DNA from: Rhodococcus ruber
GTDB lineage: Bacteria; Actinomycetota; Actinomycetes; Mycobacteriales; Mycobacteriaceae
Reading direction: 5' to 3'
Assembly (NCBI RefSeq): GCF_027270735.1
Contig: NZ_JAPWIJ010000004.1
Coordinates: 434,001 to 498,000 of the forward strand
Length of the DNA stretch: 64,000 nucleotides
The notes under the pieces are model-generated. The model had not been told where the DNA came from, searched no databases, and was given only the letters and a program-made list of their open reading frames with translations. Position 1 is the first letter of the stretch. The number at the start of each line of letters is the position of its first letter. Made by a program: the position numbers and the translations under genes. Below, piece after piece: positions 1 to 64,000 of this stretch.

Positions 1-2
1 AA

Positions 3-1100
<1,098 letters not shown>

Positions 1101-1119
1101 TTCGGTCGCAACATCCGGC

Positions 1120-3117
1120 TCAGGGGAGCGAGACGACCATCACCTCGGAGCCCGGTTCCACGTGGGAACCGGCTCCGGGGCTCTGGGTGATCACCAACGA
1201 GCCGTCCGTATCGACCACCTGACGGACGTCGATCGTCAGGCCGAGGGCTGCGAGCGTCGTGCGAGCCGAACCGACCGAACGCCCGAGCAGTGAAGGCACG
1301 GTGACGGCGTTGGACACCTCGAGCACGGCGGTGGTTCCCGATCTGACCGTCTGCCCTGCTTCCGGTGTCGTTCCGATTGCTTTGCCGCCGTCGGTCTCGT
1401 CGTCGAACGTCTCCCGAACCTCGGCGACGGTGATTCCCACCGATTCGAGCGTCGTGCGGGCCTGATCGACGCTCTGGCCGCGGACGTCGGGCACCTCGAC
1501 CGGCGGCGCGCCTTTGCTGCGCAATACCGTCACCGAGCTTCCGGTGGTCAGGACAGTGCCCGGTGGTGGGTCCAGTGCTGCGACCCCGCCGATGGGAGCG
1601 CTGGTGCTGAAGGCTTCGCCGCCGTCGACGGGAGTGAACGTCCGGTCTCGCAGTTGCTGTTCCATGTCGGCGACGGACGCGTTCGCGTCGATCGAGGGGA
1701 CGCTCGGGCTACCGAGTGACACCAGCAGAAACACTGTGTCGCCCTTGGCGATTCGCGATCCGCCGGTGGGGTCGGTGCCGATGAGAAGGTCGGTGTCCAC
1801 GGAGTCCGAGTAGGTTCCGCGCACCGCAGCCTGCAGCCCGGCGGCCTCGACGGCGCTGGTGGCACCGGTGGTGTCGAGGCCGTCGACCATCGGGACGGCG
1901 GTGTAACGACCTGACCCCATCCACCAACCGCCGAAGCCGACGAGCACGGCGAGTAGGGCCACGACGAGGAGCCAGATGACGATCGCTCGACGCGAACGCT
2001 GTCGGTCCGCCTCGAAGTCCGGAAAACGGTACTGCCCTCGGCCCGTCGCGGGTGGCTCGGCGGGCGGCGCATCGTCGTCCTCCGGGCCGTACTCGACACC
2101 TCGGGAGGTCGGTGACGTCACCACACGGGTGTGCTGCACCCCGTGTTGCGGGGGCGGGGGCGGGGAATCCTGGACCACCTGGGTTCGAGCAGACGGCGCT
2201 CGATCACCGGCCACCGTCGTCGGTGCTCCTGCGGCCGCGGAGCTCAGATGCTCGGCCGACCGCTTGGGCGCGGGTACTCGGTAGTCGGGCAGCGCCAGCG
2301 CCGACGCGGCCCCGCGCAGCGCGCGCGCCATGTCGTCGGCGTTGCGATACCGGTGTTCCGGGGCACGGACGGTTGCGTGCTGGACCACCTCGTCGAACTG
2401 CGGCGGAACGCCCGCAATGAAGGTGGAGGGGAGCGGTACGTCGTTGTCTATGCGCTGATAGGCGATGGACAGCGAGGTGTCGCCGGTGAACGGGGTGCGT
2501 CCGGTCAGCAGCTCGAAGAGCACGATCCCGACGCCGTAGACGTCGCTGCTCGCGGACGCCGAGCCGGTGGTGACCTGCTCGGGAGACAGGTACGCGGCGG
2601 TGCCCAGAATCACACTGCTCGACGTGACAGTGGAGGCCGCGATGGCACGCACGAGTCCGAAATCGGCGATCTTCACGTCGCCGTCGTCGCTGATCAGAAT
2701 GTTCTCGGGTTTGATGTCGCGGTGCACCAACCCTGCTCGGTGGGCGACCGCGAGCGCTTCGAGAACCGGCCGCACAACGGCGACCGCCGCGTGCGGTGGC
2801 ATCGGGCCGCGCTCACGCAGGAGCTCACGTAGAGTTCCGCCCTCGACGAGTTCCATGACCAGGAAGGCGTGTTCGCCGTCCCGGCCGTGGTCGTAGACGG
2901 CGACGAGGCCTGGATGGCTGAGCCTGGCCACGGCCCGTGCCTCGAACTCGAATCGCTGGACGAACTGCGGATCCTCGGCGAACTTCGGATCCATGATCTT
3001 CACCGCGACCGGGCGATCGAGCCTGGTGTCGAGGCCGCGATAGACCGTCGACATACCGCCCCGTGCGATCGGTCCGTCGATACGGTATCGACGATCGAGC
3101 ATCGAACCCGGTATCAC
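1120..3117 (-). CDS. pknL: Transmembrane Ser/Thr protein kinase with four PASTA domains, PknL type
   Basis: A 665-residue receptor-like kinase. The N-terminal kinase domain (about 10-270) shows a glycine loop at 15-21, ATP lysine K40 in VAVK, the catalytic HRD aspartate D134 in HRDIKPEN and the DFG aspartate D152. A Pro-rich juxtamembrane linker (about 280-370) leads to one membrane helix at about 379-400, then about 260 extracellular residues holding four PASTA repeats, the peptidoglycan/muropeptide-sensing module. M. tuberculosis PknL is much shorter and lacks PASTA domains; corynebacterial PknL has them. The GTG start is chosen because AGGAGG lies 4 bases upstream; an ATG five codons in is an alternative. 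It is divergent from the gene for its likely substrate (3289). It probably couples wall status to division and wall synthesis (inference). Confidence 0.93.
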   Translation of the reverse strand: MIPGSMLDRRYRIDGPIARGGMSTVYRGLDTRLDRPVAVKIMDPKFAEDPQFVQRFEFEARAVARLSHPGLVAVYDHGRDGEHAFLVMELVEGGTLRELLRERGPMPPHAAVAVVRPVLEALAVAHRAGLVHRDIKPENILISDDGDVKIADFGLVRAIAASTVTSSSVILGTAAYLSPEQVTTGSASASSDVYGVGIVLFELLTGRTPFTGDTSLSIAYQRIDNDVPLPSTFIAGVPPQFDEVVQHATVRAPEHRYRNADDMARALRGAASALALPDYRVPAPKRSAEHLSSAAAGAPTTVAGDRAPSARTQVVQDSPPPPPQHGVQHTRVVTSPTSRGVEYGPEDDDAPPAEPPATGRGQYRFPDFEADRQRSRRAIVIWLLVVALLAVLVGFGGWWMGSGRYTAVPMVDGLDTTGATSAVEAAGLQAAVRGTYSDSVDTDLLIGTDPTGGSRIAKGDTVFLLVSLGSPSVPSIDANASVADMEQQLRDRTFTPVDGGEAFSTSAPIGGVAALDPPPGTVLTTGSSVTVLRSKGAPPVEVPDVRGQSVDQARTTLESVGITVAEVRETFDDETDGGKAIGTTPEAGQTVRSGTTAVLEVSNAVTVPSLLGRSVGSARTTLAALGLTIDVRQVVDTDGSLVITQSPGAGSHVEPGSEVMVVSLP

Positions 3118-3251
3118 CGAACCTCCTCTCGTCGTCCACTACGCTGGTTACTGTGCTGTCCGCTTCGGTCCCGGACCTCCGACGCCGATCGTATCGGTGC
3201 GTCGGCCGGGCATCGGCGATCGTGTTGCTCTCCCGGCCGGGTCCGCCGTTT

Positions 3252-3281
3252 TTGAAGTCTGGACGCCGGACCCGTTAACGT
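3252..3281 (+). promoter_or_regulatory. Predicted promoter for the Rv2175c-like gene, leaderless
   Basis: The -35-like TTGAAG (3252-3257) and the -10 TAACGT (3276-3281, TANNNT class) are 18 bp apart. The GTG start of the downstream gene begins 8 bases after the -10, where transcription should start, and no Shine-Dalgarno sequence is present. The mRNA is therefore probably leaderless. Confidence 0.5.
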
Positions 3282-3288
3282 TACCTGC

Positions 3289-3660
3289 GTGAGTGCCATT
3301 CCCTATGCCGACGACGTGCTCGATCCGTCGGTGTCTTTGCTGCAGTTCGCCGACGTCGCGAAGATTCTCGACGTTCCCAAGACCCGCGTCGAGCAGCTCG
3401 TTCGAGATCGCCAGCTGTTGGCTCTGAAGCGTTCGCGTGTGCCCGGTGTTCCCGAGCAGTTCCTCGACGCGAGGACGGGGACCATCGTCAAGGGCCTGCC
3501 CGGCTTGTTGGCCGTGCTGCACGACGGCGGCTACGAGGACGAAGAGATCCTGCGGTGGCTGTTCACCGAGGACGACAGCCTGCCCGGCGCGCCCGTGGCC
3601 GCACTGCACGGCGATCTGATGCGCGAAGTGATCAGGCGCGCGCAGGCGATGGCCTTCTAA
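3289..3660 (+). CDS. Rv2175c-family DNA-binding protein, probable PknL substrate
   Basis: A 123-residue soluble protein resembling M. tuberculosis Rv2175c, a winged-helix DNA-binding protein phosphorylated by PknL. The N-terminal half contains a helix-turn-helix-like segment (about 19-45, LLQFADVAKILDVPKTRVEQ), followed by the conserved KGLPGLLAVLHDGGY and a short acidic region. The GTG start is supported by a good promoter that places the transcription start on it. The gene is divergent from pknL across 171 bp, an arrangement conserved in mycobacteria and a natural place for the protein to regulate both genes (inference). Its end overlaps the convergent crtB end by 4 bp. Its DNA target is not evident from the sequence. 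Confidence 0.88.
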   Translation: MSAIPYADDVLDPSVSLLQFADVAKILDVPKTRVEQLVRDRQLLALKRSRVPGVPEQFLDARTGTIVKGLPGLLAVLHDGGYEDEEILRWLFTEDDSLPGAPVAALHGDLMREVIRRAQAMAF

Positions 3661-4622
3661 CGAACGGTCGCCCGCTTGAAGCCGGTGACGGCGAACTGTG
3701 GAAGTGCGATTCGGGCCCGAGTCCACTGCGGCACCGTCGCCCGCTGGGAGAGCACACGGTAGCCCTGTGACTCGACCTCGTCCAGGATTCGGCCGTACAG
3801 AATCGACGCTGTACGCATCGACGGACGTACTCGCGGGTCGAGCATGTCGATGCCGGCATCGGACGTGCGATAGATCGAGCGGGTGACGGCGATCAGATGC
3901 GCGAGAGCTCGGGTGACCCGGGCATCGACACTGCCCGTCGTGCGGCACCAGCGCAGCAGTTCCTCGTCGACTCCGAAGGCAGCCAGCTCGTCGGTGGGGA
4001 GATAGATTCGATCGCGATCGAGGTCCTCGCCCATGTCCCGGATGAAATTCGTCAGCTGGAACGCCTCGCCCAGGGCTGCGGCAGGAGGCTCGGCCTCGGA
4101 CCGTTCGACCACGGTTCCCAGGATGGGCAACATCTGCAGTCCGATGACCGCGGCGGAGCCGTACATGTACTCGCGCAGTTGTTCCATGGTCCGATAACGC
4201 GAGACGAACACATCGCTGCCCGGGATGTCCATGCGCATCGAGTGCATGAACGCGAAGAAGTAGTCGTGTGGAATGTCGTACCGCACCACGGTGTCGCACA
4301 GGGCACTCAGTACCTGGTCGGTCACGCTGTGCGGCAACGGCTTTCCGGCCAAGGCGTCACGCACTCGGGATTCGATCACGTCGAGTTCGACGACGCGGCG
4401 AGCGTTGAGCTCGTCCGATCCCACGGCGATATCGGTGCCTTCGAGGTCGACGATGTCGTCGACCATGCGGGCGAATCCGTACAGCGCGTGCACTGCTGCG
4501 CGCTTGTCGGTGGGCAGCAGGCGGGTGGCGAGGAAGTAGGTCTTACCGTGCTGGGCGTTGAGCTCGCGACAGATTCGATACGCCTCGTGCAGCGCCGGAT
4601 CGATGCCGTCCAGTTCCTTCAT
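3657..4622 (-). CDS. crtB: Phytoene synthase
   Basis: A 321-residue squalene/phytoene synthase that joins two geranylgeranyl diphosphates head to head into 15-cis-phytoene. Both aspartate-rich Mg-diphosphate motifs are present: D55-D59 in MVDDIVD and D196-D200 in RDMGED, with the family signature ending LDRDRIYLP. The start at 4622 (MKELDGID) is preferred over an in-frame ATG at 4697 because the latter would overlap mptA by 65 bp and adds residues unlike the family. With this start the gap to mptA is 10 bp and no clear SD is visible, so translation is probably coupled to mptA. It is the last gene of the idsA-crtI-mptA-crtB operon. Confidence 0.93.
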   Translation of the reverse strand: MKELDGIDPALHEAYRICRELNAQHGKTYFLATRLLPTDKRAAVHALYGFARMVDDIVDLEGTDIAVGSDELNARRVVELDVIESRVRDALAGKPLPHSVTDQVLSALCDTVVRYDIPHDYFFAFMHSMRMDIPGSDVFVSRYRTMEQLREYMYGSAAVIGLQMLPILGTVVERSEAEPPAAALGEAFQLTNFIRDMGEDLDRDRIYLPTDELAAFGVDEELLRWCRTTGSVDARVTRALAHLIAVTRSIYRTSDAGIDMLDPRVRPSMRTASILYGRILDEVESQGYRVLSQRATVPQWTRARIALPQFAVTGFKRATVR

Positions 4623-4632
4623 CGGGAGAGTC

Positions 4633-6276
4633 TCATGACGTGGACTCGTCTCCGGATGATTCGGATGCGGTGTTCTTGGGAGCATTAGGCACGGCACGGT
4701 GTTCCCTGGATCGGTCCGATCGTAAACGCAGTGGATCGACGCGCGTCAACGCGAGAGCGGCAACCACGGCGGCGATGACGGCCAGCGCCACGTGCACGAT
4801 GTTGTACAGGCCGATGGCACCGTCGGGTTGGAAGACGAGCATGAGCCATGTCGACAGACCGGTCAGGACCATGAGCGTCGTTCGAGACAAGGCGAAGCCG
4901 GCGGCGATCGCCAGCGGCCACGAGTAGTACCAGGGCAGGGCAGCGGGGGAGAGAACGACCGTGGCGACGAGGGCGATCAGGATGCCCTTGACGGCGTTTC
5001 GCTCGGACTTGCGGCCCCACCACCAGGCTGCCGCGAGAATCACCACCAGGGCGATCGAGCACAGCAGCCGCGTGACGTAGAGAACCGGGTCGAGTCGAAC
5101 GTCGAGGAACCAGGAGGTACCGACGGTCACCAGGTGCGCAAGAATTGTGGGCAGCGAAAGCCAGTTGATGATTTTGGCCGATCCCGAGAGCGCTGTCAGC
5201 CACCCGATTCCGACTCCGGCGACAAGGGAAGAGACCGCGAACACTGCAACGAAGACCGATGCTCCGATACCTGCAGTCTTGGTGAACACCAGTAACGGCG
5301 AGGGAGGGGTTCGGCCTTCGGAACGGGCTTTGTCCCGTACGTGCAGCATCCAGATCCAGACCAGAAAGGGCAGTGCCAGGCCGGCGGTTGCCTTGATGGC
5401 CACCGCTATCGCCACCAGCGCGATCCCGGCCACGTGTCGATGTTCGAGGACCAACACGATGCCGGCCGTCATCAGACCCACCATGAGCAACTCGTTGTGC
5501 ACCCCGCCGATCAGGTGGATCAGCACCAAGGGGTTGAGCACTGCGAGCCACACAGCAGTGGTCGCTCGACCGCCGAGGTGCTTGGCGAGCCGCGGAACCG
5601 CCCACATCATCAGCGCCAGACCGGGCAGCATGGTCAGGCGCAGGAGCATGGTCCCCGCGATGACGTTGTCACCCGTCAACGTGGTGATACCGCGTCCGAG
5701 CAGCAGGAACAGGGGACCGTAGGGGGCTGTCGTCGTGGTCCAGACATTGCTGACGTTGTCGAGCAGAACCCCTGGATTGGCAACGGGGCCAACGCCGTAC
5801 GGATCGAAACCGTCACGGAGCAGGGCTCCCTGGGCCAGGTAGGAGTAGGCGTCGCGGCTGAACATCGGTACCGACAGCAACAGCGGTGCCGTCCATGCCG
5901 GAACGATCCACCTGAGTTCGCCGACCGTGGTGCGTCCGTGCAGGGTAGCGCGCCCGAGTCGAACCCAGGCGGTGATCATCAGCAGTACGCCGACCCAGAC
6001 GATGATGGTCGACAGCACGAATCCGTGGCCGAATCGCAGCCACGACAGGTGCATCTCCTCGAGCAGCGGATCGCGTCGGCGCACGCTACCTGCGCCGAAC
6101 CCGCCGAACGTGATGCAGACGGCCCCGACCACACCGAGGATTGCCGCTTTGCCCTCCGGGCTGCGGAGAAAGTTTCCCGTGGCAGTCATGCGCGACGGTC
6201 GTGGCGCGTTCGACGACGCGGGGGAGTCGTCCGACGATCGATCCTCGGAGGTGGAGTGCGACGAAATCGAAGACAT
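4633..6276 (-). CDS. mptA: Polyprenol-phosphate-mannose-dependent alpha-(1->6) mannosyltransferase
   Basis: A 547-residue polytopic GT-C glycosyltransferase of the MptA type (Rv2174 family). After a Ser-rich, charged N-terminus of about 30 residues come a dozen or so hydrophobic helices, starting with GKAAILGVVGAVCITFGGF. In mycobacteria MptA extends the alpha-1,6-mannan backbone of lipomannan and lipoarabinomannan outside the plasma membrane, using decaprenyl-phosphate mannose. GAGGAGGAG about 9 bases before the ATG is a strong ribosome site. The gene lies between crtI and crtB in the same orientation, 158 bp after crtI and 10 bp before crtB, so a glycan gene sits inside a carotenoid operon. 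M. tuberculosis keeps the idsA2-mptA pairing but not the crt genes. Confidence 0.92.
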   Translation of the reverse strand: MSSISSHSTSEDRSSDDSPASSNAPRPSRMTATGNFLRSPEGKAAILGVVGAVCITFGGFGAGSVRRRDPLLEEMHLSWLRFGHGFVLSTIIVWVGVLLMITAWVRLGRATLHGRTTVGELRWIVPAWTAPLLLSVPMFSRDAYSYLAQGALLRDGFDPYGVGPVANPGVLLDNVSNVWTTTTAPYGPLFLLLGRGITTLTGDNVIAGTMLLRLTMLPGLALMMWAVPRLAKHLGGRATTAVWLAVLNPLVLIHLIGGVHNELLMVGLMTAGIVLVLEHRHVAGIALVAIAVAIKATAGLALPFLVWIWMLHVRDKARSEGRTPPSPLLVFTKTAGIGASVFVAVFAVSSLVAGVGIGWLTALSGSAKIINWLSLPTILAHLVTVGTSWFLDVRLDPVLYVTRLLCSIALVVILAAAWWWGRKSERNAVKGILIALVATVVLSPAALPWYYSWPLAIAAGFALSRTTLMVLTGLSTWLMLVFQPDGAIGLYNIVHVALAVIAAVVAALALTRVDPLRLRSDRSREHRAVPNAPKNTASESSGDESTS

Positions 6277-6434
6277 TGCCGCCTACTCCTCCTCTGCAAC
6301 GAATGTGTTGTTCGCGATCTACATGTGACGCCGATGTTTTCGCCGGTCGCCGAACGATCATGGTCGCAGCAATGAACGCGACCGGCAAACGATCGCGTTC
6401 AGCTTAGTTGGTCGGTGCAGTGAATCGAACGAAG

Positions 6435-8018
6435 CTACCGCCCCGAGCGTCCAGTCACCCGCTCGGCGGCGAGCTTTCCGGACACCAGAACTGTCGGAAC
6501 GCCCACGCCCGGCGTCGTGCCGGAGCCGGCGAGAACCACGTTGTCGAGTCCGGCGACCATGTTCTTGCGTCGGAACGGACCGGTCTGCCGGAAAACGTGA
6601 GCGGACGAGAACGGCGAACCTTCGATCATGCCCTTCTGCGCCCAGGTCTCGGGTGTGTCGATGTGGTCGACAACGAATGCATCCTGAAGTCCCGTGTACC
6701 CGCGGTCCTCCATCGTGGTCAGTATTTCGCGGAGGTAGGGGTGTGCCAATTCCGCCCACGCGAGCGGAGCGCTGTCCAGATTGGGACACGGTGCCAATAT
6801 CGACACCGGCTCACAGCGGACACCGCCGCGCACCACTTCGAGGTTCGGGTCGCTCACCGAAGGCCTGGTGATGAGCAACGAGGGATCGGCCATCAGCGAC
6901 CCCTTACCCGCCTTGGCGGTGATCCTTCGGAACGTCTCGGCCCATTCGTCGCCGAAGTCGATGGTGTGATGCGCGCGAGCGGGCCACTTCGCGGTTTGTT
7001 CGACGGGAACGGTTCCGTGCGCGACGACCGCCGACGGTGAGACGACGCCGTAGCCGTTGCGTCTGCCCTTCTTCGACACCGCCGCCCGGTCCAGGAGTCG
7101 ATCCACCACAGGCAGGTCGGCAGTGAGAACGAGTGCGTCGCAGGCGATTCGGTGGCCGGTCGCGGTCAGCACGGAGTCGGCACGGCCGCGGTCGACGGTG
7201 ATGTCTACGATCTCGGTGCCGAGCTCGAGCGTTCCGCCCGCGGTGACGAACGCGTCGGCCATGGCCCTGGCGATGGCTGCCATGCCGCCGTCGGGGAAGA
7301 AGACTCCGAGGGACGTGTCCATGTGTGCGATGGCCCCGTAGACCGCGAGAGCCTTCTGCGGTGCCATGCCTGCGTAGAGCGCTTGAAACGTGAAGACCCG
7401 GCGCAGTCGGGTGTCCTTCAGGAACCGGTCGACACGGGGTCCGAGTCTGCCGAAGCCGCCCAGCTTGGTCAGCGTTGCGGTGTCGCGAATGGCAGCCTTC
7501 GAGCCCACGAGATCGAGCGGGGAGTCGAAGTTCGAGTCGATGTACCGGTCGAATTCGGCATCGAAGATGTCTGCCAGCCACCGACGCAGGTTGCGGTATC
7601 CCTGTGCCTCGGCGGGCCCGCAGGTCCGTTCGACCTCGGCCTCCATCGCCTCCGGGTCCGAGTAGACATCGATCGACGTACCGTCGGCGTACCGCGTGTG
7701 ATACGACGGCGACAGGGCCGTGAGCCGGATCTGTGGTGTCGTCGACTCGAAATCGGCACCCACCGCGGCCAGGGCCTCGAGCACCAGGTTCGGCATGGTC
7801 AACACGCTTGCGCCGTTGTCGATGTCGTACAGATGCGAGCCGTCGGTATCGGACACGGGATACACGCCGACTCGGCCGCCCACGGTCTCGTCTCGTTCGA
7901 CGATGGTCACCTTCTTGCCTGCTCCGAGCAGATGAAGGCCGGCAGCCAACCCGGCCAATCCGGCTCCCACCACCACGACCCGGTCGGTGGGTCCGGTGAC
8001 CGTGCGAATCGAAGACAT
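6435..8018 (-). CDS. crtI: Phytoene desaturase (lycopene-forming, CrtI type)
   Basis: A 527-residue flavoprotein that desaturates phytoene stepwise to lycopene. The N-terminal dinucleotide-binding fold VVVVGAGLAGLAAG (about 14-27), followed by VERDETVGGR, and the C-terminal FAD signature (LAGSGTTPGVGVPTVLVSGKL) mark the CrtI family. The ATG at 8018 is chosen because the open frame continues far upstream only as low-complexity Arg-rich shadow of the idsA gene; GAAAGTGAG precedes it. It follows idsA by 11 bp and precedes mptA by 158 bp. Membrane association is known for the family. Related 3,4-desaturases exist, but the position between a prenyl synthase and crtB argues for the lycopene-forming enzyme. 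Confidence 0.93.
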   Translation of the reverse strand: MSSIRTVTGPTDRVVVVGAGLAGLAAGLHLLGAGKKVTIVERDETVGGRVGVYPVSDTDGSHLYDIDNGASVLTMPNLVLEALAAVGADFESTTPQIRLTALSPSYHTRYADGTSIDVYSDPEAMEAEVERTCGPAEAQGYRNLRRWLADIFDAEFDRYIDSNFDSPLDLVGSKAAIRDTATLTKLGGFGRLGPRVDRFLKDTRLRRVFTFQALYAGMAPQKALAVYGAIAHMDTSLGVFFPDGGMAAIARAMADAFVTAGGTLELGTEIVDITVDRGRADSVLTATGHRIACDALVLTADLPVVDRLLDRAAVSKKGRRNGYGVVSPSAVVAHGTVPVEQTAKWPARAHHTIDFGDEWAETFRRITAKAGKGSLMADPSLLITRPSVSDPNLEVVRGGVRCEPVSILAPCPNLDSAPLAWAELAHPYLREILTTMEDRGYTGLQDAFVVDHIDTPETWAQKGMIEGSPFSSAHVFRQTGPFRRKNMVAGLDNVVLAGSGTTPGVGVPTVLVSGKLAAERVTGRSGR

Positions 8019-8029
8019 GACGCTCACTT

Positions 8030-9139
8030 TCAGTACTGCCGCTTGATTGCGGCGGTTGCCATGGCGCGCAGATGCGCGGCTGCGACAGGCTCGATCGAAC
8101 TGTTGTCGAGGGCCGCGACCGCCCGAGCGCCGAGCTCGTCGATCTGCCGTTCGACGGCGTCGACTGCTCCCAGTTCGACCAGAATCGAACGAATGTCGGC
8201 CACTGCATCGGCGTCCAGTTCGGTTCCGAGGCTGGCCCGGATCGTGGCTGCAAGATCGGGCCGGTTCTCGTCGGCTTGCTTCAGCGCCGACGCGATGAGC
8301 ACGGTGCGCTTGCCCTCGGTGATGTCGTCGCCCGACGGCTTGCCGGTCACCTCGGGATCGCCGAACACTCCGAGCAGGTCGTCGCGCAATTGGAACGCGA
8401 TCCCGATATCTGCCCCGAAGCTGCGATACGCAGCGATCAGGTCCTCGTCGGCATCCGCCAGAACTGCGCCGAGGTGCAGCGGTCGCTCCACCGTGTACGC
8501 GGCGGTCTTGAAGCGATTGACCCGCATCGCAGCCGCCACCCCTTCGTCGGTGCCCGCTTCGGCTTCGATGTCGAGGAGTTGGCCACCCAGGACCTCCGTG
8601 CGCATGGCCGACCACACCGGCTGGACCCGCCGCGCCGCGTCGTTGTCGATGCCCGACTCCCGGAGTAGATCGTCGGCCCAGCACAGGGCGAGATCACCGA
8701 CGAGGATGGCGGCCGACTCGCCGAAGTGGTCCGAAGAGCCGGACCAGCCCGCGTCCCGATGCCGTCGGGCAAACCCGACGTGCACGGTCGGAAAGCCGCG
8801 CCGTGTGCTGGACGAATCGATGATGTCGTCGTGGATGAGGGCGCAGGCCTGAATCAGTTCGAGCGCCGAGCAGGCGCGAAGCACTGCGTCGGACCGCGGA
8901 CCGGTGGGTTCGCCACCGGCACCGAGCCACGCCGTCCAGGCGAACGCGGGGCGCATGCGCTTGCCGCCGCGCAGCACGAAGGCTTCGAGATCTGCCACAG
9001 CTGCGGGGTAGCCACCGCCGACGGTGTCGACGACGTCACGGCGCGTGGCGAAGAACTCGGCGAGCTTCGCGTCCACGGCAGCGCGCAGCGCCTCCGGGCC
9101 GAGTGCAGCGGTGGGGGTGTCGACGACGGGCGAAGACAA
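8030..9139 (-). CDS. idsA: Polyprenyl (geranylgeranyl) diphosphate synthase, IdsA/CrtE type
   Basis: A trans-prenyl diphosphate synthase of about 369 residues, probably supplying C20 geranylgeranyl diphosphate to crtB. It has the GGKRMRPA segment (about 58-65), the first Asp-rich motif D104-D105-x-x-D108 in HDDIID, and the second in LRDDLLGVFGD. Homologous to Rv2173 (idsA2). Start: a TTG at 9139 is given, but GGAGG at 9158-9162 is spaced 6 bases from an in-frame CTG at 9151, which may be the real start; no ATG or GTG is well placed. It is the first gene of the idsA-crtI-mptA-crtB operon and is divergent from metF. Product chain length cannot be read with certainty. Confidence 0.9.
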   Translation of the reverse strand: MSSPVVDTPTAALGPEALRAAVDAKLAEFFATRRDVVDTVGGGYPAAVADLEAFVLRGGKRMRPAFAWTAWLGAGGEPTGPRSDAVLRACSALELIQACALIHDDIIDSSSTRRGFPTVHVGFARRHRDAGWSGSSDHFGESAAILVGDLALCWADDLLRESGIDNDAARRVQPVWSAMRTEVLGGQLLDIEAEAGTDEGVAAAMRVNRFKTAAYTVERPLHLGAVLADADEDLIAAYRSFGADIGIAFQLRDDLLGVFGDPEVTGKPSGDDITEGKRTVLIASALKQADENRPDLAATIRASLGTELDADAVADIRSILVELGAVDAVERQIDELGARAVAALDNSSIEPVAAAHLRAMATAAIKRQY

Positions 9140-9283
9140 GTCTCCGGACAGGACGATCCTCCAAGGTTTGCGGTGGGTGCGTCGGAATGTGGTTCCCAGA
9201 CTAGTAGCCGTCCACACCCCCGCGCCGACGTGCGGCGAACACCGACGCCCGGGAGGCCCGACGGGCTGTACCGACGCGCAACC

Positions 9284-9296
9284 TATGATCTTCGGG
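9284..9296 (+). promoter_or_regulatory. Predicted -10 element of metF, leaderless start
   Basis: TATGAT at 9284-9289 is followed by six bases and then the GTG start at 9296, exactly where the transcript should begin. No SD is present upstream. No convincing -35 was seen. Confidence 0.5.
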
Positions 9297-10264
9297 TGAG
9301 CGAAGAATCCGTCCGGGGGCGGGCGAGCCGAGGGAACGCGTCGGGGACGCCGTCCATCGTCGACCGACTGCGCAGTGAACCGAACGCGAGAATCCCGTTC
9401 TCTGTCGAGTTCTCGCCGCCGCGCGATGCTGCGGCCGAGGCCAGGTTGTGGCGCGCAGTTCGCGAGTTCGAGCAGCTTGCGCCCGCCTTCGTGTCGATGA
9501 CATACGGTGCCGGAGGGTCGACGCGTGATCGGACGGTGCGTGTCACCGGACAGATTGCGGAGGAGACCACGCTGCTGCCCGTGGCGCATCTCACCGCCGT
9601 TTCGCACAGTGTCGACGAGTTGCGGTCGATGGTCGGGTCCTACGCAGACCGCGGCATCACCAACATCCTCGTGCTGCGCGGAGACCCGCCGGGAGATCCA
9701 CTCGGTGACTGGGAGAAGCATCCGGACGGAGTCGAGTACGCAGAGGAACTCGTTCGGTTGGTGCGCGATCTGGGCGACTTCCACGTCGGAGTGGCGTCGT
9801 TCCCCGAAGGACACCACCGCGCCGACGACCTCGAACAGGACACCAGGTGCCTGGTCGGCAAGCTCCGTGCCGGGGCCGAGTACTCGATCACCCAGATGTT
9901 CTTCGACGTGGACGACTATCTGCGTCTGCGCGATCGCGTGTCTGCGTACGACGCCGAGCAGGGTGCCAAGCCGATCATCCCCGAGATCATGCCCATCACC
10001 TCACTCCGGTCGGTTCGCCGGATGCTCGAGCTCTCGGGCACCACGCTGCCGTCGTCCCTGGACGAGAAGTTCACTCGCGCCGCCGGATCCGGGCACGAGG
10101 AGGACCGCGCGGCCGTCCGAGAGGTGGGCATCGAACTCGCCACGAACATCGGTGAGCGGCTGATCTCCGAAGGTGCACCCGGACTGCACTTCATCACGTT
10201 GAACTTTGCCCGCGCCACCCGTGAGGTGTTGTGCAACCTGGGGCTCGCGCCCGCGCGGGTGTAG
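9296..10264 (+). CDS. metF: Methylenetetrahydrofolate reductase family protein (MetF-like)
   Basis: A 322-residue TIM-barrel protein of the MTHFR family, which reduces 5,10-methylene-THF to 5-methyl-THF for methionine synthesis. FSVEFSPPRD near the N-terminus (about 34-43), PVAHLT, and the FAD-contacting LVLRGDPP are family motifs. It corresponds in position to Rv2172c. The GTG at 9296 is chosen because a -10 TATGAT sits immediately upstream; the longer open frame upstream runs antisense into idsA. It is a single gene, divergent from the early carotenoid operon and convergent with the late one (5 bp gap). Cofactor preference is not decidable from the sequence. Confidence 0.9.
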   Translation: MSEESVRGRASRGNASGTPSIVDRLRSEPNARIPFSVEFSPPRDAAAEARLWRAVREFEQLAPAFVSMTYGAGGSTRDRTVRVTGQIAEETTLLPVAHLTAVSHSVDELRSMVGSYADRGITNILVLRGDPPGDPLGDWEKHPDGVEYAEELVRLVRDLGDFHVGVASFPEGHHRADDLEQDTRCLVGKLRAGAEYSITQMFFDVDDYLRLRDRVSAYDAEQGAKPIIPEIMPITSLRSVRRMLELSGTTLPSSLDEKFTRAAGSGHEEDRAAVREVGIELATNIGERLISEGAPGLHFITLNFARATREVLCNLGLAPARV

Positions 10265-10269
10265 CCGCG

Positions 10270-11439
10270 TCAGCGCTGCGGCGAGGGCGAGGGACGCGAC
10301 TTCCACGTCAACGATCCGCGTTGCCTGCGGACGTGGGATTCCGCGACGAGTCCGGTGAAAGCGAGAATCGACACCGGATGCAGCGCGGCGTCGATCACAT
10401 CGTCCACGCCGAACCGCGGTCCCGATTCGCGTCGACGCGCGGCCATTCGAGACACGATGCCCGCGAGATATCCGGCCAAACCGAGGCGACGCACCGATCC
10501 CGAGGCCGTGAGCGCTGCTATCGGCGGCAGCAGGTAGATCGCGGCGGACGTCAGTGTTGCGGTGGCCGAACCGACCGGGCCGCCGAACTCGTTCCACAGC
10601 CACCGGCTGTACCCGGATCGCAGGTCGGTAGCCGAGTCGTACATCCGGCAGCTGACGAACCCCGCTCCCGACACCACCGCAGTCGACATGCCTCGTCGGC
10701 GGAGGGTGCGTGCCAGATCGAGATCTTCGGTTGCGCTGGCCGCGACGCAGCTGTGGCCCCCGATGGCGCGATAGGCAGCGGCGTCGAATGCCATGAACTG
10801 ACCACAGGCCACCGCCATCGACGGCAGCAGCGTCGAGTTGGCCAACGGCACGGGAAGAGTGGACATCCAGGACCATGCGAGCAGCGGTTGAACGAGTCGC
10901 TCGGCGATACTGCCGACCAGCTGTTCGGGCCACGGGCACAAAAGCGCCGCATCGCGGCGTCGCAGAGCCTCGGCAGCGGCTGCCACTGAGTCGGGCGCGA
11001 GTCGAACGTCGGCATCGACGAACATGATCAGCGACGCCTGTGCGCCGCCTTCGTCGGCCAGTCTTGCCAGCTCGGCGCACGCGGCGGCCTTTCCGGTCCA
11101 GCCGGGCGGGGGAGCGGCATTCGAGGTCACGACGCGAATCCTCGGGTCGCCGGCGGCGGCCGTGCGGGCAGCCGACGCCGTCCCGTCGCTGGAGTCGTCG
11201 TCGAGGACGATGACCTGCAAGTCGGCACACGATCGCTGACGGGTGAGATCGCCGATCAGCAATGGCAGTGTCGCTACCTCGTCGCGGGCGGGAATGCAGA
11301 CGACGATGCGTTCGGTGATGTCACGATCCGGAGTACGCAAGCCGGGCGTGAAGCGCACATTGAGCAGCGACACTGCAGCCGACGCCGTTGCCAGGACGGC
11401 AGCGGTCGCCGTCGTTCGTGCGAGGAGTCGGTCGGTCAC
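10270..11439 (-). CDS. Membrane-anchored family-2 glycosyltransferase, probable carotenoid glycosyltransferase
   Basis: A 389-residue GT-A enzyme. An N-terminal hydrophobic segment (about 8-26) precedes VVCIPARDEVATLP, the nucleotide-sugar pocket VIVLDDDSSDGT, a DxD metal motif in MFVDADVRL, an acidic catalytic TEDLDLARTLRRRG and an RW motif in GYSRWLWNEF; one or two helices follow near the C-terminus. The layout resembles CruG/CrtQ-type carotenoid glycosyltransferases. Because it shares an operon with crtO and cruF, the likely job is to glycosylate the 1'-hydroxyl that CruF would create (inference). Its ATG overlaps the lppM stop (ATGA), so translation is coupled. It is the last gene of the operon. 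A polar-lipid or glycan acceptor cannot be excluded. Confidence 0.82.
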   Translation of the reverse strand: MTDRLLARTTATAAVLATASAAVSLLNVRFTPGLRTPDRDITERIVVCIPARDEVATLPLLIGDLTRQRSCADLQVIVLDDDSSDGTASAARTAAAGDPRIRVVTSNAAPPPGWTGKAAACAELARLADEGGAQASLIMFVDADVRLAPDSVAAAAEALRRRDAALLCPWPEQLVGSIAERLVQPLLAWSWMSTLPVPLANSTLLPSMAVACGQFMAFDAAAYRAIGGHSCVAASATEDLDLARTLRRRGMSTAVVSGAGFVSCRMYDSATDLRSGYSRWLWNEFGGPVGSATATLTSAAIYLLPPIAALTASGSVRRLGLAGYLAGIVSRMAARRRESGPRFGVDDVIDAALHPVSILAFTGLVAESHVRRQRGSLTWKSRPSPSPQR

Positions 11440-12191
11440 ACCGACGTTCTGTCGGTCGGACTGTCCGCCTCGGGTCCTCCCGGCTGCCGATTACGCAGCG
11501 GTGGGTTGCGCGAAACCCAGGCCATGGCTCCGATGATGGCCGCGACGCCGACGGTCACACCACCGACGATGCCCGCCCAGCCGGCGAAGCTCCTGGTGTT
11601 GGGATCGGGGTAGTTGACCTCGGCGCGCACCGACGTCACTTCACCTGCAGGCAACTTCCAGGAGATGGAGTTGTCGCTCTCGCGGGTGCCGTTCGTGGTT
11701 CCGATGCGGGCAGGGAATGCAATGGTGAACTGAACGTCCGAACCCTGGGCCGGAACCGAGGACAAGTCGGCGTTGCCCGCCAAGGTGACGGTGTCACCCG
11801 ATCGCTGAAGCTCCAGCTGGAACGATCCGGCGGCGTTCTGGAAGATGGAGCCGAGCGTTTGCACATCGCCGAACGAGAGATCGTCGAAAATGGCCTGCGA
11901 GCCGACGTATCCGTCCTGGTTGTACGGCTCGACCCGCACCTTGTCCTCGATCGAGGACGGAACCACCAGCTCCGGGCCGGTATCGGAGTCGGAGGTCGGC
12001 ACACTGGCTGCCACGATCTGGCCCGCCACCCGATCGTTCGCCGACACCCCCATCGTGACCTGTACCCGAAGGCACCCGGCCAGCAGCGGCGCGACCAGTA
12101 GCGCCAGTGCGACCACCGAGAGAATCCTGCGGCGGTGGGTTCGGTGAGATGTTCGCGATGTCGACTGCACAGCGACATCGTGCCAGGGCAT
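11436..12191 (-). CDS. lppM: Lipoprotein LppM
   Basis: A 251-residue lipoprotein homologous to Rv2171. An Arg-rich N-region (about 13-23) and a hydrophobic stretch end in the lipobox LLAGC (Cys at about 40). A beta-rich exported domain follows (to about 200), then a C-terminal membrane helix (about 207-229) with a short cytosolic tail, so the protein is anchored at both ends. In M. tuberculosis LppM has been linked to phagocytosis and surface glycolipid recognition; the biochemical role is unresolved. No strong SD precedes the ATG; a GTG seven codons in is an alternative start. It sits between cruF (27 bp gap) and the glycosyltransferase (4 bp overlap), so it is co-transcribed with carotenoid genes. 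Confidence 0.9.
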   Translation of the reverse strand: MPWHDVAVQSTSRTSHRTHRRRILSVVALALLVAPLLAGCLRVQVTMGVSANDRVAGQIVAASVPTSDSDTGPELVVPSSIEDKVRVEPYNQDGYVGSQAIFDDLSFGDVQTLGSIFQNAAGSFQLELQRSGDTVTLAGNADLSSVPAQGSDVQFTIAFPARIGTTNGTRESDNSISWKLPAGEVTSVRAEVNYPDPNTRSFAGWAGIVGGVTVGVAAIIGAMAWVSRNPPLRNRQPGGPEADSPTDRTSV

Positions 12192-12218
12192 CGAGTCGAT
12201 GTCAGTCGGCAGGGGTTG

Positions 12219-13076
12219 TCAGCGAGGCGTGTCGGTACCGAGACCGGAGACTGTTGCGCGCGATCGTGGGCGACGCGTGCGGCCACCGATCCACACCAGC
12301 GGTAGCCCGACCGCGCCCATCACCAGGAACCCGTACACCGCCGAGAATCGAAGTTCCGGACCGTCGAGGAAAACGGCATGCGCGAGTGCCGACCCGAGCC
12401 ACGTCCACAGGAACAGCCCGATCGGTACCGCATCGTCGAACGGTTGCGGCCGGGTGTCGGACGGGCGAGGGGATCCGATGGCACGGTCGAGCGACTCCAC
12501 GACCGCCGCCATCAGCGTGGCCACCACGAGCCAGCCGAGGTAGTTGGTCAGCGGAATGGACGGCACTCCTGGCAGGCCGACGGCTCCGGATGTCCATGTC
12601 CATTGGCCGTCGGTGACCATCTGCGGATCGAGATAGAGGTCCCAGCCGACCATGCCCACCGCTACTGCGGCGATCCGGAGGCCGGCGGCGCGGACCTGTG
12701 TCGTACCGAGGCGGCGAACGACGTAGGTCACCGCGCACCAAATCGGGTAGAAACCGGCCGTCCAGGCCAGCGGGACCACCACGGGTACCTCGAACAGGCT
12801 GGGACCCAAGCGATTCTGTGCGTAGAAGTATTCGCCGAACGGGATGCCGGTGGCGGTTCCCACCAGTTCGGATGCAAACCCGGTGCCTGCCGTGACGAGG
12901 ACCAGAACGGTGGCCCACACCGCTCCTCGGTGCAGCACGGCATGCAGGATCGACGCGAGTGCGAGCAACGCGACCACAGCAACCGTCACTGCGTCTCGAG
13001 TCGACCCCGACACCAATGGGTAGACGATCTGGCAGCCGACAGCCGCAACCGCCACGACGATCGGTGAAACCCTCAT
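12219..13076 (-). CDS. cruF: Carotenoid 1',2'-hydratase, CruF family
   Basis: A 285-residue polytopic protein (DUF422/CruF family) with about seven or eight hydrophobic helices. Landmarks are GIPFGEYFY (about residue 77), WTAGFYPIWC and WDLYLDPQMV with its acidic residues. CruF adds water across the 1',2' double bond of acyclic or monocyclic carotenoid ends, giving a tertiary hydroxyl that can be glycosylated. The ATG at 13076 overlaps the crtO stop (ATGA) and is preceded by GGAGGAGG, so the start is secure. Its partners crtO (4-ketolase) and a GT2 glycosyltransferase suggest a 4-keto-gamma-carotene glycoside type pigment, as reported from rhodococci (inference). The bacterioruberin-type hydratases of archaea are the same family. 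Confidence 0.88.
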   Translation of the reverse strand: MRVSPIVVAVAAVGCQIVYPLVSGSTRDAVTVAVVALLALASILHAVLHRGAVWATVLVLVTAGTGFASELVGTATGIPFGEYFYAQNRLGPSLFEVPVVVPLAWTAGFYPIWCAVTYVVRRLGTTQVRAAGLRIAAVAVGMVGWDLYLDPQMVTDGQWTWTSGAVGLPGVPSIPLTNYLGWLVVATLMAAVVESLDRAIGSPRPSDTRPQPFDDAVPIGLFLWTWLGSALAHAVFLDGPELRFSAVYGFLVMGAVGLPLVWIGGRTRRPRSRATVSGLGTDTPR

Positions 13077-14680
13077 GCTCGCCTCCTCCGGAAGAACTCG
13101 CGACGGCGTCCGGCGCGGGCGTCGGCAATCGCGATTCGCGCAGCAGACCGACCGCTGGCCGCGGTGACCCCGCCACCGGGGTGGGTGGATGCGCCGGTGA
13201 GATACAGGCCGTCCGCCCCCGGGACTCGATGACCGGCCAGTTGCGGGTGCGGCCGCCACATCATCATCTGGTCCAGCGACATGTCCAGGTGCATGATGTT
13301 GCCTCCGATCAGCCCGAGCTCACGCTCGATGTCGGGCGGAGACTGGACGTGCCGATCCAGCACCGCACCGGCGAACCCGGGTGCGTACCTATCCATCTCG
13401 GCCACGATCCGGTCCGCCTCGAACTCGGCCAACGAGCGTTCGCCCGGAACGTCCGAACGCCATCGTCTGCCGTCGGCGAGAGTGTGCGGATGCCACTGAG
13501 ACCACAGCGAGATCTGATGCTGTCCCGGTGGCGCGATGGTGGGGTCGATGGCACTGAACGACATTCCCAGCACGGCCGGAGTCGGTGGCAGATCACCGGC
13601 GAGTGCATGGCCGTGTGCCAGGCGCAGCTGGCTGCGGTCTCGTACCAGCAGCGCAAGGCCGTGGGTGCCGTCCTCGATTCGGTCGGCACTCGGATATACC
13701 GGAAGGGCGTCGGTGGCCAGCCGGACCGCGGTACCGAGTCCCGGTCCTACTCGAATCGTGCTGCGCCACCGTCCGATCTGCGCCGCGTCGTGCCCACCGT
13801 CGGCGAGCAGGTCGAGCGTGGTCAGGATATGACAACCGGCAACGACCACACGGCTGTCGATCTCCCGACCCGACGCGGTCCTTGTGGTCCAGCCGTGCGG
13901 GCGGCGTACGAGCGAGGTCACGGCGTCGCCGAGGGTGAGTTCAACCCCGTCTCTCTGCAACCGGGCGATCATCGCCTCGGTCAGCGCACCACTGCCGCCG
14001 ACGGCGCGGCCGGGCGGAAGTGTGTGCATGAGTGCGGCGAATCCGACCATCGGTGCGGTACCCGGCTCGGACATCGGCGGCCCCGATTGCGCACCGAACC
14101 ACGCCAGTGCGGCCTTGAGGCGTTCGCTCGAGAACATCTCGTCCAACAACGAATCACCGGTGGCGAGGAATTCGCGGGAGAGCATGCTGCCCCCGTCCGG
14201 AGCCCCGAGGCCCCAGAAGGAGCGGAGCAGCTTCGCCCCGGTGGGCGGCCCGCCGAACGCGCGCATGGTTCGTTCACTACGGGGACCCCAGACCGAGACG
14301 AACGCGCGATAGGCGCGGGCGTCCGCGGCCCCGCATGCGGCGGCGATGGAGTCGCAGGTGCGATCGAGACTGCGATGGAAGACGAGGGCGCGCTCGTCGG
14401 TGTCGACGGCCCCCGGTGCGAATGCCCAGGGATCGCAGTCGATGTAGCGCAGGCCGAACTGTGCGAGATCGAGCTCCTCGATGATGCCGGTGTGGCGAAT
14501 CATGATGTGAGCCGACGAACCGCGGTCCACACGATGTCCGGGAAAGCGCTCCACTGTGGATACTGCCCCACCGGCCACGGTGTCGCGTTCGAGAACCTCG
14601 ACAGACCACCCGGCATCGGTCAGGTAGCAGGCGGAGGTCAGGGCATTGTGGCCGGAGCCCACCACCACAGCGTCGATCAC
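13073..14680 (-). CDS. crtO: Carotenoid 4-ketolase, CrtO type (FAD-dependent)
   Basis: A 535-residue flavoprotein related to CrtI but of the CrtO ketolase branch, which introduces a 4-keto group on a beta-ionone ring. The N-terminus has DAVVVGSGHNALTSACYL (about 3-20) and VLERDTVAGGAVST; the C-terminus has GADGLYLTGASTHPGGGV. The order of motifs matches the Rhodococcus erythropolis CrtO as I remember it. The GTG at 14680 is chosen because the longer frame upstream is a shadow of the GNAT gene. TAGCCT seven bases before the GTG could also be an internal promoter giving a leaderless message. The GNAT stop is 5 bp upstream and cruF overlaps by 4 bp. A 3',4'-desaturase (CrtD-like) activity is an alternative. 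Confidence 0.88.
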   Translation of the reverse strand: MIDAVVVGSGHNALTSACYLTDAGWSVEVLERDTVAGGAVSTVERFPGHRVDRGSSAHIMIRHTGIIEELDLAQFGLRYIDCDPWAFAPGAVDTDERALVFHRSLDRTCDSIAAACGAADARAYRAFVSVWGPRSERTMRAFGGPPTGAKLLRSFWGLGAPDGGSMLSREFLATGDSLLDEMFSSERLKAALAWFGAQSGPPMSEPGTAPMVGFAALMHTLPPGRAVGGSGALTEAMIARLQRDGVELTLGDAVTSLVRRPHGWTTRTASGREIDSRVVVAGCHILTTLDLLADGGHDAAQIGRWRSTIRVGPGLGTAVRLATDALPVYPSADRIEDGTHGLALLVRDRSQLRLAHGHALAGDLPPTPAVLGMSFSAIDPTIAPPGQHQISLWSQWHPHTLADGRRWRSDVPGERSLAEFEADRIVAEMDRYAPGFAGAVLDRHVQSPPDIERELGLIGGNIMHLDMSLDQMMMWRPHPQLAGHRVPGADGLYLTGASTHPGGGVTAASGRSAARIAIADARAGRRREFFRRRRA

Positions 14681-14685
14681 ATCTT

Positions 14686-15303
14686 TCAGGCTACTGGCCC
14701 GTCGAGCGGTAACCGGCGACCCAGGACGGCGAAGGGCCGTCGATCGCCCGCGAACTTGAAGTCCCGCAGCACGTCCGCAAAGCCCAGCCGCCGATAGAGC
14801 CGCCAGGCTCGATTGTCCTCTCGCGCCACCTCGGGTGTGGACAACATCACGTTGTCCGCGCTCACACCGTCGAGCAACCGACGGCACAGTTGCAAGCCGA
14901 GGCCATACCCCTGAGCGCTCGGGAGGACGTGGAGCTCGGTCAGCTCGAAGTAGTTCCCCAACGCGTTCTCGACACTGTGCGGAGGGTGCCCCGAGCGGCG
15001 CAATCCGTCGCGAACCTGCTGATGCCACCACTGATGTGGTGCACCGTGGTAGCCGTAGGCAACTGCGACCAGTGAATCCGGCTGGTCAGGATCCGAGTTC
15101 GGGAGCAGCGCTCCGACCGCTCGCCAGCCAGGACGATGCAGATGTTCCCTCCACATCGGCGCCCGGCTCTGCTCGGTTCCGCGTGGGTAACCCATGGCTT
15201 CGACGTAGATCGACAGTGCTTCGAGCAGCCGCAGGCGAAATTCCGGGGGCGTCAGATCGACCAGGTACGGCGTTGTCCGCGCATCGGTGACGACTGTCCT
15301 CAA
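14686..15303 (-). CDS. GNAT-family N-acetyltransferase (Rv2170-like)
   Basis: A 205-residue GNAT protein, the same length as its M. tuberculosis counterpart Rv2170. The acetyl-CoA-binding signature is LHVLPSAQGYGLGLQLCRRLL (about residues 125-145), followed by an ARxxNRAWRLYRRLGF-like C-terminal motif. The start is a TTG at 15303 with GAAGAAAGG just upstream; the ATG at 15447 would extend into the divergent promoter region. It is the first gene of the GNAT-crtO-cruF-lppM-GT2 operon (5 bp before crtO). The substrate is not readable; Rv2170 has been linked to protein lysine acetylation. An SOS-type LexA box overlaps the expected -35 region of its promoter. Confidence 0.85.
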   Translation of the reverse strand: MRTVVTDARTTPYLVDLTPPEFRLRLLEALSIYVEAMGYPRGTEQSRAPMWREHLHRPGWRAVGALLPNSDPDQPDSLVAVAYGYHGAPHQWWHQQVRDGLRRSGHPPHSVENALGNYFELTELHVLPSAQGYGLGLQLCRRLLDGVSADNVMLSTPEVAREDNRAWRLYRRLGFADVLRDFKFAGDRRPFAVLGRRLPLDGPVA

Positions 15304-15333
15304 CCTTTCTTCGGAAACTTGTCGGTGGGCACA

Positions 15334-15339
15334 GCTATA
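15334..15339 (-). promoter_or_regulatory. Predicted -10 of the GNAT-crtO-cruF-lppM-GT2 operon
   Basis: TATAGC on the minus strand, about 31 bases before the TTG start. The matching -35 window (about 15357-15362, AACACC on the minus strand) is poor and lies inside the LexA box at 15350-15365. Confidence 0.4.
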
Positions 15340-15349
15340 TTGAAAAGCG

Positions 15350-15365
15350 TCGAACGGGTGTTCGA
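15350..15365. promoter_or_regulatory. LexA-binding SOS box, perfect palindromic half-sites
   Basis: TCGAACGGGTGTTCGA matches the mycobacterial/actinobacterial LexA consensus TCGAAC-N4-GTTCGA at all 12 fixed positions, and its centre GGGT fits the RNRY preference. It lies between the divergent GNAT/crtO operon (start 15303) and the HEPN gene (start 15501), and would cover the -35 region of the leftward promoter. This predicts DNA-damage induction of one or both transcription units. Confidence 0.65.
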
Positions 15366-15409
15366 TGATCGGGGCCGAGTGCGCCGGTGGCTTCGACTCG
15401 GAACAGGGG

Positions 15410-15431
15410 GTCGAATACTCCGGAGTTCGAC
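15410..15431. repeat. Inverted repeat GTCGAA / TTCGAC in the HEPN promoter region
   Basis: GTCGAA (15410-15415) and TTCGAC (15426-15431) are exact inverted copies around an inner CTCCGGAG palindrome; a further TTCGAC lies at 15393-15398. The spacing is too long for LexA. It ends 3 bp before TAAGGC (15434), a possible -10 for the HEPN gene, so it may be an operator. Confidence 0.35.
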
Positions 15432-15500
15432 TGTAAGGCTTCGTCACGGTTCCGGGCGCGTCAGGTACGCACCGGAGATTCGAACTGGAGGTGTTCGAGT

Positions 15501-15956
15501 ATGACGATCACGAAGGCATTCGATGCCGGCGTGCGGTCGCCGGTGCCGCGTCAGGCCCGGGTTCTGCTCGGTCGGGCCGACGCTCTGCTGTCAGAGTCCA
15601 TCGGTGAGAGCGACGCGGGTGACCGGTTTCTCGGGAGCTACGCCGCGGCGCTCAAAGGAGCGGCGGCAGTACTGGCGTCGCTGCCGAACTCGATCGGTGC
15701 GCGCCCGCGCTCGCGCAACGCGTGGGTGTTGATGGCGAAGGCGGCACCCGAACTCGCCGTCTGGTCGGACTACTTCGCATCTTTCTCGGCCACTCGCGCC
15801 GCGGTCGAAGCGGGCGCGTCGAGCACGGTGGCCGATGTCGATGCCGACGATTTCTATCGCCACGTGAGTCGTTTCTTGAACTCGGTCGACGATCGACTCG
15901 GCGGTCAGTCGCGGTTCGCCTCCGTCGATCCGATGGCCACACCATTGTCGGCATAG
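15501..15956 (+). CDS. SAV_6107-family HEPN-domain protein
   Basis: A 151-residue, mainly helical protein of the SAV_6107-like HEPN group common in actinobacteria. The characteristic block is RPRSRNAWVLMAKAAPEL (about 65-82), followed by a long helix WSDYFASFSATRAAVEAG. I do not see the Rx4-6H ribonuclease motif, so an RNase function is not claimed. The ATG at 15501 has GGAGG ten bases upstream; that SD lies in the loop of a small inverted repeat (15480-15498). The gene is divergent from the GNAT/crtO operon and shares its SOS box, so it may be damage-regulated. The gene is usually found near mraZ and the DUF3040 gene in relatives. Function unknown. Confidence 0.82.
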   Translation: MTITKAFDAGVRSPVPRQARVLLGRADALLSESIGESDAGDRFLGSYAAALKGAAAVLASLPNSIGARPRSRNAWVLMAKAAPELAVWSDYFASFSATRAAVEAGASSTVADVDADDFYRHVSRFLNSVDDRLGGQSRFASVDPMATPLSA

Positions 15957-16095
15957 CTCATCGAGCTGGTCGACGGGCGTGAACGGCCACGTCACACGGT
16001 GTCAGGCGGCAGTTTCCGGGACGCCCGTCTCGAAAACTTCGGCGTTTCTCAGGAACACATAGTCCGAGTAGGTGGTAAGCAGTGGATTCAGCTCG

Positions 16096-16101
16096 TATCA
16101 T
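16096..16101 (+). promoter_or_regulatory. Possible -10 of the DUF3040 gene
   Basis: TATCAT lies about 80 bases before the GTG start. No good -35 is seen, so this is tentative. Confidence 0.25.
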
Positions 16102-16133
16102 CGACACTAGGTAGCCGCCAAGGTCAGCTTCCC

Positions 16134-16155
16134 GTCGTTTCGCAACCGAAACGAC
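16134..16155 (+). repeat. Hairpin in the DUF3040 leader
   Basis: GTCGTTTCG (16134-16142) and CGAAACGAC (16147-16155) form a perfect 9-bp stem with a CAAC loop, 28 bp before the GTG start. There is no T run, so it is not a convincing terminator; it may be a leader structure. Confidence 0.35.
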
Positions 16156-16183
16156 CTTCAATATCAGTGCAGGGGGAGGTACC

Positions 16184-16621
16184 GTGCCACTCTCCGAGCA
16201 CGAGCAGCGCATGCTCGATCAGATCGAGAGCGCTCTCTACGCCGAGGATCCCAAGTTCGCGTCTCATGTGAGAGGCGGTCGCGTTCGCGCGGCGTCGAGC
16301 AGGAGGCGCTTTCAGGCTGCCGCGCTGTTCGTCGTGGGACTCGTGTTGCTCGTCGCCGGTGTTGCTTTGTCGACGAACAGCTTGGCTTTTCTCGTCGTCA
16401 GTCTCATCGGCTTTTTGTTCATGTTCGGTGCCGGGGCACTGTTCTTGTTCGGCGGCTCCAAGAAGGGAGCCGCAGCGACACCGGACGAAGGTGGCACAAC
16501 CAACAGTGCTGCCGAAGCCTCGGGTCGTGGTGCCGGACAGAAATCGAAGGGTGGCCGCAAAGGCGGTAGCTTCACCTCTCGCATGGAAGATCGGTTCCGT
16601 AAGAGGTTCGAGCAGGACTGA
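16184..16621 (+). CDS. DUF3040 membrane protein (Rv2169c-like)
   Basis: A 145-residue integral membrane protein. The N-terminal signature PLSEHEQRMLDQIESALYAEDPKFA (start of the protein; conserved LSEHEQ, ALxxEDP) defines DUF3040. Two helices (about 43-62 and 66-87) are followed by a Gly/Lys/Ser-rich basic tail ending RFRKRFEQD. The GTG start is preceded by GGGGGAGG. It corresponds to Rv2169c, which sits just upstream of mraZ in M. tuberculosis, and keeps that place here. A strong terminator 65 bp downstream isolates it from the division cluster. Function unknown; a role at the cell envelope is only suggested by topology and neighbours. Confidence 0.88.
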   Translation: MPLSEHEQRMLDQIESALYAEDPKFASHVRGGRVRAASSRRRFQAAALFVVGLVLLVAGVALSTNSLAFLVVSLIGFLFMFGAGALFLFGGSKKGAAATPDEGGTTNSAAEASGRGAGQKSKGGRKGGSFTSRMEDRFRKRFEQD

Positions 16622-16685
16622 GTCGACCGGGTTCCGAACAACCCGCCCGATATCGGTTCGCTCCCACAACTTCACGCGTCACGCA

Positions 16686-16730
16686 CAGCAGCACCTCACC
16701 TTCGGGTGGGGTGCTGCTGTCGTTTCTGTC
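16686..16730 (+). terminator. Intrinsic terminator with UUCG tetraloop
   Basis: CAGCAGCACCTCACC (16686-16700) pairs with GGTGGGGTGCTGCTG (16705-16719) as a 15-bp stem with one G-U pair and a TTCG loop, followed by T-rich TCGTTTCTGTC. It should end the DUF3040 transcript and insulate mraZ. Confidence 0.8.
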
Positions 16731-16821
16731 GGGATCGGACCACGTGCTGCGGGTGCCTCTCCCGAGCCGACGTCCCCCGCCCGGTGTGAATGGTCGTAGC
16801 TGTGCGCTTTCGGGCCGCCTC

Positions 16822-16876
16822 CCCACTTCGCCCCACGATCAGCGAAAGTCCCCACTTCTCCCCACTCGAGCCCCAC
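16822..16876 (-). repeat. Cluster of five GTGGG boxes, minus orientation, far upstream of mraZ
   Basis: On the minus strand GTGGG occurs at plus-strand positions 16822-16826, 16832-16836, 16851-16855, 16861-16865 and 16872-16876, with spacings of 10, 19, 10 and 11 bp. These match the half-sites of the MraZ box at 17073-17107 in sequence and helical spacing but point the other way. A second MraZ-binding array is likely (inference). Confidence 0.5.
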
Positions 16877-16996
16877 TGAGCCCCTTCGAGGGGCTGCCGC
16901 TCCGCCGTCGATGGTGTGAAAGGCCTGGTCGTACCGCCGTACCGGGGGAGTTCGAGTGATCTTTGTCCGATGGGGGCGGCTTTCCATGTGCGGGTG

Positions 16997-17025
16997 CTGA
17001 CCGTCAATTCGAGCAGTCTTACTGT
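16997..17025 (+). promoter_or_regulatory. Predicted promoter of the dcw cluster (Pmra)
   Basis: CTGACC (16997-17002) and TACTGT (17020-17025) are separated by exactly 17 bp, giving a start at about 17032. The forward MraZ boxes then lie about 40-75 bases inside the leader. Confidence 0.5.
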
Positions 17026-17072
17026 CGCTGAGCTGCGGAGATGTGGAATCGCCCAAAGTTTTCACGCTGCGA

Positions 17073-17107
17073 ATGGTTCGAAGTGGGGGAGAGTGGGGTA
17101 AAGTGGT
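17073..17107 (+). promoter_or_regulatory. MraZ box: four direct repeats at 10-bp spacing
   Basis: ATGGT (17073), GTGGG (17083), GTGGG (17093) and GTGGT (17103) repeat with exact 10-bp period; the last is within AAAGTGG, the half-site known for MraZ in other bacteria. The array sits 33-67 bp before the mraZ start, fitting autoregulation of the dcw operon by MraZ. Confidence 0.7.
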
Positions 17108-17139
17108 CCGCAGCGGAGAGTCGAGGCTGGAGGTGGCGA

Positions 17140-17571
17140 GTGTTTCTCGGTACCTACACGCCGAAGCTCGACGACAAGGGTCGACTGACGTTGCCGGCCA
17201 AGTTTCGGGACGCGCTTGCAGGAGGTGTCATGGTGAGCAAGGGGCAGGATTTCAGCCTCGCGGTCTACACCGCGGCAGACTTCGAGGAGCGGTCTCGGAA
17301 GCTGACGGCGGCGTCTCGTTCCAACCCGAAAGCCCGCGCCTATGTACGTCAGTTCTTCTCGGGAACCGATGAGCAACGGCCGGACGGACAGGGACGTATC
17401 ACCATCAGCCCAGAGCACCGTCGCTACGCGGGACTCGAACGTAACTGTGTGGTGATCGGTTCGATGGATTTCATCGAAATCTGGAACGACGAGGCATGGG
17501 CCCGCTACTCCGCTGAAAACGAGCAGGACTTCTCCGACGCTTTCGACGAATCCCTCGGAGGGATCTTGTAA
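17140..17571 (+). CDS. mraZ: Transcriptional regulator MraZ
   Basis: A 143-residue protein, identical in length to M. tuberculosis MraZ. It has the two tandem AbrB-like halves with the DxxGR signature in each: DDKGRLTLP (about 10-18) and DGQGRITIS (about 85-93). MraZ assembles into a ring and binds direct repeats in front of the division/cell-wall cluster. The GTG at 17140 ([11 protein letters not shown]) is chosen over an upstream ATG at 17041 because GGAGG lies 6 bases before it and the extra residues would cover the MraZ box. A 219-bp gap with a repeated hairpin element separates it from rsmH. Confidence 0.96.
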
Positions 17572-17611
17572 CCCGCCCAGGTCGCCTGCGAGTGCAGCGA
17601 GGCCTCTGCCC

Positions 17612-17689
17612 GATCAGAACCCTGACGTTCTTCCCCAACGCCAGGTTTCGCAGATCAGGACCCTGACGTTCTTCCCCAACGCCAGGTTC
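17612..17689. repeat. Two direct copies of a 36-bp hairpin-forming element (REP-like)
   Basis: The units start at 17612 and 17653 (period 41) and are identical over about 36 bp except for one base. Each carries CCTGACGTT and AACGCCAGG around CTTCCCC, a 9-bp stem that on the minus strand pairs fully with one G-U. The element lies between mraZ and rsmH, is non-coding, and looks like a REP-type dispersed repeat; it could also attenuate or process the dcw transcript. Confidence 0.6.
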
Positions 17690-17790
17690 CCTATCGGACA
17701 GGGACCTCGAAGCATTCGCACCGGCGTCCGTGGGCAACCCGCACGGCCCGGACCCGGGCGAGACGTACGCACGCACGACCGGGAGGAATC

Positions 17791-18822
17791 ATGACGGAGG
17801 GTGACGGGCGGGACGAGAGCGCATCGTCCGCCGACGGACCCGATCGTCGATCCACAGGTCCGCTGCACGTACCGGTTCGACTCGACCGCGCGGACGAATT
17901 GCTGGGACCCGCACTCGATTCCGCAGACGGCACCCGCGTCATGATCGACGCGACGCTTGGACTCGGTGGTCACGCCGAACACTTCCTCCGAACCTATCCG
18001 CACCTGCACCTCATCGGACTCGATCGCGATCCCGACGCACTCCGACTCGCCGGATCCCGGCTGGCCCCGTTCTCCGATCGAATCACGTTGGTGCACACAA
18101 CGTACGACGGGATCGCAGAGGCACTCGACGAAGCCGGTCTGCCGGCACTCGAATCCGTGCACGCCATCCTGTTCGACCTCGGAGTGTCGTCGATGCAGCT
18201 GGACGAGTCCGATCGCGGATTCGCCTACTCCGTCGATGCGCCGCTGGACATGCGGATGAATCCGACGGTGGGCATCACCGCTGCCGACGTGCTCAATACC
18301 TACTCGCACGGTGACATCGCGCGGGTGCTCAGCACCTACGGCGAGGAGCGGTTCGCCGGCAAGATCGCCTCCGCTGTTCTGCGACGACGTGAGCACACGC
18401 CGTTCACCACGAGCGGACCGTTGGTCGAGCTGCTCTACGCCGCAATCCCGGCCGCGACGCGGCGCACCGGTGGACACCCAGCCAAGCGCACCTTTCAAGC
18501 CCTGCGCATCGAGGTCAACGGCGAGCTGGATTCGCTGAAGTCTGCGGTGCCTGCCGGGCTCGAGGCCTTGGCTGTAGGTGGCCGGGTGGTCTTCATGTCG
18601 TATCAGTCGCTCGAAGACCGAGTCGTCAAGCAGGAGTTGGCCCCTCGGATCAAGTCCCGTAGCCCGGAGGGGCTGCCGGTCGAGCTTCCCGGAATGGGTC
18701 CGGAGTTTCGGCTCCTGACCAGAGGTGCCGAGCGCGCCTCGGATGAAGAAATCGACGTCAACCCACGTTCGGCTCCGGTGAGATTGCGCGCCGCCGAACG
18801 GATTGCAAGGAGAGCGGAATGA
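17791..18822 (+). CDS. rsmH: 16S rRNA (cytosine(1402)-N(4))-methyltransferase
   Basis: A 343-residue SAM-dependent methyltransferase (MraW) that modifies C1402 in the decoding centre. A Ser/Asp-rich N-terminal extension of about 28 residues precedes HVPVRLDR, then the SAM loop [14 protein letters not shown] (about 53-66) and LDRDPDAL. The family motif [11 protein letters not shown] and the C-terminal [15 protein letters not shown] are clear. GGAGGAATC precedes the ATG. Its last codons overlap the next gene (ATGA). Confidence 0.96.
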
Positions 18823-19625
18823 CGGTTCCAGGCACAACCGTTGGAACACAACGCAATCGGGTTCCCCTGGTACGCCCTGAACGTACAGGTAAGGGCAGCG
18901 GACGATCCGGCGCCGCTCTTCGTGCGTACGAGCGCAGGCAGCAGCGCGCCTCGATTCACACGTCGGACTCGGCTCGTGGTTCGGGCTCTCGGCGGTCGAT
19001 CGACGGAGGGGCTATCGCTGCGCGAATTCCGTTCGTCGCCTTGATCATCGGCTTGCTCGCCCTCGGGCTCGGCCTGACGTTGTTGCTGACCACACGGTCT
19101 GCCGGCGACTCCTACGACCTCAGTGCCGCCAAGGCCGTCAACACCGAACTGGCACAGCAACGGGCGTCCCTGCAGAAGGACGTCGAGTTGGCGGAATCCG
19201 CGCCCGAGTTGGCCCGCAAAGCCGCTGGTCTCGGTATGGTTCCGGTCAAGAACTCCACGCGCCTGATAGTTGCGCCGGACGGCGGTGTTCAGGTCGTGGG
19301 CACCCCGGCTCCGGCCGACGGTGCGCCGGTTGCTCCGCTCGATCCGGTAGCTCCCGCCGGTGCAGGCGAGAGCACCGTCCCCAATGCGGGAGCACAGTCG
19401 CAGCAACTGACGCCGCGCAGCGCATCGCAGCCCAACCGGACGTCGGGGACGGTCGATACCCGTGCCGCCACGCCGAGTGCAAGCAATGGCGCTGGAAACG
19501 CAGCTCTTCCTGAACAATTCATTCCCATGAGCATCCCCTCGCTCGAGACACCGTCGACCGAAGCCCCGTCGACCGCTACCCCTGCGACTCCGGCCACCGA
19601 AGAAGCCGCGGGTGACGGGCAGTGA
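18819..19625 (+). CDS. ftsL: FtsL-like division protein (Rv2164c type)
   Basis: A 268-residue bitopic protein. A basic cytosolic segment of about 65 residues precedes a single helix (about 68-90, [21 protein letters not shown]), then a short periplasmic heptad-like region ([22 protein letters not shown]) and a long Pro/Ala/Thr-rich tail. This arrangement, and the place between rsmH and ftsI, is that of actinobacterial FtsL (Rv2164c in M. tuberculosis), a member of the FtsQLB complex that activates FtsWI. The ATG overlaps the rsmH stop and its own end overlaps ftsI by GTGA, so the three are translationally coupled. The tail is low complexity and varies between species. Confidence 0.88.
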
Positions 19626-21478
19626 CCAGGCCTACGCCTGCTCCGAGTCGACGGCCACCGAGCCGAAAGCGTCTCGACTCGTCCACTTTTCGGTTCCGTC
19701 ACGGAACCGGCAGAATTCTGATGTACGTGGCGCTGGCCGTCGCGGCAGCTCAATTGCTGTGGATCCAGGGTTTCGACGGTCCGAGACTGTCGGCCGAGTC
19801 GGCGTCGCAGCGCACCACCACCCTTGTCGATCCCGCCATGCGCGGGTCGATTCTCGATCGCAACGGCAATCCGATCGCCTTCACGATGGAGGCGAAAGCG
19901 CTGACGTTCCAGCCGGTTCGGGTTCGTAAGGAACTCGACGAGGCCAGGGCGAAGAATCCCAGTGCTCCGGAGACCGAGCAGTACCTCGAGGATATCGCCG
20001 CGCGCATCCACAACGATCTCGGCGATGTGATCAGCGAGAAGGATCTGCTCGCGAAACTGAAGAGCAACGACGAATTCACCTATCTGGCACGGGGTGTGGA
20101 CGCCACCGTGGCGTCGAAGATCAGTGCGGATTTCAAGCAGGTCGGGCTCGAGCGTCAGGACATTCGGGAGTATCCGGGCGGATCTCTGGCCGCCAACATC
20201 GTCGGTGCCACTGGTTGGGACGGACACGGTCTGCTCGGCCTGGAGGATTCGCTCGACGCGACTTTGGCCGGAACCGACGGTTCGCAGACCTACGACCGCG
20301 GTTCCGACGGTGCCGTCATTCCCGGCAGCTGGCGTGACAAGCAGCCCGCGGTCAACGGTTCCAGCGTCGAACTGACCATCGATGCAGACCTTCAGTACTA
20401 CGTACAGCAGCAGGTGCAGTTGGCGAAGGACCTGTCCGGAGCGAAGAACGCGTCTGCCTACGTGCAGGATTCGCGGACCGGTGAAGTGCTGGCGATGTCG
20501 AACGACAACACCTTCAACGCCGGTATCGGTGTCGGTAACAACGAGCGCACCAAGGAGATGGGCAATCTGCCCGTCACCACTCCGTTCGAGCCCGGTTCGG
20601 TGAACAAGATCATCACGGCGGCTGCGGCCATCGAATACGGACTCACCACACCGGACGAGGTGTTGCAGGTGCCGGGCAGCATCTTCATGTCCGGAGTGTC
20701 GGTCAGGGATGCGTGGGAACACGGTGTCGCGCCGTACACCACGACCGGCGTGTTCGGTAAGTCCTCGAACGTCGGCACGTTGATGCTGGCCCAACGCGTC
20801 GGCGAGGACCGATACGCAGACATGCTCAGCAGGTTCGGCCTCGGCCAGCGCAGTGATGTCGGTCTGCCCAACGAGAGCGCTGGAAGCGTGCCCAGTCGGG
20901 ATCAGTGGTCGGGCGGCACGTTTGCCAACCTTCCCATCGGTCAGGGCCTGTCGATGACGCTGCTGCAGATGACCGGGATGTACCAGGCGATCGCCAACAA
21001 CGGCGTGCGTATTCCTCCGCGCATCGTCGAGGCGACGGTGGACGCCAACGGTCAGCGGACCGAGACCCAGCGGCCGGACGGGGTGTACGTGGTCAGTCCG
21101 GATACCGCGAAGACGGTTCGCAACATGTTCCGTTCCGTCACCCAGGACGACACGGGCAACCAGCGCGGCACGGGAGTGGCCGCCGGTGTCGAGGGCTACC
21201 AGATCAGTGGCAAGACCGGTACGGCTCAGCAGGTCGATCCGGAATGCAAGTGCTATTCCAATTCGAACTACTGGATCACCTTCGCGGGTATCGCGCCCGC
21301 CGACGATCCTCGCTACGTGATCGGCATCATGCTCGACGCCCCTACCCGCAGCGCCGACGGCTCGGGCGGTCAGTCGGCAGCCCCTCTGTTCCACAACATC
21401 GCCAGCTGGATGCTGCAGCGGGACAGTGTGCCCATGTCGGCAGACCCCGGACCCAAGCTGGTTCTGCAGGCGGACTGA
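19622..21478 (+). CDS. ftsI: Septal peptidoglycan transpeptidase (class B PBP, FtsI/PbpB)
   Basis: A 618-residue class B penicillin-binding protein. One N-terminal helix (about 36-54) anchors a PBP-dimerisation domain and a C-terminal transpeptidase domain. Active-site motifs are complete: the SxxK tetrad S326-V-N-K, the SxN motif at S381-S-N, and K531-T-G. A CKCYSN sequence close to KTG is a small Cys-containing insertion. It crosslinks peptidoglycan at the septum with FtsW. The GTG start overlaps the ftsL stop. In mycobacteria PbpB interacts with Wag31 and FtsW, both encoded nearby. Confidence 0.96.
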   Translation: MTRPTPAPSRRPPSRKRLDSSTFRFRHGTGRILMYVALAVAAAQLLWIQGFDGPRLSAESASQRTTTLVDPAMRGSILDRNGNPIAFTMEAKALTFQPVRVRKELDEARAKNPSAPETEQYLEDIAARIHNDLGDVISEKDLLAKLKSNDEFTYLARGVDATVASKISADFKQVGLERQDIREYPGGSLAANIVGATGWDGHGLLGLEDSLDATLAGTDGSQTYDRGSDGAVIPGSWRDKQPAVNGSSVELTIDADLQYYVQQQVQLAKDLSGAKNASAYVQDSRTGEVLAMSNDNTFNAGIGVGNNERTKEMGNLPVTTPFEPGSVNKIITAAAAIEYGLTTPDEVLQVPGSIFMSGVSVRDAWEHGVAPYTTTGVFGKSSNVGTLMLAQRVGEDRYADMLSRFGLGQRSDVGLPNESAGSVPSRDQWSGGTFANLPIGQGLSMTLLQMTGMYQAIANNGVRIPPRIVEATVDANGQRTETQRPDGVYVVSPDTAKTVRNMFRSVTQDDTGNQRGTGVAAGVEGYQISGKTGTAQQVDPECKCYSNSNYWITFAGIAPADDPRYVIGIMLDAPTRSADGSGGQSAAPLFHNIASWMLQRDSVPMSADPGPKLVLQAD

Positions 21479-21636
21479 GTTCCGAACCCGCCGGTCCTTC
21501 GAGTCGGGGCGGCAACATCGCGATCCCGGTCGCCGGTAATCTGACACATCGGTTCGGGCGCGTTCGTTCGGCCGCCGCCGCGGCGTGATCGAGCCGGGCA
21601 GGCGCGCGCCCTGCAGTAGAGAGGAAGGGAGCAGGA

Positions 21637-23238
21637 GTGACTGTCTCAGCGGATTCACAACCGGCTCCGGGTTCACGTCCGGCGCACCCACCGCACACCG
21701 AGGTGTCCGAGGTGGCGTCCGCGGCCGGAGCCACGATCGGTGCCGGAGACCCCGCAGGCGTGCGCGTGACCGGCATCGATCTGCGAGCACAGTCCGTCCT
21801 GTCCGGTGATCTCTTCGCGGCGTTGCCCGGTTCGTCTCGCCACGGAGCCGAATTCGCGGCGGACGCGGTCGGTCGCGGTGCCGTGGCCGTTCTCACCGAC
21901 CCCGCCGGACTCGAGATCGTGGTGCGCGCCCTCGCCGGCGTCGACCGACAGGTTCCGGTGCTCGTGCACGATCGTCCGCGGCAGGTGTTGGGTGCGGTGT
22001 CCGCGTTGATCTACGGCAATCCCTCGTCGAAGATGACCGTCGTCGGGATCACCGGAACTTCGGGGAAGACGACGACGTCGTATCTGGTCGAGGCAGGCCT
22101 GACGGCCGCCGGTCGTCGGTGCGGGTTGATCGGCACCATCGAGACACGCGTCGCAGGTCGGTACGTACCGAGCGCACTCACCACGCCCGAGGCACCGCAG
22201 TTGCACGCGCTCTTCGCCGTGATGGTGGAAGAGGGGGTCGACACAGTGGTGATGGAAGTGTCCTCGCACGCGTTGTCTCTGGGCCGAGTCGACGGAACCC
22301 GCTTCGCGGTCGGAGCGTTCACCAATCTTTCTCAGGACCATCTCGACTTTCACGACTCGCTCGAGGATTACTTCCTGGCGAAGAGTCGGCTTTTCGCGGC
22401 CGACTCCGCTGTACGCGCCGACACCGCGGTCGTCTGTGTCGACGATGCGTGGGGTGTGCGGATGGCAGACATCGCTCGCGCGGCCGGGTCGACGGTGGTG
22501 ACCGCATCCACCGGTGACGACTCGCAATGGACGGTGTCGGACTGGGCCAAGCACGACGACGGCACGCAGTCGTTCGTCGTCGCCGATCCGAACGGCCTCT
22601 CGCTGCCGGTTTCGGTCCGACTCCCGGGTCGCTACAACGTGGCGAATGCCGTGCTGGCGCTGGCGACCTGCGCGGCGGCCGGTGTCGACGTGCCGACGGC
22701 GGCGGCGGGGCTCGCGACGGTCGACGTGCCCGGACGCGTACAGCGCATCGATCGAGGTCAGAACTTCCTGGCCGTTGTGGACTACGCGCACAAGCCCGCG
22801 GCCGTCGAGGCCGTACTGGCGACGTTGCGCGAATCCTCCCGTGGACGGATTGCGGTCGTGCTCGGAGCAGGCGGAGACCGCGACACCGCCAAGCGTCCGC
22901 TGATGGGTGCAGCCGGGGCGCGGGGAGCCGATCTCCTCGTGGTGACCGACGACAACCCGCGCAGCGAGGACCCGGCCGTCATCAGGCAGGCCGTGGAAGA
23001 CGGAGCGCTGTCCGTGCCGGACGATGTTCGTGGTGAAGTCAGAAATGTGGCAGGCCGCGCGGCGGCGATCGAACAGGCCGTGGTGTGGGCGCGCGAAGGG
23101 GACGTTGTGTTGATCGCAGGAAAAGGGCACGAGACCGGCCAGGAGATCGCAGGGGTGAAGCACCCGTTCGACGACAGAGTGGTACTCGCCTCGGCTATCG
23201 ACGCGCGGTTGGTCGGCACGAGCGCGGGCGTCCGGTGA
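21637..23238 (+). CDS. murE: UDP-N-acetylmuramoyl-L-alanyl-D-glutamate--2,6-diaminopimelate ligase
   Basis: A 533-residue Mur ligase that adds meso-diaminopimelate, the third stem residue, in the cytosol. The ATP loop [16 protein letters not shown] (about 137-152), the carbamylated-Lys region (YFLAKSRLF), [10 protein letters not shown] and the meso-A2pm-selecting DNPRSEDP near the C-terminus are all present. The DNPR motif supports diaminopimelate rather than lysine. The GTG at 21637 is preceded by AGGAAGGGAGCAGGA. A 158-bp gap follows ftsI, the largest in this part of the cluster, and could hold a minor promoter. Its stop overlaps murF by GTGA. Confidence 0.97.
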
Positions 23239-24740
23239 TACCGCTGACGATGGGCCGTATCGCCGAGATCGTCGGAGGCACACTGCACGACGTGTCTGAC
23301 CCGACGGTTGTGGTGCCAGGACCGGTGGAGTTCGATTCCCGCAAGGTGACCCCCGGCAGCATCTTTCTCGCCCTTCCCGGAGCCAAGGCGGACGGTCACG
23401 ACCACGCCGCCGACGCGGTTGCCGCAGGTGCGGCGTTGGTACTGGCCGCGCGTCCGGTCGGCGTACCGGCCGTGGTCGTCCATCCGGTCCCGCACGACAG
23501 TCGTGCAATGGCGCTCGAGAACGATCCGGACGGTTCCGGTTCGGCGGTTTTGACCGCACTCGGAGCTCTGGCCCGGGCCTCGGTGCTCGAGTTGACCGCA
23601 GAGCACGGCCTGACCGTCGTCGGTGTGACGGGATCGTCGGGAAAGACCTCCACCAAGGATCTGATCTCCGCGGTACTCGAACCGCTCGGCTCGGTGGTGG
23701 CCCCGCCCGGATCGTTCAACAACGAACTCGGCCACCCGTGGACGGCTCTGCGGGCAGACGCCGATACCGACTTCCTGTGTCTCGAGCTGTCGGCCAGGGG
23801 AATCGGCCACATCGCCGAACTTGCCGAGCTCGCGCCTCCGCGGATCGGGGTAGTGCTCAACGTGGGCACGGCGCACCTGGGCGAGTTCGGGTCGCGTGCG
23901 GCCATCGCGTTGGCCAAGGGTGAACTCGTCGAGGCTCTGCCGAGTGCCGCCGACGGGGGAGTGGCGATCCTCAACATCGACGATCGTCTGGTTGCCGAGA
24001 TGGCGACGCGGACAACGGCATCGGTCGTCATGGTGGGACGCAGCGCCGATGCGGACGTCAGAGCGGTCGACGTGCAGGTCGATACCGACGCTCGCGCGTC
24101 GTTCACGCTCGAATGCGCGGCCGGCACCGCAGCGATCACGCTGGCGGTGCACGGTGAGCACCAGGTCGGCAACGCGCTCGCGGCAGCGGCCGTCGCGCTC
24201 GAATGCGGAGCAACGGTGGCGCAGGTGGCCGACGCATTGTCGACTGCTGCTCCGACGTCCATCAGGCGGATGGACGTGCGTACTCGCGCCGACGGGGTCA
24301 CCGTCGTCAACGATTCCTACAACGCCAACCCAGATTCGATGCGCGCCGCACTCAAGGCCCTGGTTTCGATGTCGCGCCGTGACGACGGGCCCAAGCGTCG
24401 CAGCTGGGCGGTTCTGGGAGAGATGGGCGAACTGGGTGCCGACTCGGTGGTCGAGCACGACGCGATCGGCCGACTGGCCGTGCGACTCGACGTCGATCGG
24501 TTGATCATCGTCGACTCGGGACGTCCCACCCGGGCGCTTCATCAAGGGGCGGTCATGGAAGGTTCGTGGGGCGAGGAGTCGATGCTCGTACCCGACCGCG
24601 AGTCGGCGATCGCGGTGCTCCTCGACGAGGTGCGTCCCGGCGACATCGTTCTGGTGAAAGCATCGCAGTCCGGCGCCATGTGGACAGTCGCCGACGCCGT
24701 CCTGGCCGAGTCGAGCGTCTTCGCGGAGGGCGAGCAGTGA
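23235..24740 (+). CDS. murF: UDP-N-acetylmuramoyl-tripeptide--D-alanyl-D-alanine ligase
   Basis: A 501-residue Mur ligase that attaches D-Ala-D-Ala to make the UDP-MurNAc-pentapeptide. N-terminal [17 protein letters not shown], the ATP loop [15 protein letters not shown] (about 133-147) and [11 protein letters not shown] with VLGEMGELG are family hallmarks. The GTG at 23235 overlaps the murE stop; the longer frame upstream is out of register with known MurF proteins. An ATG six codons downstream is an alternative. Coupled by GTGA to mraY. Confidence 0.97.
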
Positions 24741-25822
24741 GGCAGATCCTGTTCGCCGGCGGCATCGCGCTCGCCGTCGCAATTCTGCTGACCCCGATAC
24801 TGATCAAGACCTTCTCGAAACAAGGCTTCGGTCAAGAGATTCGAGTGGAAGGTCCGGCGAGTCACCAGTCCAAGCGTGGTACGCCCACGATGGGCGGCGT
24901 GGCCATTCTGGTCGGAATCTGGGCCGGTTACTGGGGCTCTCACCTTATCGGGATCGGGTACGACGCCGACGGTCCGTCGGCCTCTGCTCTGCTGGTCCTC
25001 GGACTGACGACGGTGCTCGGGCTCGTCGGTTTCCTCGACGACTTCATCAAGATCCGCAAGCAGCGCAACCTGGGCCTGAACGCCACCGGCAAGTACGTCG
25101 GTCAGATAACGGCGGCGGTGCTGTTCGCAATTCTGGTACTGCAGTTCCGCAGCGACAGCGGGCTCACTCCCGGCAGTACTCAGCTCTCCTACGTTCGCGA
25201 CATCGCCACTTGGTCGATGTCGGCTGTCGTGTTCGTGTTCTTCGTCTGCCTCCTGGTGATCGCGTGGTCCAATTCGGTCAACCTCACCGACGGCCTCGAC
25301 GGCCTTGCCGCCGGGTCGATGACGTTGGTGCTCGGTGCCTACACCGTCATCACGTTCTGGCAGTACCGACAAGCCTGCGCCGGCCCCGCCGGGCCTGCCC
25401 CGGGATGCTACGACGTTCGAGACCCTCTCGACCTGGCTCTGGTCTGCGCCTCCGCTGCGGGCGCATGCATCGGTTTCCTGTGGTGGAACGCGGCCCCGGC
25501 CAAGATCTTCATGGGCGATACCGGGTCTCTCGCCCTCGGCGGCCTGATCGCAGGTCTGTCGGTGGTCACCAAGACCGAACTGATCATGGTCGTCATCGGT
25601 GCGCTGTTCGTCGCCGAGGCTGCGTCGGTCGTCATTCAGGTCGCGGTGTTCCGCTCCAGTCGCCGACGCGTGTTCCGCATGGCCCCGTTCCATCATCACT
25701 TCGAGTTGGCGGGGTGGGCCGAGACGACGGTGATCATCCGGTTCTGGTTGCTGGCCGCCATCGCGTCGGCCGTCGGACTCGCCCTGTTCTACAGCGAGTA
25801 CCTCGCTGCTGTCGGCGGATAG
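24737..25822 (+). CDS. mraY: Phospho-N-acetylmuramoyl-pentapeptide-transferase
   Basis: A 361-residue polytopic enzyme (MurX) that transfers phospho-MurNAc-pentapeptide to decaprenyl phosphate, making lipid I. About ten helices are visible. Conserved catalytic pieces are KRGTPTMGG (about 51-59), the DD pair in [36 protein letters not shown] and the HHHFE loop near the end. The GTG start at 24737 overlaps the murF stop and is followed directly by the first helix. It ends 2 bp before murD. Confidence 0.97.
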
Positions 25823-25824
25823 GC

Positions 25825-27285
25825 ATGAACGAATCTTCGATCGACCTGACGTGGTTGCGCGGTAGTTCTGTGCTGGTGACCGGTGCCCGCGTGTCCGGCC
25901 TCGCCGTGGTGCGCCCATTGCTGGACCTCGGGGCCGTCGTCACAGTCACCGATTCCGATCGCGGCGCGCTCGACGGGGCGTCGAGTATCGGTGCCGCGGT
26001 GGTGCTGCAGGACGACCTGCTCGGCGATCCCGCGGCGCTGGCAGCGTTTTCGCTCGTTGTCACCAGTCCCGGCTTCCGTCCCGATTCTCCGGTGTTGGCC
26101 GCTGCCGCAGAACAGCGCATTCCGGTGTGGGGCGATGTCGAGTTGTCCTGGCACGTGGACAGAGCCGAGCTGTACGGACCGAGAACTCGCTGGCTGGTGG
26201 TCACCGGAACCAACGGGAAAACGACCACCACCTCGATGTTGGCGTCGATTCTGGAGGCGGCCGCGATCGAGTCCGTGGCCTGCGGAAATATCGGACTCCC
26301 CATCGCCGACGCGTTACGACGCACCCCACATCCGAGTGTTCTCGCTGTGGAACTGTCGTCGTTCCAATTGTTCTGGGCTCCGTCGGTGCATCCGGCGGCC
26401 GGGGTGGTGCTCAACATCGCCGAGGATCACCTCGATTGGCACGGCGGCATGGACGGATATGTCCACGCCAAAGCTAGAGCGCTGTCCGGTGACGTCGCTG
26501 TCGTCGGCCTCGACGATGCGCGAGCGGCGAGTCTGGCCGCGGGCTCGCCTGCGGACGACGTCGTCGGTTTCCGGTTGGGCGAACCCGCCTCGGGCGAGCT
26601 GGGAGTGCGGTCGGGCGTACTCGTGGACAACGCCTTCGGTGAGAACGTCGAACTCCTCGCAGCCGAGGACGTCGAGCCGAGTGGACCCTCCGGCATTCTC
26701 GATGCGCTGGCGGCCGCCGCGCTGGCTCGCTCGATAGGGGTGCAGGCAGATACGGTTCGTACCGGTCTGCAGAGCTATCGGGTGGGACCGCATCGCGCGG
26801 CGGTGGTGCGCGACCTCGGCGGAGTGACGTTCATCGACGATTCGAAGGCGACGAATCCGCATGCCGCTCGTTCGTCGATCCTGGCCCACGAGCGCGTCGT
26901 ATGGATCGCGGGCGGGTTGCTCAAGGGTGCCGTGATCGACGATCTGGTCGTGGAGATCGCCGATCGACTCGTTGCTGCGGTGGTGCTCGGCCGCGATGGG
27001 ATGCAGATCGCACAGGCTTTGGCGCGACACGCGCCCGATGTTCCGGTCGTCAGGCTCCCTTCGGGAGACGATGCTGGTGTGACTCATGGTGCTGAAGATG
27101 CTGATGCGGTGATGCGGGCGGTTGTCGCCCATGCGGCCGGACGCGCTGCGCCGGGGGACACGGTCCTGCTGGCTCCCGCGGCTGCATCACTGGACATGTT
27201 CGTCGATTACGGCCATCGCGGCCGAAGCTTCGCCGAGTCCGTGCTGCAGCTGGGCCTCGCCGACATCGGATCGCCGCGCTCGTGA
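25825..27285 (+). CDS. murD: UDP-N-acetylmuramoylalanine--D-glutamate ligase
   Basis: A 486-residue Mur ligase adding D-glutamate to UDP-MurNAc-L-Ala. It has the N-terminal uridine-binding fold (VLVTGARVSGLAVVR), the ATP loop VVTGTNGKTTTTSML (about 129-143), NIAEDHLDWHG and the C-terminal DDSKATNPHAA motif. The ATG at 25825 lies 2 bp after the mraY stop and is in the position expected for the family. GTGA overlap with ftsW. A local patch near 27085-27105 (gctgaagatgctgatgcg) is slightly lower in GC than its surroundings but stays in frame. Confidence 0.97.
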   Translation: MNESSIDLTWLRGSSVLVTGARVSGLAVVRPLLDLGAVVTVTDSDRGALDGASSIGAAVVLQDDLLGDPAALAAFSLVVTSPGFRPDSPVLAAAAEQRIPVWGDVELSWHVDRAELYGPRTRWLVVTGTNGKTTTTSMLASILEAAAIESVACGNIGLPIADALRRTPHPSVLAVELSSFQLFWAPSVHPAAGVVLNIAEDHLDWHGGMDGYVHAKARALSGDVAVVGLDDARAASLAAGSPADDVVGFRLGEPASGELGVRSGVLVDNAFGENVELLAAEDVEPSGPSGILDALAAAALARSIGVQADTVRTGLQSYRVGPHRAAVVRDLGGVTFIDDSKATNPHAARSSILAHERVVWIAGGLLKGAVIDDLVVEIADRLVAAVVLGRDGMQIAQALARHAPDVPVVRLPSGDDAGVTHGAEDADAVMRAVVAHAAGRAAPGDTVLLAPAAASLDMFVDYGHRGRSFAESVLQLGLADIGSPRS

Positions 27286-28898
27286 CCACCGCTGCTCAGC
27301 GGCCGCGCCCACCTCGCCGCACCTCACCGCCCCGCACTCGAATCGGCCTGTGGTTCGGCCGTCCGTTGGCGTCGTTCCACCTCATCGTCACGATCGCGGT
27401 ACTGCTGACGGTGCTGGGCCTGGTGATGGTGCTGTCGGCGTCGTCCGCCGAGTCCTTCGCGGCCGACGAGTCCGGATATGCGCTGTTCACTCAGCAGTTG
27501 ATCGGAGTGGCGCTGGGAGTCGTCGCGTTCTACGTCGCGCTCCGACTCCCGGTTCGGTACCTCAGGAAGCTGTCGTTTCCGCTGTTCCTGGTCTCGATCA
27601 CGATGTTGATGCTGGTGCTGATTCCCGGAATCGGTGCCGAGCGTCAGGGTGCGCGACGTTGGTTCGACTTCGGCGTCGTCTCGTTCCAGCCGTCCGAGCT
27701 GGCCAAGGTTGCGCTGGTGCTGTGGGGCGCGCACCTGCTGGCCTCGCGTCGCAGCGAACACGGCAACATCAAGTCGTTGCTGGTGCCGCTGCTGCCTGCG
27801 GGTCTGCTGATGTGTCTGCTGGTCGTGCTGCAGCCGAACCTGAGTACGGCGATCGCTCTCGGCATCATTCTGGTGGCCCTGCTGTGGTTCGCCGGCCTCA
27901 ACGCCCGGTTGTTCGGTGCGGTGCTGCTGACGGGTCTGGCGCTGGCGACTGTGCTCGCGTTCACCGCCGGCTACCGCTCCAACCGCGTGAAGGCCTGGCT
28001 CAACCCGGGAGAAGACACCTCGGGACTGTCCTACCAGTCGACCCAGGCGAAATACTCGCTGGCCGACGGCGGTTTGTTCGGCCGCGGGTTGGGACAGAGC
28101 CGCGCAAAGTGGAGCTATCTTCCCAACGCGCACAACGACTTCATCTTTGCCATCATCGGTGAGGAACTCGGCACGATCGGCTGCCTTGCGGTCATCGGCT
28201 TGTTCGGCCTGTTCGTCTACACGGGCCTGCGCATCGCCATGCGTTCGGTCGATCCCTTCCTGCGCCTGTTGACGGCCGGTGCCACCTGCTGGGTGTTCGG
28301 TCAGGCCATGATCAACATCAGCTATGTCGTGGGCCTGCTGCCGGTGACCGGTCTGCAGCTGCCGCTGGTGTCCTACGGCGGCACATCGACGGCGATCACC
28401 CTGTTGATGTTCGGCATCATCGCAAGCGCTGCCCGCCACGAGCCGGAAGCGATCGCGGCCCTGCACGCCGGGCAGGAGGGTCGAATCGCTCGTGCACTCA
28501 AGCTTCCGTTGCCCGCGGTGTTCTCGCCTCAACGCGCCGCGATGGCTCGCTCGAAGTCCACTCGCCCCACCCTGGCCGCTCAGGATCGCAAGCGTCTCGA
28601 GGCCCGCAGGGGTAAGGACGGGCGAGGATCGCGCGCACCCGAGCCGGGACGTACCCGAGTGTCGAGTTCTCGGGCAGACACGATGTCGCCCGCATCGACC
28701 GACCGACGCGGCGATTCGCTCCGCGGCCGGGCTCGCCGCTCCGAACCGCAGCGTCGTGAGCCGTCGGCCGGGTACCCCGCAGGATCCCGGACGTCCCCCC
28801 GGCCTCGTCCCGAACCTCAGACTTCGTACCGTCCGCGACCGGAACCGCAACCCGGTCGCCCACCCGTTCGCTCGGGTGAGCGAGGATATCGACGGTGA
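27282..28898 (+). CDS. ftsW: Septal peptidoglycan glycosyltransferase FtsW (SEDS)
   Basis: A 538-residue SEDS protein with about ten helices (about 30-390) that polymerises lipid II at the septum with FtsI. Family motifs include [40 protein letters not shown] and [10 protein letters not shown]. The C-terminal 140 residues form a long cytosolic tail very rich in Arg, Pro and Ser (for example RPRPEPQ repeated), of the kind that in mycobacteria contacts FtsZ. The GTG overlaps the murD stop, and its own stop overlaps murG by GTGA. Confidence 0.96.
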
Positions 28899-30037
28899 AG
28901 CAGACCTCTCGACCGATCTCAGTCGTGGTCGCCGGAGGCGGAACGGCCGGGCACATCGAGCCGGCGCTCGCCGTGGCCGACGCCCTCCGCGTCCTCGACC
29001 CCACCGTCACCGTCACCGCTCTCGGCAGCAGCCGCGGCCTGGAGACGACGCTCGTACCGGCCCGTGGGTACGCCCTCGAACTCATCCCGCCCGTGCCGCT
29101 GCCGCGTAAGCCCACCGTCGACCTGTTGAAGCTGCCGGTCCGCGTCGTGCGATCGGTGCGTCGAACCAGGGAGATATTCGCGGCCGTCGAGGCCGACGTA
29201 CTCGTCGGCTTCGGTGGTTACGTCGCGCTGCCCGCCTATCTTGCCGCGCGTGGACGGCTGCTCGGTCGCGGTGGCCGACTTCCCGTGGTCATTCACGAAG
29301 CCAATGCCAGGGCAGGCATCGCCAACAAGGTCGGGGCTCGGTCCGCTCGACGGGTGCTCGCGGCCGTAGCAGGATCGGGTATCGCGGCGCGCGGCGCAGC
29401 CGACGCGGAAGTGATCGGAATCCCGGTGCGCCCCACCATCACCGAACTCGACCGCGAGGCGGTGCGTGCACAGGCCCGGGAACACTTCGGTCTGCCCGAG
29501 CACGGCCCGGTGCTGCTGGTGTTCGGTGGTTCGCAGGGAGCCCGATCACTCAACGACGCAGTCTCCGGTGCCTCGTCTGCGCTCGCCGAGGCCGGTATTT
29601 CGGTTCTGCACGCGCACGGACCAAAGAACTCTCTCGACGTCGAACAATGCAACCCGAACGCTCCGTACGTCGCGCTGCCGTACATCGACCGGATGGATCT
29701 GGCGTACGCGGCCGCGGACCTGGCCATCTGCCGTTCCGGTGCCATGACGGTCGCCGAGGTGTCCGCGACCGGCCTGCCCGCCGTGTACGTACCTCTGCCG
29801 CACGGCAACGGCGAGCAGGAGCTCAACGCCCGTCCGGTCGTCGACGCCGGAGGTGGCATCCTGGTGTCCGATGCGACATTGACCGAGCAGTACGTGACCG
29901 ACACGGTGGTCGCGCTGCTGAACGACACGGAGAAGATTGCTGCCATGTCTCGGGCCGCGGCCGGTGCCGGGCACAAAGGAGCAGCAGCGGCCGTAGCGCA
30001 GATCGTGCTCGATACTGCGCACGCGGCGAGACGGTGA
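28895..30037 (+). CDS. murG: UDP-N-acetylglucosamine--MurNAc-(pentapeptide) pyrophosphoryl-undecaprenol GlcNAc transferase
   Basis: A 380-residue GT-B glycosyltransferase that converts lipid I to lipid II on the inner membrane face. It has the N-terminal glycine loop [18 protein letters not shown] (about 9-26), [12 protein letters not shown], and the C-terminal donor loop [12 protein letters not shown] with SGAMTVAE. The start is a GTG in the ftsW stop overlap. A 45-bp gap with a good SD (GAGGGAG) separates it from murC. Confidence 0.97.
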
Positions 30038-30082
30038 TCCGGGCGGTGTCGCGCATGCGAAGAGAACGAGGGAGACGTCCGC

Positions 30083-31609
30083 GTGACAATTGACGGTGCG
30101 GCGATGTCGGAATTGCCGGCAGAGCTCGAACGAGTACACATGGTGGGTATCGGTGGTGCCGGAATGTCCGGTATCGCGCGCATCCTGCTGGCTCGCGGCG
30201 GGCAGGTATCGGGATCGGACGCCAAGGAATCACGTGGTGTGCTCGCGCTACGTGCACGTGGTGCGCAGGTTCGCATCGGTCACGACGCCAGTGCGCTCGA
30301 CATGATCGACGGCGGCCCCACTGTCGTCGTCACGACCCATGCCGCGATTCCGAAGACCAATCCAGAGCTGGTCGAGGCCCGGATGCGCGGAATTCCGGTG
30401 GTGCTGCGGCCGGCCGTGCTGTCCTCCCTCATGCAGGGCTACCGCACATTGCTGGTCTCGGGCACCCACGGGAAGACGTCGACCACCTCGATGCTGGTGG
30501 TCGCGCTTCAGCATTGCGGGTTCGATCCGTCGTTCGCCGTCGGCGGGGAGCTCAACGAGGCCGGGACCAATGCGCACCACGGAAGCGGCGACGTGTTCGT
30601 AGCCGAGGCGGACGAGAGCGACGGTTCGCTGCTGCAGTACACGGCCGACGTGATCATCGTGACCAATATCGAGGCCGATCACCTGGACCACTTCGGCACC
30701 ACCGAGGCCTACGTGCAGGTGTTCGACGACTTCGCCGCTGTGCTGCGCCCCGGCGGCGTGCTCGTGGCATGCATGGACGATCCGGGTTCGGCAGCGCTGG
30801 CTCGCCGGGTGGTCGAGAAGAACCTGCCCGGCGTGACGGTGCTCGGCTACGGGTCGTCCGACGTCGACGCCGGACCGGTCGAGATGGCTGTTCGACTGTT
30901 GGCGTGGGAGCCCGAGGACATCGGCGGCGTCGCGCAGCTGCAGATCGCCGGTGAGGATGCGGCCCGCACGGTTCGGCTCGGTGTTCCTGGACGGCACACC
31001 GCACTCAACGCGCTTGCGGCGTTCGTCGCGGCGCGTCAGGTGGGTGCCGGTACGGAAGAACTGTTGGCCGGACTCACCGGCTTCGGTGGAGTTCATCGAC
31101 GTTTTCAGTTCACCGGTCGAGAGCACGGCGTTCGAGTGTTCGACGATTACGCACACCATCCCACCGAGGTGCGCGCGGTGTTGACCGCAGCGCAGGCTCT
31201 CGTCGCCGGCCAGGACCGCGCAGGTCTCGAGCGGGGGCGGGTCGTGGTGGTGTTCCAACCGCACCTGTATTCGCGGACCGCCACGTTCGCCGAGGAGTTC
31301 GGTGCTGCGTTGTCGTTGGCGGACGAGATCGTGGTGCTCGATGTCTACGGTGCACGCGAGGAACCGTTGCCCGGTGTGACGGGAGCACTGGTTGCCGCCT
31401 CGGTGACCAAACCGGTGAACTATCAACCGGATCTGTCGTTGGTGGCCAAGCAGGTCGCTCATCTGAGCAGGCCCGGCGACGTGGTCATCACCATGGGGGC
31501 CGGTGACGTGACGATGCTCGGCGGACCGATTCTGGACGCACTTCGCTCGAAAACCGATTTCGGTGCTGCGACCGGCCGCGGCGTACCGAAGGATCGGCCG
31601 GCGCCGTGA
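30083..31609 (+). CDS. murC: UDP-N-acetylmuramate--L-alanine ligase
   Basis: A 508-residue Mur ligase that begins stem-peptide assembly by adding L-Ala to UDP-MurNAc. [17 protein letters not shown] (about 19-35) is the UDP-binding loop, [15 protein letters not shown] the ATP loop (about 129-143), and [12 protein letters not shown] and [12 protein letters not shown] are family motifs. The GTG at 30083 has GAGGGAG 13 bases upstream; an internal ATG at 30104 is possible. The stop overlaps ftsQ by GTGA. Confidence 0.97.
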
Positions 31610-32400
31610 CCCGCCGCTCCGATCGAGTCCGTTCTTCGAGGTCGGGAACAGCTGCAGCAGAGAATGATTCACCATCGCCGATGAGCGACAAGCAGGCGCG
31701 CGCCCTGGCCAGGGAGCACGAGCGCGCTCGGGTGAAGCGGTCGCGTCGCAAGGCCGTGCTGATTGCGCTTGCCGTCGTTGTCGTGGTGGTGGGATCGGCT
31801 GCGCTGGTGTACTTCACGCCGCTGCTGTCGGTTCGGAGCGTCACGGTCGCGGGGGAGTCCTCGGTGTCCGAGCAGGAGATCCTCGACCTGCTCGACGTTC
31901 CCGCCGGTCTGCCGCTGGTTCGGGTGGACACGGCTGCAGCGGCGCAGCGGGTGGCCACGATTCCGGCGTTGGCGACGGTGCGCGTGCAGCGCAAGTATCC
32001 GTCGACAGTGCAGGTGACTGTCGAGGAGCGAACGCCGGTGGCGTTCTTCGATTCTCCGGACGGTGCCCATCTGCTCGATTCCACCGGGGTGGATTTCGCG
32101 ATCGCACCTCCGCCGCCGGGAGTTGTGCGGCTGGTGACAGAGAATCCGGTGTTCGGTGATGCGGTGACGAAAGATGCTCTCGCGGTGCTCGATACGCTTC
32201 CGCCGCTGCTGCGAGATCAGGTGGGAGAGTTGCGAGCGAGCACCTTGTCCGACATCTCGATTCTGTTGCTCGACGGGCGAACCGTGGTGTGGGGTAGCAA
32301 GGACAACTCGGAGCGCAAGGCTGCGGTGGCGATCGCCTTGCTCTCGCAGCCCGGGCAGATCTTCGACGTGTCGAGTCCGGATCTACCCACCACGAAGTAA
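31606..32400 (+). CDS. ftsQ: Cell division protein FtsQ
   Basis: A 264-residue bitopic division protein. A basic cytosolic segment of about 48 residues leads to one helix (about 49-68, [20 protein letters not shown]). The POTRA domain starts at [21 protein letters not shown] and continues into the FtsQ beta domain with [18 protein letters not shown]. It joins FtsL and FtsB to control FtsWI. GTG start in the murC stop; it is the last gene before the ftsZ promoter region. Confidence 0.94.
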
Positions 32401-32494
32401 TTTCGGCGCGAGTGACGCATATTTCCGGCGCGGCGTCGGCGCGCCTAATGGCGATAGCCGTCGGTGATGAATAGCGTTCCGAGCAGTTCAGTAC

Positions 32495-32525
32495 TTGACA
32501 TAACTCTAAGCCTGTGGTTTAGGTT
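32495..32525 (+). promoter_or_regulatory. Predicted ftsZ promoter
   Basis: A consensus -35 TTGACA (32495-32500) precedes TTTAGG at 17 bp or TAGGTT (32520-32525, TANNNT class) at 19 bp. The 172-bp ftsQ-ftsZ gap is one of the widest in the cluster and suits an independent ftsZ promoter. Confidence 0.55.
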
Positions 32526-32572
32526 GAGGGTTTTCCACTTTTCACGCAACAACCCATGGAAGGCGAGAGCCC

Positions 32573-33826
32573 ATGACGCCCCCGCACAACTACCTCGCCG
32601 TAATCAAGGTCGTCGGCATCGGCGGCGGCGGCGTGAACGCGGTCAACCGCATGATCGAACAGGGACTCAAGGGAGTCGAGTTCATCGCGGTCAACACCGA
32701 CGCTCAGGCCTTGCTGATGAGTGACGCAGACGTCAAGCTCGACGTGGGCCGCGAACTGACCCGCGGGCTCGGCGCAGGTGCCGATCCCGAGGTGGGTCGC
32801 CGCGCAGCAGACGACCACAAGGACGAGATCGAAGAGGTGCTCAAGGGTGCCGACATGGTCTTCGTCACCGCAGGCGAGGGTGGCGGAACCGGTACCGGCG
32901 GCGCTCCCGTTGTCGCCAACATCGCCCGCAAGCTCGGTGCGCTGACCGTCGGCGTCGTCACTCGGCCGTTCTCGTTCGAGGGCAAGCGGCGCGGCGGGCA
33001 GGCCGATACCGGCATCCAGCAGCTTCGGGAGTCCTGCGACACGCTCATCGTCATCCCCAACGACCGCTTGCTTCAGCTCGGCGATGCAGCGGTGAGCCTC
33101 ATGGATGCATTCCGCAGCGCCGACGAGGTGCTGCTCAACGGTGTCCAGGGCATCACCGATCTCATCACCACCCCGGGCCTGATCAACGTCGACTTCGCCG
33201 ACGTCAAGGGCGTCATGTCCGGCGCAGGCAGTGCGCTGATGGGTATCGGCTCCTCCCGCGGCGAAGGTCGCGCGATCAAGGCCGCCGAATCTGCGATCAA
33301 CTCGCCGCTGCTCGAAGCGTCGATGGAAGGCGCACGCGGAGTGCTGCTGTCCATCGCCGGCGGCTCGGACCTCGGTCTGTTCGAGATCAACGAGGCTGCG
33401 TCGCTGGTGCAGGAGGCAGCCCACATCGATGCCAACATCATCTTCGGAACGGTCATCGACGATTCACTCGGCGACGAGGTTCGGGTGACCGTCATCGCCG
33501 CAGGCTTCGACGGCGGTACCCCGACGCGCCGCCCGGTCGAAGCGGCCACGTCCACGCGCGGTCCGATCGGATCGGCCCGCTCCGGAGAGGTGTCCTCGCG
33601 CACGAACGAGAGCTCCGAGGGTGCTGTGTTCCGTGACCCGGTCGGTGCACCGAGTGCCAGCAGCCTGCCGCCGCTGAACTCGTCGAGCTCGTCCAACCGT
33701 GAGTCGTCCAGCCGTGAATCCGGCGGCGGGCAGGGCCGCGAGGGCGTCGGCTCCGGCCGTCGGGTGCCCATCGCCGAGGACGAGGGCGAAGACGAAGTCG
33801 ACGTACCGTCCTTCATGCGGCGGTGA
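32573..33826 (+). CDS. ftsZ: Cell division GTPase FtsZ
   Basis: A 417-residue tubulin homologue that forms the Z ring. The GTP signature GGGTGTG is at 103-109, with NTDAQAL at 41-47 and the synergy (T7) loop later ([10 protein letters not shown]). A Ser-rich variable linker (about 325-405) connects to the conserved C-terminal peptide [10 protein letters not shown]-like end, the binding site for SepF and FtsW, both encoded in this cluster. The ATG has AAGGCGAGAG upstream. Its last codons overlap pgeF (GTGA). Confidence 0.98.
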
Positions 33827-34605
33827 GCGGTACCGCATCCGCTGGTCCGTTCCGCGTTCGACGCGTCTCGACGACGAGAGCGGGCGGTGTCTCGGCACCC
33901 CCGTTCGACACCTTCAATCTCGGCGATCACGTCGGCGACGCCCCGTCTGCTGTCGAGGCCAACCGCCGTCGTCTCGGCGAGAGATTGGGAATGGGCGTCG
34001 AGCGGCTCGTCTTCATGGAACAGGTCCACGGGCGCACGGTCACTGTGGTCGACGGTCCCGTGGCCGAGCCGGTGCCGATGACCGATGCATTGGTGACGAC
34101 ACAGCGTGACCTCGGGCTCGTGGTGTTGACCGCCGATTGCGTACCTATCCTGCTCTCCGACGAGGAAGCCGGAGTGATCGCCGCCGTGCACGCAGGTCGG
34201 GTCGGTGCCCGTATCGGCATCGTGCCTCGGGTCGTGAATGCCATGGTCGAGCTCGGTGCAGTACCCGCGAGGATCGGTGCATTTCTCGGTCCGGCCGCGA
34301 GTGGTCGGCAGTACGAGGTGCCCGCAGCGATGCGTGCGGACGTCGACAAGCATCTCCCCGGCAGCGCGACGACGACGGTTCGCAACACGCCGGGACTCGA
34401 CATTCCCGCCGGTGTCCGGGCCCAACTGCTCGCGGCCGGAGTGTCGGCCGTGGCACAGGATCCGCGCTGCACCATCGAGGACAGAACTCTGTTCAGCCAC
34501 CGCCGGGAAGGGTCGACCGGCCGGATCGCCAGCGTGGTCTGGATGGACAGTGCATCGACAGACGAGGCATCGACAGACGAGCAGCCCGCAGCGCCCGGTC
34601 GCTGA
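33823..34605 (+). CDS. pgeF: Peptidoglycan editing factor / YfiH-family copper-type oxidoreductase
   Basis: A 260-residue YfiH (PgeF) protein. In E. coli PgeF prevents misincorporation of L-Ser for L-Ala in the peptidoglycan stem; family members also show purine-nucleoside and laccase-like activities. Metal-ligand motifs are visible: EQVHGRTV (about 66-73), TADCVPILL (about 104-112) and [13 protein letters not shown]. The C-terminal [18 protein letters not shown] is conserved. The C-terminal 15 residues contain a short TDEAS repeat. GTG start overlaps the ftsZ stop; yggS follows after 19 bp. Confidence 0.92.
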
Positions 34606-34624
34606 GCCGGCGGAAGGGGATGTC

Positions 34625-35383
34625 ATGAGCGAACCCATCGAAGACGGCGGGCCGGTCGCGGACCGTGCCATCGAGATCGAGACGGCGTTGACGACGGTCC
34701 GCGAACGGTTGCGCCGTGCGTGCGTCGACGCCGGACGCACCCCCGCCGAGGTGGCCCTGCTTCCGGTGACCAAGTTCTTTCCGGCGTCGGACGTGCGCAT
34801 CCTGTACCGGCTCGGCTGCCGCGACTTCGGCGAATCCCGAGAGCAGGACGCATCGCCGAAGGTTGCCGATACGGCCGAGGATTTCCTCGCCGATCCGCCG
34901 CGGTGGCACATGATCGGACACCTGCAGCGAAACAAGGCGAAGTCCGTCGCGGCCTGGGCCCATTCCATCCATTCGGTGGACAGTGCGAGGCTCGTGGCGG
35001 CACTGTCGAAGGCGACCACATCCGCTCTGGACGAGGGCGCGCGTCGGTCGGAACTCGACGTGCTTCTTCAAGTCAGTCTCGACGGCGATGTGCACCGCGG
35101 AGGAGTCGAACGTGACGAACTCCACGAGCTCGCCGAGGCTGTGTCGAACGCAGCAGGGTTGCGTCTGGCCGGGTTGATGGCGGTGCCGCCTCTCGACGCC
35201 GAACCGGAGGCCGCATTCGCCGACCTCGAGAATCTCCACCATCGTCTGTTGCTCGATCATCCCGAGGCACTCGAGCTATCGGCCGGTATGACCGGAGACC
35301 TGGAAGCTGCTGTGCGCCACGGATCGACGTGCGTGCGTGTCGGTACCGCAATACTCGGGGCCCGGCCGATAACCTCGCAATGA
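34625..35383 (+). CDS. yggS: YggS-family pyridoxal-phosphate homeostasis protein
   Basis: A 252-residue single-domain, alanine-racemase-like barrel that binds PLP (PLPBP/PROSC family). The PLP-lysine region is LLPVTKFFPASDVR (K about 59), with FGESREQDASPK, WHMIGHLQRNKAKS and the C-terminal RVGTAILGARP. It helps balance B6 vitamers and, indirectly, amino acid pools; its place before sepF is conserved across Gram-positive bacteria. The ATG at 34625 has GGAAGGGGA upstream. Confidence 0.93.
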   Translation: MSEPIEDGGPVADRAIEIETALTTVRERLRRACVDAGRTPAEVALLPVTKFFPASDVRILYRLGCRDFGESREQDASPKVADTAEDFLADPPRWHMIGHLQRNKAKSVAAWAHSIHSVDSARLVAALSKATTSALDEGARRSELDVLLQVSLDGDVHRGGVERDELHELAEAVSNAAGLRLAGLMAVPPLDAEPEAAFADLENLHHRLLLDHPEALELSAGMTGDLEAAVRHGSTCVRVGTAILGARPITSQ

Positions 35384-35416
35384 CAGTCCACGGATCACAT
35401 CAGTCACAACAGACAC

Positions 35417-35444
35417 TTGCGAACCTGAGGATCGACGGTAGACA
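35417..35444 (+). promoter_or_regulatory. Possible sepF promoter
   Basis: TTGCGA (35417-35422) and TAGACA (35439-35444) are 16 bp apart in the 82-bp gap before sepF. The -10 departs from TANNNT, so this is tentative. Confidence 0.3.
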
Positions 35445-35465
35445 CACTCCACGGAAGGCAGAACG

Positions 35466-36113
35466 ATGAGCACCCTGCACAAGTTCAAGGCGTACTTCGG
35501 CATGGTTCCGCTCGCCGACTACGAGGACGACTACCTCGACGATCCGGACACGCGGCGCGGCTCCCGTGGTGGGCGTGACAGCTACGACGAGCTCGACGAA
35601 CGCGAGTTCGTGAAGCCGTCGTTCGGCGGATCTCGGCACGCTCAACTCGACGACGACTACGACGATTACGAGGCTCCCCGTCCGGCGGCCACCCTGGCCC
35701 CGATCGGCGGCCGAGGGCGTGCATCGGCACCGTCGAGCCGAGGTGCCGCCACTCGCGGCGCACTGGCAATGGACACCCGCATGGACGTGCGGGCGGAAAC
35801 TCGGCGCAGCCCGATCGTCGACGACGGCGGTCCGCTGTCGAAGATCACCACACTGCGTCCCCGCGACTACAGCGAGGCCCGCACGATCGGTGAGCGCTTC
35901 CGCGACGGCACCCCGGTGATCATGGACCTGGTGGAGATGAGCAACGCGGACGCCAAGCGACTCGTCGATTTCGCTGCCGGTCTGGCATTTGCGCTCCGCG
36001 GTTCCTTCGACAAGGTGGCGACGAAGGTCTTTCTGCTCTCGCCCGCCGATGTCGACGTATCGCCGCAGGAGCGCAGGCGCATCGCCGAGACCGGTTTCTA
36101 CAGTCAGCAGTGA
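35466..36113 (+). CDS. sepF: Cell division protein SepF
   Basis: A 215-residue SepF. The N-terminal membrane-binding helix is [12 protein letters not shown] (about 2-13), followed by a long acidic, Arg/Gly-containing linker (about 18-115), then the folded dimerisation domain from [19 protein letters not shown] through [23 protein letters not shown]. SepF tethers FtsZ to the membrane and is the main Z-ring anchor in actinobacteria, which lack FtsA. ATG with GGAAGGCAG upstream. Confidence 0.96.
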
Positions 36114-36188
36114 CAGTTTCTCTGTTCGGAGCGGTAGTTCGAGGCTGTGACCAGCGCGCTTTGCTCAGCCTGGCGAAGTCAGGCAGAG

Positions 36189-36194
36189 TATAGC
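36189..36194 (+). promoter_or_regulatory. Possible -10 for yggT
   Basis: TATAGC lies 1 base before the GTG at 36196 and 7 bases before a second in-frame GTG at 36202. If it is used, the message would be leaderless from the second GTG. Confidence 0.3.
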
Positions 36195-36195
36195 C

Positions 36196-36483
36196 GTGAT
36201 CGTGTTCACGGTGATCAACATCGTATTGTTTCTTTTTTGGCTCCTTCTCATCGGTCGAATCATCGTCGAGTTCATCAGGACTTTTGCGAGAGATTGGCAA
36301 CCGACGGGAGTCGTCGTCATCTTGCTCGAGGCGATCTTCACGGTGACCGACCCGCCGGTGAAGTTTCTCCGCAGGATCATTCCGCCTCTGAACCTCGGTG
36401 GAGTTCGGCTGGACCTGTCCATCATGGTCCTGCTGTTCGTCGTCTTCATCGCGTGGAATGTGACCAGCGGTCTCGCGGCCTGA
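36196..36483 (+). CDS. YggT-family membrane protein
   Basis: A 95-residue protein with two membrane helices (about 3-24 and 75-93) and the family loop EAIFTVTDPPVKFLRRIIPPLNLGGVRLDLS-like segment between them (PPVKxLRRxIPP conserved). It equals Rv2146c and sits in the sepF-yggT-divIVA order conserved in Gram-positive bacteria. The precise role is unknown; the family is linked to envelope or osmotic functions. The GTG at 36196 is used, with another at 36202. Confidence 0.9.
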   Translation: MIVFTVINIVLFLFWLLLIGRIIVEFIRTFARDWQPTGVVVILLEAIFTVTDPPVKFLRRIIPPLNLGGVRLDLSIMVLLFVVFIAWNVTSGLAA

Positions 36484-36568
36484 GGCCGAAGATGGAATGT
36501 TAGAACGTAGGACGCGCGCAAGCTGCGTGTCCTGTGTGACAGAATGGACGCCAGTTACAGTTTGATTG

Positions 36569-36597
36569 TTCTGCACTCGCGCGGAATGGCATATAAC
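36569..36597 (+). promoter_or_regulatory. Predicted wag31 promoter
   Basis: TTCTGC (36569-36574) and TATAAC (36592-36597) are 17 bp apart, about 46 bp before the ATG of wag31. The message would have a leader of about 40 nt with AAGGGA as ribosome site. Confidence 0.5.
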
Positions 36598-36642
36598 TGA
36601 ATGCTTGCTCTACCGCCCCAAGACGCGTGAAGGGATCCTTCC

Positions 36643-37494
36643 ATGCCGCTGACTCCAGCTGATGTGCACAACGTAGCGTTCAGCAAGCCGCCTATCGGTA
36701 AGCGTGGTTACAACGAAGACGAGGTCGACGCTTTCCTCGACCTCGTCGAGCAAGAGCTGTCGCGACTGATCGAAGAGAACGCCGACCTCCGCCAGCGAGT
36801 CGGTGAGCTCGATCAGGAGCTCGCGGATGCCAAGAGCTCGGTTCGGCAGAACCCGCAGCCTGCTCAGGTGGCGGCACCGAAGGTCGAGCCGCCGCGCCCG
36901 GTGGATCCCCCGAAGCCCGCGCCCGTGGTTCAGCAGCCGGCACCGGTCGCACCCGTTGCCGCAGCCCCTCAGCAGAGTGGCGACTCCAACATGCAGGCCG
37001 CGAAGATCCTCGGTCTCGCCCAGGAGATGGCCGATCGTCTCACCGGTGATGCCAAGTCCGAGTCCGAGCAGCTGCTCGGCAATGCTCGCACCAACGCCGA
37101 GCGTCTGGTGTCCGATGCACGCACGCGCTCCGAGTCGATGATGTCCGAGGCCCGGCAGAAGTCCGAGTCGCTGCTCTCCGATGCGCAGACGCGCTCCGAG
37201 ACCCAGCTTCGTCAGGCCAAGGAGAAGGCCGACGCACTGCAGGCCGACGCCGAGCGCAAGCACACCGAGATCATGGCGACGATCAACCAGCAGCGTTCCG
37301 TTCTCGAAGGCCGCATCGAGCAGCTCAAGACGTTCGAGCGCGAGTACCGGGTGCGTCTCAAGTCGTACCTCGAATCCCAGCTCGAAGAGCTCGAGAATCG
37401 TTCGTCGGCTCTGCCGGTCGACAACGGCCAGGACAACTTCAATCAGGACAACCAGTCGTCCGGGTACAGCCAGTCGTACGCCAAGGGCAACTGA
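36643..37494 (+). CDS. wag31: Polar-growth scaffold Wag31 (DivIVA)
   Basis: A 283-residue DivIVA. The N-terminal membrane-curvature domain [31 protein letters not shown] (conserved pieces: [17 protein letters not shown]) leads into a coiled coil (about 30-65), a Pro/Ala/Val linker (about 70-110) and a long second coiled coil rich in [11 protein letters not shown]-type heptads (about 115-245). It marks the cell poles and directs tip growth in mycolata. A perfect 12-bp hairpin 17 bp downstream probably ends the transcript. The M. tuberculosis phosphosite Thr73 has no obvious equivalent in the linker. Confidence 0.96.
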
Positions 37495-37510
37495 CGCTCG
37501 AATGCGTCCG

Positions 37511-37538
37511 CCGACGCTGCCGGTGACGGCAGCGTCGG
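37511..37538 (+). terminator. Hairpin after wag31
   Basis: CCGACGCTGCCG (37511-37522) and CGGCAGCGTCGG (37527-37538) form a perfect 12-bp stem with a GTGA loop, 17 bp after the wag31 stop. No T run follows, so termination may be partial or factor-assisted. Confidence 0.6.
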
Positions 37539-37575
37539 ACCTGGTTGTCATTGCGAGTGGTGAGCGAGGAATCCC

Positions 37576-37752
37576 GTGTTGGTCCTGACTCTCGGCGCAG
37601 CGGCGATCGGCTTCGGATTCTTGGTTCTTGCCCTGATGACGGGGTCCGTCGTGTGGGCATGGGCGTGCATAGTGGTGTGCATTCTCGGAGCGATCATGCT
37701 GCTGGTCGGTGCGCTCACCGGCCGTCGACCACCGCCAGAACTCGACAGGTAG
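37576..37752 (+). CDS. Small two-helix membrane protein (Rv2144c-position)
   Basis: A 58-residue open frame from GTG 37576 to the TAG at 37750, too short for usual ORF cut-offs. The product begins with VLVLTLGAAAIGFGFLVLAL and has a second helix (about 27-47, containing WAWACIVVCILGAIMLLV), ending in a Pro/Arg tail RRPPPELDR. Two clean helices, a charged end and a position after wag31 equal to that of Rv2144c support a real gene. GCGAGGAATCCC provides a weak SD. Function unknown; possibly a partner at the pole or septum (inference). Confidence 0.65.
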   Translation: MLVLTLGAAAIGFGFLVLALMTGSVVWAWACIVVCILGAIMLLVGALTGRRPPPELDR

Positions 37753-37770
37753 CATCACCTTTCGGACAGG

Positions 37771-38038
37771 TAGTTTCAGGCGTCGATCCGGCCATCACCG
37801 GGGAGCCTTCGGAAGAACGACGTTGATGCGAAGCGCCCAGGTGTTTCGGATGGACGTTCAGTAGAACCGAACGGGTGAGCCCGTCACAGCTCACGTGGAG
37901 TGGCTCGTTCCGACGGTAGAACCGTCGAGTGCGAGCAAGCGGGGTGGTACCGCGGTATTCGGCGTCCAGATCGTCGAATGTCGTCCCCGTGCCAACAGGT
38001 GTCGCGTCTCGTACGCGTCCGGCACGGAGGAGACAGAC
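37771..38038 (+). promoter_or_regulatory. T-box riboswitch (translational) controlling ileS
   Basis: The 286-bp leader of ileS contains an ultrashort Stem I with specifier ATC (37794-37796, Ile) in GGCCATCACCGGGGAGCC, the following GGAAGAAC element, and the T-box core GTGGTACCGCGG (37944-37955), whose TGGT can pair with the uncharged tRNA-Ile acceptor end. Near the gene, TCCCCGTGCC (37984-37993) can pair with GGCACGG-A-GGA (38021-38031), hiding the SD. Uncharged tRNA-Ile should favour the open form. A possible -10, TAGTTT, is at 37771-37776. Confidence 0.88.
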
Positions 38039-41000
38039 ATGACAGATTCGAGCGCACATCCGAAGAGCTCGTCCTACCCGCTGGTGGATCTCGCCGAGGG
38101 TCGCTCGGGAAGTGTTCCGTTCCCCGATCTCGAGCGCATCGTGCTGCACGAGTGGGCCGAGGACGGTACGTTCCGGGCCAGTATCGACAACCGCGCAGAT
38201 GCCGAGGAGTTCGTCTTCTACGACGGTCCTCCGTTCGCGAACGGCCTGCCGCACTACGGACATCTGCTCACCGGGTACGTCAAGGATCTCGTCCCGCGTT
38301 TCCAGACCATGCGTGGCAAGAAGGTCGAGCGCCGCTTCGGTTGGGATTGCCACGGTCTGCCCGCAGAACTGGAAGCGGAGAAGCAGCTCGGCATCAAGGA
38401 CAAGTCCGAGATCGACGAGATGGGCCTGGCGAAGTTCAACGCCTACTGCAAGCAGTCGGTGCTCCAGTACACCGACGAGTGGCGGGACTACGTCACCCGG
38501 CAGGCGCGGTGGGTCGACTTCGACAACGACTACAAGACCCTCGACGTCGACTTCATGGAGTCGGTCATGTGGGCGTTCAAGACGCTGCACGACAAGGGCT
38601 TGATCTACCAGGGCTACCGAGTCCTGCCGTACAGCTGGTACGAGCAGACGCCCTTGTCCAATCAGGAAACCCGCCTGGACGACGCATACAAGATGCGTCA
38701 GGATCCCGCGGTCACCGTCACGATGCCGTTGACGGCTCCCGGCTCTCCGCTGGACGGCGCGAACGCACTGATCTGGACCACCACTCCGTGGACCCTCCCG
38801 TCCAACTTGGCGATCGCTGTGCACCCCGAGGTGCACTACGTGCAGGTGAGAGGCACGGACGGTGAGCGTTACGTGCTTGCCGCTGCGCGTCTTCCGCACT
38901 ACGCGAAGGAACTGGGGGACGAGCCGGATGTGCTCTCGGAGCACACCGGCTCCGAGTTGGTCGGACTCGCCTATGCACCGCCGTACGACTTCTTCCTCGG
39001 CCACGAGAACGCACACCGCGTGCTGCAGGCCGACTACGTCACCACCGATTCGGGCACCGGAATCGTGCACCTCGCACCCGCTTTCGGTGAAGAGGACATG
39101 GACGTTGCCACCGAGAACGGTATCGAGGTGGTGCAACCGCTCGACGCGGGCGGAAAGTTCACCTCGCTGGTGCCGCCGTACGAGGGTCTGATGGTGTTCG
39201 ATGCCAACCCAGTGATCATCAAGGACCTCAAGGCCTCGGGCCGCCTGCTGCGGCACGAGACCATCGAGCACTCGTACCCGCACAGCTGGCGCAGCGGTCA
39301 GCCGCTGATCTACATGGCGGTGCCGTCGTGGTTCGTCGCGGTCACCAAGTTCCGTGATCGGATGGTCGAGCTCAACCAGGAGATCACCTGGGTGCCCGAG
39401 CACATCAAGGACGGCCAGTTCGGCAAGTGGCTCGAGGGTGCACGCGACTGGAACATCAGCCGAAACCGGTACTGGGGCAGCCCTATCCCGGCGTGGACAT
39501 CCGACGACCCCGCCTACCCTCGTCTCGACGTGTACGGCAGCCTGGACGAGCTCGAGCGTGACTTCGGGGTGCGTCCGACGGATCTGCATCGTCCGTACAT
39601 CGATGACCTGACGCGCCCCAACCCGGACGACCCGACCGGTAAGTCCACGATGCGTCGGGTTCCCGAGGTGCTGGACTGCTGGTTCGAGTCGGGCTCGATG
39701 CCGTATGCGCAGGTGCACTTCCCGTTCGAGAACGAGGAGTGGTTCTCCACGCACAACCCGGGCGATTTCATCGTCGAGTACAACGGGCAGACCCGCGGCT
39801 GGTTCTACACGCTGCACGTGCTGGCGACCGCGCTCTTCGATCGGCCTGCGTTCAAAACTGTTGCCGCACACGGCATCGTGCTCGGCGACGACGGTCTGAA
39901 GATGAGCAAGTCCAAGGGTAACTACCCGGACGTCAAGGAGGTCTTCGACCGCGACGGCTCCGACGCCATGCGGTGGTTCCTGATGTCGTCACCCATCCTG
40001 CGCGGTGGCAACCTGATCGTCACCGAGCAGGGCATCCGCGAGGGCGTGCGGCAGGCACTGCTGCCGATCTGGAATGCGTGGAGCTTTCTTCAGCTCTACG
40101 CCTCGACGCCCGGCCAGTGGCGTACCGATTCGCCGCATGTGCTCGATCGCTACGTTCTCGCCAAGCTGTCGGCCACCCGTGACGCGATCACCGACGCGCT
40201 CGAGGGCAACGACATTGCCGGTGCGTGCGACGAGCTGCGTACGTTCTGCGATGCACTGACCAATTGGTATGTGCGACGGTCTCGTTCGCGGTTCTGGAGC
40301 GAGGATGCCGACGCGATCGACACCCTGCACACGGTGCTCGAGGTGCTCACGCGCATCGCAGCTCCATTGTTGCCGCTGATCAGCGAAGTGGTGTGGCGGG
40401 GCTTGACCGGTCGCCGCTCGGTACACCTGACGGATTGGCCCGAGGCCGACGAGCTGCCGTCGGATCCGGAACTCGTCGAGAGCATGGACGAGGTTCGTAC
40501 CGTGTGCTCGACTGTGCTCGGTCTGCGTAAGGCGCAGAACCTACGAGTGCGGTTGCCACTGCCCGAGGTGACGGTTGCCGCCGCCGATGCGGAGCGCCTG
40601 CGTCCGTTCGTCGACATCATCGCCGACGAGGTCAACGTCAAGAAGATCGATCTCACCGAAGACGTTGCCGTACACGGAAAGTTCGAGCTCGTCGTCAACG
40701 CGCGTGCTGCGGGCCCGCGTATCGGCAAGGACGTCCAGAAGGTCATCAAGGCCGTCAAGGCAGGCGATTGGGAAGAGGATGCCGACGGTGTCGTGAGCGC
40801 AGCAGGAATAGCGCTGCTGCCCGAGGAGTACACCCGCAAACTCGTTGCCGCGGAGCCGGAGTCGACGGCACCACTGCCCGGTAACGCCGGCCTGGTGGTG
40901 CTCGATTCCGCCGTCACCGAGGAGCTCGAGGCGGAGGGCTGGGCCAAGGACCGCATCCGCGAACTCCAGGACGCGCGTCGTAACCACGGGCTCGACGTCT

Positions 41001-41176
41001 CGGACCGCATCGACATCGTCATCGAGGTGCCCGAGCACCGCCAGGCGTGGCTGGACACTCATCGGGATCTGATCGCGCGCGAGGTGCTCGCACTCTCGCT
41101 CGTCGACGGACACGTCGGAGACGACGGCAGCGATCTCGGTGAAGGAGTTCGGGCAGCGGTCACGAAGTCGTCGTGA
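38039..41176 (+). CDS. ileS: Isoleucyl-tRNA synthetase
   Basis: A 1045-residue class I aminoacyl-tRNA synthetase. The HIGH-type motif is HYGH at 72-75, within [12 protein letters not shown], and KMSKS is at 621-625. The long editing (CP1) domain and the C-terminal region without a zinc ribbon mark the eukaryote-like type 2 IleRS, which is generally less sensitive to mupirocin. The ATG at 38039 follows GGAGGAG by 8 bases, the SD that the T-box leader can sequester. Its stop overlaps def by GTGA. The wag31-ileS neighbourhood is ancestral in Gram-positives but broken in M. tuberculosis. Confidence 0.97.
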
Positions 41177-41850
41177 GCGAAGGGCATGCGAGCGAAGGGC
41201 ATGTGATCGGCGTGACCGAGGTGGACGGTGCCGTCCGCGAGCTCCTCGCCGGAGCTCGCGGCGGCGTCGTGCCGATCGTCTCCGCAGGCAACCCGGTTCT
41301 GCGTTCGCAGGCAACGGCGTACGACGGGCAACTCGACGCCGACACGTTCGCGGAGTTGATCGAGGTGATGCGGGCGACGATGCACGCCGCACCGGGCGTC
41401 GGGCTCGCTGCGCCGCAGATCGGCATCCCGCTGCAGATCGCGGTGATCGAGGATTTGTTCGACGTCGACATGGCTGTCGCTCGTGCACGAGAGCGCACCC
41501 CGCTGCCGTTCCGAGTGCTGGTCAATCCCAGGTACGCCCCGGTGGGGTCGAGGACGGCAGGCTTCTACGAGGGGTGCCTCAGCGTCCCCGGCTACCAGGC
41601 CGTCGTGACCCGAGCAGCCGAGGTACGGCTGGAGTGCACCGACGAATTCGGTCACGAGATCGACGAGGTGGTTCGCGGCTGGCCGGCCCGAATCGTGGCT
41701 CACGAGACCGACCACCTCGGCGGAACGCTGTACATCGACGCCGCCGACACCCGATCGTTGACCACGACAGAGAACTACGGTGAGCTGTGGTCGGATCCGA
41801 CACCCGAACGCGCTGGTCAGGCGCTCGGCTTCACCGTCGATCCTCGCTGA
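41173..41850 (+). CDS. def: Peptide deformylase
   Basis: A 225-residue metallohydrolase that removes the N-formyl group from nascent proteins. The three family motifs are intact: [10 protein letters not shown] (75-84), EGCLSVPG with metal-ligand C135, and HETDHLGG with ligands H177 and H181 and catalytic E178. The N-terminal 30 residues and the C-terminal extension past about 190 are longer than minimal PDFs. The GTG overlaps the ileS stop, so def and ileS are coupled and def should also respond to the T-box. Confidence 0.95.
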
Positions 41851-41852
41851 CC

Positions 41853-43220
41853 GTGCCGAACATCGCCGACGACACCCTGCGGAGTCGCCGATGGGTGCTG
41901 CACCTGGACATGGATGCGTTCTTCGCGTCCGCCGAACAACTGACTCGGCCCACGCTGCGGGGCCGCCCGGTTCTCGTCGGCGGAGCAGGCGGGCGAGGTG
42001 TGGTGGCGGGCTGCAGCTACCAGGCGCGTGCGTTCGGAGCCCGATCAGCGATGCCGATGCATCAGGCACGTCGACTGGTCGGTGCGAGTGCGGTGGTGCT
42101 GCCGCCGCGGTTCCCGCTGTACTCGGAGTTGAGTCGACGGGGGTTCGAGGCATTGCGGGGGCGGATGCCCGTCCTCGAACAACTCTCGATCGACGAGGCG
42201 TTCGGGGAGCCGGTCGAACTGGCCGGCGCGACGGTGAGCGAGGTCGAGCAGTTCTGCGCGGATCTGCGTGCCCTGGTGTTGGCCGAGACCGGTTTGGTGG
42301 CCTCGATCGGTGCTGGATCGGGAAAACAGATCGCCAAGATCGCGTCGGGCCTGGCCAAGCCCGATGGAATCACCGTCGTCGCTCCAGGAATACAGGCCGA
42401 GCTGATGGCTGCCCTGCCGGTGCGGAAGCTGTGGGGGATCGGCCCGGTGGCTGGAGAACGGCTGCGGCGCTTGGGAATCGATACGATCGGCAAGTTCGTG
42501 GCCACCCCCGAGTCCGAGGTGGCGTCGATTCTCGGTGCCACGATGGGGCCGAGCCTGCATCAGCTGGCGCGCGGCATCGACAATCGAGTGGTGGCCGAGC
42601 GCGCCGAGGCCAAGCAGGTCAGCGCCGAAACCACGTTCGCGCAGGATGTGATCTCTCTCGCTCAGCTTCGGCCTGCCATCGAGGCCATCGTCGAGTCCAC
42701 GCATCGCAGACTGCTGAAGGACGGTCGGGGTGCCAGGACGGTAGTGCTCAAACTGCGCAAGTCCGACATGAGCATCATCACCAGATCGGCGACGTTGCCG
42801 TACGCGACCGTGGACAAGCAGACCATTGTGGCCACGGCACAGCGATTGGCGGTCGATCCCGTCGACGTCGGACCGATCCGACTGGTCGGGGTCGGTCTGG
42901 CCGGGCTGTCGGCCGTTCGGCAAGGATCGCTGTTCCCCGAACTCGAACACGAACCGGTCGTGGATGCGGCAGACGCGACGGAGGAGTCGGCAGTGGCGGT
43001 GGAGGCCGCCGCGGACGTCGTCGTTCCGGACGGCCCGCGGTGGCAGCCCGGCATGGACGTTCGGCATCCCGAATTCGGTCACGGCTGGGTGCAGGGCGCC
43101 GGGCACGCGGTGGTGACCGTGCGATTCGAGACCCGCACCACCGGGCCCGGGACCGCGCGTACTTTCGCCGAATCGGACGAGAACCTGGTCGTCGCCGATG
43201 TTCTCGACAGCCTGAAGTGA
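41853..43220 (+). CDS. dinB: Y-family DNA polymerase IV (DinB1/DinX type)
   Basis: A 455-residue translesion polymerase. Catalytic motifs are [14 protein letters not shown] near the N-terminus (about 16-29) and SIDEAF (about 112-117). After the little-finger domain comes a sliding-clamp motif QGSLF (residues 357-361). An extra C-terminal module (about 395-455) with [18 protein letters not shown] resembles the Tudor-like end of UvrD/PcrA helicases and is shared with mycobacterial DinB1. The GTG at 41853 lies 2 bp after the def stop; the frame further upstream is a shadow. No SOS box precedes it; it is co-transcribed with ileS and def. Confidence 0.92.
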
Positions 43221-43392
43221 GTTGTGGCAGAGCTGAGGAAACTCTGTGAGGTTTCACAGGTAGGCGTTACGGGTTGTGTCTCGACCGATCCGAGCTGACA
43301 TAGTGGACTCCGGTCCGAGACGACCACTACCCGCAACGACCGACGAGTCACAGAACGATCGAGACGTGACTCAGAGTGAAAAGGACAAGCAC

Positions 43393-43908
43393 TTGAAGCT
43401 TCGCAACACCCGACGGGCAATGGTTGCCGGTATCGCCATCGCCGCAGCCCTCACCATGACCGCCTGCAGTTCCGACGACGGCGGCACGACGGATACGACG
43501 ACGACGGCCGCCACGACCACCTCCGCGGTCGCTGCTCCCGAGGGCGGCGCGTACCCGCCGGCACCCACGGTCGAGGAGCTCAACACCCAGCTCATGCGTG
43601 GACTGGATCCGAACGTCCCGGTCGAGGAGAAGGCGGCTCTGATCCAGGGCGCGTCCGAGGACCCGGATCTGATCAACCAGGTCGCCGCGGCTGCTGTGGC
43701 CAACAATGCTCAGATCGAGATCACCAGCATCGACGACCTCGGCACCGGTGTTCTCAACGCGGGCATCACCATCACCCTCAATGGGCAGGCCAACCCCGGC
43801 ACGTTCCAGTTCGTCCCCGAGGACGGCGTGTGGAAGCTCTCCAAGGAGAACGCCTGCGGCATCGTTTCGCTCGCGCAGCTGACCAGCCCGGCGTGCCCCG
43901 CACCCTGA
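43393..43908 (+). CDS. Secreted lipoprotein of the low-molecular-weight antigen MTB12 type
   Basis: A 171-residue exported protein. The TTG start at 43393 gives a typical signal peptide (KLRNTRRAMVAGIAIAAALT) ending in the lipobox TMTAC (Cys at about 23), and AAGGA lies 8 bases upstream; a GTG at 43366 is the alternative. A Thr/Asp linker precedes a domain with PTVEELNTQLMRGLDPNVPVEEKAAL, the pattern of mycobacterial MTB12/CFP-2. Two cysteines near the C-terminus (ENACGIV, SPACP) may form a disulfide. Function unknown; family members are abundant surface antigens. A strong bidirectional terminator follows. Confidence 0.78.
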   Translation: MKLRNTRRAMVAGIAIAAALTMTACSSDDGGTTDTTTTAATTTSAVAAPEGGAYPPAPTVEELNTQLMRGLDPNVPVEEKAALIQGASEDPDLINQVAAAAVANNAQIEITSIDDLGTGVLNAGITITLNGQANPGTFQFVPEDGVWKLSKENACGIVSLAQLTSPACPAP

Positions 43909-43937
43909 GTCCTGCCGATCGTCTCTGACCGCACCTG

Positions 43938-43981
43938 AACTGCCGGTGACATCTCCCCTCGGGGACATGTCACCGGCAGTT
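43938..43981. terminator. Bidirectional terminator between convergent lipoprotein genes
   Basis: AACTGCCGGTGACAT (43938-43952) and its exact inverse (43967-43981) form a 15-bp stem; the loop contains a second small CCCC/GGGG pairing. It lies 30 bp after the MTB12-like gene and 24 bp after the convergent lipoprotein gene, serving both. Confidence 0.75.
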
Positions 43982-44005
43982 CTTCGTTCGGAGGCTCGTA
44001 CCGAC

Positions 44006-44749
44006 TCAGGCGCTGGGCGTGGCCGTTCGGATACGGTCGGCGGCGGCCTCGGCCACGGCCGTGACAGTCGCGGGTTCGAGTCCGCTCTGATCCGAGACGA
44101 CGATCTGCAGGACGGTCGAATCGACCACGGCCACCACGACGTCGGAGATCAACGTGAATCCCTCGCTGCTGGTGGTCAGACGAATGGAGGCGGACGCGTC
44201 ACCGATCTGCCGCTGCTCGCGGCCCGCCAACGCGTACTCGACGCTCACCCCGTCCGCATCCGTGCCGGTGAACTCGGCGCACCCGGTCCACGCCTGCTGC
44301 ACCGATGCGAATGCCTCTGCTGTTCCGGTCCCGGTGTAGCTCGCCGCGTCCTCGTCGATCGACGAGAAGTTCGGCCCCGAGAAGCGAGCCACCGCGGACG
44401 ACGCCGCACCGCCGAGTTGTTCCGAGACCGGTGCCAGTACGGCCGCGCACGCAGACGGGTCGGTACTGGACTTGTCGGGGGAGTCGTAGTCGGGGGCCGG
44501 GTCCAATCCCAGATCTCGGACCGGGTCCGGAATCGAGGAGAAGCCGTCCGGCAAGTCGCCCAGCCCCAGCATCGATGCCGTCAGAACGGCGCTGTCGGTG
44601 ATGGGCACACCGAGCAGGGGATCCGGAGCGGCGACGGCAGTCGGTGCCGGCGCGGTGGCCTGAGACGGTTCGTCCGAGCTGCATCCGGCGGCTGCGGCGA
44701 GTCCGACCAACGACAGCCCGGCCAGCAGACGCGTGGTGGTTCGTGTCAT
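44006..44749 (-). CDS. Lipoprotein with sensor-type extracellular domain, unknown function
   Basis: A 247-residue lipoprotein. The signal peptide (about 1-22) ends in the lipobox AAAGC, followed by SSDEPSQATAPAPT as spacer. The exported domain has two cysteines (SACAAVL and WTGCAEF, about 100 and 155) that could pair, as in PknH-like extracellular and related mycobacterial sensor lipoproteins, but I cannot assign a family firmly. The ATG overlaps the stop of the upstream lipoprotein gene (ATGA), so the two are translationally coupled and may act together. It converges on the MTB12-like gene. Confidence 0.78.
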   Translation of the reverse strand: MTRTTTRLLAGLSLVGLAAAAGCSSDEPSQATAPAPTAVAAPDPLLGVPITDSAVLTASMLGLGDLPDGFSSIPDPVRDLGLDPAPDYDSPDKSSTDPSACAAVLAPVSEQLGGAASSAVARFSGPNFSSIDEDAASYTGTGTAEAFASVQQAWTGCAEFTGTDADGVSVEYALAGREQRQIGDASASIRLTTSSEGFTLISDVVVAVVDSTVLQIVVSDQSGLEPATVTAVAEAAADRIRTATPSA

Positions 44750-45717
44750 CGGTCACCCCAGGTGATCGAATCTCCGACCGTCTGCCGCAACACGGTCGTG
44801 CTGTCGGGATCGGTGTACATCTGATCGCCACCCGCGGTGATCGTCCCACCGACGGGAAGCGGCTGTGTCAGGTCGATGTCGAGGGTTCCCGCGCCTGTAT
44901 AGGTGTACGACGCGATGTTCAGCGTGCCGGAATTGCCGGGGAGGTTCCACACCGGTGATTCGGGTGTCTGTGTGATGGCGATATCCACGGTCGCCCGGTC
45001 GCCGTCGAGTGCTCGCAGCGTGACCGTCGTGCGCTGGTTCAGTGTGATTCCGCTCAGCACCTGCTGATCGATGGTCCACACGGCACCGACACCGACTTCT
45101 GCGTCGGGAAAGGCGACGGAGCGGTACACCGCGGCGTTGAACGAGCGTTCGATGGCTGCCCTGGCGGTATCGAGCGCGGCATCGGCCGGAGTGATGTGCA
45201 ACGCAGTGATCGCTCCGGACTCGGTGGCCGCCAGCCGCGCCGTGGAGCCTTCCGACGCGGACAGTGCGTCGGTCAGGCCCTCGTCGGGTGAGGTGGCGGC
45301 CCCGATGGTCAGGTCGATCGACCGCGTCGCCCCGGTCGAGGCGTCGTCTTCCGGCACGGCATCGGCCGTCGACGCGCTCAGCGGCACCGTCAATTCGGGA
45401 CTGGAGAAGTCCTGCGCCGCCCCGACGTCGATCTGTTGTTGGACGGTGGAGGTGGTCGTGAGGTCGATGTTCTGCGAGTCGGTGTCGGCTGTGTCGAAAG
45501 CCAGCACGCGGCGTGGCTCGGCCCCGGGGTCGACGACGGTGGTGGTCGTCGGCGTCACCGCGATCGTCACCTCGTTCGTGGACGCTGTCTGCTCGGCTGC
45601 GGGTTCGGTGTCGGTGCTCGAACATCCCGCCACCAGAGCCACCGCGCAGCATGCAGCGAGGAAACCGGCACGGACGGTGCTGGAGTGGACAGTGCTGGCG
45701 CGATCGGTCGACTTCAC
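44746..45717 (-). CDS. Lipoprotein of unknown function
   Basis: A 323-residue lipoprotein. The signal peptide (about 13-31) ends in the lipobox VAGC (Cys about 32) and is followed by a Thr-rich spacer. The exported part is beta-rich, with repeated [20 protein letters not shown]-like strands ([11 protein letters not shown]) and a C-terminal [16 protein letters not shown] motif; it recalls DUF6263-type proteins but I do not recognise it securely. The GTG at 45717 lies seven bases after a TAGCCT -10, which predicts a leaderless message. The much longer open frame upstream runs antisense through lspA and the rluD-family gene and is not coding. Divergent from lspA. Confidence 0.78.
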
Positions 45718-45793
45718 GGCCACCAGGCTACTGACAGCCCGGCCCGTAGCCGTATCGCGCGGCACGGATGAGTGTCCGCCGCCGCCGATGCGC

Positions 45794-45799
45794 CATGAT
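45794..45799 (+). promoter_or_regulatory. Predicted -10 of lspA, leaderless start
   Basis: CATGAT is followed by six bases and then the GTG at 45806. No SD is visible, so a leaderless transcript is predicted. Confidence 0.4.
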
Positions 45800-45805
45800 G
45801 GACAG

Positions 45806-46438
45806 GTGAGTGAAGACCGCGCCGACGACCCGACACCCGAGAGCAGCGGTGTCTCGGCACCGAACGAGACCGCGGACCCGAAGGGGACCGATTCCGACAG
45901 TGCTGTCGCCAGGCCCGTGAAGCCACTGAAAACTCGACTGCTGATCGCCATCGCGGCGGTGATTCTGCTGTTCGATCTGGTGACCAAGATTGTGGTCGTG
46001 CACTTCGTGAAGCCCGGGAATCCGATCGAGATCGTCGGCGACGTGGTGACGCTGCGATTGGTGCGCAACCCCGGTGCGGCGTTCTCCATGGCGACCGGCA
46101 TGACGTGGTTGTTGACGGTGGTGGCCGTCGCGGTCGCCATCGGTGTGATCAAGATCGGTCGGACGCTGCGATCACCGTGGTGGGCACTGGGATTGGGTCT
46201 GGTTCTCGGCGGCGCACTGGGCAACTTGATCGACCGCTTCTTTCGCGCTCCCGGTCCGTTCCAGGGCCACGTCGTCGACTTCGTGTCGGTGGGCTGGTGG
46301 CCGGTGTTCAATGTCGCCGACTCGTCCATCGTCTGCGGGGCGATTCTGCTCGTCGTGCTGAGTCTGTTCGGCTTCGAGCCGAACGGCGAACGCGTGACCA
46401 AGTCCACGTCCGATGCCCCGGAGAAGGCCGACTCGTGA
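45806..46438 (+). CDS. lspA: Lipoprotein signal peptidase (signal peptidase II)
   Basis: A 210-residue aspartyl protease of the inner membrane that cleaves the signal peptide of diacylated prolipoproteins before the lipobox Cys. About 40 charged N-terminal residues precede four helices. The two catalytic-aspartate regions are [13 protein letters not shown] (first Asp) and VFNVADSSI (second Asp), with [14 protein letters not shown] as a third signature. The GTG at 45806 is chosen because a -10 sits right upstream; an ATG at 45788 is possible. Its neighbours on both sides are lipoprotein genes. It overlaps the rluD-family gene by GTGA. Confidence 0.95.
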
Positions 46439-47361
46439 GGGAATCGCGTTCCATGCCGGTGCCCGACGGTTTGGACGGAATGCGGGTCGATGCCGGGCTC
46501 GCGCGATTGCTGGGACTCTCGCGCACCGTCGCCGCGGCACTGGCCGAAGAGGGTTCGGTTCTGGTCGATCACGGGGCCGTGGGCAAGTCCGATCGTTTGG
46601 CCGCAGGCTCGTGGCTCGAAGTGACTCTGCCCGAGCCCGCCCGTGAGTTGACGATCGAAGCCGAACCGGTCGAGGGGATGGAGATTCTCTACGCCGACGA
46701 CGACGTCGTGGCCGTGGACAAGCCCGTCGGTGTCGCTGCTCATGCCAGCGTGGGCTGGACCGGCCCGACCGTGATCGGCGGTCTGGCTGCTGCCGGGTTC
46801 CGAATTTCCACCTCCGGTGCACACGAGCGTCAGGGAATCGTGCACCGTCTCGACGTCGGAACCTCCGGGGTGATGGTGGTCGCGACGTCCGAGCGGGCGT
46901 ACACCGTGCTCAAGCGTGCGTTCAAAGCGCGGACCATCGACAAGCGTTATCACGCTCTGGTGCAAGGACATCCGGATCCGAGCAGTGGAACCATCGATGC
47001 CCCGATCGGGCGACACGGCAGCAACGACTGGAAGTTCGCGGTGCGCGCGGACGGCAAGCCGAGCGTGACCCACTACGACACCGTCGAGGCGTTCCAGGCC
47101 GCGAGTTTGTTGGACGTGCACCTGGAAACCGGTCGCACACACCAGATTCGAGTGCACTTCTCGGCCCTGCGCCACCCGTGCTGCGGGGATCTGACCTACG
47201 GGGCCGATCCGCGATTGGCCGAACGGCTGGGCCTCGAACGCCAGTGGTTGCATGCGCGTTCGCTCGGCTTCGCGCATCCGTCCGACGGCCGCTGGGTGGA
47301 GATCGAGAGCAAGTATCCGGCCGACCTCGAACATGCGCTCGAGGTGCTACGGAAGGCGTGA
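46435..47361 (+). CDS. RluD-family 23S rRNA pseudouridine synthase
   Basis: A 308-residue pseudouridine synthase, the same length as Rv1540. An N-terminal S4 domain (about 16-65, [20 protein letters not shown]) is followed by the catalytic domain with [17 protein letters not shown] (catalytic Asp in RLD, about residue 141), the [11 protein letters not shown] strand and [10 protein letters not shown]. RluA-family enzymes isomerise specific uridines in large-subunit rRNA; the exact site cannot be read. The GTG start overlaps the lspA stop; the stop overlaps the next gene by a single base (TGATG). Confidence 0.93.
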
Positions 47362-48020
47362 TGCGCGGATTCTCGGGTGTGGTCGGTCTCGTCGCCGCTG
47401 CCACTCTGGTGATCGGGGGCCTGGCCGTCGTCGGGAACCTGAACCCGCAACGGCAACTGGGTGTGGGTACCGACAGGCTCGGCCCGGACAGCGGTGAGCA
47501 GGTGAGCGATTACCTGGCTCGTGCCGAGACGAGCCTGCTCGCCGATGGTGCCGAACCCCGCTGGGGCTCTGTGTCGTTCGATCGCGAACTCACCGCCGAA
47601 CAGGCCTATGCCGCAGCGAACGGCGTGCGCATCTCGCAGGTGCTCTTCCGAGTACCGCTCGATCGTGTGCAAACCCCGATACTCACGGTCGGTGTTCCGG
47701 GCACTGAACGGTCGGTATCGAACTCGACCGCACGCGCTGCCGGCCAGATACCGGAATCGTTCGGCGCAGGGGACCGGCAGGCGCAGATAGAGGCGGTGTC
47801 GCAGCGCCGGTTGCTGGGCGCATGCGCGTGCGTGGTGACATTGGTGGTGCGGGGCACCGCGGCCGAGCTGGGCGAGGTGGCCGGCCGCGACGGAGTGCGG
47901 GCGGTGGAGGCGCTTCCGCCCGACGCTGTGTCCGGGAAGTTCGCTGTCGAGCCGTTGCTTCCGGAGTACGTCGACATCGTCGGGCCGCTGCCGGACGACG
48001 GGCCGATTCCGGCGGAATGA
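47361..48020 (+). CDS. Membrane-anchored exported protein of unknown function
   Basis: A 219-residue protein with an N-terminal hydrophobic helix (about 5-25, FSGVVGLVAAATLVIGGLAVV) and no lipobox, so it is probably anchored with a soluble extracytoplasmic part. A CAC pair in LLGACACVVTLVVRG (about 155) is notable. I do not recognise a named domain. The ATG shares its A with the stop of the pseudouridine synthase gene (TGATG), so it is the last gene of lspA-pseudouridine synthase-this gene. The 147-bp gap that follows holds the dnaE1 promoter. Confidence 0.75.
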   Translation: MRGFSGVVGLVAAATLVIGGLAVVGNLNPQRQLGVGTDRLGPDSGEQVSDYLARAETSLLADGAEPRWGSVSFDRELTAEQAYAAANGVRISQVLFRVPLDRVQTPILTVGVPGTERSVSNSTARAAGQIPESFGAGDRQAQIEAVSQRRLLGACACVVTLVVRGTAAELGEVAGRDGVRAVEALPPDAVSGKFAVEPLLPEYVDIVGPLPDDGPIPAE

Positions 48021-48105
48021 GGGCAACTCCAGTCTCGTTCGTCACACGCGTCACGTCCTCCCAGGACACACCGACAGCTACGAAAATTCTGTCGGTTCCA
48101 CCGCT

Positions 48106-48111
48106 TAGAGT
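48106..48111 (+). promoter_or_regulatory. Possible -10 for dnaE1
   Basis: TAGAGT (TANNNT class) lies 56 bp before the GTG of dnaE1 in the 147-bp intergenic gap. The -35 is unclear. Confidence 0.3.
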
Positions 48112-48167
48112 GGGTGCATTCGCGGCTCGTATTTTCGAAAACGCACGACCTTCAGGAGAGAACCTTC

Positions 48168-51100
48168 GTGGCCGATTCGTTCGTTCATCTGCACAACCAC
48201 ACCGAATATTCGATGCTCGACGGTGCCGCCAAGATCGGGGCCATGTTCGCCGAGGCGGCGCGGTTGGAGATGACGGCGGTCGGGATGACCGACCACGGCA
48301 ACATGTACGGAGCCAGCGAGTTCTACAACGAGGCCAAGAAGGCCGGTATCAAACCGATCATCGGTATCGAGGCCTACATCGCCCCGGAGTCTCGGTTCAA
48401 CAAGAAGCGCGTGCTGTGGGGCGATCGGAGCCAGAAGTCCGACGACGTCTCCGGTAGTGGTGCGTACACGCACATGACGATGGTCGCCGAGAACGCCACC
48501 GGCGTCCGCAACCTGTTCAAGTTGTCGTCACTCGCGTCGATCGAGGGTCAGCTCGGCAAATGGGCGCGCATGGACGAGGAGATCATTGCCTCGCATGCGG
48601 AAGGCATCATCGCCACCACCGGCTGCCCGTCCGGCGAGGTACAGACTCGGCTCCGGCTCGGCCAGGAGCGTGAGGCGCTCGAAGCTGCAGCCAAGTGGCA
48701 GGAGATCTGGGGACCGGACAACTTCTTCCTGGAACTGATGGATCACGGCCTGTCCATCGAGCGACGCGTCCGCGAGGGTCTGCTCGATATCGGTAAGAAG
48801 CTCTCCATCCCGCCGCTCGCTACCAACGACTGCCACTACGTCACCAAGGATGCTGCCGAGAACCACGAGGCGCTGCTGTGCATTCAGACCGGTAAAACTC
48901 TGAGTGACCCCACCCGCTTCAAGTTCGACGGCGACGGTTACTACCTCAAGTCGGCCGCCGAGATGCGTGCACTGTGGGACGACCAGGTGCCCGGTGCCTG
49001 CGACAGCACGCTGCTCATCGCCGAGCGAGTCCAGCCGTACGACGAGGTGTGGGCGCACCGAGACCGGATGCCCATCTTCCCGGTTCCCGAGGGCCACACC
49101 CAGGGCACCTGGCTCCGTCACGAGGTCATGACCGGTCTCGAGCGTCGGTTCCCCGACGGCCCGGCCGAGGACTACCTCGCGCGGGCAGAGTACGAGATCA
49201 AGGTCATCCTGGAAATGGGCTTCCCGGCCTACTTCCTCGTGGTCGGCGACCTGATCAACCATGCCAAGGCCGTCGGCATCCGCGTCGGGCCCGGCCGAGG
49301 ATCCGCGGCCGGGTCGCTGGTGGCCTATGCCATGGGCATCACCAACATCGATCCGTTGCCACACGGTCTGCTGTTCGAGCGATTCCTCAATCCCGAGCGC
49401 GTGTCGATGCCCGATATCGATATCGACTTCGACGATCGTCGCCGCGGGGAGATGGTGCGTTACGCCACCGAGAAGTGGGGCAGCGATCGCGTCGCTCAGG
49501 TCATCACCTTCGGCACCATCAAGACCAAGGCGGCCATCAAGGACTCGGCGCGGGTGCAGTTCGGTCAGCCGGGTTTCGGGATCGCCGATCAAATCACCAA
49601 GGCGCTGCCGCCGCCCATCATGGCCAAGGACATCTCGGTGGCCGGCATCACCGATCCGTCCCACGAGCGCTACAAGGAGGCCGTCGAGGTCCGTGCGCTC
49701 ATCGATTCCAACCCCGACGTCGCGACGATCTACAAGACGGCCAAGGGCCTCGAGGGCCTGATCCGTAACGCAGGCGTGCACGCCTGCGCGGTCATCATGT
49801 CCTCGGAGCCGCTCACCGACGCCATTCCGGTGTGGAAGCGCGCGCAGGACGGCGCGATCATCACCGGCTGGGATTACCCGTCGTGCGAGGCCATCGGTCT
49901 GCTCAAGATGGACTTCCTGGGTCTGCGCAACCTCACCGTCATCGGTGACGCGATCGACAACATCAAGGCCAACCGCGGGATCGAGATCGACCTCGACGCA
50001 CTGCCGCTCGACGATCCGGCCACGTTCGATCTGCTCTCGCGTGGAGACACACTCGGCGTGTTCCAGCTCGACGGCAGCGCTATGCGAGACCTGCTGCGCC
50101 GCATGCAGCCCACCGGCTTCGAGGACATCGTCGCCGTCCTGGCTCTGTACCGCCCCGGTCCGATGGGCATGAACTCCCACAACGATTACGCCGACCGCAA
50201 GAACGGTAGGCAAGAGGTCAAGCCGATTCACCCCGAGCTCGAAGAGCCACTCAAGGTGATTCTCGGTGAGACGTACGGCCTGGTGGTCTACCAGGAGCAG
50301 ATCATGCAGCTCGCGCAGAAGGTCGCCGGGTACACCCTCGGCCAAGCCGACCTGTTGCGCCGCGCCATGGGTAAGAAGAAGCTCTCCGAGCTCGAGAAGG
50401 CGTACGCCGGGTTCCGACAGGGCATGTTGGACAACGGTTTCTCCGAGGCGGCCATCAAGGCGCTGTGGGACACCGTGCTGCCGTTCGCCGGCTACGCGTT
50501 CAACAAGTCGCACTCGGCGGGCTACGGGCTGGTGTCGTACTGGACCGCGTATCTCAAGGCGAACTACCCGGCCGAGTACATGGCCGGCCTGCTCACCAGC
50601 GTCGGCGACGACAAGGACAAGGCCGCGATCTATCTTGCCGACTGCCGCAAGCTCGGCATCACCGTGCTGCCTCCCGACGTCAACGAATCCGAGCTGAACT
50701 TCGCGTCGGTCGGCAAGGACATTCGGTTCGGTCTCGGTGCAGTGCGCAACGTGGGCACCAACGTGGTCGCCTCGATCATCAGGGCGCGATCCGAGAAGTC
50801 GAAGTACACCGATTTCTCGGACTACCTGGGCAAGATCGACGCAATAGCCTGCAGCAAGAAGGTCACCGAATCCCTCATCAAAGCAGGCGCTTTCGACTCG
50901 CTCGACCATCCGCGCAAGGGCCTGATGCTCATTCACGCCGACGCGATCGACGCGGTGATGGGCACCAAGAAGGCCGAGGCGATAGGTCAGTTCGACCTGT
51001 TCGGCGGCGAGGACGCCGACGAGTCCATCTCGGTAGTGTTCAACGTTCGGGTGCCGGACGAGGAGTGGGAATCCAAGCACCGGCTCGCTCTCGAACGCGA

Positions 51101-51704
51101 GATGCTCGGCCTGTACGTCTCCGGCCACCCGCTCCTGGGCGTCGAGCACATGCTGGCCGCGAAGTCCGACTGCAATATCCCGACCATTCTCGAAGGTGAC
51201 ATCAAGGACGGCACTCAGGTCACCGTCGGCGGAATTCTGGCCTCGGTCAACCGGCGGATCAACAAGAACGGTCTGACGTGGGCGTCGGCTCAGCTCGAGG
51301 ATCTGGCCGGTGGTATCGAAGTGCTGTTCTTCCCACAGGCGTACTCGGTGTTCGGCGCCGATGTCACCGAGGACTCGGTGGTACTCGTCAAGGGTCGGGT
51401 GTCGGTGCGCGACGACCGAGTCTCCTTGATCGCGAACGACCTTGCGGTGCCCGATCTTTCGGCGATCGGTATCGACAAGCCTCTCGCGGTCAGTCTGCCG
51501 ACCCGGCTGTGCACGGCGGACAAGGTCGGTGCTCTCAAACGAGTCCTGTCAAGCCACCCGGGAACCTCGGATGTGCACCTTCGGCTGGTCAGCGGCGACA
51601 AGATCACCACGATGAAGCTGGACGACAGTCTGCGCGTCACGCCGACATCGGCGTTGATGGGAGACCTGAAGGCGCTACTGGGACCCGGCTGCCTGACGGG
51701 GTGA
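48168..51704 (+). CDS. dnaE1: DNA polymerase III alpha subunit, replicative (DnaE1)
   Basis: A 1178-residue C-family replicative polymerase. The N-terminal PHP domain starts [13 protein letters not shown] (about 7-19); in mycobacteria this domain provides proofreading. The catalytic triad region is [12 protein letters not shown] (about 419-430). Finger, clamp-binding and OB domains follow; the OB fold is seen in [17 protein letters not shown]. The GTG at 48168 has AGGAGAG upstream and gives the conserved start [14 protein letters not shown]. Length and order match M. tuberculosis DnaE1 (Rv1547), not the DnaE2 mutasome protein. It converges on, and overlaps by 30 bp, a small membrane-protein gene. 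Confidence 0.97.
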
Positions 51705-51944
51705 TGCAGGCGCGGTCGGGTGTAGCTCGGTGAGGCGCAGCGTCCACCAGGCCGCGACCGCGATCGCGGCACCGGCGAGTACTGCGGCGTGCAGGGACCC
51801 GGCGATCACGAGCATCGCGACGAACACGAATGATCCCAGCGCGAGGGCTTCCAGTTTGTAGACCGGCCACGCGATGCCTGCGACGTCGACGCTGCGCAGG
51901 GCAGTGGTGGGTCGGGGGCTCACCCGGGTGCTCGTGAAGGTCAT
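51675..51944 (-). CDS. Small two-helix membrane protein
   Basis: An 89-residue protein with two likely helices (about 31-49, [19 protein letters not shown], and 50-68) and a soluble C-terminal tail. AGGAG precedes the ATG with normal spacing and a perfect TATAGT -10 lies about 60 bp upstream, both good signs of a real gene. The 3' end overlaps dnaE1 by 30 bp tail to tail. No family recognised. Confidence 0.68.
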
Positions 51945-52006
51945 CGCGTTCTCCTCTGCTGCGCCCGCGGTGGTGATGATTCGGCTGTCCGGCGGGCGAA
52001 GTTCAG

Positions 52007-52012
52007 ACTATA
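52007..52012 (-). promoter_or_regulatory. Predicted -10 of the small membrane-protein gene
   Basis: TATAGT on the minus strand, a near-consensus -10, about 63 bp before the ATG at 51944. The -35 window is poor. Confidence 0.4.
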
Positions 52013-52109
52013 CCCATCGAAAGATTCGGTCCACCGAACTTGCCATCTGGACCAGGCAATGTGGTCGATCTCGTGGCGTCACGCGCACGAGAGGTGTTCA
52101 CTGAAAGTC

Positions 52110-52544
52110 ATGCCATTGACAGGAGAATACGAACCGAGTTCATCCGACTGGGCCCGTGAGCAGGCCGAGCGATACGAGAACTCCGGCGGAACCGAGGGTA
52201 CGACGATGAACGGGATGCCGGTCGTGCTGCTGACCACCAAGGGGAACAAGAGCGGCAAGCTGCGCAAGTCGCCGTTGATGAGAGTCGAACACGACGGCGA
52301 GTACGCCATCGTGGCCTCGCTGGGTGGAGCACCCAAGCATCCGGTTTGGTACCACAACGTCAAAGCCGAGCCGCTCGTCGAGTTGCAGGACGGAACCGAG
52401 AAGCACGACTATGTCGCTCGCGAGGTGACCGGCGACGAGAAAGCCGTGTGGTGGGAACGCTCGGTCGCGGCCTACCCCGATTACGCGGACTATCAGAAGA
52501 AGACCGATCGCGAGATCCCGGTGTTCGTCCTCGCGCGCGTCTGA
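52110..52544 (+). CDS. Deazaflavin (F420)-dependent nitroreductase family protein
   Basis: A 144-residue split-barrel protein of the Ddn/Rv1558 group, which uses cofactor F420 for reductions; the natural substrate is thought to be quinone-like. Family features are [20 protein letters not shown] (about 41-60, phosphate-binding Lys/Ser) and [11 protein letters not shown]. The ATG at 52110 has GAAAG upstream. M. tuberculosis has Rv1558 directly before ilvA (Rv1559), as here. A strong hairpin follows 16 bp after the stop. Confidence 0.9.
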
Positions 52545-52560
52545 ACTCGAGCCATCAGAG

Positions 52561-52596
52561 GAGTGGAACGGTCCCGAGTGGGTGACCGTTCCACTC
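52561..52596 (+). terminator. 13-bp hairpin between the nitroreductase gene and ilvA
   Basis: GAGTGGAACGGTC (52561-52573) and GACCGTTCCACTC (52584-52596) pair perfectly around a 10-base loop, 16 bp after the nitroreductase stop. It contains the upstream-most GTG of the ilvA frame (52582), arguing against that start. No long T run. Confidence 0.6.
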
Positions 52597-52614
52597 TGGT
52601 GGCAGCATGTGCTG

Positions 52615-53970
52615 GTGTCTTCATCCCCTGACCTCGCCTCTCAGCACCCATCGTCGGTAGCCGTCACCGCGGCCGATATCGATGCCGCTGCGGTGCGAAT
52701 TTCGGCGGTGGTGGCCGCAACACCCCTGCAGCTGTGCGAGCGGTTGTCGGCGCAGACCGGCGCGAAGGTCTACCTCAAGCGCGAAGACTTGCAGATCGTG
52801 CGGTCGTACAAAATTCGTGGTGCCTACAACCTGATGGACCAGCTGACCGATGCCGAGCGGGCTGTCGGCGTGGTCACCGCGAGCGCAGGCAACCATGCTC
52901 AGGGAGTGGCGTTCGCATGTCGCTCGATGCAGGTGCACGGTCGCATCTACGTTCCCGCGAACACGCCCAAGCAGAAACGCGACCGAATCCGAGTGCACGG
53001 CGGTGACTTCGTGGAGCTCATCGTCATCGGCGACACATTCGATGCCGCGGCGGCTGCTGCAGCCGCAGATGTCGCCCGCACCGGTGCCACCATGGTGCCG
53101 CCGTTCGACGATCCGCGAACCGTGGCCGGGCAGGGCACCATTGCCGCCGAGATGATCGATCAGCTCGGCGGGGCACCCGATGTGGTCGTGATGCCCGTCG
53201 GCGGAGGCGGATGCATCGCCGGCATCTCCAGCTACCTTCGTGAGCGCGCACCGCAGACGTCACTGGTGGGTGTCGAACCGTCCGGCGCGGCGTCCATGAC
53301 TGCCGCGCTGATCGCCGGCGGTCCGGTGACACTCTCCGAGATCGATCCCTTCGTCGACGGGGCCGCCGTCCGCCGCATCGGCGACGTGCCGTACTCGGCG
53401 TTGCAGTCGCTCGGTGCCACGGTGGTGTCCCATGCTTCGTTGCCGCTGATCACCGCGCCGGTGTTCGACAGTTCCGGCCCCGGTGCATTCCTGATCACCC
53501 AGATCGACGAGGGCGCGGTCTGTACCGCGATGCTCGAGCTGTACCAGAACGAAGGCGTCATCGCCGAGCCTGCAGGCGCGTTGGCCGTTGCGGCGCTTGA
53601 GCATCTCGACGTCGCGCCGGGAAGCACAGTCGTGTGTTTGGTGTCCGGCGGCAACAACGACGTCTCTCGCTACGGCGAAATTCTCGAGCGATCGCTCGTT
53701 CACCTGGGCCTGAAGCACTACTTTCTCGTGGACTTTCCGCAGGAGCCCGGCGCGCTGCGTCGTTTTCTCGACGAGGTGCTCGGGCCCGAGGACGACATCA
53801 CCTTGTTCGAGTACGTCAAGCGCAACAACCGGGAGACGGGTGCCGCGCTCGTCGGTATTCAACTCGGCGCTGCGGACGGACTCTCTTCCCTCCTCGAACG
53901 GATGCGGTCCTCGCACCTGCAGGTGGAGCAGTTGGAGCCGGGTTCGCCGGTGTACCGCTACTTGACCTGA
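52615..53970 (+). CDS. ilvA: Threonine ammonia-lyase (threonine deaminase)
   Basis: A 451-residue PLP enzyme converting threonine to 2-oxobutanoate for isoleucine synthesis. The PLP lysine is K66 in RSYKIRGAYN, with SAGNHAQG, the glycine loop VGGGGCIAGI and a C-terminal ACT-like regulatory domain (about 365-451, HYFLVDFPQEPGALRRFL) that in the family senses isoleucine. Only one ACT-like repeat is present. Start: GTG at 52609 or 52615 is preferred over 52582, which lies in the terminator hairpin. It converges on the TetR gene with a 1-bp gap. Confidence 0.93.
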   Translation: MSSSPDLASQHPSSVAVTAADIDAAAVRISAVVAATPLQLCERLSAQTGAKVYLKREDLQIVRSYKIRGAYNLMDQLTDAERAVGVVTASAGNHAQGVAFACRSMQVHGRIYVPANTPKQKRDRIRVHGGDFVELIVIGDTFDAAAAAAAADVARTGATMVPPFDDPRTVAGQGTIAAEMIDQLGGAPDVVVMPVGGGGCIAGISSYLRERAPQTSLVGVEPSGAASMTAALIAGGPVTLSEIDPFVDGAAVRRIGDVPYSALQSLGATVVSHASLPLITAPVFDSSGPGAFLITQIDEGAVCTAMLELYQNEGVIAEPAGALAVAALEHLDVAPGSTVVCLVSGGNNDVSRYGEILERSLVHLGLKHYFLVDFPQEPGALRRFLDEVLGPEDDITLFEYVKRNNRETGAALVGIQLGAADGLSSLLERMRSSHLQVEQLEPGSPVYRYLT

Positions 53971-53971
53971 G

Positions 53972-54496
53972 TCAGCGACCGAGCAGGCGGTCGACGACAC
54001 GCTTGTGTAATTCGGGGTCCACTGCCGGTAGGTCGAGCACGGCACCGAGGTAGATCCCGTCGCCGACGAGACGGACGATCTCGGCCTGGACCGGATCGTC
54101 TATCTCTGTGCGTAGGCCCTCGTCCCACTGCTGCATCATGTCGGTGACGGCATCCTGCACCTCGCCCGAGTTCCCGTCGACGCTGCGCAGTGCCGCCAGC
54201 GTGGAGCGATACAGGGCGATTTCCTTGTCCGAAATGGAATCGGGTGGCTGCAGATACCACTCCGCCACAGAGGTGCCACCCTCCGCAGCGTCGGCACGCT
54301 GTCGATCGGCCTGAACGGCGAGCCGCCGGACCATGGCAGCAACCAGCGAGTCCTTGGTCTTGAAGTGATACAGCAAGCCGCCCTTCGATACCCCGGCGGC
54401 GGCGGCGACGCTGTCCAGAGTCACTTTTGTCATGCCGTGTTCGAGGAGCAGCGTCTCGAGTGAATCCAAAATTCGGTCGCGGGTGTCCGATGACAT
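53972..54496 (-). CDS. TetR-family transcriptional repressor
   Basis: A 174-residue regulator. The N-terminal helix-turn-helix is seen in TLDSVAAAAGVSKGGLLYHFKTKDSL (HTH core about 25-50). The C-terminal ligand domain is divergent and gives no clear ligand, but it should respond to an exported compound. The ATG at 54496 (MSSDTRD) is preferred over one at 54541 because a TAAAGT -10 at 54504-54509 places the transcript start on it, i.e. leaderless. It is divergent from a DHA2 exporter and the two share two identical operators. The arrangement recalls LfrR/LfrA of M. smegmatis. Confidence 0.9.
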   Translation of the reverse strand: MSSDTRDRILDSLETLLLEHGMTKVTLDSVAAAAGVSKGGLLYHFKTKDSLVAAMVRRLAVQADRQRADAAEGGTSVAEWYLQPPDSISDKEIALYRSTLAALRSVDGNSGEVQDAVTDMMQQWDEGLRTEIDDPVQAEIVRLVGDGIYLGAVLDLPAVDPELHKRVVDRLLGR

Positions 54497-54503
54497 GGAA
54501 TTC

Positions 54504-54509
54504 ACTTTA
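54504..54509 (-). promoter_or_regulatory. Predicted -10 of the tetR gene, leaderless
   Basis: TAAAGT on the minus strand, seven bases before the ATG at 54496. It touches operator copy 1, consistent with autorepression. Confidence 0.45.
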
Positions 54510-54534
54510 CCGGCTGGACGGTTGGCGGTACTCT
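54506..54534 (+). promoter_or_regulatory. Predicted promoter of the exporter gene
   Basis: TTTACC (54506-54511) and TACTCT (54529-54534) are exactly 17 bp apart, start near 54541. Operator 1 covers the -35 and most of the spacer; operator 2 lies just after the start. Confidence 0.5.
54508..54525. promoter_or_regulatory. TetR operator, copy 1
   Basis: TACCGGCTGGACGGTTGG, with inverted ends ACCG-N6-CGGT. An identical copy lies 36 bp away at 54544. This copy overlaps the tetR -10 and the exporter -35 and spacer. Confidence 0.6.
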
Positions 54535-54543
54535 CGATCACTG

Positions 54544-54561
54544 TACCGGCTGGACGGTTGG
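54544..54561. promoter_or_regulatory. TetR operator, copy 2
   Basis: Exact 18-bp repeat of copy 1, placed just downstream of the predicted exporter transcription start, where a bound repressor would block elongation. Confidence 0.6.
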
Positions 54562-54621
54562 TACTCGCAGCCGTTTCGGACCGGCCATCGCCGGCACCGA
54601 ACGTAGAACGTAGGAGAAGCA

Positions 54622-56178
54622 GTGAGTGACATGCGCACCGATTCGGTGCACGAGGTAGCCGGGGGATCCGAGCACCGGGCGACTCCGCGAGACTGGCTCG
54701 GTCTGGTGGTACTGGCGTTCGCCGTCTTGCTCATCGCGGTCGACGGCACTGTCCTCGACCTGGCGTTGCCTTTCATCAGTTCGGACCTGGCGCCGAGCAG
54801 CAACCAGTTGCTGTGGATCATCGACGTCTACTCGTTCGTATTGGCCGGCCTGCTCATCACCATGGGCACGCTCGGCGACCGAATCGGCCGTCGCCGATTG
54901 CTACTGATCGGTGCTGCGGGCTTCGGTATCGCCTCACTCGTAGCGGCCGTGTCGACCAGCGCGGAGATGCTGATCGCGGCCCGGGTGTTGCAGGGTATTT
55001 CCGGTGCGACGTTGATGCCCGCGACCCTGGGCTTGATTCGAACCATCTTCCTGAACCCGCGTCAACGCGTCGCCGCGATCGGCGTCTGGGGCGCAATGGC
55101 CGGTGGCGGTGCCGCTGCCGGTCCGCTCGTGGGCGGTTGGCTGCTCGAGCACTTCTGGTGGGGATCGGTGTTTCTCATCAACATCCCCGTGATGCTCGTG
55201 CTGATCGCGCTGGGACCGCTGGTGATTCCCGAGTCGAAGGACCCGAACCCGGGTCGGTTCGACCTCACGAGTTCGGCGCTGTCGATGCTCGCCATCGTGC
55301 CGCTGGTATTCGCGGTGAAAGAGACTGCGGCACACGGCTTCGACGTGGTCTACGTGCTGTCGGCGGTGGTCGGTGTGATCGCCGGATACGTGTTCGTCCG
55401 CCGTCAGCGCACCCTCGCGGCACCGATGATCGACCTGAGACTGTTTGCCAACCGGGCGTTCTCGACGGGCGTCGCAACGAACTTCCTGTCGGTGTTCGCC
55501 CTCGCCGGGGTCCTGTTCTTCGGTTCGCAGTATCTGCAGCTCGTGCTCGGCAACAGCCCGCTCGAGGCGGGTCTGTTGCTGCTTCCCGGTACCGCCGCCA
55601 GCATCGTCACCTCACTGCTGGTTGCAGTCCTGGTTCGATACTTCAGTGCGGGAACGGTTCTCGGGGTCGCAATGTTCGTCGCCGCCGCGGGTGCCGGGAT
55701 CCTGGTCGGCCTCGCAACCGACAGCGGTCCGGCCCTGTTCATTGCCGGGTTCGTCCTCGTGGGGGCCGGCGTCGGTGTCGCGCTGACGCTGACCTCAGAG
55801 CTGGTGGTCAGTGCCGTCGAACCCGAACGGGCGGGAGCTGCCTCGGCAGTGTCGGAAACCGCATACGAACTGGGTATCGCACTGGGCGTCGCACTACTCG
55901 GCACCGTTGTCATGGCGATCTTCCGTCGCGGCATCGACGTCACGCAGCTGACCCCCGAACTGGGGGCAAGGGCCGGTGAGACTCTCGGCGGTGCCGATTC
56001 GGTAGCCCGTGAGCTGCCGGACTCGGTGGCGACGGGTCTACTGGACTCCGCGCATGCTGCCTTCGTCTCGGGCATGCATGTCGCGGCCGTCGCCACCGCG
56101 GTGGTGCTGGCCATCACCGCCGTGTTCGTCCTGGTCAATCTACGCAGGCGTCAGGATTCCAGTACCACGACGGAGTGA
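54622..56178 (+). CDS. MFS multidrug exporter, DHA2 (14-helix) family
   Basis: A 518-residue proton-driven exporter with about 14 helices. Motif A is GDRIGRRRLLLIG (about 75-87) and the DHA2 motif D1 region is LLIAVDGTVLDLALPFI near the N-terminus. The size and similarity pattern fit SmvA/LfrA-type transporters of cationic drugs and dyes; the actual substrate is unknown. GTG start with GTAGGAG upstream. Controlled by the divergent TetR gene through two operators. Its 3' end overlaps treZ tail to tail by 28 bp. M. tuberculosis has vapBC genes at this point, so the pair is an accessory insertion between ilvA and treZ. Confidence 0.92.
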   Translation: MSDMRTDSVHEVAGGSEHRATPRDWLGLVVLAFAVLLIAVDGTVLDLALPFISSDLAPSSNQLLWIIDVYSFVLAGLLITMGTLGDRIGRRRLLLIGAAGFGIASLVAAVSTSAEMLIAARVLQGISGATLMPATLGLIRTIFLNPRQRVAAIGVWGAMAGGGAAAGPLVGGWLLEHFWWGSVFLINIPVMLVLIALGPLVIPESKDPNPGRFDLTSSALSMLAIVPLVFAVKETAAHGFDVVYVLSAVVGVIAGYVFVRRQRTLAAPMIDLRLFANRAFSTGVATNFLSVFALAGVLFFGSQYLQLVLGNSPLEAGLLLLPGTAASIVTSLLVAVLVRYFSAGTVLGVAMFVAAAGAGILVGLATDSGPALFIAGFVLVGAGVGVALTLTSELVVSAVEPERAGAASAVSETAYELGIALGVALLGTVVMAIFRRGIDVTQLTPELGARAGETLGGADSVARELPDSVATGLLDSAHAAFVSGMHVAAVATAVVLAITAVFVLVNLRRRQDSSTTTE

Positions 56179-57899
56179 CCGGGAACCGTTGTGGTGGAGC
56201 CGGTCTCGTCCGATGTCGTCGGCTCCCACTCGAGCAGTGGTGAGCCGCCGACCGGCACGGTCACAGCAGATTCGGACAGGTTGCACACCACGCTGAGCCG
56301 GCTACGGCGAACGACGATCCATTTCGCGTCCTCGTCGTAGTCCACCTTCACGTGGTCCAGCCACGGGTCGGTCAGTTCGGTCCGGTCGCGGCGAAGCCTC
56401 AACAGATCGCGGTAGAGGGCCAACAGTCGCGCATGGTCTCCGTCGCCCAGTTCCGACCAGTTCAGCTTCGACCGCGTGAAGGTCTCGGGATCCTGTGGGT
56501 CCGGGATATCGCTCTTGTCCCAGCCGTGTTCGGCGAATTCCGCCTTGCGCCCCTCGGCGGTGGCCTTGCCGAGCTCTGGCTCGGGGTGTGAGGTGAAGAA
56601 TTGGAACGGCGTCGACGCTCCCCACTCCTCGCCCATGAACAACATCGGTGTGTAGGGCGAGGTCAACACCAGAGCAGCCTTGATCGCGAGCTGGCCGGGG
56701 GAGAGGTAGAACCCCGGTCGATCGCCGATTGCGCGGTTGCCGACCTGATCGTGAGTGGTCGTATAGGTCACCAGTGAACTGGCCGGAATACGACGCGTAT
56801 CCAGCGGGCGGCCGTGGATCCGACCGCGGAAGCTCGAATACGTTCCGGCATGAAAGAACCCCTGCCGCAGCGTGTTCGCCAAGCCCTGGAGGGAACCGAA
56901 GTCGCCGTAGTATCCCTGCCGCTCACCGGAAACGGCCGCATGGATCGCGTGGTGAATGTCGTCGTCCCATTGCGCGTCGAGTCCGTACCCGCCACCCGAC
57001 CGTGCCGTGATCAGCGAAGGATCGTTGAGGTCGCTTTCGGCGATCAGGGTCAGTGGACGACCGAGATGTGCCGACAGGGTGCGGGTTTCGATCGAGAGCT
57101 GCTCGAGTAGATGCACCGCAGTGTGGTCGACTATCGCGTGTACTGCATCCAGACGCAAGGCGTCGATGTGGAACTCGGAGAACCAACGCAGCGCGTTGTC
57201 GAGGGCGTATCGCCGCACCTCGCCCGAGTCGGCATCGGCGTAGTTGATCGCCTGACCCCAGCTGTTGGCACCCTCGGTCATGTAGGGGCCGAAGCGTTCG
57301 AGATAGTTACCGGACGGGCCGAGGTGGTTGTAGACCACGTCCAGAACGACGCCGATGCCGCGGCCGTGGCAGGCATCGACCAAGCGCTGCAAGCCTTCCG
57401 GGCCACCGTATGCCTCGTGCACGGTGTACCAGAGCACACCGTCGTAGCCCCAGTTGTGTACGCCGTTGAATCCGTTGACCGGCATGATCTCGACGAACGT
57501 CACGCCGAGGTCGACCAGATGATCGAGCTTGGTGATAGCCGCATCGAACGTGCCTTCGTCGGTGAACGTGCCGATGTGCAGCTCGTAGATCGACGAGCCG
57601 GGCAGTTGCCGTCCGGTCCAGGAAGCGTCGGTCCACAGCGTCGGATCGATGTCGAAGACCTGGGACAGCTCGTGTACGCCGTCGGGCTGCCGCGGCGATC
57701 GCGGATCCGGCAGCGCCTTGTCTGCGTCGTCGAGCAGGAAACCGTAACGACTTGTCGGGCTGCAGTCGACGTCCGCATGCCACCACCCGTTCGAGGAGCG
57801 CTGCATCGGATGCACCGTGTCGTCGAGCTGGAGGCGGACCGTCTCCGGGGTCGGTGCCCAGACCTGGAACCGACGGGTCGCTGCTGTCGGGGATGTCAC
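56151..57899 (-). CDS. treZ: Malto-oligosyltrehalose trehalohydrolase
   Basis: A 582-residue GH13 enzyme that releases trehalose from the end of maltooligosyl-trehalose. An N-terminal beta domain (about 1-100) precedes the barrel with MPVNGFNGVHNWGYDGV, the catalytic strand RLDAVHAIVD and LIAESDLNDP; TTHDQVGNRA is the later signature. The GTG at 57899 overlaps the treY stop by GTGA, and the length matches M. tuberculosis TreZ (580). Last gene of treX-treY-treZ. Trehalose is both a compatible solute and the carrier for mycolic acids (TMM/TDM). Confidence 0.95.
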   Translation of the reverse strand: MTSPTAATRRFQVWAPTPETVRLQLDDTVHPMQRSSNGWWHADVDCSPTSRYGFLLDDADKALPDPRSPRQPDGVHELSQVFDIDPTLWTDASWTGRQLPGSSIYELHIGTFTDEGTFDAAITKLDHLVDLGVTFVEIMPVNGFNGVHNWGYDGVLWYTVHEAYGGPEGLQRLVDACHGRGIGVVLDVVYNHLGPSGNYLERFGPYMTEGANSWGQAINYADADSGEVRRYALDNALRWFSEFHIDALRLDAVHAIVDHTAVHLLEQLSIETRTLSAHLGRPLTLIAESDLNDPSLITARSGGGYGLDAQWDDDIHHAIHAAVSGERQGYYGDFGSLQGLANTLRQGFFHAGTYSSFRGRIHGRPLDTRRIPASSLVTYTTTHDQVGNRAIGDRPGFYLSPGQLAIKAALVLTSPYTPMLFMGEEWGASTPFQFFTSHPEPELGKATAEGRKAEFAEHGWDKSDIPDPQDPETFTRSKLNWSELGDGDHARLLALYRDLLRLRRDRTELTDPWLDHVKVDYDEDAKWIVVRRSRLSVVCNLSESAVTVPVGGSPLLEWEPTTSDETGSTTTVPGHSVVVLES

Positions 57900-60271
57900 T
57901 GTGTCACCGCTTCTTCGTTGTCGCGCACCAGGAGTGCGACCGGGAGTGAGGCGAACACCTCGGCCACCGAGACGGTGCCCGTGTGTTCGGAGTCGGTGAT
58001 TCGATCGCGCCACCGGCCATCGGGCAGTGTCACGGATGTCTCACCCCAGCCCGTCTCGGACACGCCGAGCGAGAGTCTGGTCGCCAGCGCGATCACGTCG
58101 GCGTTTCCGGGAACCGGGCCGCGTGCGAATCCGACGAGGTGCTCGGCAGCGGATCCGTCCGCGACGATCGGCGCATAGGTGCCGCCGACGAAGCTCTCCG
58201 GCCGCTCGCGGCGTACGTGCAGCGCGGAGCGAACCACGGCCAGCTTGGCAGCACCCGTATCGATCGAGAGTGCACCGGTGTTCGACGCGGCGAGCATCGA
58301 TCGACGGACGGAGTAATCGACCGGCCTGCGGTTGTCGGGATCGACGAGCGAGTCCTCCCACAACTCGGTTCCCTGGTACACATCGGGGATGCCGGGGCCG
58401 GCCAGGTTCAACAACTTCTGCCCGAGCGCGTCGGAATGGCCGTGAGGAGCGAGCTTCTCGACCAGCATCGTCATCGATCGAGCGACGGCACCATCGAAGA
58501 TGGCGTCGAGCCAGCCGTGTACCGCGGACTCGAACTCCTCGTCCGGAGCAGTCCACGTCGTACGGAGAGCGGCCTCGCGGATTGCCTTCTCCGCGTAGGC
58601 GTGAACGCGTTCACGCAGCGTGGACGTGATCACTCCGTCGACCGGCCAGACGCCGAAGAGGTTCTGCCACAGGAACATTCCCGTTGTACCGTCGGGGCTC
58701 GGGGTCAGCTCTTCCCAGTCGGTGATGCAGCGAGCCCACAGCTCGGGAGTCTGCGACAGTACGCCGATTCGCGCACGCACATCCTCACCGCGTTTGGTGT
58801 CGTGAGTCGACAGGGTGGTCATCGCAGCCGGCCAGCGTCGCGCTCGATCGGCATTGGTCAGATGGTAATACGCTGTGCTGCAACCGAATCGGCTCGGGTC
58901 GCCGCCCACCTCTTGCAGGGAGATCAACCGGTTGGCGCGGTAGAACAGGCAGTCCTCTACGCCTTTGGCTGTGACAGCACCGCAGACCTGGTCGAAGCGG
59001 ACCGGAGATTCTGCACCGGTGACGAGGGCGGTCGCCAGTGCGCCAAGACCGCCGGCCAGGTCCGGCTGCTCCTCGCCGACAGCAGCGATCACGCCCGGCA
59101 GCACGCCGGCGAGCGGTGCATAGTCGGTCCGGTAGACCGGGACGGCCGCGACGACGGCAGCTATCGCGTCGATGACGGACTCGAGTTCGACGGTGGAGCC
59201 GGACTCGCGAACAACGGCCCGAGCGAGGCGTCGCACCTCGGGTGACAGGTCGCCGCGAGCAACACCGGTCTTGAGGTCGAGTTCCGTCTCGTGCAGCGTG
59301 TCGCTGTCGTAGGCGATGCCCGAACGTACCTGCGAGAGCGCGGTGAGCGCATGAACGCCCTCGGGGTCGACGAACACCCCACCGACGGCGGCCAACGCGT
59401 CGTATCCGGTCGTTCCGTCGACGGGCAGCGACTCGTCCAGCGGTTCACCGTCGGCCAGGATCTTCTCGATGACGAGCCACCGGTCGGGCCCGAGAAGTCC
59501 GCGCAGTTCGGTGAGATAACCCGCGGGGTCGGCCAGGCCGTCGGGATGGTCGACCCGCAGTCCGTCGATCAGTCCGTCGTCGATCCACCCGGCCACCTGA
59601 CGATGGGAGTCGGTGAAGACGTCGAGGTCCTCCTGCCGGATTCCCGCCAGGCCGTTCACGGAGAAGAACCGTCGGTATCCGATCAGCCCGTCGGACCAGC
59701 TCACCAATCGGTAGGCCTGACGGTCGTGTACGGCCTGCGCATCGTCGCCGTCGGTGCCGTCTGCGATGGGGAAGCGGTGCTCGTAGAACGCGAGCAGAGG
59801 TTGCTCCTCGGAGCGGTCGACGGTCAGTTCTCCGACGTCGCTCGCGCTGCCGAGCACAGGGATTGCGATCTTGCCGTCGACGCCGTTGTCGGCTCCGAAG
59901 TCGATGTCGAAGTACGTCGCGTACTCGGAGTCGCGACCGCGTCGCAGCACGTCCCACCACCACGCGTTCTGCCGCGGGTCCTCCACCCCGACGTGGTTGG
60001 GCACGATGTCGACGATTATCCCCATGCCCAGCTCCGCGGCACGAGAATGCAACTGCGTCAACGCTTCTCTACCGCCCAGGGCGGCCGAGACCGTCGAGGT
60101 GTCGGTGACGTCGTATCCGTGTGTCGATCCGTCGGTCGCAGTCAGGATCGGCGACAGGTACAGGTGCGTGACCCCGAGGTCGTGGAGATAATCGACCACG
60201 TCGGAGGCGTCGGCCAGGGTGAAGGCATCGCCCCGCAGTTGTAACCGGTATGTACTGGTGGGCAGCGGCAT
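57896..60271 (-). CDS. treY: Malto-oligosyltrehalose synthase
   Basis: A 791-residue GH13 isomerase converting the reducing-end alpha-1,4 bond of a glucan into the alpha,alpha-1,1 bond of trehalose. It starts STYRLQLRGDAFTLADA (about 5-21) and has DIVPNHVGVEDPRQN, the catalytic strand GLRVDHPDGLADP and LVIEKILADGE, and STHDTKRGEDVRARI. The ATG at 60271 lies 3 bp after the treX stop. GTGA overlap with treZ. Confidence 0.95.
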   Translation of the reverse strand: MPLPTSTYRLQLRGDAFTLADASDVVDYLHDLGVTHLYLSPILTATDGSTHGYDVTDTSTVSAALGGREALTQLHSRAAELGMGIIVDIVPNHVGVEDPRQNAWWWDVLRRGRDSEYATYFDIDFGADNGVDGKIAIPVLGSASDVGELTVDRSEEQPLLAFYEHRFPIADGTDGDDAQAVHDRQAYRLVSWSDGLIGYRRFFSVNGLAGIRQEDLDVFTDSHRQVAGWIDDGLIDGLRVDHPDGLADPAGYLTELRGLLGPDRWLVIEKILADGEPLDESLPVDGTTGYDALAAVGGVFVDPEGVHALTALSQVRSGIAYDSDTLHETELDLKTGVARGDLSPEVRRLARAVVRESGSTVELESVIDAIAAVVAAVPVYRTDYAPLAGVLPGVIAAVGEEQPDLAGGLGALATALVTGAESPVRFDQVCGAVTAKGVEDCLFYRANRLISLQEVGGDPSRFGCSTAYYHLTNADRARRWPAAMTTLSTHDTKRGEDVRARIGVLSQTPELWARCITDWEELTPSPDGTTGMFLWQNLFGVWPVDGVITSTLRERVHAYAEKAIREAALRTTWTAPDEEFESAVHGWLDAIFDGAVARSMTMLVEKLAPHGHSDALGQKLLNLAGPGIPDVYQGTELWEDSLVDPDNRRPVDYSVRRSMLAASNTGALSIDTGAAKLAVVRSALHVRRERPESFVGGTYAPIVADGSAAEHLVGFARGPVPGNADVIALATRLSLGVSETGWGETSVTLPDGRWRDRITDSEHTGTVSVAEVFASLPVALLVRDNEEAVTQ

Positions 60272-60274
60272 GTG

Positions 60275-62566
<2,292 letters not shown>

Positions 62567-62572
62567 GGATCA

Positions 62573-62578
62573 ACCCTA
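62573..62578 (-). promoter_or_regulatory. Predicted -10 of the treXYZ operon, leaderless
   Basis: TAGGGT on the minus strand, six bases before the treX ATG at 62566. It lies in the 56-bp gap after the acyltransferase gene, so treXYZ may also be reached by read-through. Confidence 0.45.
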
Positions 62579-62622
62579 CTGTGGCCGGTGAGCCCGGGCT
62601 TACCGAGCGCGAGGCGCTCGGC

Positions 62623-64000
62623 TCACGGACCGTCCCACCATCCGGTGGCCGTCCCGATCTGTCGTCCCAGCTCGGTGGTCAGAGTTCGCACGTAGGTCGC
62701 AGTGAGATGATGCTCGTCACGGTAGATCAGTACGTTGCCTTGCTCGACGCGGCACACCGAATCGTCGCAGACGGCATCGGACAGGTCGAGAGAGGAGAAC
62801 CCGGGAAACTGGAACGAGGCTGCCAGCGCCGGATTGACGGGGTCGAGAGCTTCGTCCCTGGGAATGCCGCACGAGGTGGCATTGCCGCCGTCGGCCAGGC
62901 AATCGATGGCGCGATAAGCAAGCCACGGGGTGTCCCGAACACCCAGTATTCCGACACCCTCCGCAGCGAGTTCCCGCCACACTGCGGCGTACCAGGTGGG
63001 GGTGTAATCGCCGGGGAAGTCCTCCCGCGGGCGGGTGGTGGTGGTGAACACGTAGGCAGGTTTCATCGCCGCGACGTCGGCGAGCACGGTCTGCGTCCAG
63101 TCGAGACAATCCGGATATTCGTTGAGGCCGAGCATCGGCATCGTGTCCGTGCTCAACGGGCAGCCCATCTTGAGGAATGTCACGACCTTGAACCCGTGCC
63201 GGAGTCCGAGCGCGTCGAGGGCGGTCACCCAGTGCTCGGCGTGTGAGCTGCCCGCCAGCACGATGGTTCGGTTCGCGTCGAGGTCGCCGTAACTGCAGGA
63301 GACCGCATCGCGTGTCTCGAAGTCGGCGATGCAGCCTTCGAGGGTGGTGACGGGGAGATCCTCGGGTGCCGAATACAGCGGGGGACGGATGGCGGCCGAC
63401 TCGGCGCGAATCCCGTCGGTCAGTTCGAGCGCTCCCGGGTGAGTCAGTTCGTCGACCGATTCATCGGCCTGCACCGCGGTGACAGACCGGTCGATGTAGA
63501 CGTTCCATCCGATCGAACCGGCCGTGACGACGAGCGCGGCGACGCCCGCGCAGGCAGTAGCCGCGATACGTCCAGGTGTGAACGTGCTCGACTGTGTGGG
63601 GCGCTCGACCAGACGCACGGTCAGCCATGCGAGCGCCACCGACGCCCCGACGATGCACAGACCCCCGAGTACGTCTGCATGGGATCTGTCGGTCGCCGAC
63701 AAATAGAAGATCAGCAGTGGCCAGTGCCACAGGTACAGCGGAAATGCGATCGATCCGACCCAAGCGAAGAACCGGTTGGAGAGCGTGGCCGCGACGGCGG
63801 TCTCGGACCCGGCGACGATCAACGCCAGGGTCGCAAGCACCGGAATCAGGGCCAAGGGACCGGGAAACGCAGTCACCCCGTCGACGACGAAACCGCACGC
63901 GACGATGACGGCCATACCGACAACGGCCAGGACTCCGCGTGCGGTCGACGACAAGCGGGAATGTCTGGCCGACGCCGCAGCGACCGAGCTGTCGGTTCGC
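62623..64000 (-). CDS. Acyltransferase-3 / SGNH-domain membrane protein (Rv1565c-like); N-terminus beyond window
   Basis: The frame is open to the window edge, so the N-terminal helices are missing; about 459 residues are visible. Helices of an acyltransferase-3 domain (to about residue 175 of the visible part) include FAWVGSIAFPLYLWHWPLLIFY with the family LWHWP. An extracellular SGNH-like domain follows, with IVLAGSSHAEHW as the Ser block and DEHHLTATYV as the Asp-His block. Such proteins (OafA/PatB type) O-acylate surface glycans or lipids with acetyl or similar groups. M. tuberculosis Rv1565c sits next to treX as here. The acceptor is unknown. Confidence 0.9.
   Translation of the reverse strand, partial: RTDSSVAAASARHSRLSSTARGVLAVVGMAVIVACGFVVDGVTAFPGPLALIPVLATLALIVAGSETAVAATLSNRFFAWVGSIAFPLYLWHWPLLIFYLSATDRSHADVLGGLCIVGASVALAWLTVRLVERPTQSSTFTPGRIAATACAGVAALVVTAGSIGWNVYIDRSVTAVQADESVDELTHPGALELTDGIRAESAAIRPPLYSAPEDLPVTTLEGCIADFETRDAVSCSYGDLDANRTIVLAGSSHAEHWVTALDALGLRHGFKVVTFLKMGCPLSTDTMPMLGLNEYPDCLDWTQTVLADVAAMKPAYVFTTTTRPREDFPGDYTPTWYAAVWRELAAEGVGILGVRDTPWLAYRAIDCLADGGNATSCGIPRDEALDPVNPALAASFQFPGFSSLDLSDAVCDDSVCRVEQGNVLIYRDEHHLTATYVRTLTTELGRQIGTATGWWDGP

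Follow-up and report, generated by a model that had tools for sequence, protein, structure and literature searches.

A perfect LexA box in Rhodococcus ruber that probably serves a HEPN_SAV_6107 gene with a PafBC-type promoter

Results

The LexA box at 15350-15365 is very likely the operator of the rightward HEPN_SAV_6107 gene, where LexA would repress, and PafBC would activate, a PafBC-type promoter. The original prediction, made from the window (the whole stretch of R. ruber DNA that was analysed, 64,000 nucleotides), had placed a perfect LexA box between a HEPN gene and a leftward carotenoid-modification operon and had regarded either as possibly damage-inducible; it missed the damage promoter at 15319-15341. 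The features concerned are the following.

15319-15341, plus strand: RecA-NDp/PafBC-type promoter, TTGTCGGTG-GGCACAGC-TATATT, a perfect match to TTGTCRGTG-N8-TANNNT that reads toward the HEPN gene.
15350-15365, no strand assigned: LexA (SOS) box, TCGAACGGGTGTTCGA, a perfect match to TCGAAC-N4-GTTCGA that starts 8 bases past the end of the -10 element (15341), at the expected transcription start.
15501-15956, plus strand: HEPN_SAV_6107 gene, 151 amino acids (PF18726, E 5e-28), the most likely target of the box.
16184-16621, plus strand: DUF3040 gene (PF11239), the next gene downstream of the HEPN gene.
14686-15312, minus strand: divergent GNAT gene identified by Pfam GNAT models, exact start uncertain.
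10270-14683, minus strand: crtO-like, cruF-like, lppM and GT2 genes of the leftward cluster, identified by Pfam and judged not to be the target of the box.

The LexA box in the window and in the genome

The operator of the actinobacterial LexA (SOS) regulon, TCGAAC-N4-GTTCGA, is found at the promoter, and 15350-15365 is its sole perfect match in the window. Near matches are common, since 14 were counted within two mismatches compared to a shuffle mean of 5.65, whereas the perfect match is not. Genome-wide (5,855,909 bases or 5.86 Mb, 61 contigs), five perfect sites were found including this one, compared to none for the reversed pattern, which confirms the perfect box that had been predicted; when one mismatch was allowed, the counts were 98 and 11. 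A genome-wide ranking of the site had also been proposed. The LexA box upstream of dnaE2 in this genome has one mismatch, and the one upstream of recA has two (together with a PafBC-type motif with one mismatch), so the HEPN box outranks both by consensus.

A chance match would be in keeping with how common TCGA is in this genome and with the 98 sites found at one mismatch or less. However, the small number of perfect sites, the presence of a perfect box in 37/37 congeners, and its near-fixed distance to a second damage motif in 32 of them led us to reject chance as an extremely improbable explanation.

The PafBC-type promoter

The RecA-independent damage promoter is given in PMC5656591 with the consensus tTGTCRgtg-8nt-TannnT, and PMC11804915 describes a housekeeping polymerase that is reprogrammed by PafBC. 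The perfect match at 15319-15341 is directed at the HEPN gene, as for a member of the PafBC (RecA-NDp) regulon, and perfect copies of TTGTCRGTG-N8-TANNNT number 13 in the genome, compared to none for the reversed pattern. Because the -10 element ends at 15341, HEPN transcription would be expected to start at about 15348-15352, where the LexA box begins, which is the position of a repressor. For the regulator, a PafC-type gene was detected in this genome (HTH_PafC, PF19187, E 3.2e-41). The presence of PafC was tried as a predictor of the motif and rejected: PafC was found in 56/56 genomes, including some in which the HEPN promoter is without the motif.

Three of the other four perfect LexA sites (L014, L016 and L018, on contigs C11 and C60 of this genome) lie directly upstream of DUF222/HNH genes, and the remaining one (L015) lies inside a called ORF. 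Six of the other perfect PafBC-type motifs were examined by Pfam: those of L003, L005 and L007 lie upstream or at the 5' end of further DUF222/HNH-type genes (DUF222 genes in the case of L003 and L005), those of L004 and L013 are placed likewise at a uvrB-like and an sbcD-like gene, respectively, and that of L010 lies inside a FakA-like ORF. The perfect sites of both kinds examined elsewhere in the genome are therefore mostly at DUF222/HNH, uvrB-like and sbcD-like genes, and the pattern suggests that a multi-copy DUF222/HNH family may be under damage control. At L007 (1501-1541, contig C11), a 1-mismatch LexA box begins 25 bases after the start of the PafBC-type motif; the gene there scores above the cut-off for HNH and just below it for DUF222, and this dual arrangement resembles that of the HEPN gene.

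Conservation of the box and the promoter

Conservation of the box across Rhodococcus, a further check that had been suggested, was borne out. The HEPN protein was found in 37/37 genomes of the genus, and in all 37 a perfect LexA box and a divergent GNAT gene lie upstream of the HEPN gene and a DUF3040 gene directly follows it. The PafBC motif (at most one mismatch) is present in 32/37; it starts 30 bases before the box in 28 of these loci and 31 bases before it in 4. The distance from box to gene, by contrast, varies. The other five loci (L061-L065) keep the perfect LexA box and are missing the PafBC motif.

Wider counts covered the 1 kb before the HEPN domain, which was placed with a model from alignment A1, and allowed at most one mismatch; locus L080 has just 221 bases of upstream sequence. 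The rest of the family was sampled with 70 loci (30 best matches and 40 chosen to spread over genera, with the Corynebacterium-like genus left out), and the LexA box was found in 54/70, the PafBC motif in 56/70, and either one in 70/70. Among 50 loci from other families (30 best matches and 20 chosen), the box was found in 48/50 and the PafBC motif in 11/50, and one locus (L213) had neither. The named actinobacterial loci, which are the best 80 of 310 confirmed relatives from one peptide pattern and not a random sample, have a LexA-type site in 62/80, a PafBC motif in 32/80, and either one in 80/80; in the 1-kb control windows of these loci the corresponding rates were 7/826 for LexA-type and 0/826 for PafBC-type sites. 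The PafBC-type motif stands alone in the named Nocardia (14) and Streptomyces (4) loci (18/80), so LexA control of HEPN is not universal.

In the Corynebacterium-like loci (L296-L325, the best 30 of 60 matching genomes), the LexA box was found in 11/30 with at most one mismatch and in 20/30 within two mismatches, leaving 10/30 with no box at two mismatches; neither motif was found in 19/30 at one mismatch. With the HEPN box degraded or undetected in many of these loci, control of the gene may have changed there.

The target of the box

At the Pfam level, the leftward gene identities that had been predicted hold (GNAT, flavin amine oxidoreductase-like, Caroten_synth, LppM and GT2). LexA at the box could also, or mainly, repress this GNAT-crtO-cruF-lppM-GT2 cluster and thereby make carotenoid or envelope modification damage-inducible. 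The box does lie in the shared upstream region near the GNAT start, the GNAT gene is divergent from HEPN throughout the genus, and crtO- or cruF-like genes occur further upstream in several families. Most Geodermatophilaceae loci have GNAT-like and crtO/cruF-like genes some kilobases further upstream, so the wider neighbourhood is partly shared. However, the PafBC-type promoter points to HEPN, and a simple sigma-70-type scan of 15230-15530, of a kind that may miss promoters in GC-rich genomes, found one weak site, on the plus strand, and no leftward promoter.

The box also follows HEPN and not GNAT. Genus g2 of the window's family, probably Mycobacterium, is absent among the listed genomes with a HEPN match; G403 and G509, of a different genus, likewise have no HEPN match. 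The GNAT gene is present in 60/60 g2 genomes. The g2 loci examined have GNAT and DUF3040 without HEPN in 30/30, and in none of the 30 does the 1 kb upstream of GNAT contain a LexA box with at most one mismatch. At one of them (L146), a PafBC-type motif with one mismatch lies between GNAT and DUF3040. Conversely, 57/80 named loci have a LexA-type site upstream of HEPN but no match to a divergent GNAT gene within 1 kb, and 41 of these 57 also have no crtO/cruF-like match in the flank examined. The leftward target was set aside as very unlikely because of the direction of the promoter, the absence of the box where GNAT stays without HEPN, and its retention where GNAT is missing. Damage-inducible carotenoid modification, as originally suggested, is thus unsupported. 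For the other suggestion, a damage-inducible HEPN gene, promoter architecture and sequence conservation give strong support.

Genes in the neighbourhood of HEPN

In other Actinomycetes, the HEPN_SAV_6107 gene lies behind a LexA box in the company of translesion-synthesis genes, with the polymerase genes detected by profiles. The order LexA box, DUF6504, HEPN, DnaE2, seen in Geodermatophilaceae and related loci, was found in 22/80 named and 31/50 other-family loci, and HEPN followed by ImuA' was found in 3/80 and 4/50, respectively. HEPN is followed by ImuA', ImuB and DnaE2 at L262, L282 and L291, which are two Micromonosporaceae loci and one from a Stackebrandtia MAG, and in the Nocardioides loci L242 and L250 the order is HEPN, methyltransferase, DinB, DUF3040. 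At L231, L254, L273 and L290, HEPN, DnaE2, DinB and DUF3040 occur in a single row, and these loci therefore link the DUF3040-type and polymerase-type arrangements. Representative identities were assigned by Pfam and NCBIfam for DUF6504 (PF20114, L073), DnaE-type polymerases (L218, L262), an IMS-domain protein (L262), DinB (L242) and ImuA' (NF058630, L203). Of the named loci, some of which have short flanks, 30/80 have a translesion-synthesis gene within 7 kb. In many DnaE2 clusters (L066, L073, L218 and similar loci), DUF6504 (PF20114) separates HEPN from the LexA box.

The ImuA'-ImuB-DnaE2 cassette shares a cluster with HEPN in these other families and does not do so in the R. ruber genome, where contig C1 carries dnaE2 and contig C43 carries HEPN; no match to DUF6504, ImuA' or ImuB was found within 6.1 kb around dnaE2. 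This separation, together with the existence of one genus without HEPN, means that HEPN is not an obligate part of the mutasome.

The neighbouring genes also bear on a possible role of the HEPN protein in cell division or at the envelope, where it would serve as a damage checkpoint tied to the nearby mraZ/mraW division cluster. The order HEPN-DUF3040-mraZ recurs in the window's family, Nocardioides and Streptomyces loci also have DUF3040 after HEPN, and SOS division inhibitors are known in the phylum, with divS reported in the C. glutamicum LexA regulon (PMC5055667). In contrast, the Geodermatophilaceae loci and L262, L282 and L291 have HEPN with DnaE2 or ImuA'-ImuB-DnaE2, and DUF3040 and mraZ were undetected within 7.5 kb there. 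A division checkpoint is accordingly a doubtful reading of the locus.

A literature search, mostly of non-subscription papers, found no mention of DUF6504, no paper on HEPN together with dnaE2, and, by title, nothing on HEPN_SAV_6107 among papers on HEPN, LexA and the SOS response. The main texts of three papers were also searched: that of PMC9380542, on LexA in S. venezuelae, has no mention of HEPN or SAV_6107, that of PMC5656591 no mention of HEPN or MSMEG_42 numbers, and that of PMC8151990 no mention of Rv2170, Rv2169c, lppM or HEPN.

The HEPN protein and its leader

The protein belongs to HEPN_SAV_6107 (PF18726), with a score of 98 bits compared to the curated cut-off of 27.2. The AlphaFold2 model is a helical bundle (mean pLDDT 84.8, pTM 0.77), and the top three Foldseek matches are the HEPN structures 1wol, 3o10 and 2hsb, with TM by query of 0.56-0.59 and weak E values of about 0.4; no Foldseek hit fell below E 0.001.

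A damage-induced RNase toxin that slows growth would agree with the statement in PMC3710099 that most HEPN superfamily domains possess RNase activity, and 14/17 aligned sequences outside the window's family begin helix 2 with Arg or Lys-x4-His. Within the window's family, however, His at this place, the only frequent Rx4H place, was found in 0/19 aligned sequences, which have Tyr instead. No Rx4-6H, the conserved motif of catalytic HEPN RNases, is invariant across the 36 aligned sequences, and the PMC3710099 entry for HEPN-M (SAV_6107) is 'No' where the entries of other families give the extent of motif conservation. The missing motif and this entry make an RNase role of the window protein unlikely, and the toxin explanation with it.

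One further feature was found in the HEPN leader.

15480-15498, plus strand: inverted repeat TCGAAC-TGGAGGT-GTTCGA, just 5' of the HEPN start codon and around the likely ribosome-binding site.

With a spacer of 7, this repeat is not a LexA box. It could fold into a hairpin whose loop holds the likely ribosome-binding site, and it is paired in the predicted leader fold. The repeat is present in all 14 close relatives displayed in the leader alignment. The predicted fold of the leader RNA is no more stable than shuffles (z -1.04), and an Rfam scan of the leader gave a single sub-threshold match (16.3 bits, cut-off 45). A leader peptide, which would start at the ATG overlapping the end of the box, was rejected, as inspection by eye showed that 7/14 close relatives lack this ATG. 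The leader alignment included 34 of the 37 genus loci (a selection rule excluded L049, L056 and L058) and was anchored on the perfect boxes, so that the invariance of the box there arises by construction and is not evidence. Past the box, many columns are at 40-60% identity. Outside both regulator motifs, at 15426-15458, 15/33 columns are at least 90% identical across the 34 loci.

Discussion

The arrangement of the two motifs suggests how the HEPN gene may be controlled. Transcription would start from the PafBC-type promoter at 15319-15341, and LexA on 15350-15365 would occupy the expected start and block it. Upon DNA damage, LexA would be removed in a RecA-dependent manner and PafBC would activate the promoter in a RecA-independent manner. 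We infer from this combination that expression would need release from LexA and would be helped by PafBC. The product would be a HEPN-fold protein, which in the window's family lacks the usual HEPN RNase motif.

This type of control resembles that of mycobacterial recA, for which PMC5656591 describes promoters P1 (PafBC) and P2 (LexA), so that both regulators act on one gene; as noted, recA of the R. ruber genome also has both motifs upstream. The difference is that recA has two promoters, whereas the HEPN gene has one PafBC-type promoter with a LexA box at its expected start.

A probable counterpart of the HEPN gene has been reported in C. glutamicum, where PMC5055667 gives cg2381 as a member of the LexA regulon that rises upon ciprofloxacin treatment with an M value of 3.86, the same as recA, and labels it merely as a conserved hypothetical protein. 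C. glutamicum carries PF18726, and among the best 30 loci from 60 matching Corynebacterium-like genomes the order GNAT-HEPN-DUF3040 was found in 30/30, with mraZ within the examined flank in 23/30; in C. glutamicum, mraZ is cg2378, three locus numbers from cg2381 (PMC5055667). Given the presence of the family and this synteny, cg2381 is very probably the HEPN_SAV_6107 orthologue, and its behaviour lends indirect support to the predicted LexA binding and RecA-dependent induction of the HEPN gene. In contrast to the HEPN gene of the window, a PafBC-type motif with at most one mismatch was found in 0/30 Corynebacterium-like loci.

The third system for comparison is the ImuA'-ImuB-DnaE2 SOS mutasome. 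HEPN is not among the components that PMC10421592 and PMC11791113 name in the parts consulted, and in R. ruber it is on a different contig from dnaE2; the likeness lies in other Actinomycetes, where the same gene is found behind a LexA box with DnaE2 or ImuA'-ImuB-DnaE2, or beside DinB. Based on this gene company and the shared control, the HEPN protein could, tentatively, have an accessory role in translesion DNA synthesis or damage tolerance. In the simplest history, the ancestor would have had a row of the HEPN-DnaE2-DinB-DUF3040 type. In the window's lineage the polymerase genes would then have been lost from this row or relocated, and HEPN would have stayed beside DUF3040-mraZ; g2 (probably Mycobacterium) may have lost HEPN. 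We put forward, with similar caution, that the translesion-synthesis machinery of Actinobacteria may have an accessory subunit or regulator so far overlooked, HEPN_SAV_6107 together with DUF6504. It would ancestrally have been encoded behind one LexA box with DnaE2, and dual LexA and PafBC control may have been kept after the separation, as in the R. ruber genome.

Our analysis replaces an unsupported link between the SOS response and carotenoids with a testable one to an uncharacterised small protein family. Damage-control sites lie upstream of HEPN_SAV_6107 in most of the Actinomycetes examined, and the gene is often beside error-prone polymerases. If the HEPN protein is part of the mutasome, the mycobacterial model would lack one factor, which could explain why lineages differ in damage-induced mutation; if g2, probably Mycobacterium, has lost it, then the mutasome studied there may lack a component. 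A single promoter that joins LexA repression with PafBC activation would also be a clean place to study how damage responses are combined.
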